Translations under genes and position numbers: made by a program
Notes under the pieces: generated by a model
What the model was told of the DNA's origin: nothing
The model's database searches: none
What the model saw: the letters and a program-made list of their open reading frames with translations, nothing else
Shown: positions 1 to 64,000 of the stretch, in pieces
Layout: each line of letters opens with the position of its first letter
Numbering within the stretch: position 1 is the stretch's first letter
Assembly: GCF_001748225.1 (NCBI RefSeq)
Contig: NZ_BDFE01000004.1
Span: 186,001 to 250,000 of the forward strand
From: Desulfoplanes formicivorans
GTDB taxonomy: Bacteria; Desulfobacterota; Desulfovibrionia; Desulfovibrionales; Desulfomicrobiaceae
Length of the DNA stretch: 64,000 bases
Direction of reading: 5' to 3'

Positions 1-1342
1 GATCGATGTCATCGGCAGGCCCATGGCTATCCTTGAGAAAGAGCAGATGCTTGATGGCCTTGAGAATATCATCATTGCTCAGGGTACGAGCATCAAGGGG
101 CAGATCCAGGCCGAGGCGCGTGTTGAGCTTGTAACGGCCCACGGGCGAAAGGTCATAATAATCAGGATTGCGGAACAGATTGTCGAAAAAGGATGCCGAA
201 ACTTCAGGCGTGGGCGGCGAGCTGGGTCGCAATCGCTTGTAGATGTCAACCTGGGCGCTCTCGGTATCCGTTGTCTTGTCCAGCATGAGGGTATCGCGAA
301 TGGACGAGGAAACTTCGGGCCCGGAAGCAAACAGACATTGAACGCTCTGGATACCGGCTTCCTGGAGCTGTCCGATCAAATCGGCGGTAAGGGGATCTCC
401 CGGGGAAGCAATGACTTCGCCCGTTTCGGGATGAACGATTTCATGGGCCAAAAATTCAGTAGCCAGATCCACCGGATTCATCTCGATCTCGTTGATGCCG
501 GCGGCAATCATCCTCTTCCAGGCACCCTTGGTAATCAGGCTGCCTGCTTCCACGAGTTTTTTTCCGTCATCCCGGACCAAGGTGGAACAGGCCGTATCCT
601 TGCGGTAGAATTCGGGCTTGACCTCGCGAAAGACGCGCCCTTCAGCATCAAAGCGCAGCGTATGAAAGTCATAAAATGTCTTGAGGATCTCGGCCGTGCT
701 CAAACCCATGGCCTTAAGCAGGATGGTCACGGGCATTTTCCGGCGACGATCGATACGAACATACAGGATGTCCTTGTGGTCGAAATCAAAATCAAGCCAC
801 GATCCGCGCATGGGAATGATGCGTGAACTGTAAAGAACCTTGCCACTGGCGTGGGTCTTTCCTGAATCATGTTCAAAAATGATTCCGGGAGAGCGCTGCA
901 ACTGGTTGACAATGACCCGCTCGGTGCCATTAACCACAAAGGTACCTTTGACGGTCATCAACGGAATGGTGCCGAAATAGATATCCTGTTCCTTGATATC
1001 ATGGATCGTTCGGTCCTGCGTCTCTTCATCTACATCAAAAACAACAAGACGCACCTTGATACGAACAGGCGCTTCATATGACAGCCCCTTGGAGATGCAC
1101 TCTTCAACATTGAACTTGGGCTCGCCGATATCATAACTGACATATTCCAATGTTGCAGTCTTGTTAAAATCCTGAATCGGAAATACAGAGCGAAAAACAC
1201 CCTCCAGTCCAATGTCTTCTCTACTCGAAGGAGGCACATCTGACTGTAAAAATTTTTTATAAGAATCGACTTGAAGGGTTAAAAGGTGAGGGATATCTAT
1301 AACATCTTTTGTTGACCCAAATTTTTTTACAAATTGATTCAT
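1..1342 (-). CDS. rpoB: RNA polymerase beta subunit, N-terminal part (truncated by window edge)
   Basis: Reading the minus strand from ATG at 1342 gives an open frame of about 447 codons that runs off the window. It begins MNQFVKKFG and contains the RpoB signature [11 protein letters not shown] and further beta lobe/protrusion sequence ([19 protein letters not shown]). Beta forms much of the catalytic cleft of RNA polymerase; the rifampicin region and catalytic residues would lie beyond the window. The start has a good AGGGGAG ribosome binding site a few bases upstream. It follows rplL in the usual rplKAJL-rpoBC order, separated by a 336-base gap holding a strong hairpin. No frame interruption is seen. 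Confidence 0.97.
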
Positions 1343-1678
1343 GTTCTCCCCTCAGGTAAAGAGCTCAAAGAGACGGCACCACTAAGAATAAGCACAAAAA
1401 CGTTTTGATAAAATCAGAAAATAGAAATAGAAATAGCGAAGAAATATTTTAAACATTTGATGCAAGAAGCATACAAACGATTTATCTCAAGGAAGGATAT
1501 ATGAAAATATATATACGAATGGATGATTTGTGATACGAAGCGTCTATATCCAGCGAAGTAACCGCTAAAGTAAAAATAAAATTTAATGCAGTATTTTTTG
1601 TATTAATGCTTATAAACATAATAAGGAGCACAGGGCACTATACCCTATGCTCCTTATGAATCAGCAGGATAGCACGAA
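1343..1678 (-). other. rplL-rpoB intercistronic leader
   Basis: This AT-rich gap of 336 bases separates rplL from rpoB and has no convincing ORF. Its only clear structure is the hairpin at 1621-1657 just after rplL. The rest (1343-1600) is A/T rich and resembles an untranslated leader. In several bacteria this gap carries attenuation or RNase III processing signals that set the ratio of ribosomal protein to polymerase subunit synthesis; that role is inferred here. Confidence 0.6.
1621..1657 (-). terminator. Attenuator-like hairpin between rplL and rpoB
   Basis: A 15-bp stem with one wobble/mismatch position (arm ATAAGGAGCAYAGGG) closes a 7-base loop, 22 bases after the rplL stop codon. In the minus direction it is followed by TATGTTTATA rather than a clean U-run, so it is better read as a partial terminator or RNase III substrate than as a full intrinsic terminator. 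Confidence 0.6.
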
Positions 1679-2062
1679 CTACTTCAGTTCGACTACAGCT
1701 CCAGCGCCTTCGAGCTGTGTCTTAGCATCTTCAGCCTGCTCCTTGGTGACGGCTTCCTTGATGACCGAAGGAACCTCGTCAACCTTAGCCTTGGCTTCCT
1801 TGAGACCGAGGTTGGTCAGAGCACGAACGACCTTAATGACGGCAATCTTGTTGCCGCCAACTTCCTTGAGCACGACATCAAATTCGGTTTTTTCTTCCTC
1901 GGCAGCAGCTTCACCGCCGGCAGGAGCTGCAGCAACTGCGGCAACAGGAGCAGCAGCGCTGACACCAAATTTTTCTTCAAGTTCCTTGATGAACTCAGCG
2001 AGTTCCAGGACGGTCATATTGGATATGAAATCAACAACCTGATCTTTGGTTATATCTGCCAT
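1679..2062 (-). CDS. rplL: 50S ribosomal protein L7/L12
   Basis: A 127-residue protein of normal L7/L12 length. The N-terminal dimerisation helix ([33 protein letters not shown]) is followed by an Ala-rich flexible hinge at about residues 35-57 and the globular C-terminal domain with [10 protein letters not shown] and [14 protein letters not shown], which recruits translational GTPases to the ribosomal stalk. A purine-rich AAGGAGG site precedes the ATG. It sits directly downstream of rplJ, its binding partner in the stalk. Confidence 0.98.
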
Positions 2063-2110
2063 TGTTTCCTCCTTCTAGAAATGAATTGGCTTTAGCTCTT
2101 TGTTTAAGGG

Positions 2111-2629
2111 TTATTGTTCTTTCTGATCCTTGATCGCAGTGAGTGCATACAGCATGTTGCGAACAAGATTGGCAAACAGACAGACAAAATTCTGGGGAAC
2201 TGCGTTCATGGTCCCAAGGGTCTTGGCGAGCAACTCTTCCTTGCCGGGAAGTGTTGCCAACTCAGCCAGGGCCTTGTCGTCAAGAAACTTTCCCTCAAGT
2301 GCGCCAAATCTGACAGCAAACTTGTCATTTTTTTTGGCAAAAGAGGTGAGAATCTTGGCGGCAATCACTGGATCGTCATAGCCAAAGGCAACTGCACAAC
2401 AATCCTTGAGATTGTCCTTGAGGACGTCACAGGGAGTGTCGGTAAATGCGATTCGCGCCAGGGTATTCTTGACAACCTGATACTCTACCCCGCCCTCGCG
2501 AAGGGACTTACGCAGAGGAGTCACCTGTTCAACCTTGAGACCCTTGAAATCGGTCACAACAGCAATGTTCGCCTTGTCTGCTTTTGCCTTCAGATCATCA
2601 ATGATCTTTGCTTTTTCAGCCCGGTTCAC
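2111..2629 (-). CDS. rplJ: 50S ribosomal protein L10
   Basis: L10 anchors L7/L12 dimers to the 50S stalk base. The longest frame starts at 2662, but the family N-terminus ([15 protein letters not shown]) and a GGAGG site 8 bases upstream point to the GTG at 2629, giving 172 residues, the usual L10 length. The conserved [20 protein letters not shown] and VKNTLARIA segments are present; the C-terminal helix that binds L12 is hydrophobic ([20 protein letters not shown]). An L10-leader-like RNA structure lies upstream at 2664-2712, as expected for autogenous control. Confidence 0.96.
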
Positions 2630-2663
2630 GTTACAAATCCTCCGGTTAGACAAAAGAGCCAAA

Positions 2664-2712
2664 TAGTCTCAGCAGGGTATTAAGAGCTTCGCTCTCCTGC
2701 AGTCTTTGACTC
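2664..2712 (-). promoter_or_regulatory. L10 leader-like autoregulatory RNA upstream of rplJ
   Basis: The minus-strand RNA between rplA and rplJ reads AAGACUGCAGG, a small GAGAGC-GAA-GCUCUU hairpin, then AAUACCCUGCUGAG. This matches the order of motifs in known L10 leaders (GAAGACnGCAGG ... CUUAAUACCUGCnGAGG), with the outer GCAGG/CCUGC helix enclosing the hairpin. L10(L12)4 binding to this RNA represses rplJL translation in other bacteria. The match is by eye, not by covariance model. Confidence 0.65.
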
Positions 2713-2741
2713 TTCATTTCATATGGATCGATCAGGTTGGT

Positions 2742-3440
2742 CTACTCAGCTTTGATCGAGCTTGGTTCAATTTTAACCCCTGGTCCCATGGTCGTGGAAA
2801 TGGCTATTCCCTTGATATAGGCGCCCTTTGCCGAAGCAGGCTTGAGCTTTTCAACCATGGACATGAACGAGGTAAAATTATCCAGCAATTTCTGCGCTCC
2901 AAAGGAGACCTTTCCAATAGGGGCGTGCACGATACCGGCCTTGTCAACCTTGAAGGATACCTTACCGGCCTTGAGTTCACTCACAGCCTTGGCGATATCA
3001 AAAGTGACAGTACCCGTCTTGGCGTTGGGCATGAGCCCCCGGGGTCCGAGTATCTTACCGATCTTACCAACATGCGCCATCATGTCGGGCGTGGCCACCG
3101 CCTTGTCGAACTCGAGCCAGCCTTCCTTGATCTTTTCTACGAGCTCTTCCGCACCAACCGCGTCAGCGCCTGCATCAAGGGCCACCTGCTCGTTTTCGCC
3201 CTTACAAAAAACAATGACCTTCACTTCCTTTCCCAGACCGTGAGGCAGCGTAACCGCACCGCGAACCATCTGATCCGCGTACTTGGGGTTCACGCCAAGA
3301 TTCACGGCCACATCAACAGTCTGATCAAACTTTGTATAGGAAGCCTGCAACGCAAGGTCCATCGCATCCTTGGCGGGATATTTCCTAGCCCGATCAATAT
3401 TCTTACTTACCTCTCGGTAATTTTTTCCATGCTTAGGCAT
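2742..3440 (-). CDS. rplA: 50S ribosomal protein L1
   Basis: A 232-residue L1, normal length. It shows the L1 N-terminus ([32 protein letters not shown]), the [15 protein letters not shown] signature and the C-terminal GVKIEPSSI-type segment. L1 forms the mobile stalk that handles the E-site tRNA and can repress its own operon. It is 19 bases downstream of rplK and has a GAGGGA site upstream of its ATG. The strand and order agree with the conserved rplKAJL operon. Confidence 0.98.
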
Positions 3441-3459
3441 AGTCTTTGGTCCCTCGCTG

Positions 3460-3885
3460 CTAGTTTTGTATCTCCAGTCCCATGCTGCGGGCTGTGCCTG
3501 CTATGGTATTGACCGCAGCATCCAAATCCTTGGCGGTCAAATCAGGCATCTTGATCTTGGCTATCTCTTCGAGTTGCGCTCTGGTAACCTTGCCAACCTT
3601 GTTCTTGTTGGGTTCGCCGGAGCCTTTGTCGATTTTGGCAGACTTGAGCAGCAAGACCGAGGCAGGAGGAGTCTTGGTGATGAAGGTGAAGGAGCGATCC
3701 TGAAATACAGTGATCACTACGGGTATGATCATCCCCTTGTCTTCCTGGGTCTTGGCATTAAACGCCTTGCAAAACTCCATGATGTTGACACCATGTTGAC
3801 CCAAGGCCGGTCCGACTGGAGGGGAGGGATTCGCTGCTCCCGCAGGAATCTGCAGCTTTATTTTTGCCAGTACTTTCTTGGCCAT
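3460..3885 (-). CDS. rplK: 50S ribosomal protein L11
   Basis: A 141-residue L11 with the canonical start [43 protein letters not shown] split between the proline-rich N-terminal domain and the rRNA-binding C-terminal domain ([21 protein letters not shown]). L11 binds the GTPase-associated centre of 23S rRNA together with L10/L12. AGAGAGGA lies upstream of the start. It follows nusG by 43 bases in the same operon. Confidence 0.98.
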
Positions 3886-3928
3886 TATATGTCATCCTCT
3901 CTAGGCAAGCATCATTGATGGTCCGGAA

Positions 3929-4492
3929 TCATCCTTTGGCAACTTGAACGAAATCAAGCTCCACCGGGGTTTGACGCCCGAAAATAGACACCGAAACCTT
4001 GAGCTTGCCTTTATCGTAGTTAACTTCTTCGACTACGGCATTGAAATTGGAAAAAGGTCCGTCAATAACCCGAACTTCGTCTCCCTTCTCAAAATAGAAT
4101 TTCGGCCGCGGCTGCTGCTTTCTGCTTTCAATAGTGGAAAGAATTTTTTCAGCATCCCGGTCACTCAAAGGGGTAGGCCTGCTTTTGCCGCCAATAAATC
4201 CGGTAACCTTGGGAATGGACTGGATCATATGCCACGAGGTATCATTGAAAACCATCTTGACCAACGCATAACCAGGATAGAACTTTCGGGTCGACGTCCG
4301 TTTTTGTCCCTTGACAAGCTCAACGACCTTTTCTGTTGGGACAATGACGTCGTAGATCAACCCTTCGGTCTGTCCGGTACGCATCATTTCCCTGATCGTC
4401 TGTTCGACCCTGTGCTCAAAACCCGAATAGGTATGTATGATATACCATCTTGCTTGGGATGCATCGAACACTTCTTCGCGTTGCTCAGCCAT
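3929..4492 (-). CDS. nusG: Transcription termination/antitermination factor NusG
   Basis: A 187-residue NusG. The NGN domain begins near RWYIIHTYSGFEHRVEQTI and includes YPGYALVKM; the C-terminal KOW motif is at about residues 134-165 (FEKGDEVRVIDGPFSNFNAVVEEV). NusG binds RNA polymerase, suppresses or promotes pausing and links to Rho or S10. It sits between secE and rplK, the conserved location. No unusual insertion is seen. Confidence 0.97.
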   Translation of the reverse strand: MAEQREEVFDASQARWYIIHTYSGFEHRVEQTIREMMRTGQTEGLIYDVIVPTEKVVELVKGQKRTSTRKFYPGYALVKMVFNDTSWHMIQSIPKVTGFIGGKSRPTPLSDRDAEKILSTIESRKQQPRPKFYFEKGDEVRVIDGPFSNFNAVVEEVNYDKGKLKVSVSIFGRQTPVELDFVQVAKG

Positions 4493-4544
4493 AAATTTTC
4501 AACTCCCTGACGTTTGACGGGGCATTCTCGTTGCGAGAACCTCC

Positions 4545-4790
4545 TTACGACAGGATTGCCTCGATGATTTTGGAAAGCCCGAGATCCATAACCCCCAAAA
4601 ACAGGGAAATGACCACAACCAATATCATGACGGCACCGGTCGTGGACATTGTCTCTTTCTTGTCCGGCCAGACAACCTTCTTGAGCTCCTTTTTCGACAG
4701 CTCGAAAAAGGTCCTCAAGTCGCTTATCCTTTCCCCAAGGCCTCGATTCTCAGCAGGCTTGTTCGCCAACTTCTGGTTTTTTTTTGCCAT
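4545..4790 (-). CDS. secE: Preprotein translocase subunit SecE
   Basis: A short SecE (about 81 residues) with a basic, soluble N-terminus, the conserved amphipathic helix (DLRTFFELSKKELKKVVWPDKKET) and one C-terminal membrane helix (GAVMILVVVISLFLGVMDLGL). SecE clamps SecY in the Sec translocon. Two in-frame ATGs, at 4796 and 4790, are possible; neither has a clear Shine-Dalgarno site and the second gives the usual MAKK start. The gene begins right behind tRNA-Trp, so processing of the tRNA 3' end defines the mRNA 5' end. Confidence 0.93.
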   Translation of the reverse strand: MAKKNQKLANKPAENRGLGERISDLRTFFELSKKELKKVVWPDKKETMSTTGAVMILVVVISLFLGVMDLGLSKIIEAILS

Positions 4791-4802
4791 AATCATTAAA
4801 AG

Positions 4803-4878
4803 TGGCAGGCCAGGAGGGATTCGAACCCCCAGCCCTCGGATTTGGAGTCCGATGCTCTGCCGTTAGAGCTACTGGCCT
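4803..4878 (-). tRNA. tRNA-Trp (anticodon CCA)
   Basis: A 76-nt cloverleaf on the minus strand with acceptor arms AGGCCAG/CTGGCCT, discriminator G, encoded CCA, anticodon loop CTCCAAA giving CCA, and a GGTTCGAATCC T arm. It lies between rpmG and secE, a common arrangement in this operon. Confidence 0.97.
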
Positions 4879-4908
4879 GCACTGGTTATGAAAAACGCTC
4901 CCAGGAAC

Positions 4909-5058
4909 CTATTTTGTTTCCTTGTGCATGGTATGCTTCTTACAAAAGGGACAATACTTGCTCAATTCGAGCTTCCCTGTTGTATTTTTCTTGTTCTTCT
5001 GGGTAGCGTAATTTCTTCGTTTACACTCGCCGCAAGCGAGCAGTATATTGATCCGCAT
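4909..5058 (-). CDS. rpmG: 50S ribosomal protein L33
   Basis: A 49-codon frame, translated by hand: starts [19 protein letters not shown] and ends KHTMHKETK before TAG. It carries two CxxC pairs (CGEC, CPFC), i.e. the zinc-ribbon (C+) form of L33. The length and placement between tuf and tRNA-Trp/secE are typical. The ATG is only 8 bases past the tuf stop, with a purine-rich AAGGTGAG before it. Confidence 0.95.
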
Positions 5059-5066
5059 GACTCACC

Positions 5067-6266
5067 TTACTCTATGATTTCAGATACAACTCCCGCACCG
5101 ACGGTTCTTCCGCCTTCACGAATGGCAAAACGCAGACCCTTTTCCATGGCGATGGGAGCGATCAGTTCAACTTCAAAAGTGGTGTTGTCACCAGGCATGA
5201 TCATTTCAACGCCTTCGGGCAAGGTCACCACACCGGTGATGTCGGTTGTCCGGAAATAGAACTGAGGACGATATCCGGCAAAAAAGGGCGTGTGACGGCC
5301 ACCTTCTTCCTTATTCAGGACATACACCTCACCCTTGAACTTCTTGTGGGGAGTGATGGTCTTGGGAGCGGCGAGAACCTGACCGCGTTCAACTTCGTCC
5401 CTCTTGATGCCGCGGAGCAGAACACCAACGTTGTCGCCGGCTTCACCGCGATCAAGGATCTTGCGGAACATTTCAACACCCGTACATACAGTCTTGACGG
5501 TATCCTTGATGCCGACGATTTCGACTTCGTCACTGACATTGATCACACCGCGTTCCACACGACCGGTAACAACCGTACCACGACCGGAGATGGAGAAGAC
5601 GTCTTCGATGGGCATAAGGAAAGGCTTGTCAATGTCGCGCTCGGGCTCGGGGATGTAGGAGTCACAGGCATCCAGCAGCTCGAAAATGCACTTGGCTTCT
5701 TCACTTTCAGGATCGTCGCTCTCCAGAGCCTTGAGAGCGCTTCCCTTGATAACAGGAATTTCGTCTCCGGGAAAGCCGTACTTGTCCAGAAGCTCGCGAA
5801 CTTCCATTTCCACCAGCTCGAGAAGTTCTTCATCATCGACCAGATCGCACTTGTTCAGGAAGACGACCAGAGAAGGCACACCAACCTGACGGGCAAGCAG
5901 AATGTGCTCACGGGTCTGGGGCATGGGACCGTCAGTGGCGGCAACAACAATAATACCACCATCCATCTGGGCGGCACCAGTGATCATGTTCTTGATGTAG
6001 TCGGCGTGACCAGGACAGTCCACATGGGCGTAATGACGTTTTTCAGTCTCATACTCGACGTGGGCTGTGGCAATGGTAATACCCCTTTCCTTTTCTTCAG
6101 GAGCCTTGTCGATCTCGTCAAAGGCCACAAACTGTCCGCTTTCAGAATTCTTCAGACTGACCATCTTGGTGATGGCTGCGGTCAGAGTCGTCTTGCCATG
6201 GTCGATGTGACCGACGGTACCGATATTGACATGCGGCTTGGTTCTTACAAATTTTTCTTTAGCCAT
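5067..6266 (-). CDS. tuf: Elongation factor Tu
   Basis: A 399-residue EF-Tu, full length. The G motifs are all present: GHIDHGKTT (P-loop, near residue 19), DCPGHADY with the catalytic His, NKCD and GSALKAL. Domains 2 and 3 follow ([24 protein letters not shown]). EF-Tu delivers aminoacyl-tRNA to the ribosome. It lies immediately downstream of four tRNA genes, as in the tufB operon of many bacteria, and upstream of rpmG. Confidence 0.98.
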
Positions 6267-6337
6267 TACGAACCCCCTTTCAAAAATTTAACGTGGCGTT
6301 TTTCCAACGGGTTGAATTTGCCGGGAGAGGGTTTGAC

Positions 6338-6413
<76 letters not shown>

Positions 6414-6431
6414 ACGGGAGGACGTGTGGAA

Positions 6432-6508
6432 TGGAGCGGGAAACGGGACTCGAACCCGCAACCCTCAGCTTGGAAGGCTGATGCTCTAGCCAATTGAGCT
6501 ATTCCCGC
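6432..6508 (-). tRNA. tRNA-Gly (anticodon TCC)
   Basis: A 77-nt minus-strand cloverleaf: acceptor GCGGGAA/TTCCCGC, discriminator T, encoded CCA, anticodon loop CTTCCAA (TCC). It is 18 bases upstream of tRNA-Thr(GGT). Confidence 0.97.
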
Positions 6509-6568
6509 TCATCCTGTTCCGTAGTCAAACAACAAGCTTCCCTGTCTCCTACAAAACATTCTCTTGAA

Positions 6569-6654
6569 TGGTGGAGGGGGGAGGATTTGAACCTCCGAAG
6601 GCGTCCGCCGACAGATTTACAGTCTGTTCCCTTTGACCACTCGGGAACCCCTCC
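6569..6654 (-). tRNA. tRNA-Tyr (anticodon GTA)
   Basis: An 86-nt class II tRNA on the minus strand: acceptor GGAGGGG, anticodon loop CTGTAAA (GTA), a long variable arm (CGGCGGACGCCTTCG region), and encoded CCA. Part of the Thr-Tyr-Gly-Thr array before tuf. Confidence 0.97.
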
Positions 6655-6661
6655 GGTTTTC

Positions 6662-6737
6662 TGGAGCTGGCGATGGGACTTGAACCCGCAACCTGCTGAT
6701 TACAAATCAGCTGCTCTACCAATTGAGCTACGCCAGC
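6662..6737 (-). tRNA. tRNA-Thr (anticodon TGT)
   Basis: A 76-nt minus-strand cloverleaf: acceptor GCTGGCG/CGCCAGC, anticodon stem GCTGA/TCAGC around TTTGTAA (anticodon TGT), encoded CCA. It is the first gene of the tRNA-tuf transcript. Confidence 0.97.
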
Positions 6738-6752
6738 CAAAGAAGAGACGTC

Positions 6753-6780
6753 ACTATAGACTTTCCCGGCCGATTGCAAG
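6753..6780 (-). promoter_or_regulatory. Probable sigma-70 promoter of the tRNA-tuf-rplKAJL-rpoB transcript
   Basis: On the minus strand CTTGCA and TATAGT are 16 bases apart, ending 15 bases before the 5' end of tRNA-Thr(TGT). The stretch upstream (6781-6820 on plus) is very A/T-run rich and would suit an UP element. Assigned from consensus only. Confidence 0.5.
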
Positions 6781-6857
6781 TTTTTTTTTATCTTTTTTTC
6801 ATCTTTTTGCAACCACTGCAAGGGTTGCGGGCAGGATGCCCCCTGCATGTTCATTTC

Positions 6858-6887
6858 AAAAAAAAATCCGCGTCCGGGGACGCGGAT
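6858..6887 (-). terminator. Rho-independent terminator of lpxC
   Basis: The minus strand shows the stem ATCCGCGTCC/GGACGCGGAT with a very short loop, followed by a run of nine T. It lies 30 bases after the lpxC stop and upstream of the tRNA-tuf promoter, so it separates the two transcripts. Confidence 0.9.
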
Positions 6888-6916
6888 AGATGTCAGCAAC
6901 ATACAGTCCTGATGCC

Positions 6917-7837
6917 TCAGGCCAAAGCAGGCTCCATGGCAGCAGCCGGTTCCTTGCACGCGGCAGCAGCAGCGTCAGGTGAAGCCAAGGCCACCTCTTC
7001 CAGGTAATCGGCCCTGTGCTCCGAAATATAGCGCAAAAAGGCATTGTTGTGCTCATGCCCCGAACATCGGACATGAAATGCCCCCTGCATGGGGAGATCA
7101 AGAAGGTGCATGTCGCCGATGAAATCGAGAATCTTGTGCCGAACCAACTCGTCCTTGAACCGCAAGCCGTCCGGATTGACCACCCCATACTCATCCAGGA
7201 CAACAGCGTTTTCCAGGGAGCCTCCCAAGGCAAGACCGTTTTTCTGAAGCATCTCGACATCTTTCATGAACCCGAATGTTCTGGCCTTGGCCACTTCATG
7301 CATGAAGGTCTCGGGCGAAAGGGCAAGACAAAAGGTCTGCTCTCCCACAAGGGGATGATCAAACTGTATGGTATAGGTCACCTTGAACCCGTCATGGGGA
7401 ACAACCCGAATCGCCTTGCCGTCCCTTTCAAAGAGCAGTTCGCGCTTGACCCGGAAGACCCGTTTGGAACCGGCCTGTTTTCTGATACCCGCGGAACGGA
7501 GCAAAAAAACAAAACTGGCTGCGCTGCCATCCATGATTGGCACTTCGTCTCCGTAGACCTCGACAACAATATTATCGATGCCCAGCCCGGCAATGGCCGC
7601 CATGAGATGTTCCACCGTGGCGATTTTCCGCCCCCCAAAACCAAGGGTTGTGGCCAGCCCAGTGGACACCACGCTTTCAGGACGAGGACGCAGGGTATGT
7701 TTACCATCCGCCCCCATGTGCTGAAAGACAACACCCGTATCCTGCTCAGCCGGGCGCATGACCAGCCGCAATTTCTTGCCGCTGTGCAGTCCTATGCCGG
7801 AACACTCTACTTTTTTCTTGATTGTTCTTTGTCGCAT
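6917..7837 (-). CDS. lpxC: UDP-3-O-acyl-N-acetylglucosamine deacetylase
   Basis: LpxC carries out the committed, zinc-dependent deacetylation of lipid A synthesis, so the organism makes lipid A. The frame can extend to 7903, but the family start (MRQRTIKKKVECSGIGLHSGKK) begins at the ATG at 7837, giving 306 residues, close to the norm. Zinc and catalytic motifs are present: VEHLMAA (His), RHKILDFIGD (His and Asp) and GHEHNN (catalytic His). The C-terminus ends in an Ala-rich tail. No strong ribosome binding site is seen, so the start keeps some doubt. Single gene with its own terminator. Confidence 0.95.
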   Translation of the reverse strand: MRQRTIKKKVECSGIGLHSGKKLRLVMRPAEQDTGVVFQHMGADGKHTLRPRPESVVSTGLATTLGFGGRKIATVEHLMAAIAGLGIDNIVVEVYGDEVPIMDGSAASFVFLLRSAGIRKQAGSKRVFRVKRELLFERDGKAIRVVPHDGFKVTYTIQFDHPLVGEQTFCLALSPETFMHEVAKARTFGFMKDVEMLQKNGLALGGSLENAVVLDEYGVVNPDGLRFKDELVRHKILDFIGDMHLLDLPMQGAFHVRCSGHEHNNAFLRYISEHRADYLEEVALASPDAAAAACKEPAAAMEPALA

Positions 7838-8187
7838 GTTTCGTCTGTTAGCACAAATCATACCACTAAACTCAAAGCACATAACCATACAGAATAAATA
7901 CACTTATATTTTGACAAAGAACGAAGTATGACTTTTTGGTCACATCCGGCGTGCCCTTCAAACAACACGCCTTCAAGATCACCACACCAAGCGGCCGGGG
8001 ACAAAACGGGCCGATTACCTTTCCCGCGGCTGTCAGCGCGGCCAGTGCCGGCCAACAGCCTCTTCCGGACTTGAATTTTTCCCGGGAATAGTCCACTAGG
8101 CTTGATCTGGTCAGGGCACGTGCTGGGACCAACCAGCGTGTTGCCCCTTTTTCAAACGGTATTCTCGAACAAACACCAGGTACACCC
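7838..8187. other. Divergent intergenic region, lpxC / unknown gene
   Basis: About 350 bases between divergently read lpxC and the gene at 8188. The part near lpxC (7850-7935) is A/T rich and would hold its promoter; the remainder is GC-rich. I see no RNA gene, repeat or convincing ORF. Confidence 0.5.
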
Positions 8188-8739
8188 ATGAAATTTCTTC
8201 CCGCCAAGGCCCACAAAGTCCACCCCCGTTTCGATCTGCAATCCTACATGTTTCTGGCTCAAACCCAGGCCCTGTCTCCCCAGCAGATTCTGGCCCTGAC
8301 CGCCCTGTGGGAGCGCTGGCACCCCCTGCTTAAGGCCTACACCCTTGGAGAAAAAAAAGGCTACCTGCTGGTCTTTCTTGACCATGCGGTTGAGCTGGAA
8401 ATGGAAGAAGAATGGAAACAATCCCAGGAACAGGCATTTTTGAATGAAGCCCTGGCCCAGTCCATGATCATGGGAACCCTCAGGCTGTTCATCCCCGACC
8501 TCACGACCGCCAAATGCGCCCCCCTTCCCGAACCGAACAAAATCCTCAAGCGTTCCCTGGCCAAGATCGGCATCACCCTGACCAACCAGGGCACCTTTGG
8601 CTACAAATACGCCACCCTGACCCACTATCCCTGGAAGGCCGGATGTGACAAATGCTTCCTGCGTCCGACCTGCCCCAAAAAACTCGGCCTGGGCTCACGC
8701 CAGACCTATGTCACTTCTGGGGCCGCTCCCTTGAGCTGA
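8188..8739 (+). CDS. Protein of unknown function with C-terminal Cys cluster
   Basis: I do not recognise this 183-residue protein. It starts MKFLPAKAHKVHPRFDLQSYMFLAQTQ, has acidic/aliphatic helical segments (DHAVELEMEEEWKQSQEQAF), and ends with a CDKCFLRPTCPKK cluster (CxxC...C spacing) that could bind a metal. There is no signal peptide or membrane helix. Codon use matches the neighbouring housekeeping genes, so it looks native. It stands alone, divergent from lpxC and convergent with the radical SAM gene at 8960. Confidence 0.75.
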   Translation: MKFLPAKAHKVHPRFDLQSYMFLAQTQALSPQQILALTALWERWHPLLKAYTLGEKKGYLLVFLDHAVELEMEEEWKQSQEQAFLNEALAQSMIMGTLRLFIPDLTTAKCAPLPEPNKILKRSLAKIGITLTNQGTFGYKYATLTHYPWKAGCDKCFLRPTCPKKLGLGSRQTYVTSGAAPLS

Positions 8740-8959
8740 TCATCAGGACGCTGTTTTCCCATGCCCGCACCCTGGTGAGGCCATCCTGTCTGGCAGGTCC
8801 TGATGCCGTGATGCCGTGCAGACTGGCCAGCGGACATGTTGCGGAAAAGAACCCGGTGCATCAGTCACGCTGCCCCTGCAAGGACCTGCCAGGCCCCAGC
8901 CGTCACGGCCCATGCAGCCCTGTTTGCAGGATACGTGTCCAGACGCTTTGCGTCGCGTG

Positions 8960-10084
8960 CTAGCCAAAGGCCCTTGCCAGCAGGTGCTGGGACAACCCGC
9001 CAAGATCCTTGACCGTATATCCAAAAACATCCTTCCAAACCGTATCCGACTCCATACAAAAATAGAGCTGCCGATCCATGCCCTTGGACCGCAGCAGGTT
9101 CACCATATGGCGAAACTGCTCCACGCGCAGGGAGCGGAGCAGCCGCTGCTTGCCGTCAATGCCGGGGATGAACTCGTCGTAGATGAATGTACTTGCGGGA
9201 AAATCCCTTTCAATGACCGTCTTGAGTTCCGGCATGCAGCGAAAGGAGCCCAGACTCATGTAGGCAATATCCTCGGGCCTGACATAGTCGAAAATCATGT
9301 CGATGATGTCGGTATAGCCCTGTTGCCAGCCCTCGAACCGGATGATGGGATCAAAATGCAGACACACGCGAAATCCGTTCTCAACGCAGGTTTTCGCGGC
9401 TGCAAGCCGTTCCTCAAGAGATGCGCTCTGGCCCAGTTCTTCATGGGAGGCAACATACGGGGCGTTCAGGGACCAGGCCGGCAAGACCCGGTCGGTTCTG
9501 GTGACCGCGTCCATCCATGACAGGTTCACCACCTTGGATTTGAGCTCAAGGCAGACATTGTCATAGTCTTTCAAAAACGCGACCAGATCCCTGCTGTAGC
9601 CGGTCAATGGCTCAAGAACCAGGGAATCGGTGTACTCTCCGGTCCCGACCCGGAATCGCTTGTTCGGATCATGGCCAAAAGCCATGTCCAGCTCACGCCA
9701 CAAATCCTCCTGATTGGCCCAGACCTTGAGCACGGGATCCTGAAAATAGGCCTGCAGGATGCAGTAGGAGCATTTGAGAGGACAGTTTTCTCCAATGTGA
9801 ATGATCCGGTAGCCGCAACAGCGGTAGTATCTGGTACCCGGGCAAAACCGCAAAAAGGTTCCCTTGTACTCCTTGAGATACAGGGAATCGCCGCTTCCGG
9901 AAATGAGACCGTCCAGATTCTGCCCGGGCTCAAGAACCGTCCAGGGCACGTGCGGCAGTCTTGTGCGCACGCGCTGGGCCATGGGAGAATTTTCAACGGC
10001 ATGATCAACATAGACCCTTTTAATGGAGCGCAGATACGCAGGCAGTTCCCGTTTGCCAGGCGTGGCTGATGACGACACGTTCAT
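8960..10084 (-). CDS. Spore photoproduct lyase-like radical SAM protein
   Basis: A 374-residue radical SAM enzyme with the CxxxCxxC cluster (CPLKCSYC, about residue 101) followed by ILQAYFQDP, the pattern of the spore photoproduct lyase (SplB) family. Further SPL-like segments are RVGTGEYTDSLVLEPLTGYS and SLNAPYVASHEELGQSASLEERLAAA. SPL repairs the spore thymine dimer in endospore formers; this organism appears not to be one, so its substrate is unclear. The ATG overlaps the stop of the ParB-domain gene (ATGA), so the two are translationally coupled. Family call is good; reaction is inferred. Confidence 0.85.
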   Translation of the reverse strand: MNVSSSATPGKRELPAYLRSIKRVYVDHAVENSPMAQRVRTRLPHVPWTVLEPGQNLDGLISGSGDSLYLKEYKGTFLRFCPGTRYYRCCGYRIIHIGENCPLKCSYCILQAYFQDPVLKVWANQEDLWRELDMAFGHDPNKRFRVGTGEYTDSLVLEPLTGYSRDLVAFLKDYDNVCLELKSKVVNLSWMDAVTRTDRVLPAWSLNAPYVASHEELGQSASLEERLAAAKTCVENGFRVCLHFDPIIRFEGWQQGYTDIIDMIFDYVRPEDIAYMSLGSFRCMPELKTVIERDFPASTFIYDEFIPGIDGKQRLLRSLRVEQFRHMVNLLRSKGMDRQLYFCMESDTVWKDVFGYTVKDLGGLSQHLLARAFG

Positions 10085-11034
10085 GACCGTCCTCCTGCAG
10101 GGTCAAGATCGGCCCATACCTTGTCTTTGGCAATCCGTGCCAGTTCCTCGACCCTCTGATCCAGATCGCGTGGAGACGCCACCCTGGTTGACAGGGCAAC
10201 AACCCGCGTCTCGAAATTATCAGGCTGTTCAATACGCCATTGGGAGCCCGCCACCACGTCCTGGGAACGCTTGCGAAATTCCCGTTCCTGCTGACACAGG
10301 CGGGGATAGCGGCCGGCACGGGCCGCAGAAAGCAGCCGGGTCATGGCATCCCTGGGCGAAAGCTCAAGGGACAAAATGGTGTCCAGACCCAGCTTTTTTA
10401 TCAAGGCCGGCACAGAACACCCCTTCATGCGACTGGCTTCCCATATCCAGGTCACAAAATGGACCGCATTGTTCTTGGACCAGGACATATCCTGAAAATA
10501 TGCCTGCAGGGTGCGCAGATCATCCGGTGTAAACCGTGTCAGCACCTTGGCAAGGGCCAGGGGAACATGCCCCTTGACCAGAAGATGGTCCCACGACTCG
10601 GGCAGCTTGAGCCAGTCGCCAAGCAGGGACCATTGCCTGGAATGACTGGAAACCCCCAGAGGTACGGCCAGGGAGGTCAGATCCTTGGTACAGGTGGCAA
10701 AATAGCGCAACGCTCTGATCATGGCTCCATCATCCAGAACCTCGCTGCTGTTGCTCTCGAGATACACGAGGCCCCGCTGCAGGGGAGAAACCGAATCAAG
10801 CATCAGGGTTTGCACCGGACGCCCGAGCTGCGCCAACGCCCTGACCCGCCTTTGGCCAGCAAGCAGACAGGGAGTATCCCCCTCAAGGGTGGCCAGAACC
10901 GGGACAAGCTGACCGATTCGCTCAAGAGAGCCCAGAAGCCGGTCGTCAAAGGTTCTGGGCCAGAAAAGGCTGGGCAATTCCATGTTGAAACGGGTGGCCT
11001 CGATTTCCACAACCGCGGGTCGTTCACTTGGCAT
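10081..11034 (-). CDS. ParB N-terminal-domain (ParB/RepB-like) protein
   Basis: A 317-residue protein with a ParB-type nuclease/CTP-binding fold at the N-terminus: ERIGQLVPVLATLEGDTPCLLAGQRRVRALAQLG, where GQRRVRA corresponds to the ParB GERRxRA box. The middle has a probable helix-turn-helix region (TSLAVPLGVSSHSRQWSLLGDWLKLPESW). The frame extends to 11196, but AAGGA seven bases before the ATG at 11034 fixes the start. It lacks a ParA partner; instead it overlaps the radical SAM gene by 4 bases. It may be a regulator or DNA-binding partner of that enzyme rather than a chromosome partition protein. Confidence 0.75.
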   Translation of the reverse strand: MPSERPAVVEIEATRFNMELPSLFWPRTFDDRLLGSLERIGQLVPVLATLEGDTPCLLAGQRRVRALAQLGRPVQTLMLDSVSPLQRGLVYLESNSSEVLDDGAMIRALRYFATCTKDLTSLAVPLGVSSHSRQWSLLGDWLKLPESWDHLLVKGHVPLALAKVLTRFTPDDLRTLQAYFQDMSWSKNNAVHFVTWIWEASRMKGCSVPALIKKLGLDTILSLELSPRDAMTRLLSAARAGRYPRLCQQEREFRKRSQDVVAGSQWRIEQPDNFETRVVALSTRVASPRDLDQRVEELARIAKDKVWADLDPAGGRS

Positions 11035-11088
11035 ACCATTGTCCTTGTTATTGAGAATAACCGGGGGGATCCGATCTTTTTTTCCGCC

Positions 11089-11118
11089 TTGACAAGCTTG
11101 TTTGCATCTACCTAATAG
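11089..11118 (+). promoter_or_regulatory. Possible promoter for the EF-G-like gene
   Basis: TTGACA at 11089-11094 is followed 18 bases later by TAATAG (11113-11118) in the divergent gap, leaving a leader of about 200 bases before 11331. The -35 is perfect but the -10 is weak, so this is only a candidate. Confidence 0.3.
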
Positions 11119-11330
11119 ACCACGGATACTAAGAGGTTTAGAAGTATGAGCATTGAAGTGATCTGCATGATCGTCGCTGATGCCAGCATATGTCATTCAA
11201 AGGATGCGAACCTTGTCAAAATTCCATTTTTTTTCAAGTGCGTTTTTTCAAGCACAACAATGCGATTTTCCGGCCTGGTACCATCCTCTGATTTTTCACA
11301 TAATCGCAGCATAAGGACAGGGAGACTTTG

Positions 11331-13391
11331 ATGGTTGAGAAACTCAAGGAACAAAGGACCTACGCCATTGCCGGACACGGCGGCACAGGCAAGACCTCGG
11401 TAGCTGAAATGATCCTGCTCAATGCAGGAAATATCACCCGACTCGGCAAGATCGAAGAAGGGACAACCAGCCTGGATTACGAGCCCGAAGAGATCAAGCG
11501 ACGCGGCAGTATTCAGCCTGCAGTGGCTTCCTATGCCTGGAACAAGAACGATCACTTCCTCCTGGACACTCCCGGGGACAACAACTTCATTGGCGACCTC
11601 CCCTACCAGCTCATGGCTGTTGACAGTGCCGTCTTTGTCATTGACGCCATTGACGGGGTCAAACCTCTGACCAAAAAATTATGGAGCGAGGTGGACAAGG
11701 CCCAACTGCCCACCATCATCTTCATCAACAAAATCGATCGCGAACGGGCCAACTTCGACCAGGCCTTTGACGGGCTTTCCTCGATCCTCGGCCTCAAACC
11801 GGTCCTGCTGTACATGCCCATTGGAGCGGAAGCCGACTTCAAGGGGCTTGTGGACATCCTCAACGAAAAGGCTCTGTATTTTCAGGAAGACGGTTCCATC
11901 AAGGAAGGGGACATCCCCGAGGACATGCAGGACACCATTGCCGTCATCCGGGAAACCACCATCGAAAACATCGCGGAAAGCGATGAAGAACTGATGGAAA
12001 CCTATCTGGAAGAAGGCTCCCTTACCTGGGACGAAATTGTTTCCGGACTTCGCAAGGGAACCCTTTCCCGGGAAATCGTTCCCGTGTGCGCGGGTTCGGC
12101 CCTGACCAACCGGGGTGGAGTGCAGCTCCTTGATGCCATCCAGGATTTCCTGCCCTCTCCCTTGGAACATCCCCAGTGGCAGGGTGTCAACGACACCACA
12201 AGACCCAGTGATCCCGAGGCCCCTTTTGCCGGATTTGTTTTCAAGACCATTGCCGACCCCTTTGCCGGACAGCTCAATATTGTCCGCATTCTTTCGGGAA
12301 CCGTCACCTCGGACATGCCCGTTGTCAACGCCACCCGGGAAAGCAAGGAAAAATTCGGCCAGATCCTGCTTTTGGAAGGCAAAAAGCAGACCCCCTGCAA
12401 AAAAGAACTGGGCCCCGGCGCCATCTTCGCCCTGGCCAAGCTCAAGAATACCGGCACCGGAGACTGCCTGTGCGACGAGAAATCCCCCTTCCTGCCCAAG
12501 CTTCCCGAGCTGCCACCAACCATCATTTCCTACGCATTGAGCGCTGCGGAAAAAGGTGACGAAGACAAGGTCTTTGCGGCTGTTCAGCGCTTGCTGGACG
12601 AAGATATCGTGCTTTCCCTGTCGCGCAACGAGGAAACCGGGGACATGCTTCTTGCCGGTATGGGACAGCTGCACATCGAACTGTCCGTGGAAAAGATCAA
12701 ACGCCGCTACAAGGCCGACATCCTCCTCAAAACCCCCAAGATTCCCTACCGGGAAACCATCAAGGGATCGGCAGAAGTCCAGGGACGCCACAAGAAACAG
12801 TCGGGCGGCCGCGGCCAGTTCGGCGACTGCTGGATCAAGATGGAACCCAATGTCCGGGGCGGCGGCTACGAATTCGTCAACGCCATTGTGGGCGGGGTTA
12901 TTCCCAAACAGTACATCCCTGCCGTGGACAAGGGCATCCAGGAAGCCTCCACCCGGGGCGTGCTGGCAGGATATCCGCTGATCGACTTCAAGGTCACCCT
13001 GTATGATGGTTCCTATCATGCCGTTGATTCCTCGGAAATGGCCTTCAAGGTGGCCGGGTCCCTGGCCTTCAAAAAGGCCGCCGAACAATGCAAACCGGTT
13101 CTTCTTGAGCCCATCATGCACATGTCGGTCTTTGTTCCCGACGAATACATGGGCGATGTCATCGGCGATCTTTCCGGCCGACGCGGCAAGGTTCTGGGCT
13201 CTGATTCGGACAAGGGAATCACGGAAATCCAGGCCCATGTTCCCCTGGCCGAAGTCCTCAAGTATGCTCCGGATCTTCGTTCCATGACAGGAGGCCAGGG
13301 AACCTTCACCATGGAATTCGACCATTATGAGGAATGTCCTTCCCAGGTCACCGAAAAAGTGATCGAAGAAAGCAAAAAAGACACGGAATAA
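11331..13391 (+). CDS. EF-G-like GTPase (EF-G2 type)
   Basis: A 686-residue homologue with all five EF-G domains. The nucleotide-binding motifs are non-canonical: the P-loop is GHGGTGKT (residues 15-22) in place of AHIDAGKT, switch II reads DTPGDNNF (79-86), so the His that activates GTP hydrolysis in DTPGH is Asp, and switch I has RRGSIQ instead of RGITI. NKID and CAGSAL are kept. Domain IV (GRHKKQSGGRGQFGDCWIKMEP) and the C-terminal GRRGKVLGSDSDKG segment are intact. These traits fit the EF-G-like paralogue family rather than the main translocase. GGGAG precedes the ATG; a strong terminator follows. Confidence 0.9.
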   Translation: MVEKLKEQRTYAIAGHGGTGKTSVAEMILLNAGNITRLGKIEEGTTSLDYEPEEIKRRGSIQPAVASYAWNKNDHFLLDTPGDNNFIGDLPYQLMAVDSAVFVIDAIDGVKPLTKKLWSEVDKAQLPTIIFINKIDRERANFDQAFDGLSSILGLKPVLLYMPIGAEADFKGLVDILNEKALYFQEDGSIKEGDIPEDMQDTIAVIRETTIENIAESDEELMETYLEEGSLTWDEIVSGLRKGTLSREIVPVCAGSALTNRGGVQLLDAIQDFLPSPLEHPQWQGVNDTTRPSDPEAPFAGFVFKTIADPFAGQLNIVRILSGTVTSDMPVVNATRESKEKFGQILLLEGKKQTPCKKELGPGAIFALAKLKNTGTGDCLCDEKSPFLPKLPELPPTIISYALSAAEKGDEDKVFAAVQRLLDEDIVLSLSRNEETGDMLLAGMGQLHIELSVEKIKRRYKADILLKTPKIPYRETIKGSAEVQGRHKKQSGGRGQFGDCWIKMEPNVRGGGYEFVNAIVGGVIPKQYIPAVDKGIQEASTRGVLAGYPLIDFKVTLYDGSYHAVDSSEMAFKVAGSLAFKKAAEQCKPVLLEPIMHMSVFVPDEYMGDVIGDLSGRRGKVLGSDSDKGITEIQAHVPLAEVLKYAPDLRSMTGGQGTFTMEFDHYEECPSQVTEKVIEESKKDTE

Positions 13392-13396
13392 CATCC

Positions 13397-13427
13397 AAGG
13401 GGCCGTTTGCAAACGGCCCCTTTTTTT
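13397..13427 (+). terminator. Rho-independent terminator after the EF-G-like gene
   Basis: GGGGCCGTTTGC pairs with the following AAACGGCCCC in a GC-rich stem, then TTTTTTT. It lies 5 bases after the stop codon. Confidence 0.93.
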
Positions 13428-13510
13428 CTCCTTCTTGTGCTTTGTCAGCCTTTTGGATACATGGACCGTATTCTTTTGCCTCCCCTCTTTGATTCAATGT
13501 AAGGAAGTCC

Positions 13511-14221
13511 ATGTTTCGCTCCATCTATGCCTATACGGCAATCATCCTCTCCATCATTCTTGGTGGCACGATTCTCATCCCCCTGTCCTATATTGATCCA
13601 TCTGGACGATCCGCGTACCGCCTTGCTGCCGCATGGGCCCGATTCTGTGTCCGCGTCTGTGGGATCACCCTTGAAACCGACTTGAAAGAACTCGATCCTG
13701 ACAAACGGTACATCTTTGTTGCCAATCATCAAAGCCAGGTCGACATCCCCATTCTCATGGCCCTTTTCGCCCGGTTCAACATTTCCTTCCTGGCCAAGCA
13801 CAGCCTTTTTTCCATTCCTGTTCTCGGACGGGCCATGCGCAATCTGGGATGCGTACCCATCGATCGGACCAATCCCCGCAAGGCACTTCGAGCCCTGAGC
13901 CAGGCCATCAGCCAGACCGGAGAATCCCATTCCTTTCTCGTCTTTCCCGAAGGGACCCGCAACCAGCAGCTGGGACAGTTCAAGCCCGGAGCCATTATCA
14001 TGGCCCTTAAAAGCAAACGGCCCATTGTTCCGGTGGTCATTGACGGATCCGGCCGGATTCTGCCCAAGGGGAGCTGGCGGATCACTCCTGGAACGGTTCG
14101 CGTTTTCGGAATGGAACCCATCGAATTTCAAGGGAACTCTGCCCTCAAACAGAGAGAAGCACTCACGCGGGATGTATGGAACTTGATGAACAACAAACTC
14201 TTGGAGTCATCCAATGAATAA
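13511..14221 (+). CDS. plsC: 1-acyl-sn-glycerol-3-phosphate acyltransferase
   Basis: A 236-residue PlsC-family acyltransferase that makes phosphatidic acid from lysophosphatidic acid at the inner membrane. It has one N-terminal hydrophobic helix (AIILSIILGGTILIPL), the catalytic NHQSQVD motif (HX4D), PIDRTNPRKA, and FPEGTR for glycerol-phosphate binding. The 3' end overlaps the ribonuclease J gene by 8 bases, so the pair is co-transcribed. Substrate chain length cannot be told from sequence. Confidence 0.93.
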   Translation: MFRSIYAYTAIILSIILGGTILIPLSYIDPSGRSAYRLAAAWARFCVRVCGITLETDLKELDPDKRYIFVANHQSQVDIPILMALFARFNISFLAKHSLFSIPVLGRAMRNLGCVPIDRTNPRKALRALSQAISQTGESHSFLVFPEGTRNQQLGQFKPGAIIMALKSKRPIVPVVIDGSGRILPKGSWRITPGTVRVFGMEPIEFQGNSALKQREALTRDVWNLMNNKLLESSNE

Positions 14222-15881
14222 ACCACATGTTACCCTGACGCCCCTTGGCGGTCTGGGCGAAATAGGGATGAACTGCATGGCCCTGGAAACGCCGGATTCC
14301 CTGGTCCTGATCGACTGCGGGCTCATGTTTCCCGATGATTACCTGCTGGGCGTTGACGTGGTCATTCCCTGTCTTGATTTCATTATTGAACGGCAGGACA
14401 AGCTCAAGGGCATTGTCCTGACCCATGGTCACGAAGACCATATAGGAGCCCTTCCCTGGCTCATGAAACAGGTTCGCGCCCCTCTTTTCAGCTCGGAATT
14501 CACCCTGGCCCTTGTGCGAAGAAAACTCGAAGAACACGGCCTGGCCGATACCCTTGACCTGAGGCCGGTCAAGGGCAGGGACAAGGTCAGCCTGGGCGAA
14601 TTTACCTTCCATTTTTTCCGGGTCTGTCACTCCATCATCGAAGGCTTCGGCCTGGGCATTGAAACCCCGGTGGGCAGGATCTTTCACACCGGTGATTTCA
14701 AAATCGACCGCAACCCCATGGACGGACACGCCACCGACCTGGAAGGGATCCGGCAATTTGCCAGCCAGGGGGTCAAACTCCTTTTTTCCGATTCCACCAA
14801 TGTGGAACGCGACGGCTTCGCCCTCACCGAGCGGGAAATCAAGGCCTCTCTCAATGATATCGTCAAGAAGGCCAAGGGCCGCATTCTGGTGACCCTGTTT
14901 TCCAGCCACATCCAGCGCATCCAGGAAATTTTCGACCTGGCCCGGGAATATGGCCGCAAGGTGGCCATCAGCGGCAAATCCATTGCCTCGAACATTGAAA
15001 TTGCCCGGGAACTGGGACACCTGCACTTTTCCCAGGACAACTATTGTGAACTGGAAGACCTCCCGGGCCTTGACGACTCCAAAGTGGTGCTCATTCTTAC
15101 GGGCTCCCAGGGCGAACCCCTGTCGGCGTTGAGCCGTCTGTCCAGGGGTGAACACCGGCAGCTCAACGTGCACAAGGGTGACACCGTCATCATGTCTTCG
15201 CGGTTTATCCCCGGCAACACCAAGGCCATCACCAAGGTGATCAATGACCTCTATCGTCTGGGTGCCGAGGTTCTGTACAAGAAGGTCCAGGCCATCCACG
15301 CGTCAGGTCATGCCCACAAGGAAGAATTGCGCATCATGCTCGAGACCGTATCCCCGAAATTTTTCATCCCGGTGCACGGGGAATACCGCCACCTGCTCAA
15401 GCATGCGGACCTGGCCCAGGAATGCGGTGTGGCTCCGGAACGAACCATCATTCTTGAAGACGGCCATCCCATAACCTTTTTCAAGGATTCCATCCGCCTG
15501 GAAGAGACCATCCGGGCCGAATCCCTGCTGGTGGACGGCAAGGGAGTCGGGGACGTCGGGCAGACCGTCATCAAGGAACGCCAGATCCTTGGGGGCGAAG
15601 GGCTGGTGATTGTCGTTCTTGTTGTTGATCCCGGAAGAGGGGGAATCGTGCTTGGCCCCCAGATACTGTCCAAGGGATTCATTTTCGAACAGCACCTCTC
15701 TCACGTGCTGGAAGATGCCAAGGAAATCGTTCTGGACGTCTTTGAAAATATCGATCCCCGTGATACCAGAAAGCTCAAGGAACGCATCCGCTCGTCCCTG
15801 AGACGATTTTTCAAAAAACTTCTGGGTCGCGATCCGGTTGTCGTTCCCCTGGTCATTGATATTTCCAAGGATGAAAAATAA
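14214..15881 (+). CDS. rnj: Ribonuclease J
   Basis: A 555-residue metallo-beta-lactamase/beta-CASP nuclease. The metal site is HGHEDHIG (residues near 67-74) with further ligands in HTGDFKID and HASGHAHKEEL; the C-terminal domain follows. RNase J has 5'-3' exo- and endonuclease activity and matures or decays mRNA and rRNA. The ATG lies inside the end of plsC (8-base overlap). The length matches RNase J rather than the shorter RNase Z or CPSF-like proteins. Confidence 0.93.
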   Translation: MNKPHVTLTPLGGLGEIGMNCMALETPDSLVLIDCGLMFPDDYLLGVDVVIPCLDFIIERQDKLKGIVLTHGHEDHIGALPWLMKQVRAPLFSSEFTLALVRRKLEEHGLADTLDLRPVKGRDKVSLGEFTFHFFRVCHSIIEGFGLGIETPVGRIFHTGDFKIDRNPMDGHATDLEGIRQFASQGVKLLFSDSTNVERDGFALTEREIKASLNDIVKKAKGRILVTLFSSHIQRIQEIFDLAREYGRKVAISGKSIASNIEIARELGHLHFSQDNYCELEDLPGLDDSKVVLILTGSQGEPLSALSRLSRGEHRQLNVHKGDTVIMSSRFIPGNTKAITKVINDLYRLGAEVLYKKVQAIHASGHAHKEELRIMLETVSPKFFIPVHGEYRHLLKHADLAQECGVAPERTIILEDGHPITFFKDSIRLEETIRAESLLVDGKGVGDVGQTVIKERQILGGEGLVIVVLVVDPGRGGIVLGPQILSKGFIFEQHLSHVLEDAKEIVLDVFENIDPRDTRKLKERIRSSLRRFFKKLLGRDPVVVPLVIDISKDEK

Positions 15882-15998
15882 GATATTTCGGCCAGTAAAC
15901 AAGGGCGCCTTGGTGATATTTGTCAGCTTTTACCAGGGCGCTTGCAAACTTGCATCCGGGGATCTTTTCGTATAGGGATCACCGACTCAAAATTCGCA

Positions 15999-16054
15999 CG
16001 TCTGGCAAAAGCCTGGGTGCCCCATGGTGGGGTGCGGTCTTTTGCAACCAGACG
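15999..16054 (+). promoter_or_regulatory. Structured leader hairpin before rpsB
   Basis: Nested complementary blocks CGTCTG/CAGACG, GCAAAAG/CTTTTGC and CCCCA/TGGGG fold the 56 bases just upstream of the rpsB ribosome binding site (AGGAGG at 16068) into one long hairpin. There is no U-run. Structured rpsB leaders mediate S2 autoregulation in other bacteria; that role is inferred here. Confidence 0.55.
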
Positions 16055-16076
16055 GAGGAACAACCCAGGAGGAAGC

Positions 16077-16850
16077 ATGGCATACGTAACCATGAAGCAG
16101 ATGCTGGAAACCGGTGTCCATTTCGGCCACCAGACCAAACGCTGGAACCCCAAGATGCGCCCCTACATTTTCGGTGCACGCAAGGGCATCCACATCATGG
16201 ATCTCCAGCAGACCGTCAAGCTGTTCAGAACCGCCCACGATTTCATCGTCAACCTGGTAGCCAACGGTGAAAAGATCATCTTTGTCGGCACCAAGCGCCA
16301 GGCCCAGGACGTTGTCAAGGCCGAAGCCGAACGGGCCGGAATGTACTATGTGACCAACAGATGGCTGGGTGGCACCCTGACCAATTTCCAGACCATCAAG
16401 CGCAGCATCGACCGGATGAAAAACCTTGAAGCCATGTTCGAGGACGGCAGCATCAACCGCTTCCTGAAAAAGGAAATTGTGCGCATGCAGCGCGAGGTGA
16501 ACAAGCTGAACCAGAACCTCGGCGGGATCAAGGACATGGACAAGCTCCCGGCTGCAGCGTTCATCATCGATCCCCACCGGGAAGACATCGCGGTCAAGGA
16601 ATGCCGTACACTGGGCATCCCCATTGTTGCCGTGGTTGACTCCAACTGCGACCCCGATGTGATCGATTATATCATTCCAGGAAACGATGATGCCATCAGG
16701 GCCATCAAGCTGTTCGCATCCGCCATTGCCGAGGCCTGCCTCGAAGGCAAGGAGCAGTATGCCGCCAACATGGACAAGGATGCCGAAGTCGAACTGGCCA
16801 AGGCCGCACAGGAAGAAGCGGCCCAGGAAGCCGACAAGGAGGAAAAATAG
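16077..16850 (+). CDS. rpsB: 30S ribosomal protein S2
   Basis: A 257-residue S2 with the canonical start [27 protein letters not shown] and signatures [18 protein letters not shown] and [13 protein letters not shown], and [20 protein letters not shown] near the C-terminus. The frame is open upstream to 15942, but AGGAGG 4 bases before ATG 16077 and the family N-terminus set the start. It ends with TAG one base before the tsf ATG. The C-terminal tail is Ala/Glu-rich. Confidence 0.98.
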
Positions 16851-16851
16851 T

Positions 16852-17724
16852 ATGGGTATCACCGCACAGCAGGTCAAGACACTGCGAGAGAAAACCGGTG
16901 TCGGGATGATGGATTGCAAAAAGGCTCTGGTGGAATGCGATGGCAATGAAGAAGCCGCTGTCGCCTACCTCCGCGAAAAGGGTCTTGCCAAGGCACAGAA
17001 AAAGGCCGGCCGGGCCACTTCCGAAGGCTGGATCGGCTACGCTGCCACCGACGACCTTTCCGCTGCCACCCTGGTGGAGCTCAAGTGTGAAACCGATTTT
17101 GTGGCCAAAAATGAAAAATTCCAGGAAACCCTGGCAACCATCGCCCAGACCCTCAACGCCCAGCAGGCGGCCACCAACGCCCCTGTTGCGCTTACAGAAG
17201 AACAGGCAGCCCCCTTTGCCGAGGGCGTCAATGAACTGATCACCGTTCTTGGCGAGAACACCCAGCTCGGTCGCTTCTGCAAGCTGGCCTTGGACGGTGC
17301 CGGCATGATCGGCCACTATATCCATGCCAACGGTAAAATCGGCGTTCTCGTGGCCATTGAAACCGGTTCCGAGGAAAGTGCGGGCAAGGATGAGCTCAAG
17401 GTCATGGCCAAGGACATCGCCATGCAGATCGCAGCCGTCAACCCGGCATGCTGCACCCCCGAGGAGCTCCCCCAGGACGTCATTGCCAAGGAAAAGGAAA
17501 TATACCTCAATCAGGCCAAGGAAGAAGGCAAGCCTGAACACATTGCCGAAAAGATCGTCACCGGACGGTTGAACAAATACTACAAGGAAGTCTGTCTTGT
17601 AGAACAGCCGTTCATCAAGGACGATTCCAAGGCCATCAAGGACCTGATCAAGGAAACAGCCAAAGCTCTTGGCGACACGGTCAAGATCACTGGTTTTTGC
17701 AGAATGGCCCTTGGCGAGGAATAA
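16852..17724 (+). CDS. tsf: Elongation factor Ts
   Basis: A 290-residue EF-Ts, the nucleotide exchange factor of EF-Tu. It begins MGITAQQVKTLREKTGVGMMDCKKAL, with the signature ELKCETDFVAKNEKF and the later VNPACCTPEELP and IVTGRLNKYYKEVCLVEQPF segments. It starts one base past the rpsB stop and has AAGGAGG inside the rpsB end. A UUCG-loop terminator follows, so rpsB-tsf is a unit. Confidence 0.98.
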   Translation: MGITAQQVKTLREKTGVGMMDCKKALVECDGNEEAAVAYLREKGLAKAQKKAGRATSEGWIGYAATDDLSAATLVELKCETDFVAKNEKFQETLATIAQTLNAQQAATNAPVALTEEQAAPFAEGVNELITVLGENTQLGRFCKLALDGAGMIGHYIHANGKIGVLVAIETGSEESAGKDELKVMAKDIAMQIAAVNPACCTPEELPQDVIAKEKEIYLNQAKEEGKPEHIAEKIVTGRLNKYYKEVCLVEQPFIKDDSKAIKDLIKETAKALGDTVKITGFCRMALGEE

Positions 17725-17745
17725 CAGCATATCGAGCACAAAACA

Positions 17746-17767
17746 GGGAGCTTCGGCTCCCTTTTTT
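17746..17767 (+). terminator. Rho-independent terminator after tsf
   Basis: Perfect stem GGGAGC-TTCG-GCTCCC with a stable UUCG tetraloop, followed by TTTTTT, 22 bases after the tsf stop. Confidence 0.95.
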
Positions 17768-17841
17768 GTGCCGTCTTTTTTTTTGCCTCTTGGACATCTT
17801 TCCTGTAAACACTCACGAACACGTTCGCGTAAGGAGACCAC

Positions 17842-18561
17842 ATGTCGACATTCCACTACCCCCGTGTGCTTCTCAAACTCAGTGGCGAAGCCCTGGCTGG
17901 TGAGCAGCGATTCGGGATCGATCCGGAAATTGTCCGGTCCATAAGCCGGGAACTCGCCGAGATAGCCGCCCTGGGAGTCCAGATGGCCATTGTCATTGGC
18001 GGTGGCAACATCTTCCGGGGCATTTCCTCGTCGGCAACAGGAATGGACAGGTCTTCGGCCGACTACATGGGCATGCTGGCAACGGTGATGAACGCCCTGG
18101 CCGTTCAGGACGCGCTGGAAAAGGAAAACATACCCACCCGGGTCATGTCGGCCATCACCATGCGCGAGGTGGCAGAACCCTATATTCGACGCAGGGCCAT
18201 CCGCCACCTGGAAAAAGGCCGGGTGATCATCTGCGCGGCCGGAACAGGCATCCCCTATTTCACCACGGATACGGCCGCTGTCATCCGAGCTCTGGAACTC
18301 AAGGCCAATGCCATTTTAAAGGCCACCCGGGTCAACGGAGTCTACGACCGCGATCCGGAAAAGGATGCCAACGCCACCATGTACCAGTCCCTTAGCTACA
18401 TCGAGGTCCTGCAAAAAAAGCTTCGGGTCATGGATTCTGCAGCCATATCCCTGTGCATGGACAACAACCTGCCCATTGAAGTCTTCAACCTTTTTTGCAA
18501 GGGCAACATCAAACGGGTCGTTCTTGGAGAGACCGTTGGAACACGAGTACAAGGAGAATAG
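17842..18561 (+). CDS. pyrH: UMP kinase
   Basis: A 239-residue hexameric-type UMP kinase making UDP from UMP. Signature segments: [12 protein letters not shown] near the N-terminus, [10 protein letters not shown] (phosphate binding), [20 protein letters not shown], and [26 protein letters not shown] precedes ATG. It ends with TAG one base before frr. It starts the pyrH-frr-uppS-cdsA-dxr-rseP run that is conserved in many bacteria. Confidence 0.97.
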
Positions 18562-18562
18562 C

Positions 18563-19117
18563 ATGGAAACTCTGTACCAGGAGTGTCAAACACGAATGCA
18601 AAAGGCATTGGACAACCTGAACCGGGAATTCGGCAAATTGAGGACAGGAAGGGCCTCATCCTCGTTGATTGAGGACATCAAGGTTGATTATTACGGAACC
18701 CCCACCCCCATCAACCAGCTCGCCTCCATCTCCATTCCCGACAGCCGGACCATTTCCATTCAGCCGTGGGACCGCAATGGATTCAGCGGTGTTGAAAAGG
18801 CCATTCTCAAATCCGATCTCGGGCTCACGCCGGTCAACGACGGCAAAACCATTCGCATTGCCATCCCCGCCCTCACGGAAGAACGGCGCAAGGACCTGGT
18901 CAAAATGGCCAAGAAATACACCGAAGAGGCCCGGGTTGCCATCCGCAATGTCCGCAGAGACATGAACGATCTTCTGAAAAAGCAAAAAAACGACAAGGAA
19001 ATCAACGAAGACGACATGCACAGAGGCCAGGATGAAATCCAGCGCATCACCAACGATTTCATCAAGCAGGCTGACGCTCTTCTGGACACCAAGGAACAGG
19101 AAATAATGGAGATCTAA
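18563..19117 (+). CDS. frr: Ribosome recycling factor
   Basis: A 184-residue [76 protein letters not shown], all family hallmarks, with the long three-helix bundle at the C-terminus. With EF-G it splits post-termination ribosomes. ATG is one base past the pyrH stop and has AAGGAG. Its TAA is directly followed by the start region of uppS. Confidence 0.97.
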
Positions 19118-19118
19118 A

Positions 19119-19835
19119 CTGGACACAGCACGTTTACCCGAACATGTAGCCATCATCATGGATGGCAACGGACGGTGGGCGAAGCAGCGCGGTTTGCAAC
19201 GCAGCGCCGGGCACAAGGCCGGCGCCAACACGGCCCATGACATTGTCACCGAGGCCCGATCCGTTGGTATCCGTTATCTGACCCTGTACACCTTTTCCAA
19301 GGAAAACTGGGCACGTCCCCAAGAGGAAATCGGATTCCTCTTCGACCTTCTTGGGGACTATCTGACCAAAAACACCCCGAGTCTTCTCGAACAGTCCATC
19401 CGTCTCAATATCCTTGGTGACATTGAGGAGCTGCCCTTTGGGGCCCGGCAGATCGTCAAACGAACCTGCCAGAAAACCAGGGACTGCAGGGCCATGGTTC
19501 TCAACCTTGCCCTGAACTATTCGGGACGGGAAGAAATCCTCCATGCCACCCGGTCGATGATGGCCGCGGGCATCCCCGCCAGCAAGGTCACGGAATCGTC
19601 TTTCAAGGACCATCTGTACACGGCCGGACAGCCCGACCCCGACCTGATCATCAGGACGAGCGGGGAATTGCGCCTGAGCAACTACCTGCTGTTCCAGTCA
19701 GCCTACAGCGAACTCTACTTCACGGATATCCTCTGGCCCGATTTCAGCCCGGAGCACTTTCATCGCGCCCTGGAAGACTTTGCACGTCGAAGTCGCCGTT
19801 TCGGGACAACAGGGGAAGGGGAACCGAGCACATGA
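19119..19835 (+). CDS. uppS: Undecaprenyl diphosphate synthase, probable CTG start
   Basis: Cis-prenyltransferase that makes the C55 lipid carrier for peptidoglycan and surface glycans. Motifs: MDGNGRWAKQRG (catalytic Asp), TLYTFSKENW, and RTSGELRLSNYLLFQSAYSELYF. The first ATG (19158) would begin at MDGNG and delete the family's first strand (LPEHVAII), which is encoded in frame upstream with no ATG, GTG or TTG. The only plausible start is CTG at 19119, seven bases after GGAG and one base beyond the frr stop, giving 238 residues. It overlaps cdsA by ATGA. Confidence 0.9.
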   Translation: MDTARLPEHVAIIMDGNGRWAKQRGLQRSAGHKAGANTAHDIVTEARSVGIRYLTLYTFSKENWARPQEEIGFLFDLLGDYLTKNTPSLLEQSIRLNILGDIEELPFGARQIVKRTCQKTRDCRAMVLNLALNYSGREEILHATRSMMAAGIPASKVTESSFKDHLYTAGQPDPDLIIRTSGELRLSNYLLFQSAYSELYFTDILWPDFSPEHFHRALEDFARRSRRFGTTGEGEPST

Positions 19836-20635
19836 CCCTTTCATCCCATCAAAAACGCATTGCCACTGCCCTTGTTCTTGTTCCGGTCATCATCTGGATT
19901 GTTTTCCAACGGGACCGCATCCTGGCAGCGGGCCTTTTTGTGGTCGCAGGACTGGGGCTTTATGAGTACTGCTCCATGTTCTGGCACGGCCGACAAAGAA
20001 ACGGTTTTCTCGGCCTTGGTCTGGTCCTTGGTGGCATGGCCACTTTTGCCATGAGCCCCGCACTCATCCAGTACGCGCCCCTGTGCATGCCTGCCATCTT
20101 CCTGATCCTGGCAACCTTCTTTTTGTTCAGCTACAGTCGCTCCCCATCAAGTGCTTCCTTTTCAGACCTGGCTCTGCTTCTGGCAGGCGTAGTCTATCTG
20201 GCGGTCATGCTTCAGCTGGTCCGTTTCCTTGCTCCTGTGGAAACCATGCTCGTTTTGGTATGTGCCTTTGCCACGGACACCGGAGGGTTCTATGCCGGAG
20301 GCTTATGGGGCCAACGCAAAATCTGGCCGGGCATCAGTCCCAAGAAAACATGGGCCGGGAGTTTCGGGGGCATGATATTGACCACCCTTTGTTCCCTGCT
20401 TATAGGCCTTGTTTGGGGTGCTTCTTCCTGGTGGACCTTTGTCATCCTGGGGGTGGTGCTGAACATCGCGGCCCAGATGGGTGATTTTTTTGAGTCCGCC
20501 CTCAAACGCTGGTCGGGCGTCAAGGATTCCGGTCACATCCTGCCGGGCCATGGAGGAATCATGGACCGCATCGACAGTTTGCTCTTTGCTTTGCCCATCT
20601 ATTCTCTGGCCAGAGAAGTGGTCGCCTTTTTCTGA
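19832..20635 (+). CDS. cdsA: Phosphatidate cytidylyltransferase
   Basis: A 267-residue integral membrane protein with about seven to eight hydrophobic helices, making CDP-diacylglycerol. The PROSITE-type signature is present near the C-terminus: SALKRWSGVKDSGHILPGHGG then IMDRIDSLLFALP, with the two metal-binding Asp residues. It starts in an ATGA overlap with uppS. Order uppS-cdsA-dxr-rseP is conserved. Confidence 0.96.
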   Translation: MTLSSHQKRIATALVLVPVIIWIVFQRDRILAAGLFVVAGLGLYEYCSMFWHGRQRNGFLGLGLVLGGMATFAMSPALIQYAPLCMPAIFLILATFFLFSYSRSPSSASFSDLALLLAGVVYLAVMLQLVRFLAPVETMLVLVCAFATDTGGFYAGGLWGQRKIWPGISPKKTWAGSFGGMILTTLCSLLIGLVWGASSWWTFVILGVVLNIAAQMGDFFESALKRWSGVKDSGHILPGHGGIMDRIDSLLFALPIYSLAREVVAFF

Positions 20636-20698
20636 TCCCTTCCCGCGACTCACCCCTTTTCGCCCTTGCTTGTCCAACGAACACTGCCGAGTCATTGC

Positions 20699-21919
20699 AT
20701 GACCTATATTTCATCCCTTGCCTTTCCGGCCCATCTTGTAGCAGGGCCACGATCAGTCACCATCCTTGGCAGTACCGGCTCCATCGGTACCAACGCCCTG
20801 GAGGTCATTGCCCGCAATCCTGAACGCTTTCGGATCACGGGTCTTGCCGGGGCCACCAACACGTCCCTTTTGGCCAAGCAGGCCACCAGATTCCGGCCCC
20901 GGAGGCTCGGAGTCCTGACCACCGAGAAAGCCCGGGAACTTACGGCATTGCTCCCTGCCGGGTATTCCCCGGAAATCGTCGTGGGTCAGGAAGGGTATAT
21001 GGCCATGGCCCAGGATCCGGATGCGGACATGATTGTGTCCGCACAGGTCGGGGCCGCAGGTCTTGCCCCCACCCTGACCGCGGCCCAAGCCGGCAAGGTG
21101 CTCTGCCTGGCCAACAAGGAGTCCCTGGTCCTTGGAGGGCATCTCATCAGAAAGGCCTGTGCATCCACCGGAAGTGTCATTCTCCCGGTGGATTCGGAAC
21201 ACAATGCCATCTTCCAGGCCCTGTCAGGACACGACCTCCATATGGTCCGCCGCATCCTGCTCACGGCCTCGGGCGGCCCCTTTCGGACCCGATCTCTCTC
21301 GTTTCTGCGCACCGTCACTCCCGAGCAGGCCCTCAAGCACCCCAACTGGTCCATGGGCGCCAAAATCAGTATTGATTCGGCAACCCTGATGAACAAGGGG
21401 CTTGAGGTCATCGAGGCCTTTCATCTGTTCGGCACCGGGCCGGAGACCATTGAGGTGGTTGTCCATCCCCAAAGCATTGTCCACTCCATGGTCGAATACC
21501 GGGATGGCTCCATTCTGGCCCATATGGGGGTTCCGGACATGAAAATCCCCATTGGCTATTGCCTGACCTATCCCGAACGCATCGAACATGACTTGGACCA
21601 TCTTGACTTTGCAACCCTGGGCACTTTGCAGTTTGAAAAACCCCGTCGGGAGACGTTCCGCTGCCTTGACCTGGCCTTTCAGGCACTGGCTGCGGGTCCC
21701 AGCCATCCTGTGGTTCTCAATGCGGCCAATGAAATAGCGGTTCAGGCGTTTCTGGACCGCCAGATCCCCTTTCTGGGCATCCCGGCCCTGGTGGAAGCAG
21801 CTCTTGATCAGCATACACCAAGACCCCTTGATTCCCTGGAAGACATTCTGGATCTGGATGCCTCCACCAGGACCTTTGCCACCCATCACATTGCAACAAG
21901 CCCCGGTTCTCCAGGTTGA
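20699..21919 (+). CDS. dxr: 1-deoxy-D-xylulose 5-phosphate reductoisomerase
   Basis: A 406-residue DXR of the MEP isoprenoid pathway, whose product chain feeds uppS two genes upstream. NADPH site ILGSTGSIG; metal/substrate residues in VDSEHNAIFQ and PNWSMGAKISIDSATLMNKGLEVIEA; PHQ(S)IVHSM region present. The frame extends to 20666, but the ATG at 20699 gives the family-like start (MTYISSL...) shortly before ILGSTGSIG. No strong ribosome binding site, so the start is moderately sure. Confidence 0.95.
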   Translation: MTYISSLAFPAHLVAGPRSVTILGSTGSIGTNALEVIARNPERFRITGLAGATNTSLLAKQATRFRPRRLGVLTTEKARELTALLPAGYSPEIVVGQEGYMAMAQDPDADMIVSAQVGAAGLAPTLTAAQAGKVLCLANKESLVLGGHLIRKACASTGSVILPVDSEHNAIFQALSGHDLHMVRRILLTASGGPFRTRSLSFLRTVTPEQALKHPNWSMGAKISIDSATLMNKGLEVIEAFHLFGTGPETIEVVVHPQSIVHSMVEYRDGSILAHMGVPDMKIPIGYCLTYPERIEHDLDHLDFATLGTLQFEKPRRETFRCLDLAFQALAAGPSHPVVLNAANEIAVQAFLDRQIPFLGIPALVEAALDQHTPRPLDSLEDILDLDASTRTFATHHIATSPGSPG

Positions 21920-21952
21920 TCCTTTCATCCACCCTCAACGGGTATCACTCTC

Positions 21953-23020
21953 ATGATATTGAGTACACTTGCCATCATTCTTGTCCTTGGAGCATTGATC
22001 TTCTTCCATGAATTGGGACATTTCCTGGTAGCCCGAAGCATGGATATCGGAGTCAAGGCCTTTTCCCTGGGATTTGGTCCCAAAATCTGGAAACGAACCT
22101 GGGGGCAGACCGAATACCGCCTTTCGGCATTTCCCCTGGGAGGATATGTCCAGCTGGTGGGCGAAAACAAGGAGGATGAGGTTCCGGAAGGATTCTTACC
22201 CGAGCAGAGCTTTGCCCATCGTCCTCCGTGGCAGCGCATGCTCGTGGTGGCGGCCGGTCCAGTCTTCAATTTCATCCTGGCATGGCTCATCTACTGGGGT
22301 ATTTTCTGGGCCCAGGGCCAAACCGAACTGCTTCCCCGCATAGGCGATGTGCAGCCTGACAGCCCAGCCCAGATGGCCGGGATCATGGCTGGCGACGTTG
22401 TCACGGCGGTCAACGATGTGCCCACCACCTACTGGCAGGATCTTTCCGAAGCCATTCGCACCAACAAGGATGCCACTCTGCGTCTTTCCATCCTGCGCCA
22501 GGGAGAGATCATCACCATAAGGGTGACCCCCCATCTTCAGGAACGCACCAACATCTTCGGGGAGACCAAAAAGGTGCCCATGGTCGGCATCATTGCCTCG
22601 GGGGACACCACCACCATTGACCTGTCCATGCTGGGCGCTGCAGCAGCCGGAGCAACGCAAACCTGGAACCTGACCAAACTGACCTTTCAGGGCATCATCA
22701 AACTGGTGGAACGGGTCGTTCCCCTGGACAACATCGGCGGGCCCATCATGATCGCCCAGATGGTCGGACAGCAGGCCCATGAAGGGATGGTCAACCTGCT
22801 GGCCATCACCGCTCTCATCAGTATCAATCTCGGTTTGCTGAACCTGTTGCCCATTCCGGTGCTCGATGGTGGACACATCCTTTTTTGCGCCATTGAATGG
22901 ATCCGCAAACGTCCCCTGGATGAAAAACTCCAGAACATTACCACCCGCATGGGCCTGGCCTTTCTGCTGGCCCTCATGGGCCTGGCCATTTTCAACGACC
23001 TCTGGCGTTCATTCAACTGA
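21953..23020 (+). CDS. rseP: Site-2 protease RseP family, inner membrane zinc metalloprotease
   Basis: A 355-residue intramembrane protease. HELGH in the first helix (residues 20-24) and NLLPIPVLDGGH near the C-terminus supply the zinc ligands; a single PDZ domain lies at about 115-200 (GDVQPDSPAQMAGIMAGDVVTAVN). It probably cleaves an anti-sigma factor in the envelope stress response. The length is that of the one-PDZ type, shorter than the two-PDZ E. coli enzyme. It is one base upstream of tsaB. Confidence 0.93.
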   Translation: MILSTLAIILVLGALIFFHELGHFLVARSMDIGVKAFSLGFGPKIWKRTWGQTEYRLSAFPLGGYVQLVGENKEDEVPEGFLPEQSFAHRPPWQRMLVVAAGPVFNFILAWLIYWGIFWAQGQTELLPRIGDVQPDSPAQMAGIMAGDVVTAVNDVPTTYWQDLSEAIRTNKDATLRLSILRQGEIITIRVTPHLQERTNIFGETKKVPMVGIIASGDTTTIDLSMLGAAAAGATQTWNLTKLTFQGIIKLVERVVPLDNIGGPIMIAQMVGQQAHEGMVNLLAITALISINLGLLNLLPIPVLDGGHILFCAIEWIRKRPLDEKLQNITTRMGLAFLLALMGLAIFNDLWRSFN

Positions 23021-23021
23021 T

Positions 23022-23762
23022 ATGACAACACGACCCATCCTGGCCATCAACGGTACTGAAGAACTGCTTCAAGTTGTCATTGGCACCGACACCACCCTTT
23101 TGTTCTGCTCGGGGATCAACGGCCCGGGAAGAACCATGCGCCACCTTCTGCCCATGATTGACGAGGGTCTTTCCAGACTCGGTCTGAACCTTGCCGACTG
23201 CCGGGGCATTGCCTGTACCCGCGGTCCGGGCAGTTTCACCGGAATCCGGGTTGTTTTGGCGACCATTGAAGGTATGTCCCGGGCATCTGGCGTTCCCATA
23301 GCCGGTCTCGACTATCTTCCTCTTCTTGCCGGAGATCTCATGGCCCATTGGCACGGCGAGGCCTGGGTTTTGACCTATGCCCGTAAAAATCAGGTCTACA
23401 TGCAGGGCTTTTCCATGCCAGAGACAACCCCCCTTGGCCCAGCCCGGGCCTGTTCCCATGACCAGGCAGCCGATATGCTTTGCGCACGCCCGGGCAAAGT
23501 GCTTGTGGGCGGCAGCGGCATCACCAAAAACCAGACGTTCTTCAACGCGCGGCTGGCCTCATCCGCCATCCACATGGCACAACGCGATGTTCTTTCCTCT
23601 CATGCCCTTCTCAGCGCGGCATGCAAGGAAGACTTCACCCGGGAATCCATCCCCCCACTCTACTTGCGAGCCTCTGATGCCGAGGACAATTTGGCTGCCA
23701 TTGCCCGCAAAAGAGGCATTTCTCTGGATGACGCCCGCCAACGCATCCCTTCTCAGGAATAA
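23022..23762 (+). CDS. tsaB: tRNA t6A biosynthesis protein TsaB
   Basis: A 246-residue protein of the ASKHA fold that scaffolds TsaD for N6-threonylcarbamoyl-adenosine formation in tRNA. It has ILAINGTEELLQVVIG in place of the usual ILALDTS, and the diagnostic GPGSFTGIRVVLATIEGMS segment. The longest frame begins inside rseP at 22866; the ATG at 23022, one base past the rseP stop, gives the proper N-terminus. The C-terminal YLRASDAEDN segment is typical of this protein in related bacteria. Confidence 0.88.
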   Translation: MTTRPILAINGTEELLQVVIGTDTTLLFCSGINGPGRTMRHLLPMIDEGLSRLGLNLADCRGIACTRGPGSFTGIRVVLATIEGMSRASGVPIAGLDYLPLLAGDLMAHWHGEAWVLTYARKNQVYMQGFSMPETTPLGPARACSHDQAADMLCARPGKVLVGGSGITKNQTFFNARLASSAIHMAQRDVLSSHALLSAACKEDFTRESIPPLYLRASDAEDNLAAIARKRGISLDDARQRIPSQE

Positions 23763-23925
23763 GTTGCAGTCATACATACTTTCCCTTGTTGCCAGTTGTT
23801 TCTTGCCCAGCAATCCCTGTCAGACCGGCGCGCACAAAACTTACGCGAGTCGTTCTTATTCTCAAAGACCGCTTGGACAGTATATCCTGGGTACAATGTC
23901 TCACATCTTTTTTTGTCATTTTTCC

Positions 23926-23952
23926 TAAAGTTTCCTTTTTGTCGGACGATAA
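23926..23952 (+). promoter_or_regulatory. Sigma-28 (FliA) type flagellar promoter
   Basis: TAAAGTTT, exactly 11 bases, then GACGATAA. This is one base off the sigma-28 consensus TAAAGTTT-N11-GCCGATAA and sits 60 bases upstream of the flagellin ATG. Confidence 0.9.
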
Positions 23953-24011
23953 AGTAAATACAAGCAAGCAATTCAAGGCACGGATGCCGCTCATCATTCA
24001 AGGAGGAAACT

Positions 24012-24899
24012 ATGGCTCTTTACATCAATCACAACACCATGGCCAACACCGCATCTCGCAACTTGGGAAATGCCTATGACGCCCTGGGAACATCCACCAA
24101 CCGACTCTCGTCCGGCCTGCGGATCAACTCGGGTGCTGATGACGCTGCAGGATTGGCCATCCGCGAACTCATGCGTTCCGACATTACGACGCTGAACCAG
24201 GGTGTTCGCAATGCCAATGACGCGATTTCCATGATCCAGACGGCTGACGGTGCCCTTGGGGTTATCGATGAAAAGCTCATCCGGATGAAGGAACTTGCGG
24301 AACAGGCCGCCACGGGTACCTACACGTCAGCTCAGCGTGTCATCATCAACTCGGAATATCAGGCCATGGCTTCGGAAATCACCCGAATCGCCAATGCCAC
24401 CGACTTCAATGGCATCTATCTGCTCAATGGCAATCTTTCCGCTTCGGATCACAATGGTAGCACAATGAATTCCAGCGGTGCCTTGCGAGTCCATTTTGGC
24501 ACCGGCAACGACAAGGCTGAAGACTATTACGACATCCAAATCCAGACTGCCACTGCCTCTGCTCTGGGCATCGGTTCCGAGGCTGATGGGGCTGGTGCAG
24601 CCATTTCCACCCAGTCCCTGGCCGAAGCAGCCCTGGCAGCCCTGGATGAAGCCATCATCTCCAAGGACACCATCAGGGCCAACCTTGGCGCCTTGCAAAA
24701 CAGACTCAACGCGACAGTTAGCAACCTTGAAATTCAGGCTGAAAACGTTCAGGCTGCCGAATCCCGTGTTTCCGATGTGGATGTTGCAACGGAAATGACC
24801 GAATTCACCCGACAGCAGATCAAAACCCAGTCGGCCGTGGCCATGCTCTCCCAAGCCAATTCTCTGCCGCAGATGGCCTTGCAGCTCATCCAGGGTTAA
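24012..24899 (+). CDS. Flagellin
   Basis: A 295-residue flagellin. The N-terminal D0/D1 region (MALYINHNTMANTASRNLG, LSSGLRINSGADDAAGLAI) and C-terminal D1/D0 region (TVSNLEIQAENVQAAESRVSDVDVATEMTEFTRQQIK...LPQMALQLIQG) flank a short, variable middle of about 100 residues, so the outer domain is small. AAGGAGG lies 8 bases before ATG. Expression is likely FliA-dependent from the promoter at 23926. A strong terminator follows, and fliD-fliS lie downstream. Confidence 0.97.
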   Translation: MALYINHNTMANTASRNLGNAYDALGTSTNRLSSGLRINSGADDAAGLAIRELMRSDITTLNQGVRNANDAISMIQTADGALGVIDEKLIRMKELAEQAATGTYTSAQRVIINSEYQAMASEITRIANATDFNGIYLLNGNLSASDHNGSTMNSSGALRVHFGTGNDKAEDYYDIQIQTATASALGIGSEADGAGAAISTQSLAEAALAALDEAIISKDTIRANLGALQNRLNATVSNLEIQAENVQAAESRVSDVDVATEMTEFTRQQIKTQSAVAMLSQANSLPQMALQLIQG

Positions 24900-24923
24900 T
24901 ATCAGATCATTGCCATCCCCAGG

Positions 24924-24957
24924 GAGGCCGGGCCATAACGGCCCGGCCTCTTTTTTT
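24924..24957 (+). terminator. Rho-independent terminator after flagellin
   Basis: Perfect 11-bp stem GAGGCCGGGCC / GGCCCGGCCTC with an ATAAC loop and seven T, 24 bases after the stop codon; suited to an abundant monocistronic mRNA. Confidence 0.95.
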
Positions 24958-24966
24958 GTTACAATC

Positions 24967-24980
24967 GGCCTGAATATTGC
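24967..24980 (+). promoter_or_regulatory. Possible sigma-54 promoter for fliD
   Basis: GG-N10-GC spacing with TTGC at the -12 element (CGGCCTGAATATTGCT), in the gap between the flagellin terminator and fliD. The -24 element departs from TGGCAC, so the call is tentative. Confidence 0.25.
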
Positions 24981-25193
24981 TTTTTAGGGATGAAATGACA
25001 TGTTTTGCCACTGTCTTGACACTCCCCTCTCGACAGGCAACCTCGCAAGAAAGACATTACCTGCCTCGCGCGAACACCCCGGTTAATCCTGACAGGCCAG
25101 CAGGGAGACAAGACAGCATGGGCATAATTTTCCTGTCCAAGAAACGACAGCGTCCAACTTGTTCGTGCCACCTTTTGATCCAAGGAATGTTTC

Positions 25194-26942
25194 ATGTCTG
25201 ATGATTATTCGAGTCTGATCGGTTCATCCTACTCCTCGGGATCCATTCACTTTACCGGCCTTGGTTCAGGCACGGACTTCGACTCCATGATCACACAGCT
25301 CATGGAAGTGGAAAGCCAATCCCTGAGCAACATGGCCGACGATTATAAGGCATGGGAAACCAAGATCAGTGCCATTCAGGAGCTCAATTCCCTGACCCTG
25401 GCCCTGAATACGACCATTTCAGACATGAATACGCCTGCGAAGTTCATGGTCAAAACATCGACATCGTCCGATGAAACATCCCTTGTGGCAACACCTGGAA
25501 TCAATGCAGAATCGGGTTCTCACGCCATTGAAATCAATCAGCTGGCCCAGAATCACATCATCATGAGCAAAGCAGGATTTTCTTCTGCCAGTGCCAGCCT
25601 CAATGCCAGCGAATCGGACGCAACCTTTGCCTACACCTACAACGGGAAATCCATCACCCTTACAGTCACCCCGGGCATGACCCTGACCTCCCTGGCCAAC
25701 ATGATCAACAACGATCCCGAAAATCCGGGGGTCAAGGCTGCCATCATCAATGACGGATCGGAAAACGGATATCATTTTCAACTCAGAGGCATGGATCAGG
25801 GCCAGGATTACCAGGTGGCCATCACCTCTGCTCCGGATTCCATGGGCTTGGATTTTGACACTACCCAGGAGGCTCAAAACGCCAAAATCAAGGTGGATGG
25901 CTGGCCTGTTGATGCTGATTCCTATATCGAACGAAATTCCAATAGCATTGACGACGTGATCACCGGCCTGACCCTTAGCTTGAAACAGACCACGGCCCCC
26001 GGTGAAACCATAACCGTTTCCACGGGTACAGACACGGCGGCCATCAAGGACAAAATCGTGACCTTTGTGGATCAGGTCAACCAGGTCCTGACCAAAATCC
26101 GCTCCCTGACCGAAATCGATACCAGCGACAATTCTGCCTCCCTGCTGACGGGCAGCTATACCCTGGATTCCATGGCAAGCAATATCAAAAACGTGCTGAC
26201 CTCACGGGGAATCGGGTTTGATCCCGATGAAGACAGCATCAGCAGCCTCATTGGCAAACACATTGCTGGCAGCAATGCCCTGGCCGTGGGGCTGACAACG
26301 GACACATCCGAAGGCTCTGAAACTTTTGGTCTCTTTCTTCTAGATGAGGCTTCTTTGGACAAGGCTCTTCAAGAGGATCCCGAAGCCGTCATGGAAATCT
26401 TCAGTGCGGATCTGACCCCCACTGTTAATACCTCGGCCATAAGCTACCATTCTTCTATTTCCGGAACCACTCAGTCGGGGATCTACGACATCTCTTACAC
26501 GGTCAACGCCAGTGGGGAAATCACTTCGGCAACCATTGACGGGACCCTGTACGATTATGCAAACGGTGCATCCGGAAAATCCGGCAATACACTGACTTCC
26601 CTGAGCGGCCCTTCCAAGGGGTTGGCCATTACCATCAACGACCTGACCCAAGGAACCCACCAAGGCACCATCAGGCTCAAGGAAGGCAAAACCTCTCAGC
26701 TGTCCACGCTGCTCGGTCAGCTTACCAACTCATCGTCCGGTTCCCTGTCCATTCTCAAGGACAGTTATCAGGAGACCATTGAAAACCTTGAAGACAGAAT
26801 GGCCGACGAACAGGATCGTCTTCAGAACTACGAGCAGGAACTACGGGAAAAATTTGCCCGCCTTGAATCAACTCTTGGCTATTACAGCAACATTCAGGAA
26901 ATGCTCACGACCCAAATCAAGCAGTTGAGCTCGTCCGATTAA
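25194..26942 (+). CDS. fliD: Flagellar filament cap protein FliD
   Basis: A 582-residue hook-associated protein 2. N-terminal FliD_N (IHFTGLGSGTDFDSMITQLMEVESQSLSNM) and C-terminal FliD_C with coiled coil (DRMADEQDRLQNYEQELREKFARLESTLGYYSNIQEML). It caps the growing filament and helps flagellin fold. AAGGA lies 6 bases upstream of ATG. FliS follows by 10 bases, the conserved fliDS pair. Confidence 0.96.
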   Translation: MSDDYSSLIGSSYSSGSIHFTGLGSGTDFDSMITQLMEVESQSLSNMADDYKAWETKISAIQELNSLTLALNTTISDMNTPAKFMVKTSTSSDETSLVATPGINAESGSHAIEINQLAQNHIIMSKAGFSSASASLNASESDATFAYTYNGKSITLTVTPGMTLTSLANMINNDPENPGVKAAIINDGSENGYHFQLRGMDQGQDYQVAITSAPDSMGLDFDTTQEAQNAKIKVDGWPVDADSYIERNSNSIDDVITGLTLSLKQTTAPGETITVSTGTDTAAIKDKIVTFVDQVNQVLTKIRSLTEIDTSDNSASLLTGSYTLDSMASNIKNVLTSRGIGFDPDEDSISSLIGKHIAGSNALAVGLTTDTSEGSETFGLFLLDEASLDKALQEDPEAVMEIFSADLTPTVNTSAISYHSSISGTTQSGIYDISYTVNASGEITSATIDGTLYDYANGASGKSGNTLTSLSGPSKGLAITINDLTQGTHQGTIRLKEGKTSQLSTLLGQLTNSSSGSLSILKDSYQETIENLEDRMADEQDRLQNYEQELREKFARLESTLGYYSNIQEMLTTQIKQLSSSD

Positions 26943-26952
26943 GGAGTCATCC

Positions 26953-27366
26953 ATGCGGTACAATGCGGCCCAAGCCTATCTCAAAACCCAGGTCACCACT
27001 ACCTCCCAGGAAGAGCTGGTCATCATGCTCTATGACGCGGCCATCAAGTTTCTTAACCGGGCCAAAATCAAGATCAAGGAAAGGGACATGGCCCAAAAAG
27101 GCATTCTGATCTCCAAGGCACTTGATATCATTGCTGAACTTGACGGATCACTCAACGTCAAGCAGGGCGGAGAACTGGCCAAAAACCTTCACACCATGTA
27201 TTTTTACTGCAACACACGCCTGCTCAAGGCCAATATCGAACTCAATACCGAGATCATCGACGAGGTCATCCACATTCTCTCCCAATTCCGCTCGGCATTT
27301 GCCGAGATCCTTCCCGGGGCCAAACACTCCACATCCGCCCCTGCCAGCCAGGCATCATTGTACTGA
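26953..27366 (+). CDS. fliS: Flagellin export chaperone FliS
   Basis: A 137-residue, helical FliS with the hallmark N-terminus MRYNAAQAYLKTQVTTTSQEELVIMLYDAAIKFLNRA. It binds the C-terminus of flagellin and keeps it unpolymerised for type III export. AAGGAG lies 7 bases upstream. It ends with a Ser/Ala-rich tail. Confidence 0.95.
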   Translation: MRYNAAQAYLKTQVTTTSQEELVIMLYDAAIKFLNRAKIKIKERDMAQKGILISKALDIIAELDGSLNVKQGGELAKNLHTMYFYCNTRLLKANIELNTEIIDEVIHILSQFRSAFAEILPGAKHSTSAPASQASLY

Positions 27367-27378
27367 TCGCATTGATCC

Positions 27379-27419
27379 GGCCAGCCCGTGCAGGAAGAGA
27401 TGACCTGCACGGCCAGGCC
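27379..27419 (+). terminator. Hairpin after fliS, possible terminator
   Basis: CCGTGCAGG / CCTGCACGG (9 bp) with further partial pairing of the flanking GGCC blocks, just after the fliS stop. The trailing bases are pyrimidine-rich (CCCTCTTTGGCTTTTCCC) without a clean T-run. Confidence 0.5.
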
Positions 27420-27755
27420 GGACCCTCTTTGGCTTTTCCCTTCCCTTTTACCTCTTTTCATTTTCCTTCTCTATGATTATGGTCAAGAAATGGAAATTGA
27501 CCATCTTGTCGTCCTCGGCATCACAATCATCGCCGACCAAAGGGATACGCCCCTTGTTCAGGGGACAGGACCAGCTATTCCACCGGTTGTGCATTGACCC
27601 GACGTTGCACCAGGACAGAAGTGTTGCGCAAAGATGAGCGCAACGCCCGGGTTGCGTGTACCCATGCCCAATGGTCATCCCATGCATATATGCCACAAGG
27701 CGACCCTGGCCATCCAGGTCCCTGAAAGCGAACCACGACCGAACGAGGTTATCCC
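27420..27755. other. Intergenic region without recognised content
   Basis: About 335 bases between fliS and the YIP1-like gene. Short frames occur on both strands but lack ribosome binding sites and recognisable sequence. I see no repeat or RNA gene; the promoter of the next gene should lie here. Confidence 0.4.
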
Positions 27756-28682
27756 ATGAAGATAGTTTGTCCGGAATGCTCTTTTGCGCGCCAAGTGTCA
27801 GATGAAAAGATCCCTCCCAAGGCCAAAATAGCAACCTGCCCCAAATGCGGCCATCGCTTTCCATTCAGGCATGTACCATCACCCCAACCGCCTGGCATCA
27901 ATGAAGAACCATTGGCCCCCCCGTCCGAAACAGACCGGGACGACATCTGGGAATCCCTTTCTGCCATGGCACAGACTCCCGAATCCACTTCTTCCGAAGA
28001 TTCCCGGACCCTGGGAGAATCCGGCACCAAACCGTCCGAAGACAAAGCCGTGACCACGTCCCTCGTGCCCTGGGAACACCTGGACCAGTTCGGCTTTTTC
28101 CCCGGGCTTATGGAAACCATCAAGCAGGTCATGCTCCATCCCATCCGGTTTTTTGGCAACTCGACATTTGGTCCGGGAATCGGCAAGGCCCTGGTCTTCT
28201 ACCTTCTCATCGCCGAAATTCAGGCCCTGGCACAATTTTTCTGGCAGATGACAGGCGTGGTCCCCATGATGGGTGACAGCGCAGGTGGTGCCGCACTGGG
28301 ACTGGGCATGATGGGCATGGGATCAGCTTTCATCCTGATCATGTACCCGCTGATTCTGACCGTCATGCTCTTTGCCATGGTGGGCATAAACCACCTGTGC
28401 CTGGTCGTCTTCAAGGCCGCTGACCAAGGATTTGTCGGGACCTTCAAGGCAGTCACCTATGGAAGCGCTCCCATGGTACTGGCCATATTCCCCCTCATGG
28501 GCCCCCTGGCCGGCGCCCTCTGGACCATGGTCACCACGTTTTTCGGCTACAAGCACATCCACCAGACAACAACCACCAAGGTGGTGCTGGCCATGCTTCT
28601 TCCCGTGCTCTTTACGGGCTTTCTCGTTATGCTCTTTTTTCTCCTGGGAACCATGTCACCCGAAGTTGTGCAGCCATCCTAG
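27756..28682 (+). CDS. Zinc-ribbon plus YIP1-like membrane protein
   Basis: A 308-residue protein. Residues 1-40 form an MJ0042-type zinc finger (CPECSFARQ...CPKCGHRFPF, two CxxC). A Pro/Ser/Glu-rich linker of about 80 residues follows, then a YIP1-like domain with about five hydrophobic helices (GIGKALVFYLLIAEIQALAQFFW ... MYPLILTVMLFAMVGINHLC ... VLAMLLPVLFTGFLVMLFFLL). Function unknown; such proteins are common in deltaproteobacterial genomes. GAGG lies upstream of ATG. It is followed by a small gene on the same strand. Confidence 0.8.
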   Translation: MKIVCPECSFARQVSDEKIPPKAKIATCPKCGHRFPFRHVPSPQPPGINEEPLAPPSETDRDDIWESLSAMAQTPESTSSEDSRTLGESGTKPSEDKAVTTSLVPWEHLDQFGFFPGLMETIKQVMLHPIRFFGNSTFGPGIGKALVFYLLIAEIQALAQFFWQMTGVVPMMGDSAGGAALGLGMMGMGSAFILIMYPLILTVMLFAMVGINHLCLVVFKAADQGFVGTFKAVTYGSAPMVLAIFPLMGPLAGALWTMVTTFFGYKHIHQTTTTKVVLAMLLPVLFTGFLVMLFFLLGTMSPEVVQPS

Positions 28683-28719
28683 ATGACGTGTATCTTTTCG
28701 TATTCAACGAGAGGAAACC

Positions 28720-29055
28720 ATGCTTCGCAATCTTCTCAAAAAGTGGGCTCATCTGACAGCCAACCGCTCCAAACACGAGGAAATTGCTCCGGAATCCTTT
28801 GCGTCATTGACCTCGGAAATCCTTGAACTTGCCCGTCTGGTGGGCACCATCCGTCCCGAGGATCACCAACTCAGCCACAGGCTGACCAAGCTCGAACGGG
28901 AAATCAGGCAACTGCAATCCCTTCTCAACACCAGGGAATTCAAACGACTTTCTCTGGAAAAACGAAAACAATTGAAAAAAAACCTTGTTTTCTCCCGGCA
29001 GCAACTTCTCGAGGCCATGGGTGCGGCCATACCGCCCACGGACCGCATCCAGTAA
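28720..29055 (+). CDS. Small helical protein of unknown function
   Basis: 111 residues, highly charged and helical (HQLSHRLTKLEREIRQLQSLLNTREFKRLSLEKRKQLKKNL), with no membrane segment, no Cys and no recognisable family. GAGAGGA lies upstream of the ATG and codon use resembles its neighbours, so it is probably a real gene. It is 37 bases downstream of the YIP1-like gene and may share its transcript. Confidence 0.7.
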   Translation: MLRNLLKKWAHLTANRSKHEEIAPESFASLTSEILELARLVGTIRPEDHQLSHRLTKLEREIRQLQSLLNTREFKRLSLEKRKQLKKNLVFSRQQLLEAMGAAIPPTDRIQ

Positions 29056-29252
29056 ACAACGCATGCAACATGCTATAACCATTGATATTTTCTTTTTACC
29101 CAGGAGGGGCTTTCCATTTTGAGCACTCCATATTAGGAACCATGCACATGCTTTCAAGGCAGACATCATGTCACAAGAGATCCCTGTCGTGATGGACATG
29201 GCAGAAGGTCTTTCAATAACATCATCCCCTGCGCTTTAACCATGAGGCACCC

Positions 29253-30434
29253 ATGATCGGTATTTCAAAACTCTATTGTGAAAACATTGAACCCTCCGAT
29301 GCCCTGCGTTACGGACGGGATTCCAAGCAGCTTCCCTCGAATCTGCTCCAATTCTCCAAGGACAAGAAGCCCGTGGTGGTCTGGAACATGACCCAGCGGT
29401 GCAATCTCAAATGCGAGCATTGCTATGCCCAGGCCATTGATCCCAACGGGGCCGACCCCATCAACACGGACCAGGCCAAAACCATGATTGATGATCTGGC
29501 CCAGTTTGGTTCACCGGTCATTCTCTTTTCCGGCGGGGAACCCACCATTCGCAAGGACCTTCCCGAACTGGCCAGTTATGCCGTTTCCAAGGGCATGCGG
29601 GCCGTCATCTCCACCAACGGCACCTTGATTACCAAACGGATGGCACGTGAACTCAAGGAAGTGGGCCTGTCCTATGTGGGCATTTCCCTGGATGGTGGGG
29701 AAGAAATCCACGACAAGTTTCGCGGAGTTCCCGGCGCATACAAAAAAGCCCTGCAAGGCGTTGCCAACTGCCAGGCCGAAGGGCTCAAGGTGGGGCTGCG
29801 GTTCACCATTTTCGGCAAGAACGCCCAGGAGGTTCCCAAGATCTTCCAGGTACTCAAGGAAATGGAAGTCCCCCGTTTGTGCCTGTACCATCTGGTCTAT
29901 TCCGGACGCGGATCGTCCATGATCAAGGAAGATCAGAACCACGAGCAGACCAGAGCAACAGTCAACCAGATCATGGATCTGACCCGGGAGCTCTTTGAGG
30001 CCGGTCATCCTAAGGAAATCCTCACTGTTGACAACCATGCCGACGGCCCCCTTGTGTATCTGCGCCTGCTCAAGGAAAATCCCAAGCGGGCCCAGGAAGT
30101 TCTTGAACTTTTGCAATTTAACGAAGGCAATAATTCCGGACGCGGTATCGGCTGCATTTCCTGGGACGGTCGAGTCCATGCCGACCAGTTCTGGCGCAAT
30201 CACACCTTTGGCAACGTGCTGGAACGTCCGTTTTCCGAAATCTGGACTGATCCGAATATTGAACTACTGCACAAGCTTAAAGACAAGAAACAATACGTTA
30301 CCGGCAGATGCAGCCAGTGCAAGTACCTGCCCATCTGCGGCGGCAATTTCAGAGCCCGGGCCGAAGCCTATTATGGTGATGTCTGGGCTCCTGACCCGGC
30401 CTGTTACCTCACGGATGAAGAAATCGGTCTGTAA
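29253..30434 (+). CDS. ahbC: 12,18-didecarboxysiroheme deacetylase (AhbC), radical SAM
   Basis: A 393-residue radical SAM/SPASM enzyme. The AdoMet cluster is CNLKCEHC (about residues 51-58); the C-terminal auxiliary cluster region has CSQCKYLPICGG and a later Cys. The N-terminus MIGISKLYCENIEPSDALRYGRDSKQLPSNLLQFSKDKKPVVVWN is diagnostic for AhbC/NirJ-type enzymes, which remove acetate side chains from didecarboxysiroheme to give Fe-coproporphyrin III. It heads ahbC-hemB-ahbD-ahbA/B, the arrangement known in sulfate reducers. Confidence 0.9.
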   Translation: MIGISKLYCENIEPSDALRYGRDSKQLPSNLLQFSKDKKPVVVWNMTQRCNLKCEHCYAQAIDPNGADPINTDQAKTMIDDLAQFGSPVILFSGGEPTIRKDLPELASYAVSKGMRAVISTNGTLITKRMARELKEVGLSYVGISLDGGEEIHDKFRGVPGAYKKALQGVANCQAEGLKVGLRFTIFGKNAQEVPKIFQVLKEMEVPRLCLYHLVYSGRGSSMIKEDQNHEQTRATVNQIMDLTRELFEAGHPKEILTVDNHADGPLVYLRLLKENPKRAQEVLELLQFNEGNNSGRGIGCISWDGRVHADQFWRNHTFGNVLERPFSEIWTDPNIELLHKLKDKKQYVTGRCSQCKYLPICGGNFRARAEAYYGDVWAPDPACYLTDEEIGL

Positions 30435-30472
30435 ACACATGCCTACTTAACCCTTTCCAGAGGATATATGCC

Positions 30473-31450
30473 ATGACTCCCTCGTTTTATCGGGGACGGC
30501 GTCTGCGCCGGACCCCGGCGTTGCGGGACCTGATCCGGGAGACGGAAATCCGTCCCCAGGATCTTATCCAGCCCTATTTTGTTGTTGAAACCAGCGACTC
30601 CTCTTTTGCCCAACCCATTGCCTCCATGCCCGGACAGTACCAGTTTTCCCTGGACCGGCTGGAAGAACAGGTTGCCCGTTCGGTTGATGCCGGACTTCGG
30701 GCCGTTATTCTTTTTGGTATTCCCGCCCACAAGGACCCCATGGGGACCCAGGCGTACGCCGACACGGGTATTGTCCAGGAGGCAGTGCGCAGGCTCAAGA
30801 CACGTTTTCCCGACCTGGTGGTCATTACCGATGTGTGTATGTGCGAGTTCACCTCCCACGGCCATTGCGGCATTCTGGAAGACAACTACGTCCAAAACGA
30901 TGTCACCCTGAACTACCTGGCAAAGACCGCCCTTTCCCATGCCCGGGCAGGGGCCGACATGGTCGCGCCTTCGGACATGATGGATGGTCGCATCCAGGCC
31001 ATTCGCATGATCCTTGATGAAAACGGTTTCAAGGAACTGCCCATCATGTCCTATGCGGTCAAATCCGCCTCCTCGTTCTACGGTCCGTTTCGCGATGCTG
31101 CGGAATCAGCCCCGGCATTTGGAGACCGCAAATCATACCAAATGGACCCGGCCAATCTGCGCCAGGCCATGTGCGAAGCCGAGGCGGATCTCGAGGAAGG
31201 GGCCGACATCATCATGGTCAAACCCGCCCTGCCCTATCTGGATGTCTTGCGCCGCATACGGGACGGATTCAACGTGCCCACGGCCGCCTATCAGGTCAGC
31301 GGCGAATACAGCATGGTCAAGGCCGGAGCTCAGCTGGGCTGGATTGACGAACAAAAAATCGTCATGGAGTCCCTGACCTCCATCAAACGGGCCGGGGCCG
31401 ACCTGATTCTGACCTATTTTGCCGAAGATGTCCTGACCTGGCTTGCGTAA
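30473..31450 (+). CDS. hemB: Delta-aminolevulinic acid dehydratase (porphobilinogen synthase)
   Basis: A 325-residue HemB, normal length, joining two ALA to porphobilinogen. Active-site lysines lie in MSYAVKSASSFYGPFRDA and IIMVKPALPYLD; the Cys-rich metal site DVCMCEFTSHGHCG marks the zinc-dependent type. AGAGGA precedes ATG. Its product supplies siroheme for sulfite reductase and, via the flanking Ahb enzymes, heme. Confidence 0.97.
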   Translation: MTPSFYRGRRLRRTPALRDLIRETEIRPQDLIQPYFVVETSDSSFAQPIASMPGQYQFSLDRLEEQVARSVDAGLRAVILFGIPAHKDPMGTQAYADTGIVQEAVRRLKTRFPDLVVITDVCMCEFTSHGHCGILEDNYVQNDVTLNYLAKTALSHARAGADMVAPSDMMDGRIQAIRMILDENGFKELPIMSYAVKSASSFYGPFRDAAESAPAFGDRKSYQMDPANLRQAMCEAEADLEEGADIIMVKPALPYLDVLRRIRDGFNVPTAAYQVSGEYSMVKAGAQLGWIDEQKIVMESLTSIKRAGADLILTYFAEDVLTWLA

Positions 31451-31457
31451 ACCAGAT

Positions 31458-31487
31458 CCCCCGTGTTGGTGGCTACCTTCACGGGGG
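31458..31487 (+). other. Hairpin between hemB and ahbD
   Basis: CCCCCGTG / CACGGGGG stem with an inner GGT/ACC pair, 7 bases past the hemB stop. No T-run follows, so it may be a processing or stabilising structure rather than a full terminator. Confidence 0.45.
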
Positions 31488-31588
31488 ACCGTCAGATCCA
31501 GAACGGTTGCAGCAAGCACCTGCCTGGGTCTGGCGTCTTTTTTGTTACCCCCTTAACCGGCGTTCACCTTTTGCACCGACCAGAAATC

Positions 31589-32725
31589 ATGCATCCAACA
31601 CATCCCGCATCGCATCCGCATAACGCTTCGCCTCATGGCCAAACACCCCCATTGCGCCTTATCGCCTGGGAGATCACCCGCTCCTGCAACCTGGCCTGCC
31701 AGCACTGCCGGGCAGAAGCCCATGAAGAGCCCTATCCCGGCGAACTGAGCACGGCCGAGGCCAAGGCCCTTATCGACACCTTTCCTGAAACCGGCAATCC
31801 GGTGATCATTTTCACCGGCGGCGAACCCCTCATGCGCAAGGATATTTTTGAACTGGTTCCCTATGCCCGCGCCAAGGGACTGCGCTGCGTCATGGGCACC
31901 AACGGCACCCGCATTGATGCCGATATGGCCGCCCGCATCAAGGAGTCCGGTATCCAGCGATGCAGCATTTCCATTGACGGACCGGATGCGCCTTCACACG
32001 ATGACTTTCGCGGGGTACCGGGAGCTTTTGAGGCCTCCCTGGCCGGGATCGAGGAGCTCAAGAAGGCCGGTGTGGAGTTCCAGATCAACACCACGGTGAC
32101 CAAACACAACATGCCTTTTTTCAAAAAAGTTTTTCACCTGGCCGAGGATATCGGGGCCGCTGCCTGGCACATCTTTTTGCTCGTGCCCACGGGACGGGGT
32201 GACGCCATCAGGAATGAAATCATCAATGCCCAGGAGTATGAAGAAGTGCTCAACTGGTTTTATGATTTCCGCAAAACCACCTCCATGCACCTCAAGGCCA
32301 CGTGCGCACCCCATTATTACCGCATCATGCGCCAGCGGGCCCGGGAAGAAGGGATCAAAGTCAACATGGACAACTTCGGCCTTGACGCCATGACCCGCGG
32401 GTGTCTGGGCGGTACCGGGTTCTGCTTCATCTCCCATACCGGTCAGGTCCAGCCGTGCGGATTTCTGGAGCTTGATTGCGGTCAAATCAAAACAACCCGT
32501 TTTCCGGACATCTGGACCTCTTCCCCCCAGTTTCTCGCCTTGCGGGATCAATCCAGCTATGAAGGCAAATGCGGAGTATGCGAATACCACAAGGTGTGCG
32601 GAGGATGCCGTGCCCGGGCCCACACCATGAAGGGACATTATCTCAAGGAAGAACCCTTGTGCACGTATATTCCCCGCGCTGTAGACAACCAGGCGCCAAC
32701 GGACAAGCAAGAGGAGAAGGGATGA
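31589..32725 (+). CDS. ahbD: Heme synthase AhbD (Fe-coproporphyrin III decarboxylase), radical SAM
   Basis: A 378-residue radical SAM/SPASM enzyme with CNLACQHC (about residue 36), FTGGEPLMRKDIF, and the C-terminal CGVCEYHKVCGGC cluster motif. It converts the two propionates of Fe-coproporphyrin III to vinyls, giving heme b. The frame is open to 31463 but ATG 31589 gives the His-rich tail (MHPTHPASHPHN) seen in Desulfovibrio AhbD, before PPLRLIAWEITRSCNLACQHC. The stop overlaps the next gene (ATGA). Confidence 0.9.
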   Translation: MHPTHPASHPHNASPHGQTPPLRLIAWEITRSCNLACQHCRAEAHEEPYPGELSTAEAKALIDTFPETGNPVIIFTGGEPLMRKDIFELVPYARAKGLRCVMGTNGTRIDADMAARIKESGIQRCSISIDGPDAPSHDDFRGVPGAFEASLAGIEELKKAGVEFQINTTVTKHNMPFFKKVFHLAEDIGAAAWHIFLLVPTGRGDAIRNEIINAQEYEEVLNWFYDFRKTTSMHLKATCAPHYYRIMRQRAREEGIKVNMDNFGLDAMTRGCLGGTGFCFISHTGQVQPCGFLELDCGQIKTTRFPDIWTSSPQFLALRDQSSYEGKCGVCEYHKVCGGCRARAHTMKGHYLKEEPLCTYIPRAVDNQAPTDKQEEKG

Positions 32726-33189
32726 GTATGGACAGCCTTGACAAGGCCATTCTCGGCATCATCCAGTCGGATTTTCCCATCACCAAGCGTCCCTACGCAG
32801 ACATCGGTGCCCGGGTCGGCCTTGATGAACACGAGGTGCTTGACCGCGTCAAAGCCCTTGTGGAACGCAACGTCATCCGCCGTATAGGTGCCAATTTCAA
32901 TTCCAACCGTCTGGGCTGGCATTCCACCCTGTGCGCGGCCAAGGTGCCTGAGGCATCCATGGACGAGTTCGTGGCCGAGGTGAACGCCCACCCGGGTGTG
33001 ACCCACAATTACCTGCGCAATCACGATCTGAACATCTGGTTCACCATGATCGGGCCTTCCCAAGAAGATGTGGCCCGCAGCCTGACCGCCATTACCGAGA
33101 AAACAGGCATTCCCATCCTCAATCTTCCGGCTGAAAAGCTGTTCAAGATCAAGGTTGATTTTGCCATGAACGACGAGAAACCATCATGA
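32722..33189 (+). CDS. Siroheme decarboxylase subunit, Lrp/AsnC-like (AhbA or AhbB)
   Basis: A 155-residue Lrp/AsnC-fold protein: winged-helix-like N-terminus (LDKAILGIIQSDFPITKRPYADIGARVGLDEHEVLDRVKALVERNVIRRIGANF) and a RAM-like C-terminal half with HPGVTHNYLRNHDLNIWFTMI. This is the AhbA/AhbB/NirDLGH family that decarboxylates siroheme. The pathway normally needs two different subunits; only one is encoded here and which one cannot be told. It is coupled to ahbD and rpe through ATGA overlaps on both sides. Confidence 0.85.
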   Translation: MSMDSLDKAILGIIQSDFPITKRPYADIGARVGLDEHEVLDRVKALVERNVIRRIGANFNSNRLGWHSTLCAAKVPEASMDEFVAEVNAHPGVTHNYLRNHDLNIWFTMIGPSQEDVARSLTAITEKTGIPILNLPAEKLFKIKVDFAMNDEKPS

Positions 33190-33863
33190 GCCACTCGACC
33201 CCGATCCTTTCCCCCTCCCTTTTGTCCTCGGATTTCGGCAATCTGCAACACGAACTGGCAGCCCTTGAGCAGGCCGATCTCAGGTGGGTTCACTGGGACG
33301 TCATGGATGGCCGTTTCGTGCCCAATATCACCTTTGGTCCACCGGTGATCAAAAAACTGCGGGCCAGCTCCCGCCTTTTTTTCGATGTCCACCTGATGAT
33401 CCAACAGCCCGAACGGTATATCAACCAGTTTGTGGATGCCGGAGCCGATCTCATCTGCGTCCATGCCGAATCCACGGTCCATCTGGAACGAACCGTAAGT
33501 GAAATCAGCCGTCAGGGCTGTCAGTGCGGGGTGGCACTCAATCCTGCCACGCCCCTGGAAACGGTTTCCTATCTTCTGCCCCAGCTGGACATGGTCCTTG
33601 TCATGTCCGTGAACCCGGGGTTTGGGGGCCAGTCGTTCATTCCCTTTTCCCGCAACAAAATCAGCGCACTTTCGGCCATGATCAAGAACCAGGGAGCCAA
33701 AACTCTTATCCAGGTGGACGGCGGGGTAAGTCTTGAAAACGCCGGCGAGCTGGTGAGTCTTGGTGCCGACATTCTGGTTTCCGGATCGGCCTTTTTCCAA
33801 TTCCCTCCGTATGCCAAGCGGTACAGGGATTATATGCAGGCCATGAACGGTACCCGTTCCTGA
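33186..33863 (+). CDS. rpe: Ribulose-phosphate 3-epimerase
   Basis: A 225-residue TIM-barrel epimerase of the pentose phosphate route. Motifs: SLLSSDFGNL, VHWDVMDGRFVPNITFGP (metal Asp), VMSVNPGFGGQSFIP, and IQVDGGVSLENA. It starts in an ATGA overlap with the siroheme decarboxylase gene, so it is the last gene of the heme operon although not metabolically related. No terminator is obvious after it. Confidence 0.95.
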   Translation: MSHSTPILSPSLLSSDFGNLQHELAALEQADLRWVHWDVMDGRFVPNITFGPPVIKKLRASSRLFFDVHLMIQQPERYINQFVDAGADLICVHAESTVHLERTVSEISRQGCQCGVALNPATPLETVSYLLPQLDMVLVMSVNPGFGGQSFIPFSRNKISALSAMIKNQGAKTLIQVDGGVSLENAGELVSLGADILVSGSAFFQFPPYAKRYRDYMQAMNGTRS

Positions 33864-34001
33864 TTGCCATCAATTCATGGCAGCGTACGCCAAGGCCATA
33901 CGTGCCCCTTTGTCTGCCAAGGCTGCCCGTACTTCTTGACCAGGAGGGGTAGCGGATCCAACTGCGTTGAACTGCCAACTCTTTTTCCAAGGAAAACGCC
34001 C

Positions 34002-35411
34002 ATGCCACGCAATGAACATGACTGCATCGGAACCATCGAAGTTCCAGACGATGTGCTCTATGGTGTCCAGACCTACAGGGCCCTGCAGAACTTTCGCATT
34101 TCCCGTATCCCCATCTCCCACTATCCCATGCTCATTCGTTCCCTTGCCTTTATCAAGAAGGCCGCGGCCCTGACCAATCACGACCTTGGTCTGCTGGATG
34201 AGCTGCCCTTGAAGGGCATTGTTGCGGCCTGTGATGAAATCCTCGCGGGCAAGCATTTGGAACAATTCGTGGTCGATGCCATCCAGGGAGGCGCGGGCAC
34301 GTCCACGAACATGAACGCCAACGAGGTTATTGCCAACAGGGGCCTTGAGATTCTCGGCAAATGCAAGGGGGATTATGACACGATTCACCCCAATACCCAC
34401 GTGAACATGTCCCAGTCCACCAATGACGTGTATCCCACAGCCATCCGCATTGCCCTGATCTTCAAGATCAGGGACCTCATGAAAGCCATGAAATACCTCA
34501 AGGCGGCCTTTGCCGCCAAGGGAGAGGAATTTGCAGACATCATCAAGATGGGACGAACCCAGCTCCAGGATGCTGTTCCCATGACCCTGGGCCAGGAATT
34601 CTCCTCGTACAGCGTCATGATAGGAGAAGACATCCAGCGGTTACGCGAGGCCCAATCCCTGGTCCGGGAGATCAATCTGGGTGGCACGGCCATTGGTACG
34701 GGACTCAACGCCCATCCGGATTACGCGCACAAGGCTGTGGACTATCTCATCCAGATGACGGGCCTGCCCCTGGTCATGGCCCCCAACCTGGTGGAAGCCA
34801 CCCAGGATACCGGTGCGTACGTACAGCTTTCAGGAGTTCTGAAACGGGTTGCCGTGAAGCTCTCCAAAATCTGCAATGACCTGAGACTGCTCTCCTCGGG
34901 ACCGCGTTGCGGTCTCAACGAAATCAATCTTCCGGGCATGGCTCCGGGGTCGTCCATCATGCCCGGCAAGGTCAACCCCATCATTCCCGAGGTGGTCAAT
35001 CAGATCGCCTTTCAGGTCATTGGCAGCGATGTCACCGTGAGCATGGCCTGCGAGGCCGGGCAGCTGGAGCTCAATGTCATGGAGCCGGTCGTGGCCTTCA
35101 ACCTTTTCAACTCCCTGGACATGCTCCGTCGAGGATGCATGACCCTTGCCGACAAATGCGTGCGCGGCATCACCGCCAACCCCGATGTCTGCCGTTCCAT
35201 GGTGGAAAAGAGCATCGGAGTGGTCACGGCCCTCAACCCGTACATCGGATATGAAAAAGCCACGCAAATTGCCCACGAAGCCATGTCCTCTAACAAGACC
35301 GTGTACGATATTGTCCTGGAAAAAGGGTATCTCACTAAGCAGCAGCTTGATGACATTCTTTCCCCGGCCAACATGATCGCCCCTCGGCATATCCCCAACA
35401 ACGCCAGGTGA
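34002..35411 (+). CDS. aspA: Aspartate ammonia-lyase
   Basis: A 469-residue member of the fumarase/aspartase family. The signature GSSIMPGKVNP (catalytic Ser loop) is followed by IIPEVVNQIAFQVIGSDVTVSMACEAGQLELNVMEPV, closer to aspartase than to fumarase C, as is ITANPDVCRSMVEKSIGVVTALNPYIGY. It converts aspartate to fumarate and ammonia. The frame is open back to 33864; AAGGA upstream of ATG 34002 and the family N-terminus (RNEHDCIGTIEVPDDVLYGVQTYRA) set the start. Standalone gene. Confidence 0.93.
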   Translation: MPRNEHDCIGTIEVPDDVLYGVQTYRALQNFRISRIPISHYPMLIRSLAFIKKAAALTNHDLGLLDELPLKGIVAACDEILAGKHLEQFVVDAIQGGAGTSTNMNANEVIANRGLEILGKCKGDYDTIHPNTHVNMSQSTNDVYPTAIRIALIFKIRDLMKAMKYLKAAFAAKGEEFADIIKMGRTQLQDAVPMTLGQEFSSYSVMIGEDIQRLREAQSLVREINLGGTAIGTGLNAHPDYAHKAVDYLIQMTGLPLVMAPNLVEATQDTGAYVQLSGVLKRVAVKLSKICNDLRLLSSGPRCGLNEINLPGMAPGSSIMPGKVNPIIPEVVNQIAFQVIGSDVTVSMACEAGQLELNVMEPVVAFNLFNSLDMLRRGCMTLADKCVRGITANPDVCRSMVEKSIGVVTALNPYIGYEKATQIAHEAMSSNKTVYDIVLEKGYLTKQQLDDILSPANMIAPRHIPNNAR

Positions 35412-35470
35412 TTTGCGCACACAAGTCATCGACCATTCCTTTTTTATGACATCCAGGGAGCACGTACATC

Positions 35471-37381
35471 ATGTCTCTTGTCAGTCTTAAGGGTGTTTCC
35501 CTCTCCTTTACAGGTCAGCCCCTTCTGGACGCCATAGATCTTGTGGTCCATTCGGGTGATCGCATCGGACTTCTTGGCCGAAACGGAGTGGGCAAATCAA
35601 CCTTGATGCAGCTCATCCATGGTGAGCTGACTCCCCAAGATGGTGACGTCTTCTGCCAGAAGGGCATCACCATGGCCTACCTCCCCCAGGATGTCCCCGT
35701 GCATATCACAGGCAGCGTCTTTGACGTGGTTGCGCGTGGTCTCAAGGAAACCGGCCAGGCCCTGGCCGAATACACGGCCCTCACCGCGACCATGAAGGCA
35801 GGTGAACCTTCTCACGACCAGTTGCAGCGTTTGGCAATGCTTCAGGAAATCATTGACAGGGGAGACGGCTGGACCCTGGATCACACCATCAGACAGACCC
35901 TGTCCAAGCTTAAGCTCTCGGCCGACGCTGATTTCACGACCCTTTCGGGGGGGCGCAAACGACAAGCGCTTTTGGCCCTTGCCCTGGTCAGTCAGCCGGA
36001 TCTCCTGCTTCTGGACGAACCCACCAACCACCTTGACCTTGAAAGCATTGCCTGGCTGGAAGAATTTCTGGCCTCCTATCCCCATGCCCTCCTGTTCATC
36101 ACCCACGACCGCTCCCTGCTTGCCCGCGTGGCCAACCGCATTGTGGAACTCGACCGGGGCCATCTGTACGACTGGTCCTGTGACTACCCCACTTTTTTGC
36201 GCCGCAAGGAAGAGATTTTACACGGAGAATCACGCCAATGGGAACGTTTGGACAAAAAACTTGCCCAAGAGGAACAATGGATACGTCAGGGGATCAAGGC
36301 CCGTAGGACACGCAATGAAGGTCGCGTTCGGGCCCTTGAAAGACTGCGCCGAGAAAAGGCTGAGCGTCGCGCCCGCCTTGGCACGGTCACCATGATCGCC
36401 CAGGAAGCCGAACGATCCGGCAAGCTCGTGGCCCAGGTGGACAATCTGACCTTTGGGTATGACGACACGCCTCTGATCGCGGATTTTTCGGCCATTATTA
36501 CCCGCGGGGACAAGATTGGCATTCTCGGTCCCAATGGATCAGGCAAGACCACCCTTTTGCATCTGCTTTTCGGCTCCCTGCAGCCCCGTTCGGGAACTGT
36601 TCGTCTGGGCACACGCCTTGAGATCCTTTATTCCGATCAGCTGCGCCAGGGTATTGATGATTCCAAGACCGTGCGGGACAATGTGGCCCAGGGCAATGAC
36701 GTGGTGACCATCAATGGTCGCACCAAGCATGTCATTGGCTACCTCAAGGACTTTTTGTTCACGCCGGACCGCGCCAACACCAAAGCCTCCCTGCTTTCGG
36801 GCGGCGAACGCAACAGACTGCTTCTGGCCAAATTGTTCACCAAACCGTCCAATGTGCTGGTCATGGACGAACCCACCAACGACCTGGACATGGAGACCCT
36901 GGAACTGCTTGAATCCCTGCTGGTCAACTATCCGGGAACACTGCTTCTTGTCAGCCATGACCGAACCTTTCTGAACAACGTGGTCACCTCCCTCATTGTT
37001 TTCGAGGGTCAGGGCCGTGTGCAGGAATATGTGGGCGGGTATGACGACTGGTTGAGCCAGACGGCAGCGGCCCGGACGGTCAACCCACCGGCCCGGGAAC
37101 CCAAGGCCAAACAGCCCCTGCCCAAACCACCACGTACATCAAACAGACCGCCCAGACTCACGTTCAATGAAAAAAGGGAACTGGCCGCACTTCCCTCCAA
37201 GATCGAGACCCTGGAGGAGGAAAAACAGGCCATACTGGCGCGTCTTGAAGATCCGGCCTCCATGGACCCTGCAGATCCCTCCTCGTATGTCCGCCTTGGT
37301 GAACGCCTGGCATCCCTTGATGCCTCTCTTGAATCTTTGTATGAACGCTGGGTTGCCTTGTCATCCATTGAAGGTGACTGA
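35471..37381 (+). CDS. ABC-F family ATPase (Uup-like)
   Basis: A 636-residue protein with two ABC ATPase domains and no membrane part. Domain 1: GRNGVGKST, LSGGRKRQALLALALVSQPDLLLLDEPTNHLD. Domain 2: GPNGSGKTT, LSGGERNRLLLAKLF, LVMDEPTNDLD. A linker with basic helices separates them, and a C-terminal coiled coil (ETLEEEKQAILARLEDPAS) marks the Uup type. These proteins act on ribosomes or branched DNA; the exact role is not known here. A bidirectional terminator separates it from the convergent qmo operon. Confidence 0.9.
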   Translation: MSLVSLKGVSLSFTGQPLLDAIDLVVHSGDRIGLLGRNGVGKSTLMQLIHGELTPQDGDVFCQKGITMAYLPQDVPVHITGSVFDVVARGLKETGQALAEYTALTATMKAGEPSHDQLQRLAMLQEIIDRGDGWTLDHTIRQTLSKLKLSADADFTTLSGGRKRQALLALALVSQPDLLLLDEPTNHLDLESIAWLEEFLASYPHALLFITHDRSLLARVANRIVELDRGHLYDWSCDYPTFLRRKEEILHGESRQWERLDKKLAQEEQWIRQGIKARRTRNEGRVRALERLRREKAERRARLGTVTMIAQEAERSGKLVAQVDNLTFGYDDTPLIADFSAIITRGDKIGILGPNGSGKTTLLHLLFGSLQPRSGTVRLGTRLEILYSDQLRQGIDDSKTVRDNVAQGNDVVTINGRTKHVIGYLKDFLFTPDRANTKASLLSGGERNRLLLAKLFTKPSNVLVMDEPTNDLDMETLELLESLLVNYPGTLLLVSHDRTFLNNVVTSLIVFEGQGRVQEYVGGYDDWLSQTAAARTVNPPAREPKAKQPLPKPPRTSNRPPRLTFNEKRELAALPSKIETLEEEKQAILARLEDPASMDPADPSSYVRLGERLASLDASLESLYERWVALSSIEGD

Positions 37382-37416
37382 ACCTTTAGTGTTGTCATCC
37401 GCCTGCCTCAACAAGC

Positions 37417-37451
37417 AAAAAGGCCTGGAGGGAAACCCTCCAGGCCTTTTT
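37417..37451. terminator. Bidirectional terminator between uup-like gene and qmoD-like gene
   Basis: AAAAAGGCCTGGAGGG / CCCTCCAGGCCTTTTT: a perfect 16-bp arm pair with a 3-base loop, A-run on one side and T-run on the other, between two convergent genes. Confidence 0.95.
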
Positions 37452-37479
37452 GCCGTATGAACATGGGGATAATATCGGT

Positions 37480-38124
37480 TTACCAGTCTTCGTCATCAAA
37501 GCTGGAGCCACCGAAATCAAAGCTGTCTTCATCCACTTTCTTCTCGGCAGGTGCGGCAGCACCAGGAGCAGCAGCAACACCGGCAACCACAACACCGTTT
37601 TTCTTGACCTCGTCAACTTCCTTGAGAAGTTCTTCGAGCTTCTTGGTGTACTCCTCAATGCGCTTTTCAGAGGTGATGAACAGTTCTTCAGCGTGTCCCT
37701 TTTTCTCATCTTCAAAGGCTTTGACCTGCTTTTGCAGATCAGCGATCTTGGCATCCTTGGCCTCGATATCGCCCTTGAGCTCTTCGATCTGGGCATCCTT
37801 GGCAGCAAGGGAGGACTTGTACTCGGCAAGCTGTTCGAAAATGCCAGATGCCTCGGCAGCGGCCAGAGCAGGCAACGGCGTGACGGAAACGTTCTCGCCC
37901 AAAGCAGCCAGACCGGAAGCGCTCAGATTGGTCAGCTCGGGATGCTGTTCGTAAATCCAGGCCTTGGTCAAGGCAATGGCAAAGGGTTCGAATTCAGGGT
38001 CAACATCCTTGCCCACCATGTAATTGAGCATATCCAGCAGGGATTCCTTGTTGGCGTCCTTGCCCTCACCTTTGAGACAAGCAACGAATGTATTTATGGG
38101 GAAAATCTTGCGAGCTTCAGACAT
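37480..38124 (-). CDS. QmoD-like coiled-coil protein of the qmo operon
   Basis: A 214-residue soluble protein without cofactor motifs. The N-terminal 75 residues look globular (IFPINTFVACLKGEGKDANKESLLDMLNYMVGKDVDPEF); residues 100-175 form a long coiled coil (KDAQIEELKGDIEAKDAKIADLQKQVKAFEDEKK), then an Ala/Pro linker and a very acidic Asp/Ser/Gly tail ending DEDW. A gene of unknown function in this position (qmoD) is needed for sulfate respiration in D. vulgaris. It is 17 bases after qmoC with GGAGGAG before its ATG, hence in the operon. Homology to published QmoD is inferred mostly from position. Confidence 0.7.
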   Translation of the reverse strand: MSEARKIFPINTFVACLKGEGKDANKESLLDMLNYMVGKDVDPEFEPFAIALTKAWIYEQHPELTNLSASGLAALGENVSVTPLPALAAAEASGIFEQLAEYKSSLAAKDAQIEELKGDIEAKDAKIADLQKQVKAFEDEKKGHAEELFITSEKRIEEYTKKLEELLKEVDEVKKNGVVVAGVAAAPGAAAPAEKKVDEDSFDFGGSSFDDEDW

Positions 38125-38141
38125 GGTCTCCTCCTTTAAGA

Positions 38142-39368
38142 TTAGACGATATAAATATTATCTTGTTTGACGAGTTCTTCATCAATGGGCAACCGACCAA
38201 CATACCGGGCATAGATCAAGGCCGTGGTTCTGTACACCAGATGCCCGAGCTTGGACCAGGGCAGGTAGGCGATCATCATGAACACACTTACCAGGTGGAT
38301 GTAATAGGTAAAGTAGCACAAGAAGGCAGGTGCTCCAGCCAGCCTGAGGACCTCGGCTCCTATACCTGTCAGGGCAATGACCCAGATAACGCCGAGGAGA
38401 TACCAGTCGTAAAAGGATGAATTGGATGTCTTGGGATCAAGATTCATCCGACGACGAGTGAGCAGCGTCAAACCGATGAGCAAAAGGATGGCGCCAACAT
38501 TGGCCAGCAGCTTGACCGGATTCCACAGGGCCATCGGAGTGTGCCCGATGGGCGCAAGAAAGGGGATCAATTTTCCGCCCCAGTGTGCGCCGGCAACAAT
38601 GCTGGTCACGATGAAACAACACACAAACCCGTAGAAAAGGGTCAGATGACCCTTGAACTTGTCGTCATCTTCGGGTTCATCGCCGCATTTTCTGAATTTG
38701 GCGTGGTTGATGATTTCGTTTTTGACCACATCGATAATGGCCTGGGTAAGAGTCGGCTTCTTGTAACCGAGGACAAAGGTCTTCTTGACGGTCTTGTTCC
38801 ACCCCTTGATCAGGGTGTTTATCCCCACCGCAAAGGTGATGATCACAAACAGGGCTGTCAGGCCGAACAGGGGATCAATGGTGAAATCCCCGGGGAAAAG
38901 GGCTCCATAGATGACCTCACCATCCACCAGGGGGAAGAAGGTTCCCAGCTGAGCGGCACGAATGAGCCAGATGATGCCGAAAATCAGGGCAGGGAAGGCG
39001 ATCAGCAGCGGCAGATACATTCCCTTGCTCATCCAGCGGCCAATGGCGGCCGGCTTGACCAGGTTCCGGTAGGTCATGTTTCTCAGAGCGGCCAGGATGT
39101 CACCAGGTTTGGCGCCGCGGGGACACTGCGTGGAACAGGTTCCGCACTGATGACAAAGCCAGATATCGATGTCGTTGACCAGCAGATCCTTCATCCCCCA
39201 CTGGGCCCAAATCATTTCCTTGCGGGGGTAGGGATTGTCGGCCGGAGAAAGAGGACAGACAACGCTACATGTTGCGCACTGGTAGCATTTCTTGACGTCC
39301 TCTCCGCCCACGTCCTGCAGATCCTTCACGAACTGCAGATCGGGCTGTACCTTTAACGCATTGGACAT
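38142..39368 (-). CDS. qmoC: QmoC, membrane subunit of the quinone-interacting oxidoreductase
   Basis: A 408-residue fusion of an HdrC-like 2x[4Fe-4S] ferredoxin domain (CYQCATCSVVCPL at about 28-40; CHQCGTCSTQCPRGA at about 71-85) to an HdrE/NarI-like membrane cytochrome b domain with about six helices. It takes electrons from menaquinol and passes them to QmoAB and on to APS reductase. The longer start at 39410 is rejected because AGGAGGA stands before ATG 39368. Confidence 0.94.
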   Translation of the reverse strand: MSNALKVQPDLQFVKDLQDVGGEDVKKCYQCATCSVVCPLSPADNPYPRKEMIWAQWGMKDLLVNDIDIWLCHQCGTCSTQCPRGAKPGDILAALRNMTYRNLVKPAAIGRWMSKGMYLPLLIAFPALIFGIIWLIRAAQLGTFFPLVDGEVIYGALFPGDFTIDPLFGLTALFVIITFAVGINTLIKGWNKTVKKTFVLGYKKPTLTQAIIDVVKNEIINHAKFRKCGDEPEDDDKFKGHLTLFYGFVCCFIVTSIVAGAHWGGKLIPFLAPIGHTPMALWNPVKLLANVGAILLLIGLTLLTRRRMNLDPKTSNSSFYDWYLLGVIWVIALTGIGAEVLRLAGAPAFLCYFTYYIHLVSVFMMIAYLPWSKLGHLVYRTTALIYARYVGRLPIDEELVKQDNIYIV

Positions 39369-39381
39369 AGCAGCATTCCTC

Positions 39382-41682
39382 CTAGTATCCCTTGAACGGA
39401 TTGGGTCCAAGCTTGAGCATCCTTTCTACAAAGTCATCGATGATTTCGGGAATTCTATCATACTCGTCGATGGCTACCTGGGCCTGCTCCACTCGTTCGG
39501 GTTCGATACCGAGCTTTTTCAATGTCTCGGAAACATTATCCATACGCTTGTTACACAATTCCGAACCCTTCATGAAATGACACTGGTAGTTCTCACCATA
39601 CTTGCAGCCAAGCAGGAGACAGCCGTCATTCCCCTTGGACATGGCATCGGCAATCCAGATGGTGTTTACGGAACCCAGACAACGCACTGGAATGACCCGA
39701 ATGAAGGGACTCCACTTGTTCCCGCGCATGGCCGCCATATCCAGGGCCGGGTACGCATCGTTTTCACAGGCCAGGACGATAAATCTCGGTCCGCCCTCTT
39801 CGATCTTGTCCGGCACCTTGACCTGCTTGATCATGGAACCGATCTGATCGATGTTGTAATCATCAAAAGAGATGACACGCTCGGGACAGGCACCCATGCA
39901 GGTACCGCAACGACGGCACCGGGCCACGTTGGGCATGGGGTTGCCCTTTTCATCCTCGTCAAGGGCGCCAAAGGGACATTCTTCAGTACACCGCTTACAC
40001 TGGGTACACCGCAGCAGGTTGAACTTGGGATAGCTCATGTCCCCGGACCGCGGGTGAACGGCCATACCCCGGTTGGCTGATTCAAGACATTGGATGGCCT
40101 TGAGGGCCGCACCCGAGGCGTCCACCTCGGCCGTAGCCATGGTCATGGGCTGACGCACACACCCGGCGGAATAGATACCGGTCCGGCGGGTTTCATAGGG
40201 AAAGCAGATGTAGTTGGAATCGCAGTAGCCGTCGAAAAGATCCAGATCAGGAAATGCAGGACCCTGACGATACTGGAGTTTGACAACCGGATCCAGGGCA
40301 GTGGTGGGAACCATGGCCGTGGGCAAAACCACCAGATCGGCCCGGATCTCGATCTTGTCACCCAGAATGGTATCGTTGACCAGAACGATGATGGATCCAT
40401 CACCGGCATCGGTCACACTGGTGATGGTTCCCTTGGCCAGCATGATACCGGGATCGTTCTGGGCGGCCTTGTAGTAAAGCTCGTTGATCCCGGGAACCAT
40501 CATGTTTTCATACAGCACGTAGGAAACAGCTGTTGGCGCAAATTCCCGGACGTAATTGGCCTGCTTGAGGGCCGTCAGGGAAGTGATTTCCGAGGAAAAG
40601 GGAAGGTGCTTGCAGGTCTCGTTCTTGATGAAGTTGCGTCCTTCGGGATTTTCCTCTTCCTGTTCCCCGGCTTCTTCCGCCTCGATACGGGCCTGTTTGG
40701 CAGCGGCTTCTTCCGCCTCAAAAGAGGCGAGCTTGTCACCGAAACCGAGCAGAAAGACCACGCTTTCAGGGGTCTTGCCGTCTGCAGGACAGGCGATCTT
40801 GCCCGCTTTGGCCATCTCCTCGAACTCCATGGAAGTGATGATGTTCTTGGAGGATTTGTAACCAAAGGGCTCGAGATATTTCTTGTCCTGGGGCACCCAG
40901 CCCGTTGCCGTGACAACTGAACCAACAGGAATCTCCTGTTCCTCCTTGCCGGTCTTGAGGGTGGCCGTATACTGTCCGGGCATGCCGGCCAGCTTTTCCA
41001 GGGTGGTTCCCGTCAGCACGGTGATCTTGGGATTTTCCTCCACAGCAGCAATCTTGGCGTCAACGGAAGTGGCCTCGGCCGCTGTATAGGGGAAATGCAT
41101 GGGAATGGTCTTGTACATCTTTTTGGCGTATCCACCCAGCTCCTTCTGCTTTTCCACCAGAACCACTTCATACCCTGCGCCAGCAACATCCAGGGCTGCC
41201 GTCAACCCGGTCCAACCGCCACCAAGCACAAGGACCTTCTTGGTGACCTCAAGGGCCTCGGCTTCGGGGATGGCGGCCTTTTGCAGGTTGACCACGCCCA
41301 TGTTCACATAGTCCGTGGCAACGGTCATCAGGGCTTCAGGCACGTCACCGCCTGGAACAAGGGGTTTTCCTTGGGGATCTTCATAGGAAAGCACGCATTG
41401 TTCACGCAGATTGACCCGATGCACCAGAATGGAAGGACCAAAATTGAAGAAATCGCCGTCAACGCGAGGCGACGTCCCGCAAGCGCACACGGCGTCGATG
41501 AGACCCTCATCAATATCCGACTGGATCAGCGCCTTACCCTCATTACCTACCAGATGCGGGACAATCTTCACCACAGGGCAAAGATTTCCCCACGTAGCGC
41601 GCACACCTTCGGCCAGGGCCTCGAGATCAAGGAACTGTCCGATACTTGCGCTATCAAAATATACACCGATTTTCTCGGCCAT
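39382..41682 (-). CDS. qmoB: QmoB, HdrA/MvhD-like flavoprotein subunit
   Basis: A 766-residue flavo-iron-sulfur protein. A central FAD site (VLVLGGGWTGLTAALDVAGAGYEVVLVEK), two [4Fe-4S] motifs (CTQCKRCTEECPFGA and CRRCGTCMGACPE) and a C-terminal MvhD-type domain (LACENDAYPALDMA, RVIPVRCLGSVN, CLLLGCKYGENYQCHF) are visible. HdrA-like proteins of this sort can take part in electron bifurcation or confurcation. It lies between qmoA and qmoC, 4 bases after qmoA. Confidence 0.95.
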   Translation of the reverse strand: MAEKIGVYFDSASIGQFLDLEALAEGVRATWGNLCPVVKIVPHLVGNEGKALIQSDIDEGLIDAVCACGTSPRVDGDFFNFGPSILVHRVNLREQCVLSYEDPQGKPLVPGGDVPEALMTVATDYVNMGVVNLQKAAIPEAEALEVTKKVLVLGGGWTGLTAALDVAGAGYEVVLVEKQKELGGYAKKMYKTIPMHFPYTAAEATSVDAKIAAVEENPKITVLTGTTLEKLAGMPGQYTATLKTGKEEQEIPVGSVVTATGWVPQDKKYLEPFGYKSSKNIITSMEFEEMAKAGKIACPADGKTPESVVFLLGFGDKLASFEAEEAAAKQARIEAEEAGEQEEENPEGRNFIKNETCKHLPFSSEITSLTALKQANYVREFAPTAVSYVLYENMMVPGINELYYKAAQNDPGIMLAKGTITSVTDAGDGSIIVLVNDTILGDKIEIRADLVVLPTAMVPTTALDPVVKLQYRQGPAFPDLDLFDGYCDSNYICFPYETRRTGIYSAGCVRQPMTMATAEVDASGAALKAIQCLESANRGMAVHPRSGDMSYPKFNLLRCTQCKRCTEECPFGALDEDEKGNPMPNVARCRRCGTCMGACPERVISFDDYNIDQIGSMIKQVKVPDKIEEGGPRFIVLACENDAYPALDMAAMRGNKWSPFIRVIPVRCLGSVNTIWIADAMSKGNDGCLLLGCKYGENYQCHFMKGSELCNKRMDNVSETLKKLGIEPERVEQAQVAIDEYDRIPEIIDDFVERMLKLGPNPFKGY

Positions 41683-41686
41683 CTGA

Positions 41687-42922
41687 CTACCTCCCTCTCA
41701 CCGTCTGAATGGCTTTCATGGCCGCAGCTGTACCGGACTGTGCCGATTTCATGACATCCAAGGGACGCCCAGCGCATCCTGCGACAAAAATGCCCTTTGC
41801 TTCATCACTGACCAGAAATCCTTCATCGTTCTGGGGAAGATCCAGGGGAAGCGCCTGACCTGCAACACTGGGCTGCATTCCCGTGGCAAGAACGACCAGG
41901 TCGAAACTGTCGGTCGACTTGTTGCCGGCAACAGCGTCCTCAACCGTCAACCAGACCTTGCCTGCCTCTTCCTTGACCTCGGCCACTTTGCCCTTGACGG
42001 CCCGGACCTTGCCGTGGGCAAGGACTTTTCTGGCAAAATTCTCATACCGGCCCGGTGTCCGCAGATCGATGTAAAAAATGGACACTTCGGCATCGGGATA
42101 CTGTTCAAGAACATATTCGGCCTGTTTGAGAGAGGCCATGCAGCAGATGTACGAACAATAGGAAAGATGGTTTTCATCCCGCGAACCAGCGCACTGGACA
42201 AAAGCGATCCTCTTGGGCTCGGTCTTGTCCGAAGGCCGCAGGATCTTGCCATTGGTCGGTCCGTTGGGCGAAGCAAGCCTTTCCATCTGCATGTTGGTGA
42301 TGCAATCGGTAATCTGACCGGCGCCCAAAAGGGTCAGCCTGGTCACGTCATAGGGCTTCCAACCCGTGGCAATGACAATGCTCCCGACATTAAGGGTAAT
42401 GTCCTTTTCCTTTTCACCCATGTCGATGTACTCGTTCTGGGCGAGGACCGCCTGGTCCGCATCCGTCAGATTGTCCGTGTCCACCACGTAACGGGGCGGA
42501 AAGGCAAAGGGGACATCCTTGTACACGGCCTTACGCGTACTCAGGCCAAAATTGAAATCGTCCTCAACGTCCTTGGAAAGCTTCCCGGCCAGGTCACCGA
42601 GCTCCACAGACTGGGGCGCAGTATGGCGGGGACGGACCTTCACGGTGACTTCATAGTTGCCCACGTCACCAGAGACCGCAGTCACCTCGGCCAGGGTAAA
42701 ACACTTCACGTTGGGGTTCTTTTTCAGTCGCTGGAATTGGATTTCCAGTCCGCATGACGGAGGACACAATTTGGGGAAATATTTGTTCAGCTGCGAAACG
42801 CGGCCACCAAGAAAAGGGCTCTTTTCAACAAGAAACACCTCGTGACCCACTTCTGCAGCCTCCAGTGCGGCGGTAATCCCACTGAATCCCCCACCAATTA
42901 CTAAAATGCTGCTTGTAGACAT
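41687..42922 (-). CDS. qmoA: QmoA, HdrA-like flavoprotein subunit
   Basis: A 411-residue FAD protein beginning MSTSSILVIGGGFSGITAALEAAEVGHEVFLVEKSPFLGGRV, followed by a Cys pair (CPPSC) and CAGSRD...YCSYICCMASLKQA as in HdrA. The true start is ATG 42922 with GGAGGA upstream, not 42943. It forms the cytoplasmic part of Qmo with QmoB. It follows aprA by 157 bases, with a hairpin between, so qmo may be expressed from read-through and/or its own promoter. Confidence 0.95.
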   Translation of the reverse strand: MSTSSILVIGGGFSGITAALEAAEVGHEVFLVEKSPFLGGRVSQLNKYFPKLCPPSCGLEIQFQRLKKNPNVKCFTLAEVTAVSGDVGNYEVTVKVRPRHTAPQSVELGDLAGKLSKDVEDDFNFGLSTRKAVYKDVPFAFPPRYVVDTDNLTDADQAVLAQNEYIDMGEKEKDITLNVGSIVIATGWKPYDVTRLTLLGAGQITDCITNMQMERLASPNGPTNGKILRPSDKTEPKRIAFVQCAGSRDENHLSYCSYICCMASLKQAEYVLEQYPDAEVSIFYIDLRTPGRYENFARKVLAHGKVRAVKGKVAEVKEEAGKVWLTVEDAVAGNKSTDSFDLVVLATGMQPSVAGQALPLDLPQNDEGFLVSDEAKGIFVAGCAGRPLDVMKSAQSGTAAAMKAIQTVRGR

Positions 42923-43033
42923 TATCTTCCTCCAGGGGAACAATCTTATGCATCCATAACACGAACAAAATGGCCTAGGCCGAAACTAGAACCCTGATGT
43001 CATAGCTTTGGCATAGACCATTTCATGAACATA

Positions 43034-43068
43034 AAATAACTGCGGGCCATAACGGCCCGCAGTTATTT
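43034..43068 (-). terminator. Terminator or attenuator after aprA
   Basis: AAATAACTGCGGGCC / GGCCCGCAGTTATTT, a perfect 15-bp stem with a 5-base loop, followed on the minus strand by TTTATGTTC. It lies just past the aprA stop and upstream of qmoA. Because qmo is expected to be co-expressed, it may be only partly terminating. Confidence 0.8.
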
Positions 43069-43079
43069 AACATGCCCTA

Positions 43080-45074
43080 TTAATCAGGGATGACCTGGTA
43101 GTAAGGCCGCTTGAAGACAACGGTCTCACCGGTAGCAGGATTGTACTTGGAGTTACAGAAGCATTTCCACTTGGCATCGTCAAGAGCCATGAAGTCTGCA
43201 CGATAGTAGAAACCGGGGTAACGGGTTTCCTTACGGAACATGATGTGCTGCATGTGCAAACGAACGGTCCACAGACGATGGTAGTTTTCCCAGCAGCGCA
43301 GCAGTTCGTGCAGGTCACGAGCAGCCAGCTTCATGGAGTCTTCTTCGAGCATATCCAGAAGTTCGAAACCGGTCTTCAGGGAATTCTCGGAGCAGATGTA
43401 GTTTGTGGCGATACCTCCACCATATTCATCAGTGGCCTTGATCAGGCGCATCATGAAGTTCTTGGGGCTGATGAAGTTGGGGTTGACCACGCAGTCAGTG
43501 GAAGCACCTTCGTTCTCGGTGTAATTGTACCAGGGCTGGTAGATTTCCTTGGCCAGGTCTTCAACCTTTTCCTTGACGGTGGGCTTGAAGTCCTTGTGAT
43601 CCACAACCCAGCGAACCAGCTGCTTACCGGCGATACGGCCTTCAGCGTGGGAACCGGAAGAGAACTTGTGACCGGAAGCACCAACACCATCAGCACAGGT
43701 GAACAGACCGTTAACGGTGGTCATACGGTTGTAGACCTTGCCGTTGTCGGCTTTGACCTTGTACTCGTCGGGTACCCAGTCCTCGTCAGGACCGGAAGTC
43801 CAGATACCACAACAACCGGAATGAGAACCGAGCAGGTAAGGTTCGGAAGGAGCAAGCTCGGAACCCTTCTTCTCGGGCTCGATGTTCATGGCAGCCCACA
43901 GGTTGGCCTGACCGACACACATATCCAGGAAGTCTTCCCAGGCTTCGGCTTCAAGCTGCTTCTGCTCGGGCTCGGTCATGGTGGAGAAAGTGGTCTGCAG
44001 GGCGGTGGCGGTGTCCATGTAGATGGGACCGCGGCCGTCGCGCATTTCACGAAGCATCATGTGGTTACGCAGACAGGTGGGGATGATGTTGCCCTTGGCA
44101 TAACCGCGCTTCTCGTACGGAGCGAGCATGGCAGCATTCTTGACACAGTAGTCCTCACCAAAGGCGTTGGTTGCCTTGGCCTTGAACAGCAGGAACCATG
44201 CGCCAACAGGACCGTAACCGTCCTTGAAACGACAGGGGACGAAACGGTTTTCCATCATGGTCATTTCAGCGCCGACCTGAGCACACATGGTGTAGGTGGA
44301 ACCGGCGTTCCATACGGGGTACCATGCACGACCAAGACCTTCACCCGTGGACCGGGGACGGTATACGTTAACAGCACCACCACAGGCTACCAGCATGGCG
44401 TTGGTCTTGAACAGAACAACCTTGTTCTCACGAACGGAGAAACCTACGGCACCGGCAATGCGGTTGGGCTCGTTGGCATCCAGGAGCAGCTTAACGATGA
44501 ACATACGTTCCATGTAACGGTCTTCACCCAAAGCGTTCTTGGCTGCTTCAGCAACGATACACTTGTAGGATTCACCGTTGATCATGATCTGCCACTTACC
44601 TTCATTGACGGGGGCGTCGCCATTGCGCAGGGATTTGCCCTTGGCCTTGGCTTTGGCACCGTTGAGGATCTTACCGTCGTCGTCACGAATCCAGATGGGC
44701 AGACCCCATTCTTCGAACATCTTGACGCTGTTATCAACGTGACGGCCGACGTCAAAAATCAAGTCGTCGCGAACCAGGTGCATGAGGTCGGTACGGACCA
44801 TGCGGACGTAGTCATCGGGATCGTTCTTGCCCATGTAGGTGTTGATGGCGGACAGACCCTGAGCAACAGCACCGGAGCGTTCAAGGGCAGCCTTGTCCAC
44901 GAGGAAAATCTTGATGTCGCCACCGACCTTGTCGGCCCAGCGAACGGCTTCAACAGCCGCGCCACAGCAACCCATACCACCACCAACCAGCAGGATATCG
45001 ACTTCCTTTTCTTCAACAGTAGGCTCAGCGAGAGCGATCCCTCTGGGCTCTTCTTTTACAGGAATACGAGGCAT
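43080..45074 (-). CDS. aprA: Adenylylsulfate reductase alpha subunit
   Basis: A 664-residue dissimilatory AprA, full length, carrying the FAD at which APS is reduced to sulfite and AMP. The FAD fold is VDILLVGGGMGCCGAAVEAVRW; RSGAVAQGLSAINTYMG and HSGCCGIWTSGPDEDWVP are characteristic, and the C-terminal half has the KCFCNSKYNPATGE segment. GGAGGA precedes ATG. It follows aprB by 56 bases. Codon use is strongly biased, as expected for a highly expressed gene. Confidence 0.98.
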   Translation of the reverse strand: MPRIPVKEEPRGIALAEPTVEEKEVDILLVGGGMGCCGAAVEAVRWADKVGGDIKIFLVDKAALERSGAVAQGLSAINTYMGKNDPDDYVRMVRTDLMHLVRDDLIFDVGRHVDNSVKMFEEWGLPIWIRDDDGKILNGAKAKAKGKSLRNGDAPVNEGKWQIMINGESYKCIVAEAAKNALGEDRYMERMFIVKLLLDANEPNRIAGAVGFSVRENKVVLFKTNAMLVACGGAVNVYRPRSTGEGLGRAWYPVWNAGSTYTMCAQVGAEMTMMENRFVPCRFKDGYGPVGAWFLLFKAKATNAFGEDYCVKNAAMLAPYEKRGYAKGNIIPTCLRNHMMLREMRDGRGPIYMDTATALQTTFSTMTEPEQKQLEAEAWEDFLDMCVGQANLWAAMNIEPEKKGSELAPSEPYLLGSHSGCCGIWTSGPDEDWVPDEYKVKADNGKVYNRMTTVNGLFTCADGVGASGHKFSSGSHAEGRIAGKQLVRWVVDHKDFKPTVKEKVEDLAKEIYQPWYNYTENEGASTDCVVNPNFISPKNFMMRLIKATDEYGGGIATNYICSENSLKTGFELLDMLEEDSMKLAARDLHELLRCWENYHRLWTVRLHMQHIMFRKETRYPGFYYRADFMALDDAKWKCFCNSKYNPATGETVVFKRPYYQVIPD

Positions 45075-45130
45075 TTTTGCTCCTCCTTGAATGTATTAAA
45101 GATAAAACGAATTAAATTCCCCGGGCGCGA

Positions 45131-45622
45131 CTACTTGTGAGCGGCGGAAACCCAGGTTTCGCTGAGATCGGCTTCTTCAACGTCGAACTTCTTGTTCAGA
45201 ACTTCCTTGGGAGTGACAATCTCGGTCTCGTTGAACATGAGGCTGTCTTCGAGGTCACTGCCTTCGGGCTTCCCTTCATAAGGCTTGATGGAACCTTCGG
45301 GAGTGGTCCGGATGGGGAATTTGAAACGTTTTACCTGACCATTGCGGAACTGAATGGTCCACATGATGTCTTCAGCGCTCCGCATGGGGATGGAGGTACC
45401 ACCCATGGGTGCGAAGTCGGCATAAGGACGAGCAGTGATCGCGCCCTGGGGACAGATCTTGACGCAGGAATAACATTCCCAGCAACCCTCGGGTTCCTGG
45501 TTGTAAGCCTTCATCTCGTCAGGATCGAGAATCATCAGATCGTTGGGGCAGACGTACATGCAGGCAGTCTTTTCGCCGCCCTTACAGCCGTCACACTTTT
45601 CCGGGTTTACATAGGTTGGCAT
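45131..45622 (-). CDS. aprB: Adenylylsulfate reductase beta subunit
   Basis: A 163-residue ferredoxin-like subunit. Two [4Fe-4S] clusters are bound by CDGCKGGEKTACMYVCP and CWECYSCVKICP. The C-terminal half (VKRFKFPIRTTPEGSIKPYEG) wraps AprA. It passes electrons, probably from Qmo, to the AprA flavin. Strong GGAGGA site before ATG; likely promoter at 45753-45781. Confidence 0.98.
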   Translation of the reverse strand: MPTYVNPEKCDGCKGGEKTACMYVCPNDLMILDPDEMKAYNQEPEGCWECYSCVKICPQGAITARPYADFAPMGGTSIPMRSAEDIMWTIQFRNGQVKRFKFPIRTTPEGSIKPYEGKPEGSDLEDSLMFNETEIVTPKEVLNKKFDVEEADLSETWVSAAHK

Positions 45623-45752
45623 AATTTCCTCCTACTATAGAGTTTGTTAACACATAACCACGTTGCCGCTTAGCAAGCCTTGGGTGAGTGTTAGAGACAG
45701 ACTCGAAAATTTCGGCCTCCCCCTCCATTACCCTCAACTACGTTTGAAAGCG

Positions 45753-45781
45753 GAATTATCAAGCCGCCCATAGCGTGTCAA
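45753..45781 (-). promoter_or_regulatory. Probable promoter of aprBA
   Basis: On the minus strand a perfect TTGACA is followed by GATAAT at 15 bases (or TAATTC at 17 bases). It is about 130 bases upstream of the aprB ATG. The leader between promoter and aprB has no obvious riboswitch. Confidence 0.55.
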
Positions 45782-45895
45782 GGAGAAAGTGAAAAAAATC
45801 GCAAAGTAGTTTTTCCAACTCTGACAACGCTTTCAACCAGCAGCTTTTTCAATCCATGCCACCAGGTTGCCTCCCGGGAACATGGGGATTGACAA

Positions 45896-45922
45896 GGGGA
45901 GAGATCACCACGATCTCTCCCC
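45896..45922 (-). terminator. Hairpin after sat
   Basis: Perfect 11-bp stem GGGGAGAGATC / GATCTCTCCCC, 28 bases beyond the sat stop. On the minus strand it is followed by TTGTCAATC, not a T-run, so termination may be weak or Rho-assisted. Confidence 0.6.
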
Positions 45923-45949
45923 ATTTGTATGACATTGTTACAAGACAGT

Positions 45950-47242
45950 CTATTTCATGTCGGCGCCCGAGGCGGCCTTCTGCATCTTGACCTCAACCTT
46001 TTCGGTCAGGTTCTCGTAGTAATCGCGCAGAATGACCAGGACTTCGTCACGACCAAAGTGATCGGGAACATCCTTGCCTTCGGAAAGGGCCTTACGCAGC
46101 TTGGTTCCCGAAAGGATGACGCGGTCTTCCTTGGTGTGGGGGCAGGTTCTCATGGAGGCCATGCCGTCACACTTGAAGCAGTAGAACGTCCAGTCGATCT
46201 TCAGGGGCTGACACTGAAGGGCCTTGCCCGGATCCGGACAGCCGTCCTTGACATAGGGAATGCGATCGAAAATTTCCTGGGCCTCGAACAGACCGTAGAA
46301 ATCGCCGACACCGGCATGGTCACGACCGATGATCATTCTGTTGACACCGTAGTTCTGACGGAAGGTAGCGTGGAGCAGGCCTTCGCGGGGACCGGCATAA
46401 CGCATATCCAGAGGATAACCGCCCTGAACGATGTTGTCCTTGACAAAGTAGTTGTCGATCAAGGTGTCAATACATTTGATGCGGACTTCAGCCGGGATGT
46501 CGCCGGGCTTCAGGTTGCCGATGAGAGAGTGGATGAAAACGCCGTCACACACTTCAATGGCGATCTTGGCCAGGAATTCGTGGGAACGATGCATGGGGTT
46601 GCGCAGCTGCAAAGCGGCAACCGTGGACCAGCCGCGCTCTTCGAAAATGGCACGGGCTTCGGCAGGAGTCATGTAGCAGCCAGGGAACCTTTCGCGGTAA
46701 TCGCCTTCGGAGAGAACCTTGACCGGACCGGCAATGTTGAACTCTTTCTGAGCCATGACCATCTTGACGCCGGGATGATCTTCAAGGGCAACCTTCATGA
46801 AATCGCCCTGAGAGTCTTCACCATGACCCTTGAAGACCTTTTCGCACTCGTAGAGCTTGTCGGCTTCGGTCATCTCGTATTTTTCTTCAACCTTCATGGT
46901 GGCCATCATGACATCTTTCTTGGGATCCCACAGAGCGACCTCATCGCCTTCCTTAATCTCGGCGGCGTCTTCAGCGGAAATGTCCAAGGTGATGGGAATG
47001 GGCCAGAAGGTCCCGTCAGTCAGCGTGAAATTGTCACAAACGCTCTTCCAGTCGGCTTTGTTCATGAAACCGGTCAGGGGGCTGAACCCGCCGATACCCA
47101 TCATGATCAAGTCACCCTTTGCCCGGGGGGAGATGGCGATACGCTTGAGGCCTTCGGCCTTTTTCTGCTCGGCTACAAGTTCGTCACCTTCAAGAAGAGC
47201 ACAAACCAAACCTTTACCACCATGTGGTGCAACCAATGCCAT
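45950..47242 (-). CDS. sat: Sulfate adenylyltransferase (dissimilatory Sat)
   Basis: A 430-residue homomeric ATP sulfurylase that activates sulfate to APS. Signature segments: [20 protein letters not shown] (QxRNPxHxxH), [15 protein letters not shown] (GRDHAG), and RAKG-type loop [24 protein letters not shown] Cys-containing insertion ([23 protein letters not shown]) with a CxxC...CxxH zinc-type arrangement is typical of Desulfovibrio Sat. The frame extends to 47338; AAAGGAGG before ATG 47242 fixes the start. It precedes aprBA on the same strand. Confidence 0.97.
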
Positions 47243-47309
47243 AATTGAACCTCCTTTCAATGTGGGACATGTGTATGTCTGTATCGACGTCAGCAAATAA
47301 AGCGACTCC

Positions 47310-47338
47310 TGTTTACAGCGAAAGGGAATCGATTTCAA
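47310..47338 (-). promoter_or_regulatory. Probable promoter of sat, with adjacent Rex-like half site
   Basis: Minus-strand TTGAAA and TAAACA are 17 bases apart, about 70 bases upstream of the sat ATG. Just upstream of the -35 (47342-47361) the sequence TGATAAAAAATTCACAAA carries one good half (TCACAA) of the Rex site TTGTGA-N6-TCACAA. Rex control of sat is known in Desulfovibrio; the site here is imperfect. Confidence 0.45.
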
Positions 47339-47679
47339 GCATTTTGTGAATTTTTTATCATGTTCAGACTAACCATTTGAAAATACACTATTTATGCCTT
47401 CACGAGTTCCCGTTCACCATCCAGGTACCGCACCGATGTAAGCAACGCGGATGCCAGGTCATACATGGATTTAACCTGCCGGAATACCTGTGTTGGCCAT
47501 CCCGGCCTTGTTCGCCTTTTCACAACTCGGCCCCTTCCATTTGACACCCTGTAAAGGAATCTGACATCTTACACGGCGACATGGCCGGAAAACCGCGTTC
47601 ATGGCAACAAAACAGTTGAGTTTCGGGCTTGTTATCATTAGTATGCACATTTATCACATCCCATTTTCAGGCGGTCTCC
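47339..47679. other. Divergent intergenic region sat / chorismate mutase-EPSPS-like gene
   Basis: Beyond the sat promoter and the Rex-like half site, the remaining approximately 320 bases carry no RNA gene, repeat or convincing ORF. The promoter for the plus-strand gene at 47680 must lie here but no clear -35/-10 pair stands out. Confidence 0.4.
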
Positions 47680-49323
47680 ATGAACCCTTCCCAACGAACC
47701 AATACCATGTCTCTTTCCCAAGAGATTGAACTGCTGGATGCACAAATCGCCGAGCTGGTGGGTGAACGAACCCGGCTGCTGGCCAAGGCCGCTGGATCGC
47801 GCAAGCGCAAGCGGGTTTCCGTGATTGATGCGACCCAGGAAAAACGCTTGTGGGCCATCTGGAGCAAGGCCTTTGAAAAAGAGGGCCTGGACAAGGCCAA
47901 TCTGCGCAAGCTCTTCCTCATCATCAACTCCCTTGCGTACGCCCAGGCCGAACACAAGGGCGGCAAATCCCGCGGCGCCTTTTGCATGTACCCGCGCAAA
48001 CAGCCCCTGCAGATCGATATCCAGGGCCCCCGGGACACCCTGCAGACGCGCATGGCCATTGCCCTGGCCGTCAATTGTTCATCATCCTTCACCCTGCGTC
48101 ATTTTCAGACCAGTGACGTGAATATCGAGCTGATCAAGGCCCTCAACCAGGCCGGAGCATCCCTTGCCTGGGACCAGACGACCTTCAAGAGCCGGCCCTC
48201 CCGGGATTTCTCCATGGATGGCAAGGTCATTTTTTGTGGCAGTTCCCTGTTCAATTTCTACCTGCTGATGTGCCAGGGACTGACCAAACCCGGTCAGATC
48301 AAATTTACCGGCACCTCAAGTACCAAGCTGTTCGACTTGCGCGCCGTGCAGAAATTTCTCCCGCAGCTGGGAGCCAGGCTGACCATTATCGACCCCCATG
48401 CCAACGGGCTACCCGTGCGCTTTGAAACGGCCGGACACCTGCCCGACAGCGTGGAAGTCCCCTGGGATGTGGAATCATCCTTTATCATTGCCCTGGCCGT
48501 CAGCGCCCCCCTTTTCCCCAAGGGAATCGCCCTGACCCTCAAAAACAAGGATCTGGCCCGGGAGGTGGCCGACGCTGTTGCCCCCATCCTCGGCCAGTTC
48601 GACATCCCCCTGCATGTGGACCAAAACCGCATAGCCATCTCTCCCAAAGCGCCCCGGTGCAAAACCAACCAGGTCACCATCCCCATTGACCGATCTCTGG
48701 GAAGTTACCTGCTGGCCCTGCCCTTTTTCAGGGGCGGCAAGGCCCAATTGCGCGGACAATGGATCGAGCAGTCGGATCAGCACCTGTCCATAGCCTCCAC
48801 ATTCACGGAATTCGGCATTGACCTGCATACCACCGAGCAAGGGGTGGAGTCTTCCTGTGAGGGACGTCCTGCCGGGGTGTATGTAGACGTATCCAAACGC
48901 CAGTTTCTGCTTCCCCTGGTCACGGCCATGTGTCTTGGCGTGACCCAGAACGCGACCATCAAATGCGATCCCCTGACCAGTGAGCTCAACCATGTGGAAG
49001 ATTTTCTCGGCTTCCTCGGGGTTGATCACACCATCACCAACGACCGCATTGATATTCGCCCCCTGTCTTCACGGACAACACCGCCGGCCGATGCCTGGGA
49101 AAGCCCATCCCCCTTGTGGACCGTGGCCTATGTCATGGCCTCCTTTGTCGTGCCGGGCATCTGTCTGGCCAATCCCGGTGAACTCACGGCCATCTGGCCG
49201 GACTTCTGGATCACATTCAACAACCTTCCCCGGCCGCAGGATGTCATGCGGTCCAAGCCAACCGGTTCTCCCAAGGTTTCCCATGAGCCCAAACGCAAAC
49301 GAATCAAAATTACCAACAATTGA
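47680..49323 (+). CDS. Chorismate mutase-like / EPSP synthase-like fusion, key residues altered
   Basis: A 547-residue protein. Residues 10-95 resemble an AroQ chorismate mutase (EIELLDAQIAELVGERTRLLAK ... VIDATQEKRLWAIWSKAFEKEGLDKANLRKLFLIINSLA), but the Arg that leads helix 1 in active enzymes is Ser and the DRE motif is not intact. The rest has the EPSP synthase repeat fold (IDIQGPRDTLQTRMAIALAV; TIPIDRSLGSYLLALPFF), yet the PGxKSxxxR and NAGTxxR motifs are lost (GPRDTLQTR, CGSSLFNF). The ATG at 47680 is chosen, with an alternative at 47707. Either a divergent aromatic-pathway enzyme or a regulatory/inactive homologue. Confidence 0.75.
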   Translation: MNPSQRTNTMSLSQEIELLDAQIAELVGERTRLLAKAAGSRKRKRVSVIDATQEKRLWAIWSKAFEKEGLDKANLRKLFLIINSLAYAQAEHKGGKSRGAFCMYPRKQPLQIDIQGPRDTLQTRMAIALAVNCSSSFTLRHFQTSDVNIELIKALNQAGASLAWDQTTFKSRPSRDFSMDGKVIFCGSSLFNFYLLMCQGLTKPGQIKFTGTSSTKLFDLRAVQKFLPQLGARLTIIDPHANGLPVRFETAGHLPDSVEVPWDVESSFIIALAVSAPLFPKGIALTLKNKDLAREVADAVAPILGQFDIPLHVDQNRIAISPKAPRCKTNQVTIPIDRSLGSYLLALPFFRGGKAQLRGQWIEQSDQHLSIASTFTEFGIDLHTTEQGVESSCEGRPAGVYVDVSKRQFLLPLVTAMCLGVTQNATIKCDPLTSELNHVEDFLGFLGVDHTITNDRIDIRPLSSRTTPPADAWESPSPLWTVAYVMASFVVPGICLANPGELTAIWPDFWITFNNLPRPQDVMRSKPTGSPKVSHEPKRKRIKITNN

Positions 49324-49528
49324 AGAGCTTGAAGCAGAAATAGCCGATTTGACCCAACAACAGGCCGCCTGCCAGGCCAAGGCCAGCGAGTTGATGACCA
49401 AGGAAGATCCCGCCCGCGGGATCTTCCATCATCAGGAGATATTCCAGCTCAAACAGGATGCCTTGCGCCTCAAAACCGAAATCCTGTTTCGAAAAAACAA
49501 GATTGCCCGGTTGCGTTTCGACCAATAA
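49283..49528 (+). CDS. Small coiled-coil protein overlapping the EPSPS-like gene
   Basis: An 81-codon frame starting at ATG 49283 inside the last 41 bases of the preceding gene: MSPNANESKLPTIEELEAEIADL onward, with heptads of Leu/Ile/Ala (IADLTQQQAACQAKASELM; LKQDALRLKTEILFRKNKIARLR). AAGG lies 7 bases upstream. The part beyond the overlap has the codon use of its neighbours, which favours a real gene. No family recognised. Confidence 0.55.
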   Translation: MSPNANESKLPTIEELEAEIADLTQQQAACQAKASELMTKEDPARGIFHHQEIFQLKQDALRLKTEILFRKNKIARLRFDQ

Positions 49529-49652
49529 ACGCCCACCGTTCTTGTGCAGACGCTTCCATGGCCTGTCAGATCATCCATCAGGGACATGTTCTGCCTGACC
49601 GTCCTGCATGGAATCCCTTGCACAACAAAGCGGCCAACATCAAGGAAAGGCC

Positions 49653-51575
49653 ATGCCCCGCACATTGACCCAGAAAATCATAGCCGATCACCTGGTTGCC
49701 GGCGAGATGCGTTCCGGACAGGAGATCTCCCTTACAATCGATCAGACCCTGACCCAGGACGCCACAGGCACCATGGCCTATCTGCAGCTTGAGGCCATGG
49801 GAGTTGACCGTGTCAAGACCGACCTTTCTGTGAGCTATGTGGACCACAACACCTTGCAGATGGGCTTTAAAAACCCGGATGACCACCGGTTTCTCCAATC
49901 CGTTGCCGCCCGCTACGGGATAGTTTTCTCACCGCCTGGCACAGGCATCTGCCACCAGCTCCATCTGGAAAATTTTGCCAAACCCGGAACCACTCTTATT
50001 GGTTCCGACAGCCATACGCCAACGGCCGGGGGCATCGGCGCCCTGGCCATGGGAGCCGGAGGCCTTTCCGTTGCCCTGGCCATGGCCGGACATCCCTATA
50101 CCCTGCCCATGCCCAAGGTGTTTCGCATTTATCTGCGCGGTCGCCTTCAGGGATTTGCAACAGCCAAGGACATCATCCTGCATCTTCTGGGTGAGCTCTC
50201 GGTCAAGGGAGGTGTTGGTGCGGTCATGGAATACGACGGGCCGGGCGTAGCCACCTTGAGCGTGCCCGAACGGGCCACCATCACCAACATGGGGGCAGAA
50301 CTGGGTGCAACAGGCTCGGTCTTCCCTTCGGACGACAATACCCGCTCCTTTTTGCGCTCCATGGGTCGTGAACAGGATTTTGTCCCTTTGCGTGCTGATG
50401 AAGACGCCGTGTACGACCGGGAGATCATCATTGATCTTGACAAGCTGGAACCGCTCGTGGCTGCCCCCCACATGCCCGACAAGGTGGTGCCTGTACGGGA
50501 ACTGGCCGGGCTCAAGGTGGATCAGGTGGCCATTGGTTCGTGCACCAATTCCTCCTACGCCGACCTGACCCAGGTGGCGACCATCTTCAGGGGCCGCATA
50601 ACAGCCAAGACCACAGACGTACTCATTGCCCCGGGTTCCAGGCAGGTGCTTAAACTGCTCCTGAGAAACGGGCTGCTCGAACCGATCATTGATGCGGGCG
50701 GCCGCCTTCTGGAATGCGCCTGCGGTCCGTGCATTGGCATGGGCGGTTCTCCCTGCTCCGCCGGGGTGAGCGTTCGCACCTTTAACCGCAATTTCGAAGG
50801 CCGCAGTGCCACCCTTGATGCCCAGGTGTACCTGGCAAGCCCGGTCACGGCAGCCTACTGCGCCCTGCACGGTGCCTTCACCGATCCGGCCACATGGGGT
50901 ACCGAAATCATCCGTCCCGATCTTCCCCAAGACATTCCCTCCATCAGGGACATGTTCATTTTCCCGCCGGAAAACGGTCATGAGGTTTCCATTGTTCGCG
51001 GGCCCAACATCGTGCCTTTGGAAACCTTCCCGCCTCTGCCAGATAATCTCACTCTGCCCGTGACCCTCAAGGTGGGGGACAATATCACCACGGACCACAT
51101 CCTTCCGGGTGGCGCGGAAATCACCTCCCTGCGTTCCAACATCCCGGCCATCAGTGAGTTCGTGTTCTCCCGAACGGACAAGGAATTTGTCCGCCGGGCC
51201 AGAAAGGCCAAGGAGAGCATCATTGTGGGAGGAGAAAACTACGGGCAGGGCTCCAGCCGGGAACACGCGGCCCTGGCTCCCAGACACCTGGGGATTCGTC
51301 TTGTCCTTGCCAGGTCCTTTGCCCGCATTCACATGGCCAACCTGATCAATTTCGGCATTCTGCCCCTCATCTTTGCCAGGCCAGACGATTATGATCTAGT
51401 GGCCCCGGGCTCGACCATTTCGTTATCCACAGGCCACATCCAGCCGGGACAGCCCATACCCGCCCGGCTGGATACCGGGACCACGATTTCCCTGATCCAC
51501 GAGTTGACCGACAAGGACATTGCCATTATCAGGGTTGGCGGCCTGCTCAACTTTGTTAAAGCATCAACCTCATAA
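49653..51575 (+). CDS. Aconitate hydratase
   Basis: A 640-residue aconitase of the shorter type found in anaerobes. Iron-sulfur ligands are IGSCTNSSY and CACGPCIGMGGSP; substrate residues appear in GSDSHTPTAGGIGALAMGAGG and ENYGQGSSREHAALAPRHLG (swivel domain at the C-terminus, residues about 480-640). It interconverts citrate and isocitrate. AAGGAAAGG precedes ATG 49653. A close homologue of 3-isopropylmalate dehydratase is excluded because both halves are fused and the active-site serine loop is aconitase-like. Confidence 0.92.
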   Translation: MPRTLTQKIIADHLVAGEMRSGQEISLTIDQTLTQDATGTMAYLQLEAMGVDRVKTDLSVSYVDHNTLQMGFKNPDDHRFLQSVAARYGIVFSPPGTGICHQLHLENFAKPGTTLIGSDSHTPTAGGIGALAMGAGGLSVALAMAGHPYTLPMPKVFRIYLRGRLQGFATAKDIILHLLGELSVKGGVGAVMEYDGPGVATLSVPERATITNMGAELGATGSVFPSDDNTRSFLRSMGREQDFVPLRADEDAVYDREIIIDLDKLEPLVAAPHMPDKVVPVRELAGLKVDQVAIGSCTNSSYADLTQVATIFRGRITAKTTDVLIAPGSRQVLKLLLRNGLLEPIIDAGGRLLECACGPCIGMGGSPCSAGVSVRTFNRNFEGRSATLDAQVYLASPVTAAYCALHGAFTDPATWGTEIIRPDLPQDIPSIRDMFIFPPENGHEVSIVRGPNIVPLETFPPLPDNLTLPVTLKVGDNITTDHILPGGAEITSLRSNIPAISEFVFSRTDKEFVRRARKAKESIIVGGENYGQGSSREHAALAPRHLGIRLVLARSFARIHMANLINFGILPLIFARPDDYDLVAPGSTISLSTGHIQPGQPIPARLDTGTTISLIHELTDKDIAIIRVGGLLNFVKASTS

Positions 51576-51688
51576 CGTGTAGCCAGCATCTTTTTGCCCG
51601 TTTCCAAGACATGGGCGTCCATGGAATGTCCAAGGATGTTCATGTCTTGGATTACATATTTTTCGACAACCGCCATTTTGGAGAAACA

Positions 51689-53575
51689 ATGCTCGATATC
51701 ATCCGTCAGCACTCGCAATCATGGGGGGTCAAGCTCCTGTTCGGACTCATCGTCTTGGTCTTCGTGTTCTGGGGCGTGGGCAGCTTCAACAATAACAGTG
51801 CCAATGTCCTGGCCAAGGTCAACGATCAGACCATCACCATCCAGGATTTTTTGCAGGAATATGAAAAGCGCCTTGAAAACCTCCGGCAGCAACGCCCCAA
51901 TCTGTCCTCCGAGGACATCCGGGCCATGCATTTCAAAAAGCAGGTTTTCGACGCCATGATCAACCAGGAGCTTCTCCTGCAACTGGCCAAGCAGGAAGGG
52001 ATCACGGTTTCCGACGTGGAGCTTCGCAACGCCATCATGCACATGCCGGTCTTTTTGAACGAGACCGAACAGTTCGACAAGGACCGCTACCAGTCTCTGC
52101 TGCGAGCCAACCGCATGACACCGGCCCAGTTCGAGACGGGCTTTGCCCAGGATCTCAAAACCCGCAAGGTCCAGGAGTACCTCTCCCTTGCAGGCACGGT
52201 GAGTGAACAGGAAGCCAAGGATTTCTTTTTGTTTGCCAGGGAACAGGCCCGCATTGACTACATCCTGTTCAACCAGGCCGATTATCTTGACCAGGTCAAG
52301 CCCACCGAGGAACAGATCACAACATATTATAACGCCCACAAAGATGAGTTTGCCGTTCCGGCCAAGATCAAAATCGACTATCTGCGCCTGGAACCCGAAA
52401 CCCTGGCGGGCCGGGAGGATATTCCCGAATCCGCCATCAAGGCCTATTACGAGGCCCACAAAAGCGAATTCAGGCAGGAAGAACAGATCAAGGCCAGGCA
52501 TATCCTCATCAAGGTTGCCCAGGATGCCGACCACAAGGACGTGGCAAAGGCCCAGGCCAAAATGGAAGACATCCTTGCCCGCTACAAAAAGGGAACTCCC
52601 TTTGCCGAGCTGGCAACCACCTTTTCCCAGGGCCCGAGCCGGGCTCAGGGAGGCGATCTGGGATGGTTTCCACGGGGACGCATGGTGCCTGCCTTTGAAC
52701 AGGCCGCTTTTGCCCTGCAAAAAGGAGAAGTGAGCGAACCCGTAAGAACCCCCTTTGGCTTCCACCTGATCCAGGTGGAAGATCGCAAGCCCGAAGGGAT
52801 CAGCCCCCTGGACAAAGTGCATGACGACATCCGCGTCCACCTGGCCAAGGAACAGGCTGCCGATACCATTCAGGACGTTGTGGACCAGGCCCTGGAAATG
52901 ATCATCACGGGCGAGGATCTTGCGCACGTGGGCGAAGAACTGGGCTTGGCCGTCCAGACAACAGAGTTCTTCACCCAGACCACGGGTCCGGCAAGCCTCA
53001 AGCTTTCTGCCGATGCAGTGGACACCCTGTTTGGGCTCATGAAAGACGAGACAACCCAAGCGCCCATTCTGCTGGAAGACGGATATCTTCTGGCCAAAAA
53101 GGTGGCTGAAGAGCCGGCCCATACCCTGGAACTGGGCAAGGCCAAACCTCAAATCATTTCGGCCCTCAAGCAGGATGGAGCCCGGGCCATTGCCCTGGAA
53201 AAGGCCAAACAGGCCCTGGCCGACCTGCTTGCCCACCCCCACAAGGATATGGGCCACAAAGTGCAGACCAGCGAATCCTTTGGCAGGCAGGGCTTTATCC
53301 CGGGACTGGGCATGAACCCGGAGCTGGTTGAAAAGGTCTTTGCTACCACGGACACTACCTGGCTGGACACGACCTTTCCCGTGACCAATGGGGTTGTGCT
53401 GGCACGTTTGAACCAGCGCATCAAACCCGACACCGACGCCTGGGACAAGGAAGCCTCCTACTGGACCATGACCCTGGAACAGGCCCGCAAGCAGGAACTG
53501 CTCTCTGCCCTGCTCAACTCCCTGCGAGCCAAGTCACACGTTGAAATCATGAATGAACGGGTTCTTGAAAACTGA
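51689..53575 (+). CDS. PpiD/SurA-type periplasmic peptidyl-prolyl isomerase and foldase
   Basis: A 628-residue membrane-anchored foldase. A single N-terminal helix (KLLFGLIVLVFVFWGVGSF, about residues 14-32) anchors a periplasmic SurA_N-like domain (NVLAKVNDQTITIQDFLQEYEKRL), then a parvulin domain (IKARHILIKVAQDADHKDVAKAQ ... GGDLGWFPRGRMVPAFEQAAFALQKGEVSEPVRTPFGFHLIQVED) and a C-terminal helical domain. The order matches PpiD. GGAG lies upstream of ATG 51689. It assists outer-membrane and secreted proteins near SecYEG. Confidence 0.92.
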   Translation: MLDIIRQHSQSWGVKLLFGLIVLVFVFWGVGSFNNNSANVLAKVNDQTITIQDFLQEYEKRLENLRQQRPNLSSEDIRAMHFKKQVFDAMINQELLLQLAKQEGITVSDVELRNAIMHMPVFLNETEQFDKDRYQSLLRANRMTPAQFETGFAQDLKTRKVQEYLSLAGTVSEQEAKDFFLFAREQARIDYILFNQADYLDQVKPTEEQITTYYNAHKDEFAVPAKIKIDYLRLEPETLAGREDIPESAIKAYYEAHKSEFRQEEQIKARHILIKVAQDADHKDVAKAQAKMEDILARYKKGTPFAELATTFSQGPSRAQGGDLGWFPRGRMVPAFEQAAFALQKGEVSEPVRTPFGFHLIQVEDRKPEGISPLDKVHDDIRVHLAKEQAADTIQDVVDQALEMIITGEDLAHVGEELGLAVQTTEFFTQTTGPASLKLSADAVDTLFGLMKDETTQAPILLEDGYLLAKKVAEEPAHTLELGKAKPQIISALKQDGARAIALEKAKQALADLLAHPHKDMGHKVQTSESFGRQGFIPGLGMNPELVEKVFATTDTTWLDTTFPVTNGVVLARLNQRIKPDTDAWDKEASYWTMTLEQARKQELLSALLNSLRAKSHVEIMNERVLEN

Positions 53576-53596
53576 TTGCACCCTGTAAGATACACT

Positions 53597-53647
53597 CATA
53601 AACAAACCGCGGCAGACATGGACCATGTCTGCCGCGGTTTGTTTATG
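53597..53647. terminator. Bidirectional terminator, perfect 25-bp inverted repeat
   Basis: Arms beginning CATAAACAAACCGCGGCAG are perfectly complementary over 25 bp with a single central base. It lies 21 bases after the ppiD-like stop and 28 bases before the end of the convergent phosphodiesterase gene. A/T-rich ends on both sides suit termination in both directions. Confidence 0.85.
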
Positions 53648-53674
53648 AAAAGCCGAATTTTGACCGATATGCGC

Positions 53675-54169
53675 TCAGGCAGAAATATCGATCCAGGTAA
53701 TCCGGGGAAGAGCATCAGGCACCATCTCCAGCATGGCCATGCCCGGCAACCCATCCCTAGGAGCCAGCAGGGAACCGGGATTGAGTACCAAAGGACCGTC
53801 AGGGATACTCCGCTCATCCCGTTTATGGGTATGCCCGTACAGAATGAGGTCATATCCCGGTCCAAACCAGTCAGCAACGGTCTTCCAGACAAGCTCACGT
53901 GGCCCCCACCCATGAGCAGCTCCCATCCTGCAACCTTCCAATGTCAGGGTACGGGTTGCGGGAACATCCATGGCCCACAAGCCCCCATCGCAATTGCCAC
54001 GCACGCTGTAGAACCGTGGATGCTGATGGAAAAAATCAACCATCTCCTCACCCACCATATCCCCAAGATGAATAAGCACATCCGCTCCGGCCATATGCCG
54101 CCGGTACAAAGCCTCCAACCTGCTGTCAGGGGAGTGAAGATGGGTATCAGAAACGACAGCCACACGCAT
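53675..54169 (-). CDS. YfcE/MJ0936-type metallophosphoesterase
   Basis: A 164-residue calcineurin-like phosphoesterase. The metal ligands are all visible: SDTHLH, HLGDMV, RGNCD, AAHGW and YGHTHKR, followed by LNPGSLLAPRDG. Family members cleave phosphodiesters in vitro; the natural substrate is unknown. The longest ORF start (ATG 54169) has GAGGAGA upstream. Convergent with the ppiD-like gene. Confidence 0.92.
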   Translation of the reverse strand: MRVAVVSDTHLHSPDSRLEALYRRHMAGADVLIHLGDMVGEEMVDFFHQHPRFYSVRGNCDGGLWAMDVPATRTLTLEGCRMGAAHGWGPRELVWKTVADWFGPGYDLILYGHTHKRDERSIPDGPLVLNPGSLLAPRDGLPGMAMLEMVPDALPRITWIDISA

Positions 54170-54270
54170 GGCACAATCTCCTCAAATCATGGTTCAAACA
54201 AGGATAGGACACATAACCCCGCCATATCACCCGGACACGGACATATCGTCAAGAAAAGGTTGGAATAAGT

Positions 54271-54303
54271 AGGCAGTACTCAGTACGCAGTGCGCAGTAA
54301 AAA
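54271..54303 (+). repeat. C-type repeat run (CAGTAC/GCGCAG)
   Basis: Short iterated units of the GCAGTAC/CTCAGTACGCAGTGCGCAG kind followed by an A-run, at the left end of the repeat region. Related runs occur at 58432-58513, 58827-58860, 59045-59074, 60572-60608 and 60840-60873. Confidence 0.75.
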
Positions 54304-54331
54304 GACCCCGTGGGTTTTGGGTACTCTCTGC

Positions 54332-54406
54332 CTTTCTTCGCGCCCTTGGCGTCCTTCGCGGTAGAAAAAATAGATTAACCGCGAAGGGTACGAAGGAACG
54401 CGAAGG
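54332..54406. repeat. A-type hairpin repeat, copy 1
   Basis: Left arm CTTTCTTCGCGCCCTTGGCG and CCTTCGCGGT; right arm ACCGCGAAGG then CGAAGG..CGCGAAGG. The inner 10-bp stem CCTTCGCGGT/ACCGCGAAGG (54353-54362, 54378-54387) is perfect. Confidence 0.85.
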
Positions 54407-54570
54407 AAAAATACATGAGGTGGACCCATAATATTGGAACATATTCCTCTTTGTCCCTCAGTGCATTGAGCGGTAAAAAACCGCCCAGCTCACAAGGAAC
54501 GCCATGCCAGAATCCTTCACCGTTTCCAGGGCGCAGTAAAAAATTCTGTGCCTTCTTGAAAAGTTCTTGC

Positions 54571-54645
54571 CTTTCTTCGCGCCCTTCGCGTCCTTCGCGG
54601 TAGAAAAAAAAGATTAACCGCGAAGGGTACGAAGGAACGCGAAGG
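54571..54645. repeat. A-type hairpin repeat, copy 2
   Basis: Same hairpin as copy 1, inside the second 240-bp unit; arms CCTTCGCGGT and ACCGCGAAGG are conserved and the spacer is A-rich. Confidence 0.85.
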
Positions 54646-54810
54646 AAAAATACATGAGGTGGACCCATAACGTTGGAACATATTCCTCTTTGTCCCTCAG
54701 TGCATTGAGCGGTAAAAAACCACCCAGCTCACAAGGAACGCCATGCCAGAATCCTTCACCGTTTCCAGGGCGCAGTAAAAAATTCTGTGCTTTCCTGAAA
54801 GGGTCTTGCC

Positions 54811-54884
54811 TCTCTTCGCGCCCTTGGCGCTCTTCGCGGTAAAAGATAAAAAGGTAACCACGAAGGACGGCAAGGGACGCCAAG
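54811..54884. repeat. A-type hairpin repeat, copy 3
   Basis: Left arm TCTTCGCGCCC...TCTTCGCGGT; right arm AACCACGAAGGACGGCAAGG. It has diverged in the right arm (CCACGAAGG for CCGCGAAGG) and is followed by the linker that leads into B element copy 1. Confidence 0.8.
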
Positions 54885-55200
54885 AAAAATACATATACGG
54901 CCAAGCAGTAATTTTTTTCTTTCTTCGCAGCATCGTTAATTCATGGACCATTTTGATCCCAAAGTGGTACCAATTTGGGATCAAATTGGGACTGTTTTAT
55001 GGATCAAAATGGTCCCAAAATTTTTCTAAAATAAGTGGAGGTAACACTACAAGCAAAAAAGCGTTACCTCTACTATTTTGCAGTTCAAGTAACATACACA
55101 GTAGAAATTTTTTGAAATTTTTTAAAGTGAAGGTAACACATGATAAAGAGTATATTTTGTCAAGCGTTAGTTATGACAAAGGGATGAAATTTTTAAAGCA
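54884..55200 (+). repeat. B element, copy 1, with its linker
   Basis: Linker (AAATACATATACGGCCAAGC, ...) then: outer 15-bp inverted repeat GGACCATTTTGATCC (54945-54959) / GGATCAAAATGGTCC (55001-55015); an inner 32-bp palindrome with one mispair centred on GGTACC (54953-54984); a terminal hairpin GTGGAGGTAAC / GTTACCTCTAC (55035-55045, 55063-55073); then a further GAAGGTAACAC motif. Copy 2 at 55484 repeats the whole unit. No gene recognised. Confidence 0.85.
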
Positions 55201-55245
55201 TACAGTGCACCAAAAAAATTTGCGGCGTTTTTGAAAATTCTTTGC

Positions 55246-55296
55246 CTTTCTTCGCGCCCTTTGGTCCCTTCGCGGTGAAAAAAAGAAAGTGAACCG
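55246..55296. repeat. A-type hairpin repeat, copy 4 (truncated)
   Basis: The left arm (CTTTCTTCGCGCCCTTTGGT...CCTTCGCGGT) is present, but the right arm is reduced to GAACCGC and is followed by unrelated sequence that shares CCGCCCAGCTCAC with the 240-bp unit. Confidence 0.65.
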
Positions 55297-55411
55297 CCCA
55301 GCTCACCCAAAACGTCAAGAAGGACTTCTTGTCCACACCCAGCATCCAAAGCATTTTCAGTTCTCACGTTCATAGAGAAAGACATTCAGTGATTTTTTGA
55401 AAAGTTCTTGC

Positions 55412-55484
55412 CTTTCTTCGCGCCCTTCGAGCCCTTCGCGGTAAAAAGAAATGGAAACCACAAAGAACGCCAAGGGACGCCAAG
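55412..55484. repeat. A-type hairpin repeat, copy 5
   Basis: Left arm CTTTCTTCGCGCCCTTCGAG...CCTTCGCGGT; right arm degraded (ACCACAAAGAACGCCAAGGG). As with copy 3, it directly precedes the B element linker, so A and B form a composite unit. Confidence 0.8.
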
Positions 55485-55780
55485 AAAAATACATATACGG
55501 CCAAGCAGTAATTTTTCTTTCTTCGCAGCATCGTTAATTCATGGACCAATTTGGGATCAAATTGGGACTGTTTTATTGATCAAAATGGTCCCAAAATTTT
55601 TCCAAAATAAGTGGAGGTAACACTACAACCAAAAAAGCGTTACCTCTACTATTTTGTAGTTCAAGTAACATACACAGTAGAAATTTTTTGAAATTTTTTA
55701 AAGTAGAGGTAACACATGATAAAGAGTATATTTTGTCAAGTGTTAGTTATGACAAAGAAATGAAGTTTTTAAAGTACGTT
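55484..55780 (+). repeat. B element, copy 2, with its linker
   Basis: About 92-95 percent like copy 1 by eye over the linker, terminal hairpin (55611-55621 / 55639-55649) and 3' part. It lacks the 22 bases that form the left half of the GGTACC palindrome, a deletion bounded by ACCA direct repeats. The 3' part keeps the 15-codon frame seen in copy 1. Confidence 0.85.
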
Positions 55781-55828
55781 AGATGAATCAGAGCAAGACC
55801 TGGACCATAGCGTTCATAACGTTTTAGC

Positions 55829-55883
55829 AAACAAACCATGAAGGCCTGGCAGAAATATACATCTGCCAGGCCATTTGTTTTTC
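55829..55883. terminator. Terminator-like hairpin left of the XRE gene
   Basis: Perfect 11-bp stem GGCCTGGCAGA / TCTGCCAGGCC with an 8-base loop, flanked by ACAAA / TTTGT and a T-run on the plus side. It lies about 200 bases beyond the 3' end of the XRE gene and may end its transcript; the plus-strand T-run also suits termination of transcripts entering from the repeats. Confidence 0.75.
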
Positions 55884-56079
55884 ATAGAAAGGGACAATGC
55901 TTACGGATGGATCTAATATTGTAAACAAGTGGTACACAATGAAAGTTAACCAGCTAATATATATCTTTAAAAAAATTGAAGCATCCCAAATGGTATGTTC
56001 ATCGTATCAATAGCATTTGCCTTCCAAGAAACAGGAGAACCTGCAAGGCACTTCTGCCTAATTGAGGATGAATGCAACA

Positions 56080-56385
56080 TTAAGAATGATCAGATGAAAA
56101 GAGTTTGAGTTTGGATTCAATAGACTGGATGCGTTTTTCAATATTCTCAAAACGAATTGTAATGTCTTCATCAGCAACCAAAGGCTTTTCGTCGTCAAAA
56201 AGATCGTGGACAGATACATCAAGAGCGTGAGCTAATTTTTCAAGAGTGGCAAGAGTGCAACGCGAAATTTCGGAATCTTTGCGTGCTTTGAGGATAGTAA
56301 CATTATTAACTCCTGACCGTTGCTCCAAGGCTCTGATTGTCATGCCCTTCGCTTTCATAAGATGTTCAAGCTTGCTTTTCAGCAT
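56080..56385 (-). CDS. XRE-family (Cro/CI-type) transcriptional regulator
   Basis: 101 residues: N-terminal helix-turn-helix (KGMTIRALEQRSGVNNVTILKARKDSEISRCTLATLEKLAHALDVSVHDLF, residues 13-64) followed by an acidic coiled-coil tail (FENIEKRIQSIESKLKLF) likely for dimerisation. It is divergent from the four plus-strand genes of the island, with a dyad operator in the gap, the layout of a phage repressor. AT-rich compared with the chromosome. Confidence 0.88.
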   Translation of the reverse strand: MLKSKLEHLMKAKGMTIRALEQRSGVNNVTILKARKDSEISRCTLATLEKLAHALDVSVHDLFDDEKPLVADEDITIRFENIEKRIQSIESKLKLFSSDHS

Positions 56386-56425
56386 GGCGACTCCAAATTA
56401 ATTTAGCAAAATATCATATTATAGC

Positions 56426-56454
56426 TTGACAAATTTGTCTTAGTTTATTATGTT
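56426..56454 (+). promoter_or_regulatory. Island promoter with operator dyad
   Basis: TTGACA (56426-56431) and TATGTT (56449-56454) are 17 bases apart. The perfect palindrome GACAAATTTGTC (56428-56439) overlaps the -35, so binding by the divergent XRE protein would block the plus-strand operon. Confidence 0.65.
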
Positions 56455-56498
56455 CTTTTTGTTGCTACGGAAAAGGAACATTCTTCAAGGAGGAAAAA

Positions 56499-56717
56499 AT
56501 GAGAAAAGCTTTGTCAAAGTTGGATGCGGGCTTGGAAGAGGTAAAAGCAGCACTTGTCAATATTGCCTTCAGACTCGATCGACTGCCTGCCGACATAGAA
56601 ATGCCAGAGCTTTGCAAAGAACTTGACCGCACGATCATGGACATCTCAGATGCTTGCGCTCTGCTCGATGCCCAACGTGTCATCTTTTACCACCAGGCAA
56701 ACGCTAGCAGAGGGTGA
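56499..56717 (+). CDS. Small protein of unknown function, first gene of the island operon
   Basis: 72 residues (MRKALSKLDAGLEEVKAALV onward), helical, acidic, no known motif. AAGGAGG is placed ideally (6 bases) before the ATG and the operator-controlled promoter is 45 bases upstream, which favours a real gene. It ends 4 bases before the ERF gene start. Confidence 0.65.
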   Translation: MRKALSKLDAGLEEVKAALVNIAFRLDRLPADIEMPELCKELDRTIMDISDACALLDAQRVIFYHQANASRG

Positions 56718-56721
56718 GTCT

Positions 56722-57435
56722 ATGAAAAACAAGACAAAACAAACTATAAAAAGACATCCTTGTCAAAGTCAACAAATCGGGAATTTGGCCATGGCACTTT
56801 CCTGTGCCCAAAGCGCAATGGGGTTTGCTAAAAAAGATTCCGTCAATACGACATATTCGTCACGCTATTCTACCCTGGCGTCTTGCCTTGATGCCTGTCG
56901 AAAATCTCTCACAGATAATTGTCTTGCAATAGTACAAACCGTCCAGACTGACAACGATGGAAGAGTTCATCTTTTTACCCGGCTCATTCATGGCCGAAGC
57001 GGAGAATGGATTGAAAGCGACTATCCCATTGAGTGTTCGATGAAAAATCCTCAAACTTTCGGCTCTGCGCTAACGTATGCACGACGTTATTCTTTGTGCG
57101 CAATGATAGGTATAGCGTCAGAAGACGATGACGGAGAACAAGCAACCCATTACAATGATACAGTTGAAAAGAAAGGAGGTGAATGCACAACGCGCAAAAA
57201 CGAAATAAAAAACGGCAAATGCAATGAAAAAGGAGAAGATATTGCAACAAAAAAGCAAATTGAAACCATTGAACAAATGGCTCGGGAACGAAATTTGGAT
57301 GTACTTGAAGTTATGAAAAAAATTTTTGATCCGAGTATAAACAAAATTGAACGCTTATCAAAAATACAAGCGTCAAAGCTGATCAGTTGGATGTCCCAGT
57401 ACCAAGGCAAGGATTCCCTGGAAAAGGCAGTTTAA
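56722..57435 (+). CDS. ERF-family single-strand annealing recombinase
   Basis: 237 residues. The ERF core is clear: IGNLAMALSCAQSAMGFAKKDSVNTTYSSRYSTLASCLDACRKSLTDN, IHGRSGEWIESDYPI, and PQTFGSALTYARRYSLCAMIGIASEDDDGEQA (the GSAxTYxRRYxL and DDDG signature). ERF proteins anneal homologous single strands in phage recombination (P22 Erf-like). The C-terminal third (ATKKQIETIEQMARERNLDVLEVMKKIF ... ISWMSQY) is a helical region common behind ERF cores. The ATG at 56722 with AGAGGGTGAG upstream is preferred over the longer frame from 56623. Confidence 0.9.
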   Translation: MKNKTKQTIKRHPCQSQQIGNLAMALSCAQSAMGFAKKDSVNTTYSSRYSTLASCLDACRKSLTDNCLAIVQTVQTDNDGRVHLFTRLIHGRSGEWIESDYPIECSMKNPQTFGSALTYARRYSLCAMIGIASEDDDGEQATHYNDTVEKKGGECTTRKNEIKNGKCNEKGEDIATKKQIETIEQMARERNLDVLEVMKKIFDPSINKIERLSKIQASKLISWMSQYQGKDSLEKAV

Positions 57436-57466
57436 TTTGTTCACATTAACAGAAGAGGTTAAAGTA

Positions 57467-57868
57467 ATGCAAGATATCAATAGATATAGTACACGTCGAA
57501 CTTTTGAATATCAGAACAATGAAGATTTGAACGAATTCAAACGAAAGATGCAGCAGGAGACAAAAAATATATCTCAAAAATCCAAGATCACGATCGACTT
57601 GATGGACTTGAATCAACTGTTGGAAAAAATCAACAAGAACAATATAGTATACAGGATTGTCATGACTCCCAACCACGCAAGGAAGCACGCTTGGGGTTGT
57701 ATGGATCTGATGGACCACATGAAATCGATCGAAGAAAAATACATGGCTTGCCGTTTCTTCCATCTTGTAGAAACGGGCGCTCAACAGTGGCCGCAACTTA
57801 AACTATTCGCCAAGGCTTTTTTTAACAAATCGGAATCTACCAAAACACTAACAACTACAAAAAATTGA
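57467..57868 (+). CDS. Protein of unknown function in the ERF island
   Basis: 133 residues starting MQDINRYSTRRTFEYQNNED; AGAGG lies 8 bases before ATG 57467. Helical N-terminal half (LNEFKRKMQQETKNISQKSK), then VYRIVMTPNHARKHAWGCMDLMDHMKSIEEKYMACRFFHLVET. No family recognised. It starts 31 bases after the ERF gene on the same strand and is as AT-rich as the rest of the island. Confidence 0.7.
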   Translation: MQDINRYSTRRTFEYQNNEDLNEFKRKMQQETKNISQKSKITIDLMDLNQLLEKINKNNIVYRIVMTPNHARKHAWGCMDLMDHMKSIEEKYMACRFFHLVETGAQQWPQLKLFAKAFFNKSESTKTLTTTKN

Positions 57869-57919
57869 TAATTCAATGCATCAAGAGCTTATAAAACCTC
57901 AAACCACATCAGGAACGTT

Positions 57920-58249
57920 ATGAAAAAGAAAAGACCTCGAATTGCCCCTGAAGTAAGGTATGATGCCGTTATGGACCTTATCCGCAACAAGGACACCCTG
58001 AAAAATGTCGCAAGACGGAACAATATGTCTACATCAAGCCTTTGGAATTACTACACTGATGTAGATGCGGCCATCAAAAAAGTAGTTGGACTGGATGATT
58101 GCGATTCTTCATGTAAAACAAGTCGAAACATGAAGTCTACAAACAATATCGAGAGGAATAAAGTAAAATTAAATACAGCTACTACAATACAACAAAAGGC
58201 ACCAAACGAGATCATTATCCGTATTAATATTTGCCAATCTGATCAGTAA
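57920..58249 (+). CDS. Helix-turn-helix protein, last gene of the ERF island
   Basis: 109 residues. The N-terminus, KKRPRIAPEVRYDAVMDLIRNKDTLKNVARRNNMSTSSLWNYYTDVDAAIKKV, has a helix-turn-helix of the transposase/resolvase-like type (ask for KNVARRNNMSTSSLWNY as recognition part). The C-terminal 50 residues are basic and low in complexity. There is no catalytic transposase domain. It could bind the B elements nearby, but that is a guess. Followed at 58365 by a terminator hairpin inside B copy 4. Confidence 0.7.
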   Translation: MKKKRPRIAPEVRYDAVMDLIRNKDTLKNVARRNNMSTSSLWNYYTDVDAAIKKVVGLDDCDSSCKTSRNMKSTNNIERNKVKLNTATTIQQKAPNEIIIRINICQSDQ

Positions 58250-58277
58250 ATATATCAGATTGACCAAAACACGATCA

Positions 58278-58415
58278 TTTTGAATTAAAATCATTTTGAT
58301 CCAAAGTAGATATAAAAATTTGATTGTTTTTATGGATCAAAATGAAATCAAATTGGCTGAAAATGATAGAAGTAACACCATTTCATGAAACATGTTACTT
58401 CTATCATTTTTTTGT
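58278..58415 (+). repeat. B element, copy 4 (diverged), with terminator hairpin
   Basis: Keeps ATTTTGATCC...TATGGATCAAAATG and the terminal hairpin, here GATAGAAGTAAC / GTTACTTCTATC (58365-58376, 58394-58405), perfect over 12 bp and followed by seven T. Sequence of stem and loop differs from copies 1-3 while pairing is kept. It ends the ERF operon about 115 bases after the last stop. Confidence 0.8.
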
Positions 58416-58431
58416 TGATATATACTAAAGT

Positions 58432-58513
58432 AGGCAGGAACTCAAGTACACAGAACTCAGTGCGCAGGACACTAAAAAGTGCACAGTGCGCAGTAGGCAG
58501 GGCGCAGTAAAAA
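58432..58513 (+). repeat. C-type repeat run
   Basis: Iterated GCAG/GTAC-rich units (TACACAGAACTCAGTGCGCAGG..., GTGCACAGTGCGCAGTAGGCAG) leading into GCGCAGTAAAAAATTCTGTG, the same lead-in that precedes A copies 2 and 3. Confidence 0.7.
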
Positions 58514-58541
58514 ATTCTGTGCGTTCTTGAAAAGTTCTTGC

Positions 58542-58615
58542 CTTTCTTCGCGCCCTTCGCGCCCTTCGCGGTAAAAAAAGGATCGAACCACGAAGGGCGG
58601 CAAGGAACGCCAAGG
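58542..58615. repeat. A-type hairpin repeat, copy 6
   Basis: CTTTCTTCGCGCCCTTCGCG...CCTTCGCGGT, then ACCACGAAGGGCGGCAAGGA. It precedes B copy 3 with a diverged linker, as copies 3 and 5 precede B copies 1 and 2. Confidence 0.85.
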
Positions 58616-58667
58616 GAAATACACGTACTTCCAAAAAGTTGTTTTTGCCCCTCTTAGCAATGGTGAT

Positions 58668-58812
58668 TCATGGATTATTTTGATCCCAAATTGGTACCAA
58701 ATTGGGATCAATTTGGGACTTTTTTATGGACAAAAATGGTCCCAAAATTTTTCCAAAACAAGTGGAGGTAACACTACAGGTAAAAAAACGTTACCTCTAC
58801 TATTTTGCAGTT
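58668..58812 (+). repeat. B element, copy 3, with perfect 30-bp palindrome
   Basis: Half-site TGATCCCAAATTGGT is followed by its exact complement (58681-58710), centred on GGTACC. The iterated ATTGGGATCAATTTGGGAC and the terminal hairpin GTGGAGGTAAC / GTTACCTCTAC (58762-58772, 58790-58800) match copies 1 and 2; the outer inverted repeat is degraded. Confidence 0.85.
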
Positions 58813-58826
58813 CAAGTAACAACTAA

Positions 58827-59074
58827 AGGGCGCAGTACTCAGTGCGCAGGGCGCAGAAAAAAAACCTCATGGGCTTTGGGAAGTCTCTGCCTTTCTTCGC
58901 GCCCTTCGCGCTCTTTGCGGTAAAAAAAGAAATGTAACCACGAAGGACGAAAAGGAACGCTAAGGAAACCACTCCAACCGCCTGTCTTCATGGGCAATTT
59001 ATCCCATGCTTCCTACCAAAAATATCCTCCCAACATCCTTGTTTTTCACTGTGCCCTGCGTACTGCGCACTGTC
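58827..59074. repeat. Composite repeat: C run - A hairpin copy 7 - inverted C run
   Basis: GCGCAGTACTCAGTGCGCAG at the left end and CTGCGTACTGCGCACTG at the right end (59045-59074) are inverted with respect to each other and enclose an A hairpin (58891-58965, arms CTTTGCGG / ACCACGAAGG). The same architecture occurs at 60572-60873, so it looks like one unit of about 250-300 bases with inverted ends. Confidence 0.75.
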
Positions 59075-59100
59075 TACAACCAGTGCATGCACTGGTTGTA
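59075..59100. repeat. Perfect 26-bp palindrome upstream of the nucleotide-sugar dehydrogenase gene
   Basis: Half-site TACAACCAGTGCA followed at once by TGCACTGGTTGTA. It lies at the junction of the C run and the promoter-like module and could be an operator, a hairpin or an insertion scar. Confidence 0.8.
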
Positions 59101-59118
59101 TGACAATTCCAAAATCCC

Positions 59119-59174
59119 TTGACAGTTTTTTCTTCCAGGACTAGCCGTTCAGATTCTGAACCATCCATGTTTTC
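59119..59174 (+). promoter_or_regulatory. Upstream module 1 (shared with 60879-60934)
   Basis: Starts with TTGACA and contains CTAGCCGTTCAGAT; aligns without gaps to the module at 60879, about 85 percent identical over 53 bases. A -35 is plausible but the base at the -10 distance (TAGCCG) is a poor match. Confidence 0.45.
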
Positions 59175-59229
59175 CATGCATCCTGCACACTTCAGATGCT
59201 CTGATAACCTGAACCCCCCATCATCAATC

Positions 59230-60543
59230 ATGATCACCTATTCAGATCTGAAAAACAAAAAAACATCCCTTGCCATTGTTGGCCTGGGCTATGTGGGCCT
59301 GCCCCTGGCCGTTGCCTTTGCCGAACATTTGGATGTCATCGGTTTTGACATCAATGCAGACCGTATTGCCCAGCTCAAGGCTGGTGTCGATCATACGTTG
59401 GAAGTGGACAATGTCCGCTTGCAAAAGGTTTCCATGGAGTTCACCTCGGACCCTGAAGCCCTGAAGCGTGCCAAAATCATCATTGTTGCCGTGCCCACGC
59501 CCATTGATAAAAATCGCCGGCCTGATCTTTCCCCGGTTGTGGGAGCCTCCACCCTGGTGGGCAAACATCTTTCCAAAGATTGCGTTGTGATCTACGAATC
59601 CACGGTCTATCCCGGGGTAACTGAAGAGGTATGCGGCCCCATCCTGGAAAAGGAATCCGGCCTGGTCTGCGGCAAAGATTTTTTTCTGGGCTACTCGCCC
59701 GAACGCATCAACCCCGGTGACAAGGTGCACACCCTGCAGACCATCACCAAGGTGGTTGCCAGCCAGAATTCCGGGATCACCGAGCTGCTGGACCAGCTCT
59801 ACTCCTCCGTGGTCCGGGCAGGTACTCACAGAGCATCCTCCATCAAGGTGGCTGAGGCGGCCAAGGTTATCGAGAACACCCAGCGGGACCTGAACATCGC
59901 CCTTATGAACGAACTTTCCCAAATTTTTGCCTTGATGAGCATTGATACCCTGGAGGTCCTGGAAGCCGCAGGCACCAAGTGGAATTTTCTCCCCTTCCGG
60001 CCCGGTCTAGTGGGCGGACACTGCATAGGCGTGGACCCCTATTACCTGACCTTCAAGGCCGAAGAACTGGGCTAGCATCCCCAGGTCATCCTCTCGGGAA
60101 GGCGGATCAACGATTCCATGGGCTCATACGTGGCCCGGACCATGATCAAAAAGATGATCCGCAGAAGCTGTGCCATCAAGGGGTCCAGAATCGGGATGCT
60201 GGGCCTGACCTTCAAGGAGAACTGCCCGGATCTGCGTAATACCCGGGTCACGGATATCATTGCCGAATTGGAAGAATTCGGGTGCGAGGTTCTGGTACAC
60301 GATGCCTATGCCGACAAAAAAGAAGCCAGAAAATATTACGGCATTGATCTGAACTCACTGGAGGAACTCAAAGAATTGGACGGCCTCATCATTGCCGTGG
60401 CCCATGATGCGTACAAGCATATGGACATGGACCAGCTTGCAGGCATGTTCAAGAACCCGGACAAAATAATCATCGGCGATATCAAGGGAATGCTCGACCG
60501 GGAAGAGGCTGATGAGCACAACATGTGCACTTGGCGACTGTAA
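59230..60543 (+). pseudogene. wbpA: UDP-N-acetylglucosamine 6-dehydrogenase (WbpA/TviB type), interrupted by an in-frame TAG
   Basis: One frame of 437 codons has TAG at 60073-60075, in place of the Tyr of the family sequence AEELGYHP, so only FKAEELG and HPQVILSGRRINDSMG are joined by it. Before it (281 residues): NAD site [44 protein letters not shown], catalytic [11 protein letters not shown]. After it: MLGLTFKENCPDLRNTRV. TAC or TAT to TAG needs one base change. Other genes here (pyrH, rpsB, rpmG) use TAG as a normal stop, so read-through is unlikely. Pathway role: UDP-GlcNAc to UDP-GlcNAcA. The first ATG with the family N-terminus is 59230; no clear ribosome binding site. If the base is a sequencing error it is an intact gene. 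Confidence 0.85.
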
Positions 60544-60571
60544 TCAGCCAGCCAGCGAGCAGACAGGGGAA

Positions 60572-60873
60572 AAAGTACGCAGGGCATAAAGTACTCAGGA
60601 CGCAGAGAAGAGAATTCATGTGGTTCTTGGGAAGTCTTTGTCCCTCTTCGCGCCCTTGGCGCCCTTCGCGGTAAAAAAAGAAATGGAACCACGAAGGGCA
60701 CGAAGGAACGCGAAGGGAAATACCTGTACTTCCAGGTAGTTACTTTTTGCCCCTCTTCACGGTTTTTCTATTTTCACGATAAGAACGCAAAGGAATGGCT
60801 GCCCCAAAAAACACGCTCAACACCCGAACCGTGAAGGTTTTTTCTGCGCCCTGCGTACTGTGTACTGCGCACT
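60572..60873. repeat. Composite repeat: C run - A hairpin copy 8 - inverted C run
   Basis: AAGTACGCAGGGCATAAAGT at the left, CTGCGTACTGTGTACTGCGC (inverted) at the right (60840-60873), A hairpin at 60643-60717 with arms CCTTCGCGGT / ACCACGAAGG. Second example of the structure at 58827-59074. The gap 60544-60999 otherwise holds no gene. Confidence 0.75.
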
Positions 60874-60878
60874 CATTC

Positions 60879-60934
60879 TTGACACTTCTTTATTTCAGGG
60901 CTAGCCGTTCAGATCCTGAACTACCCATGTTTCT
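60879..60934 (+). promoter_or_regulatory. Upstream module 2 (shared with 59119-59174)
   Basis: TTGACA, then CTTCTTTATTTCAGGGCTAG and CCGTTCAGATCCTGAAC. Gap-free alignment to module 1; each stands just behind an inverted C run and in front of a polysaccharide gene. Confidence 0.45.
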
Positions 60935-60999
60935 TCTGAACACCCAGGTCGATGCCACGCATCACACAATCTACACAATTCAAGCTCCAAGGATACATC

Positions 61000-62052
61000 A
61001 TGTTCCCAACCATCAAGGATCGTAAAATCAAAATTGCTGTAGTCGGTTGTGGTCGGATCTCAAAAAATCATTTCGGTTCCATTGAAAAACACCAGGATAA
61101 CATGGAACTCGTCGGCATTTGCGATACCAATCGGGAGGTCCTGGCTGCGCATGAAAACAGGCTCGGTGTGCAGGGATATGCCAATCTGGACGACATGCTC
61201 AAGGAATCTGATGCGGACCTGATTTCTATCTGCACGCCCTCGGGATTTCATTCAGAGCAGGTTATCCAGTGCGCCAAAGCGGGTAAACATGTGATGACGG
61301 AAAAGCCCATGGCAACCCGCTGGCGGGATGCGCTCAACATGGTCCATGCCTGCGACCACGCGCGAAGAAGGCTTTTCGTGGTCAAACAGAACCGACGCAA
61401 TGCCACTTTGCAGCTTCTCAAACGTGCTGTGGAAGAAAAACGGTTCGGCCGCATTTATATGGTTCACCTCAACGTGTTCTGGACGCGTCCTCAGGCCTAT
61501 TATGACCAGGGTGCCTGGCGCGGGACCTGGGAACTGGATGGAGGCGCATTCATGAACCAAGCTTCCCATTATGTTGATCTTCTGGAATGGCTCATCGGCC
61601 CCATTGCCGATATCCAGGCCATGACCGGTACCCTGGCCCGGGATATTGAAGTGGAAGACACCGGTGTCATGAATGTACGCTGGAGAAACGGCGCCTTGGG
61701 ATCCATGTCTGTAACCATGCTCACCTACCCCAAGAATTATGAAGGTTCGATTACCATTCTGGGAGAAAAAGGCACGGTGCGCATTGGCGGCGTTGCCGTG
61801 AACGACATCCAGACCTGGGAGTTTGAAGAAAAAAAGGACTATGACGCCCAGGTCAAGGAAGCCAACTATCAGACCACCTCTGTCTACGGTTTCGGACACC
61901 CCTTGTACTATAAGAATGTCATTGATGTCTTGAGAGGCGAAGCCGAGCCGGAAACCGACGGAAGGGAAGGACTGAAGAGTGTGGAAGTGCTCATTGCCGC
62001 CTATCTGTCAGCTAGGGACGGGAAGACTGTTTCTTTACCACTAGAATATTAA
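61000..62052 (+). CDS. wbpB: WbpB/WlbA-type UDP-GlcNAcA 3-oxidoreductase
   Basis: A 350-residue Gfo/Idh/MocA-family oxidoreductase. N-terminal Rossmann fold IKIAVVGCGRISKNHFGSI, the EKPMATRW motif with its Lys, and the C-terminal substrate domain (WELDGGAFMNQASHYVDLLEWLIGP). Such enzymes oxidise C3 of UDP-N-acetylglucosaminuronic acid for transamination. AAGGA is 6 bases before ATG 61000, preferred over 60952. With wbpA, wbpD and wbpE it would give UDP-2,3-diacetamido-2,3-dideoxy uronic acid. Confidence 0.88.
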   Translation: MFPTIKDRKIKIAVVGCGRISKNHFGSIEKHQDNMELVGICDTNREVLAAHENRLGVQGYANLDDMLKESDADLISICTPSGFHSEQVIQCAKAGKHVMTEKPMATRWRDALNMVHACDHARRRLFVVKQNRRNATLQLLKRAVEEKRFGRIYMVHLNVFWTRPQAYYDQGAWRGTWELDGGAFMNQASHYVDLLEWLIGPIADIQAMTGTLARDIEVEDTGVMNVRWRNGALGSMSVTMLTYPKNYEGSITILGEKGTVRIGGVAVNDIQTWEFEEKKDYDAQVKEANYQTTSVYGFGHPLYYKNVIDVLRGEAEPETDGREGLKSVEVLIAAYLSARDGKTVSLPLEY

Positions 62053-62123
62053 AGGCATTTGCCCACGGAACACACGGAAAGACACGGAAAAAGGCTTTTT
62101 TTAATTCCGCGTGTTCCGTGGAC
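62053..62123. repeat. D-type hairpin repeat, copy 1
   Basis: CCACGGAACACACGGAA / TTCCGCGTGTTCCGTGG with one mispair, separated by an A/T-rich loop, directly after the wbpB stop and before the first GxxExxY gene. Confidence 0.85.
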
Positions 62124-62132
62124 CCCCAAAAT

Positions 62133-62504
62133 ATGCTTACTCTTGAACAGGAAACGTATAACATCCTTGGAGCCTGTTTTCAGGTGTACACCACCATGGG
62201 GTGCGGATTTCTGGAGGCTGTGTATCAGGAGTGTCTTGAGATCGAGTTCCGAAAACGAGCTATTCCGTTTATTTCTCAACCTGCCTTGGAATTGAGATAT
62301 GATGGAGTTCTCCTGCAACAGAAGTACATACCCGATTTTGTTGTTTATGACGAAGTCATTGTAGAGATAAAGGCGGTGTCAGAACTTGCAAGCGAACATA
62401 AAGCCCAGTTGCTGAATTATCTCCATGCGACAAATCTGGAAGTAGGTTTGCTCGTCAATTTCGGGCACTATCCCAAGGTAGAGTATAAGCGGATGATCCT
62501 TTAA
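62133..62504 (+). CDS. GxxExxY-family protein, copy 1 (PD-(D/E)XK-like)
   Basis: 123 residues from ATG 62133 (GTG 62118 is also possible). The family motif is GFLEAVY (GxxExxY), and PDFVVYDEVIVEIKAV has the Asp...Glu-x-Lys layout of a PD-(D/E)XK nuclease core. The function of the family is not established; members often occur in repeats and multiple copies. No Shine-Dalgarno site is seen. It sits between wbpB and wbpD, unrelated to sugar synthesis, and is almost identical to the next gene. Confidence 0.85.
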   Translation: MLTLEQETYNILGACFQVYTTMGCGFLEAVYQECLEIEFRKRAIPFISQPALELRYDGVLLQQKYIPDFVVYDEVIVEIKAVSELASEHKAQLLNYLHATNLEVGLLVNFGHYPKVEYKRMIL

Positions 62505-62511
62505 AGAATTT

Positions 62512-62574
62512 TGCCAACGTAACACCCGGAAAAAGGCTTTTTTTATTCCGCGTGTTCCGTGTGTTCCGTGGGCC
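62512..62574. repeat. D-type repeat, copy 2
   Basis: CCAACGTAACACCCGGAAAA left arm (diverged) and TTCCGCGTGTTCCGTGTGTTCCGTGGG-type right arm, between the two GxxExxY genes. Confidence 0.8.
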
Positions 62575-62581
62575 CCAAAAT

Positions 62582-62953
62582 ATGCTTACTCTTGAAAAAG
62601 AAACATATAACATCCTTGGAGCCTGTTTTCAGGTGTACACGACCATGGGATGTGGATTTCTGGAGGCTGTGTATCAGGAGTGCCTTGAAATTGAGTTTCG
62701 AAAGCGGGATATTCCGTTTATTTCTCAACCTGTCTTGGAGTTGAAATATGATGGTCTGCTCCTGCAACAGAAGTACATACCCGATTTTGTTGTTTATGAC
62801 GAAGTCATTGTAGAGATAAAGGCGGTGTCGGAACTTGCAAGCGAACATAAAGCCCAGTTGCTGAATTATCTCCATGCGACAAATCTGGAAGTAGGTTTGC
62901 TCGTCAATTTCGGGCACTATCCCAAGGTAGAGTATAAGCGGATGATCCTTTAA
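62582..62953 (+). CDS. GxxExxY-family protein, copy 2 (PD-(D/E)XK-like)
   Basis: 123 residues, differing from copy 1 at only a handful of positions (for example KRDIPF for KRAIPF and VLELKYDGL for ALELRYDGV). At the DNA level the last roughly 200 bases plus the following spacer are practically identical, which points to a recent tandem duplication or conversion of a 449-base unit. Same motifs as copy 1 and the same distance from its D repeat. Confidence 0.85.
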   Translation: MLTLEKETYNILGACFQVYTTMGCGFLEAVYQECLEIEFRKRDIPFISQPVLELKYDGLLLQQKYIPDFVVYDEVIVEIKAVSELASEHKAQLLNYLHATNLEVGLLVNFGHYPKVEYKRMIL

Positions 62954-62960
62954 AGAATTT

Positions 62961-63027
62961 TGCCAACGTAACACCCGGAAAAAGGCTTTTTTTTAATTCC
63001 GCGTGTTCCGTGTGTTCCGTGGGCCCA
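62961..63027. repeat. D-type repeat, copy 3
   Basis: Same sequence as copy 2 (CCAACGTAACACCCGGAAAA ... GTGTGTTCCGTGGGCCC), just before wbpD. It marks the third boundary of the duplicated cassette. Confidence 0.8.
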
Positions 63028-63035
63028 AAAATATC

Positions 63036-63617
63036 ATGAAAAATTACACAGTACACAAATCAGCGATAGTAGATGAAGGCGCAACCATTGGCGAAGGTTC
63101 CCGTATATGGCATTTTGCCCATGTCTGTTCCGGGGCTGTCATCGGCAAGGGGTGTTCCCTGGGACAAAACGTGTTTGTGGGCAACAAGGTGACCATTGGG
63201 AATAATGTCAAGATCCAGAACAATGTCTCGGTTTATGACAATGTCTTGCTTGAAGATGACGTCTTCTGCGGACCGTCCATGGTATTCACCAATGTGTACA
63301 ATCCCCGGTCTGCCATTTCCAGAAAATCCGAATATCGCAATACATTGGTACGCAAGGGAGCTACCCTTGGGGCCAATGCAACCATTGTGTGCGGAGTAAC
63401 CATTGGAAAATATGCCTTTATAGGAGCCGGGGCCGTGATCAACAAACATGTCCCGGATTTCGCTCTCATGGTCGGCGTCCCGGCAAGACAGATCGGCTGG
63501 ATGAGCCGGTATGGAGAAAGGCTAGATCTTCCTTTGGAAGGAAACGCCGAGACCACCTGCCCGCATACAGGTGACAGGTATCAGCTTGAAAACGGTAAAT
63601 GCAGGATACTAGAATAA
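63036..63617 (+). CDS. wbpD: WbpD/WlbB-type UDP-3-amino uronate N-acetyltransferase
   Basis: 193 residues of a left-handed beta-helix acyltransferase, close to the 191 of P. aeruginosa WbpD. Hexapeptide repeats ([46 protein letters not shown]) run from about residue 35 to 150, with [32 protein letters not shown]. The C-terminus carries a [10 protein letters not shown] segment. It acetylates the 3-amino group made by WbpE. Start at ATG 63036 after D copy 3; the upstream leader ORF is D-repeat sequence. Confidence 0.9.
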
Positions 63618-63621
63618 TGAT

Positions 63622-63687
63622 AGCCCACGGAACGCACGGAAAGACACGGAATTCAAAAAAAACCCTTTTCCGTGTGTTCCGTGGACC
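63622..63687. repeat. D-type hairpin repeat, copy 4
   Basis: CCCACGGAACGCACGGAAAG / CCGTGTGTTCCGTGG around an A/T-rich loop, directly after the wbpD stop and 50 bases upstream of wbpE. Confidence 0.85.
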
Positions 63688-63737
63688 CAGAAGCAGTTGT
63701 CTTAAAACCTAACTCTTAAAACTTAAAACCGATCCCC

Positions 63738-64000
63738 ATGAATATCCCCTTACTGGATCTCAAGGCACAATATGCCACGATAAAGGACGAAATCGACGCT
63801 GCTGTCGCCGATGTGTTTGCTTCCCAATACTTCATCAATGGCCCCAAGGTAGCCGAACTGGAAAAGGCAGTCGCTGCCTATTCCCAATGTGCTCATGCAT
63901 GCGGGGTATCTTCCGGGTCCGATGCCCTGCTTATCGCCCTCATGGTGGAAGGCATCGGCGCAGGGGATGAGGTTATCACCACCCCTTACACCTTCTTTGC
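63738..64000 (+). CDS. wbpE: DegT/DnrJ/EryC1 aminotransferase (WbpE type), N-terminal part
   Basis: The frame from ATG 63738 runs off the window after about 87 residues: [22 protein letters not shown]..., with the family's [16 protein letters not shown] and [15 protein letters not shown] (PLP phosphate loop) and [12 protein letters not shown]. WbpE transaminates the 3-keto sugar made by WbpB. The PLP lysine is beyond the window. Order wbpA-B-D-E matches the B-band LPS type pathway. Confidence 0.9.

Follow-up and report, generated by a model that had tools for sequence, protein, structure and literature searches.

Five uninterrupted, AT-rich genes in an intergenic gap of the Desulfoplanes formicivorans genome are best read as a temperate phage's early region that has been left stranded and shares an intergenic hot spot with a separate family of palindromic repeats, here called B; we put the probability of this reading at roughly 0.6. 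The genes occupy positions 56080-58249 of the window, the 64,000-nucleotide stretch analysed here (positions 186001-250000 of contig C4), in a genome of 3,000,979 bases in 26 contigs. D. formicivorans Pf12B is a sulfate reducer of the Desulfovibrionales with a GC content of 49.8%, and its published assembly was made with Velvet from short reads (PMC5460402), so that B copies 1 and 2 and the junctions are provisional. The gap lies between a phosphoesterase gene and the housekeeping gene ppiD on one side and a polysaccharide locus on the other. The left flank has a GC content of about 55%, but between 55 and 59 kb the value is 36-42%, which bears out the AT-rich island described in the first-pass annotation; four of the module genes have 38-41% and the gene for the 72-aa protein 49%. 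As that annotation had also stated, translations of the open reading frames at 50-64 kb include no recognizable integrase, replication or structural phage gene, the neighbours being the phosphoesterase, ppiD and a sugar-nucleotide dehydrogenase. The phosphoesterase-bearing contig of the sister species begins just 118 bases upstream of that gene, so that the corresponding site falls outside the assembly.

Table 1. Features of the module and its flanks (window positions; fold z-scores give hairpin stability relative to shuffles).
Feature	Position	Strand	Remarks
A repeats, three copies, GC-rich imperfect hairpins	54296-54888	+	direct-repeat families D1, D3, D5
B copy 1, full length	54938-55198	+	covariance model 182 bits; DNA fold z = -8.15
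A repeats separating B copies 1 and 2	55210-55488	+	
B copy 2	55537-55774	+	95% identical to copy 1; fold z = -3.8
Terminator-like GC-rich hairpin, then ATTTGTTTTT	55843-55872		
XRE (Cro/C1-type) repressor-like gene, 101 aa	56080-56385	-	HTH_26 PF13443 9.8e-12
Putative promoter of rightward operon with operator-like GACAAATTTGTC	56426-56454	+	TTGACA-17-TATGTT
Small protein, 72 aa, no family assigned	56499-56717	+	same place as small gene before ERF in viral contig L011
ERF-family single-strand annealing protein, 237 aa	56722-57435	+	PF04404 9.1e-22
Orphan protein, 133 aa	57467-57868	+	without convincing relatives
HTH protein, 109 aa, N-terminal transposase-type HTH	57920-58249	+	HTH_Tnp_ISL3 E=0.00095
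B copy 4 (B5 in alignments), diverged	58263-58440	+	covariance model 112 bits; z = -6.4
A repeat separating B copies 4 and 3	58506-58619	+	
B copy 3	58660-58822	+	covariance model 156 bits; fold z = -3.8; alignments
A repeat to right of B copy 3	58855-58968	+	

The gene order reported at first pass, a leftward XRE-type regulator followed by a rightward small protein, ERF, a second protein without assignment and an HTH protein, is present and intact, and each gene has a plausible Shine-Dalgarno sequence. The XRE protein also matches PHROGs of phage transcriptional regulators, with a weak match to phage_RstR below cut-off. A search for defence systems gave only weak HTH matches for this protein, and a defence system was rejected. 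Profile searches, Pfam and PHROGs among them, returned no family for the 72-aa protein. The ERF protein, encoded by a single-copy gene, matches phrog_2324 (1.2e-36) and the solved Gp77 (7.3e-18), and its family matched 1320 phage records; its relatives within the order are about 40% identical, and the best viral relative is 50% identical over 128 residues. The 133-aa protein has no convincing relative among 297 genomes of the order, phages, plasmids and viral contigs; a match of the P4 orphan to Akkermansiaceae proteins (45% over 33 residues) was peptide-seeded, looks like a selection artefact and was discarded. The HTH_Tnp_ISL3 match of the 109-aa protein lies below the curated Pfam cut-off, and this protein too lacks convincing relatives in the collections searched, which included the same 297 genomes. 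Single-sequence structure predictions of the two orphans are of low confidence (mean pLDDT 53.9 and 48.4).

A 39-kb viral contig (L011) carries a leftward XRE gene, a 68-aa gene, a rightward ERF gene and a RecE-like exonuclease, with a terminase large subunit further on, and its first three genes stand in the identical order to those of the window, a recurrence that upholds the earlier description of the module as lysogeny-like. A second contig (L009), source of the 50% identical ERF relative, places ERF near a terminase small subunit, a DnaD-like loader and a primase-helicase. The comparison with phages comprises one clear syntenic case together with partial contigs. The module combines a divergent Cro/C1-type repressor facing an early operon, a phage-type annealing protein within that operon and a gene order found in a recognizable phage. 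By contrast, the open reading frames around same-family ERF relatives form a different conserved gene set, without adjoining XRE or HTH genes. Two of the five genes are orphans, which leaves two or three genes, and their order, to carry the phage origin that we infer for the whole set. Against this reading, the RecE-like exonuclease that is the usual phage partner of ERF is absent here, and all five genes have kept open frames and good ribosome-binding sites, as a long-stranded fragment need not. The alternative offered at first pass, a prophage fragment that has decayed within a repeat hot spot, fits best as to origin and setting but not as to decay. Elsewhere, L069:10136-13003 (contig C9) has the look of a Mu-like prophage left end, its translations giving a repressor, a small HTH protein and a MuA-like protein.

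On the preferred reading, the five genes would have been acquired horizontally as an early region in which a C1-like repressor faces the rightward operon (small protein, ERF, orphan and HTH protein) across a promoter overlapping a palindromic operator. Such a lysogeny switch would repress a homologous-recombination gene, and the module, having no adjoining phage replication, integration or virion genes, would by itself be stranded. The operator dyad noted earlier is indeed a perfect 12-bp palindrome, GACAAATTTGTC, at 56428-56439, the sole copy in the window, and overlaps the -35 TTGACA at 56426. Because a perfect palindrome of at least 12 bp arises in 5% of mononucleotide shuffles of the 113-bp gap, its role as an operator is plausible, though not strong on that statistic alone.

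The B elements lie on both sides of the module, as first described, with copies 1 and 2 to the left and copies 4 and 3 to the right, interspersed among eight A repeats, and one covariance model confirms all four as homologues. A second model, with the C20 copy included, yields exactly six strong matches genome-wide, its weaker matches being the opposite strand of these six sites and the next independent candidate having E=1.1; the fifth copy is on contig C15 and the sixth, detected only by covariance model, on C20. The closest pair, copies 1 and 2, is 95% identical, whereas copy 4 or the C20 copy matches the rest at about 55-58%. Rfam gave no match above the gathering score, only sub-threshold miRNA matches. 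Judged from their sequences, the B elements are truly homologous, and they make up a low-copy family of intergenic palindromes, each about 160-250 bp long, that was encountered in this genome alone. Searches of about 100 relatives and, under stricter filters, of 395 genomes of the phylum found no B. Nor was B found by blastn in phages and plasmids, by exact pattern in viral contigs, by the covariance model on fetched ERF loci of phages and relatives, or in the 11.3 kb of L011 that were read.

Copy 1 consists of two hairpins, GTAACA iterons, an AT tract and a TTTTGTCAAG...TTATGACAAA tail. Copy 2 lacks 22 nt of the left palindrome, a deletion that took GGTACC with it, copy 4 begins 13 nt past the last module gene and has a T run after hairpin 2, and copy 3 is cut off on its right side by GTGCGCAGTAC-type repeats; the GGTACC-centred palindromes of the first-pass annotation are thus confined to copies 1 and 3 and missing from 2 and 4. 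GTAACA cores, in the form searched, number ten in the island, all within B, with one elsewhere in the window. Hairpin 2 (GTAACA...TGTTAC) is paired in 97% of cells, and changes on both sides affect three of its 12 pairs (five cells), a figure reached by one of 500 shuffles. Pairing would appear to be kept through compensatory changes, and this covariation is supportive, not conclusive, because there are six sequences and the structure was read from those same sequences. From the covariation of its hairpins and the conservation of its GTAACA cores, B may have a role in protein binding or single-strand processing.

Is B then part of the module? Four of six copies lie within 3.9 kb, which occurred in none of 200,000 random placements, or in 13 of 200,000 when copies 1 and 2 count as a single event, and this clustering far beyond chance, with copy 4 so close behind the last gene, speaks against two separate entities. 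The locus is, however, a repeat hot spot generally. The A repeats number 10 genome-wide, eight of them at 54296-60719, and both these and the GTGCGCAGTAC-type repeats, clustered here, are found again at loci that have no ERF gene. Neither the C15 nor the C20 copy has XRE, ERF or HTH genes nearby, and tblastn finds no trace of the module there. Copies 1 and 2 share their linker and 95% of B, diverge inside A, and resemble the products of a duplication, one edge of which falls in an A repeat. For these reasons we favour, with moderate confidence, that B is independent of the module; the B elements would be host-restricted palindromic repeats, multiplied locally by recombination between repeats, in part, for copies 1 and 2, through that duplication. 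At 59119-60543 a UDP-sugar dehydrogenase-like gene is broken by one in-frame TAG (60073-60075) in a frame that is otherwise open, reflecting either a nonsense mutation or an assembly error. At 62118-62953 a small gene of GxxExxY type occurs in two tandem copies, 93% identical, with CCGTGTGTTCCGTG-type repeats before each.

Mobilization of B in trans as a miniature transposable element, by an IS200/IS605-type Y1 transposase on C15 or by another, with the module adjacent by chance, is doubtful. Copies 1, 3 and C15 begin directly after TTCAT, copies 1, 2 and C15 have the right end TTATGACAAA in common, and five copies carry GTGG/GTAG on their hairpin arms; moreover the genome's sole detected Y1 transposase, a REP-associated tyrosine transposase (L018:8918-9913) whose 3' fragment is duplicated at 7363-7527, lies 1.6 kb from the C15 copy. 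That gene, however, is not flanked by B but surrounded by several copies of a different repeat, AACCTGTCCC; the C15 copy is single, and no inverted B pair was seen at the gene. REPs usually exceed 100 copies and RAYT genes always lie between two inverted REPs (PMC2817692), as against six B copies genome-wide. B shows no terminal inverted repeats and the C20 copy does not follow TTCAT, and RAYT was rejected as the mobilizer of B on present evidence.

The first-pass annotation had proposed a satellite-like or self-duplicating element using its own flanks. An integrase-less element of this kind, with B as its replication or recombination sites, ERF-driven annealing there as its means of spread, and solo remnants of past insertions on C15 and C20, would account for the clustered copies, the iterated GTAACA sites, AT-rich tract and compensated hairpins, and for the B tail half-site TTGACAAA that is also present in the operator. 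Yet the two solo sites carry no module genes, B is missing from the other genomes searched and from the ERF loci read, and there is no replicase. B copies differ by up to 45%, so that, the duplication of copies 1 and 2 apart, nothing points to a recent shared expansion. Both observations that the annotation had named as damaging to its proposal, the same genes in prophages without B and B elements unrelated to ERF/HTH genes, were encountered in part, as the XRE/ERF order of phage without B and as B copies away from ERF/HTH genes. Overall this explanation is unlikely. Of the first-pass annotation, the observation stands with small corrections and the interpretation is partly supported: its lysogeny-like description holds, whereas self-spreading is not supported.

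It is improbable, too, that B comprises regulatory or terminator-type structures retained for an RNA function downstream of genes. Terminator-like sites in the region number 12 against 3.5 expected, several of them inside B; copy 4 closes the operon, the C20 copy lies at the ends of convergent genes, and hairpin 2 has the near-complete pairing and two-sided changes described above. But no gene immediately precedes copies 1, 2 or C15, the C20 copy has no T run after hairpin 2, and paired changes are expected of palindromic DNA sites as well. The sixth copy directly adjoins an AT-rich gene pair (L067:7744-9505, C20) encoding a NERD-like nuclease with a topoisomerase-type zinc finger and a 275-aa membrane protein. 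Least probable is that a minimal element of repressor, ERF and HTH genes uses B in cis as origin or operator, spreads integrase-free through annealing at its flanks and leaves solo-B scars.

Under the preferred reading, what seems to be one self-contained mobile element can turn out to be two things, a phage control region left stranded and an unconnected family of intergenic repeats. The proximity of ERF to diverged repeats offers a natural setting for studying relaxed homologous recombination. Phage satellites of the SaPI/PICI type have a repressor-controlled small operon, as does the module, which differs in having no integrase, primase/replication or packaging-interference gene; none of the five island genes matches integrase, site-specific mobility or replication functions, and no second site was seen, ERF being single copy and the orphans not convincingly present in the 297 genomes. 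XerCD-dependent integrative elements (IMEX, dif modules) likewise lack their own integrase, and the B tail has an 11-6-11 look; its core, TCAAG-N6-TTATG, however, does not have the CATAA/TTATG pair of inner arms, the 28-bp dif consensus (CATAA-N6-TTATG core) has no match in the window at up to three mismatches, and the inverted repeat is lost in C20, so that a dif/XerCD site was rejected. With REP/BIME sequences and their RAYT (PMC2817692) B shares an intergenic position, palindromes, multiple copies, GT(A/G)G-like arm starts and compensatory changes, but it has just six copies, is 160-250 bp long and carries the head sequence inside the stem. In temperate phages, an early region encoding an Erf-type Rad52-like recombinase, of which Erf of phage D3 is an example (PMC3945230), has in addition adjoining exonuclease, replication, integration and virion genes, where the module has two orphans after ERF; the two have in common, as in L011, the order of divergent C1-like repressor, small gene and phage-type ERF.
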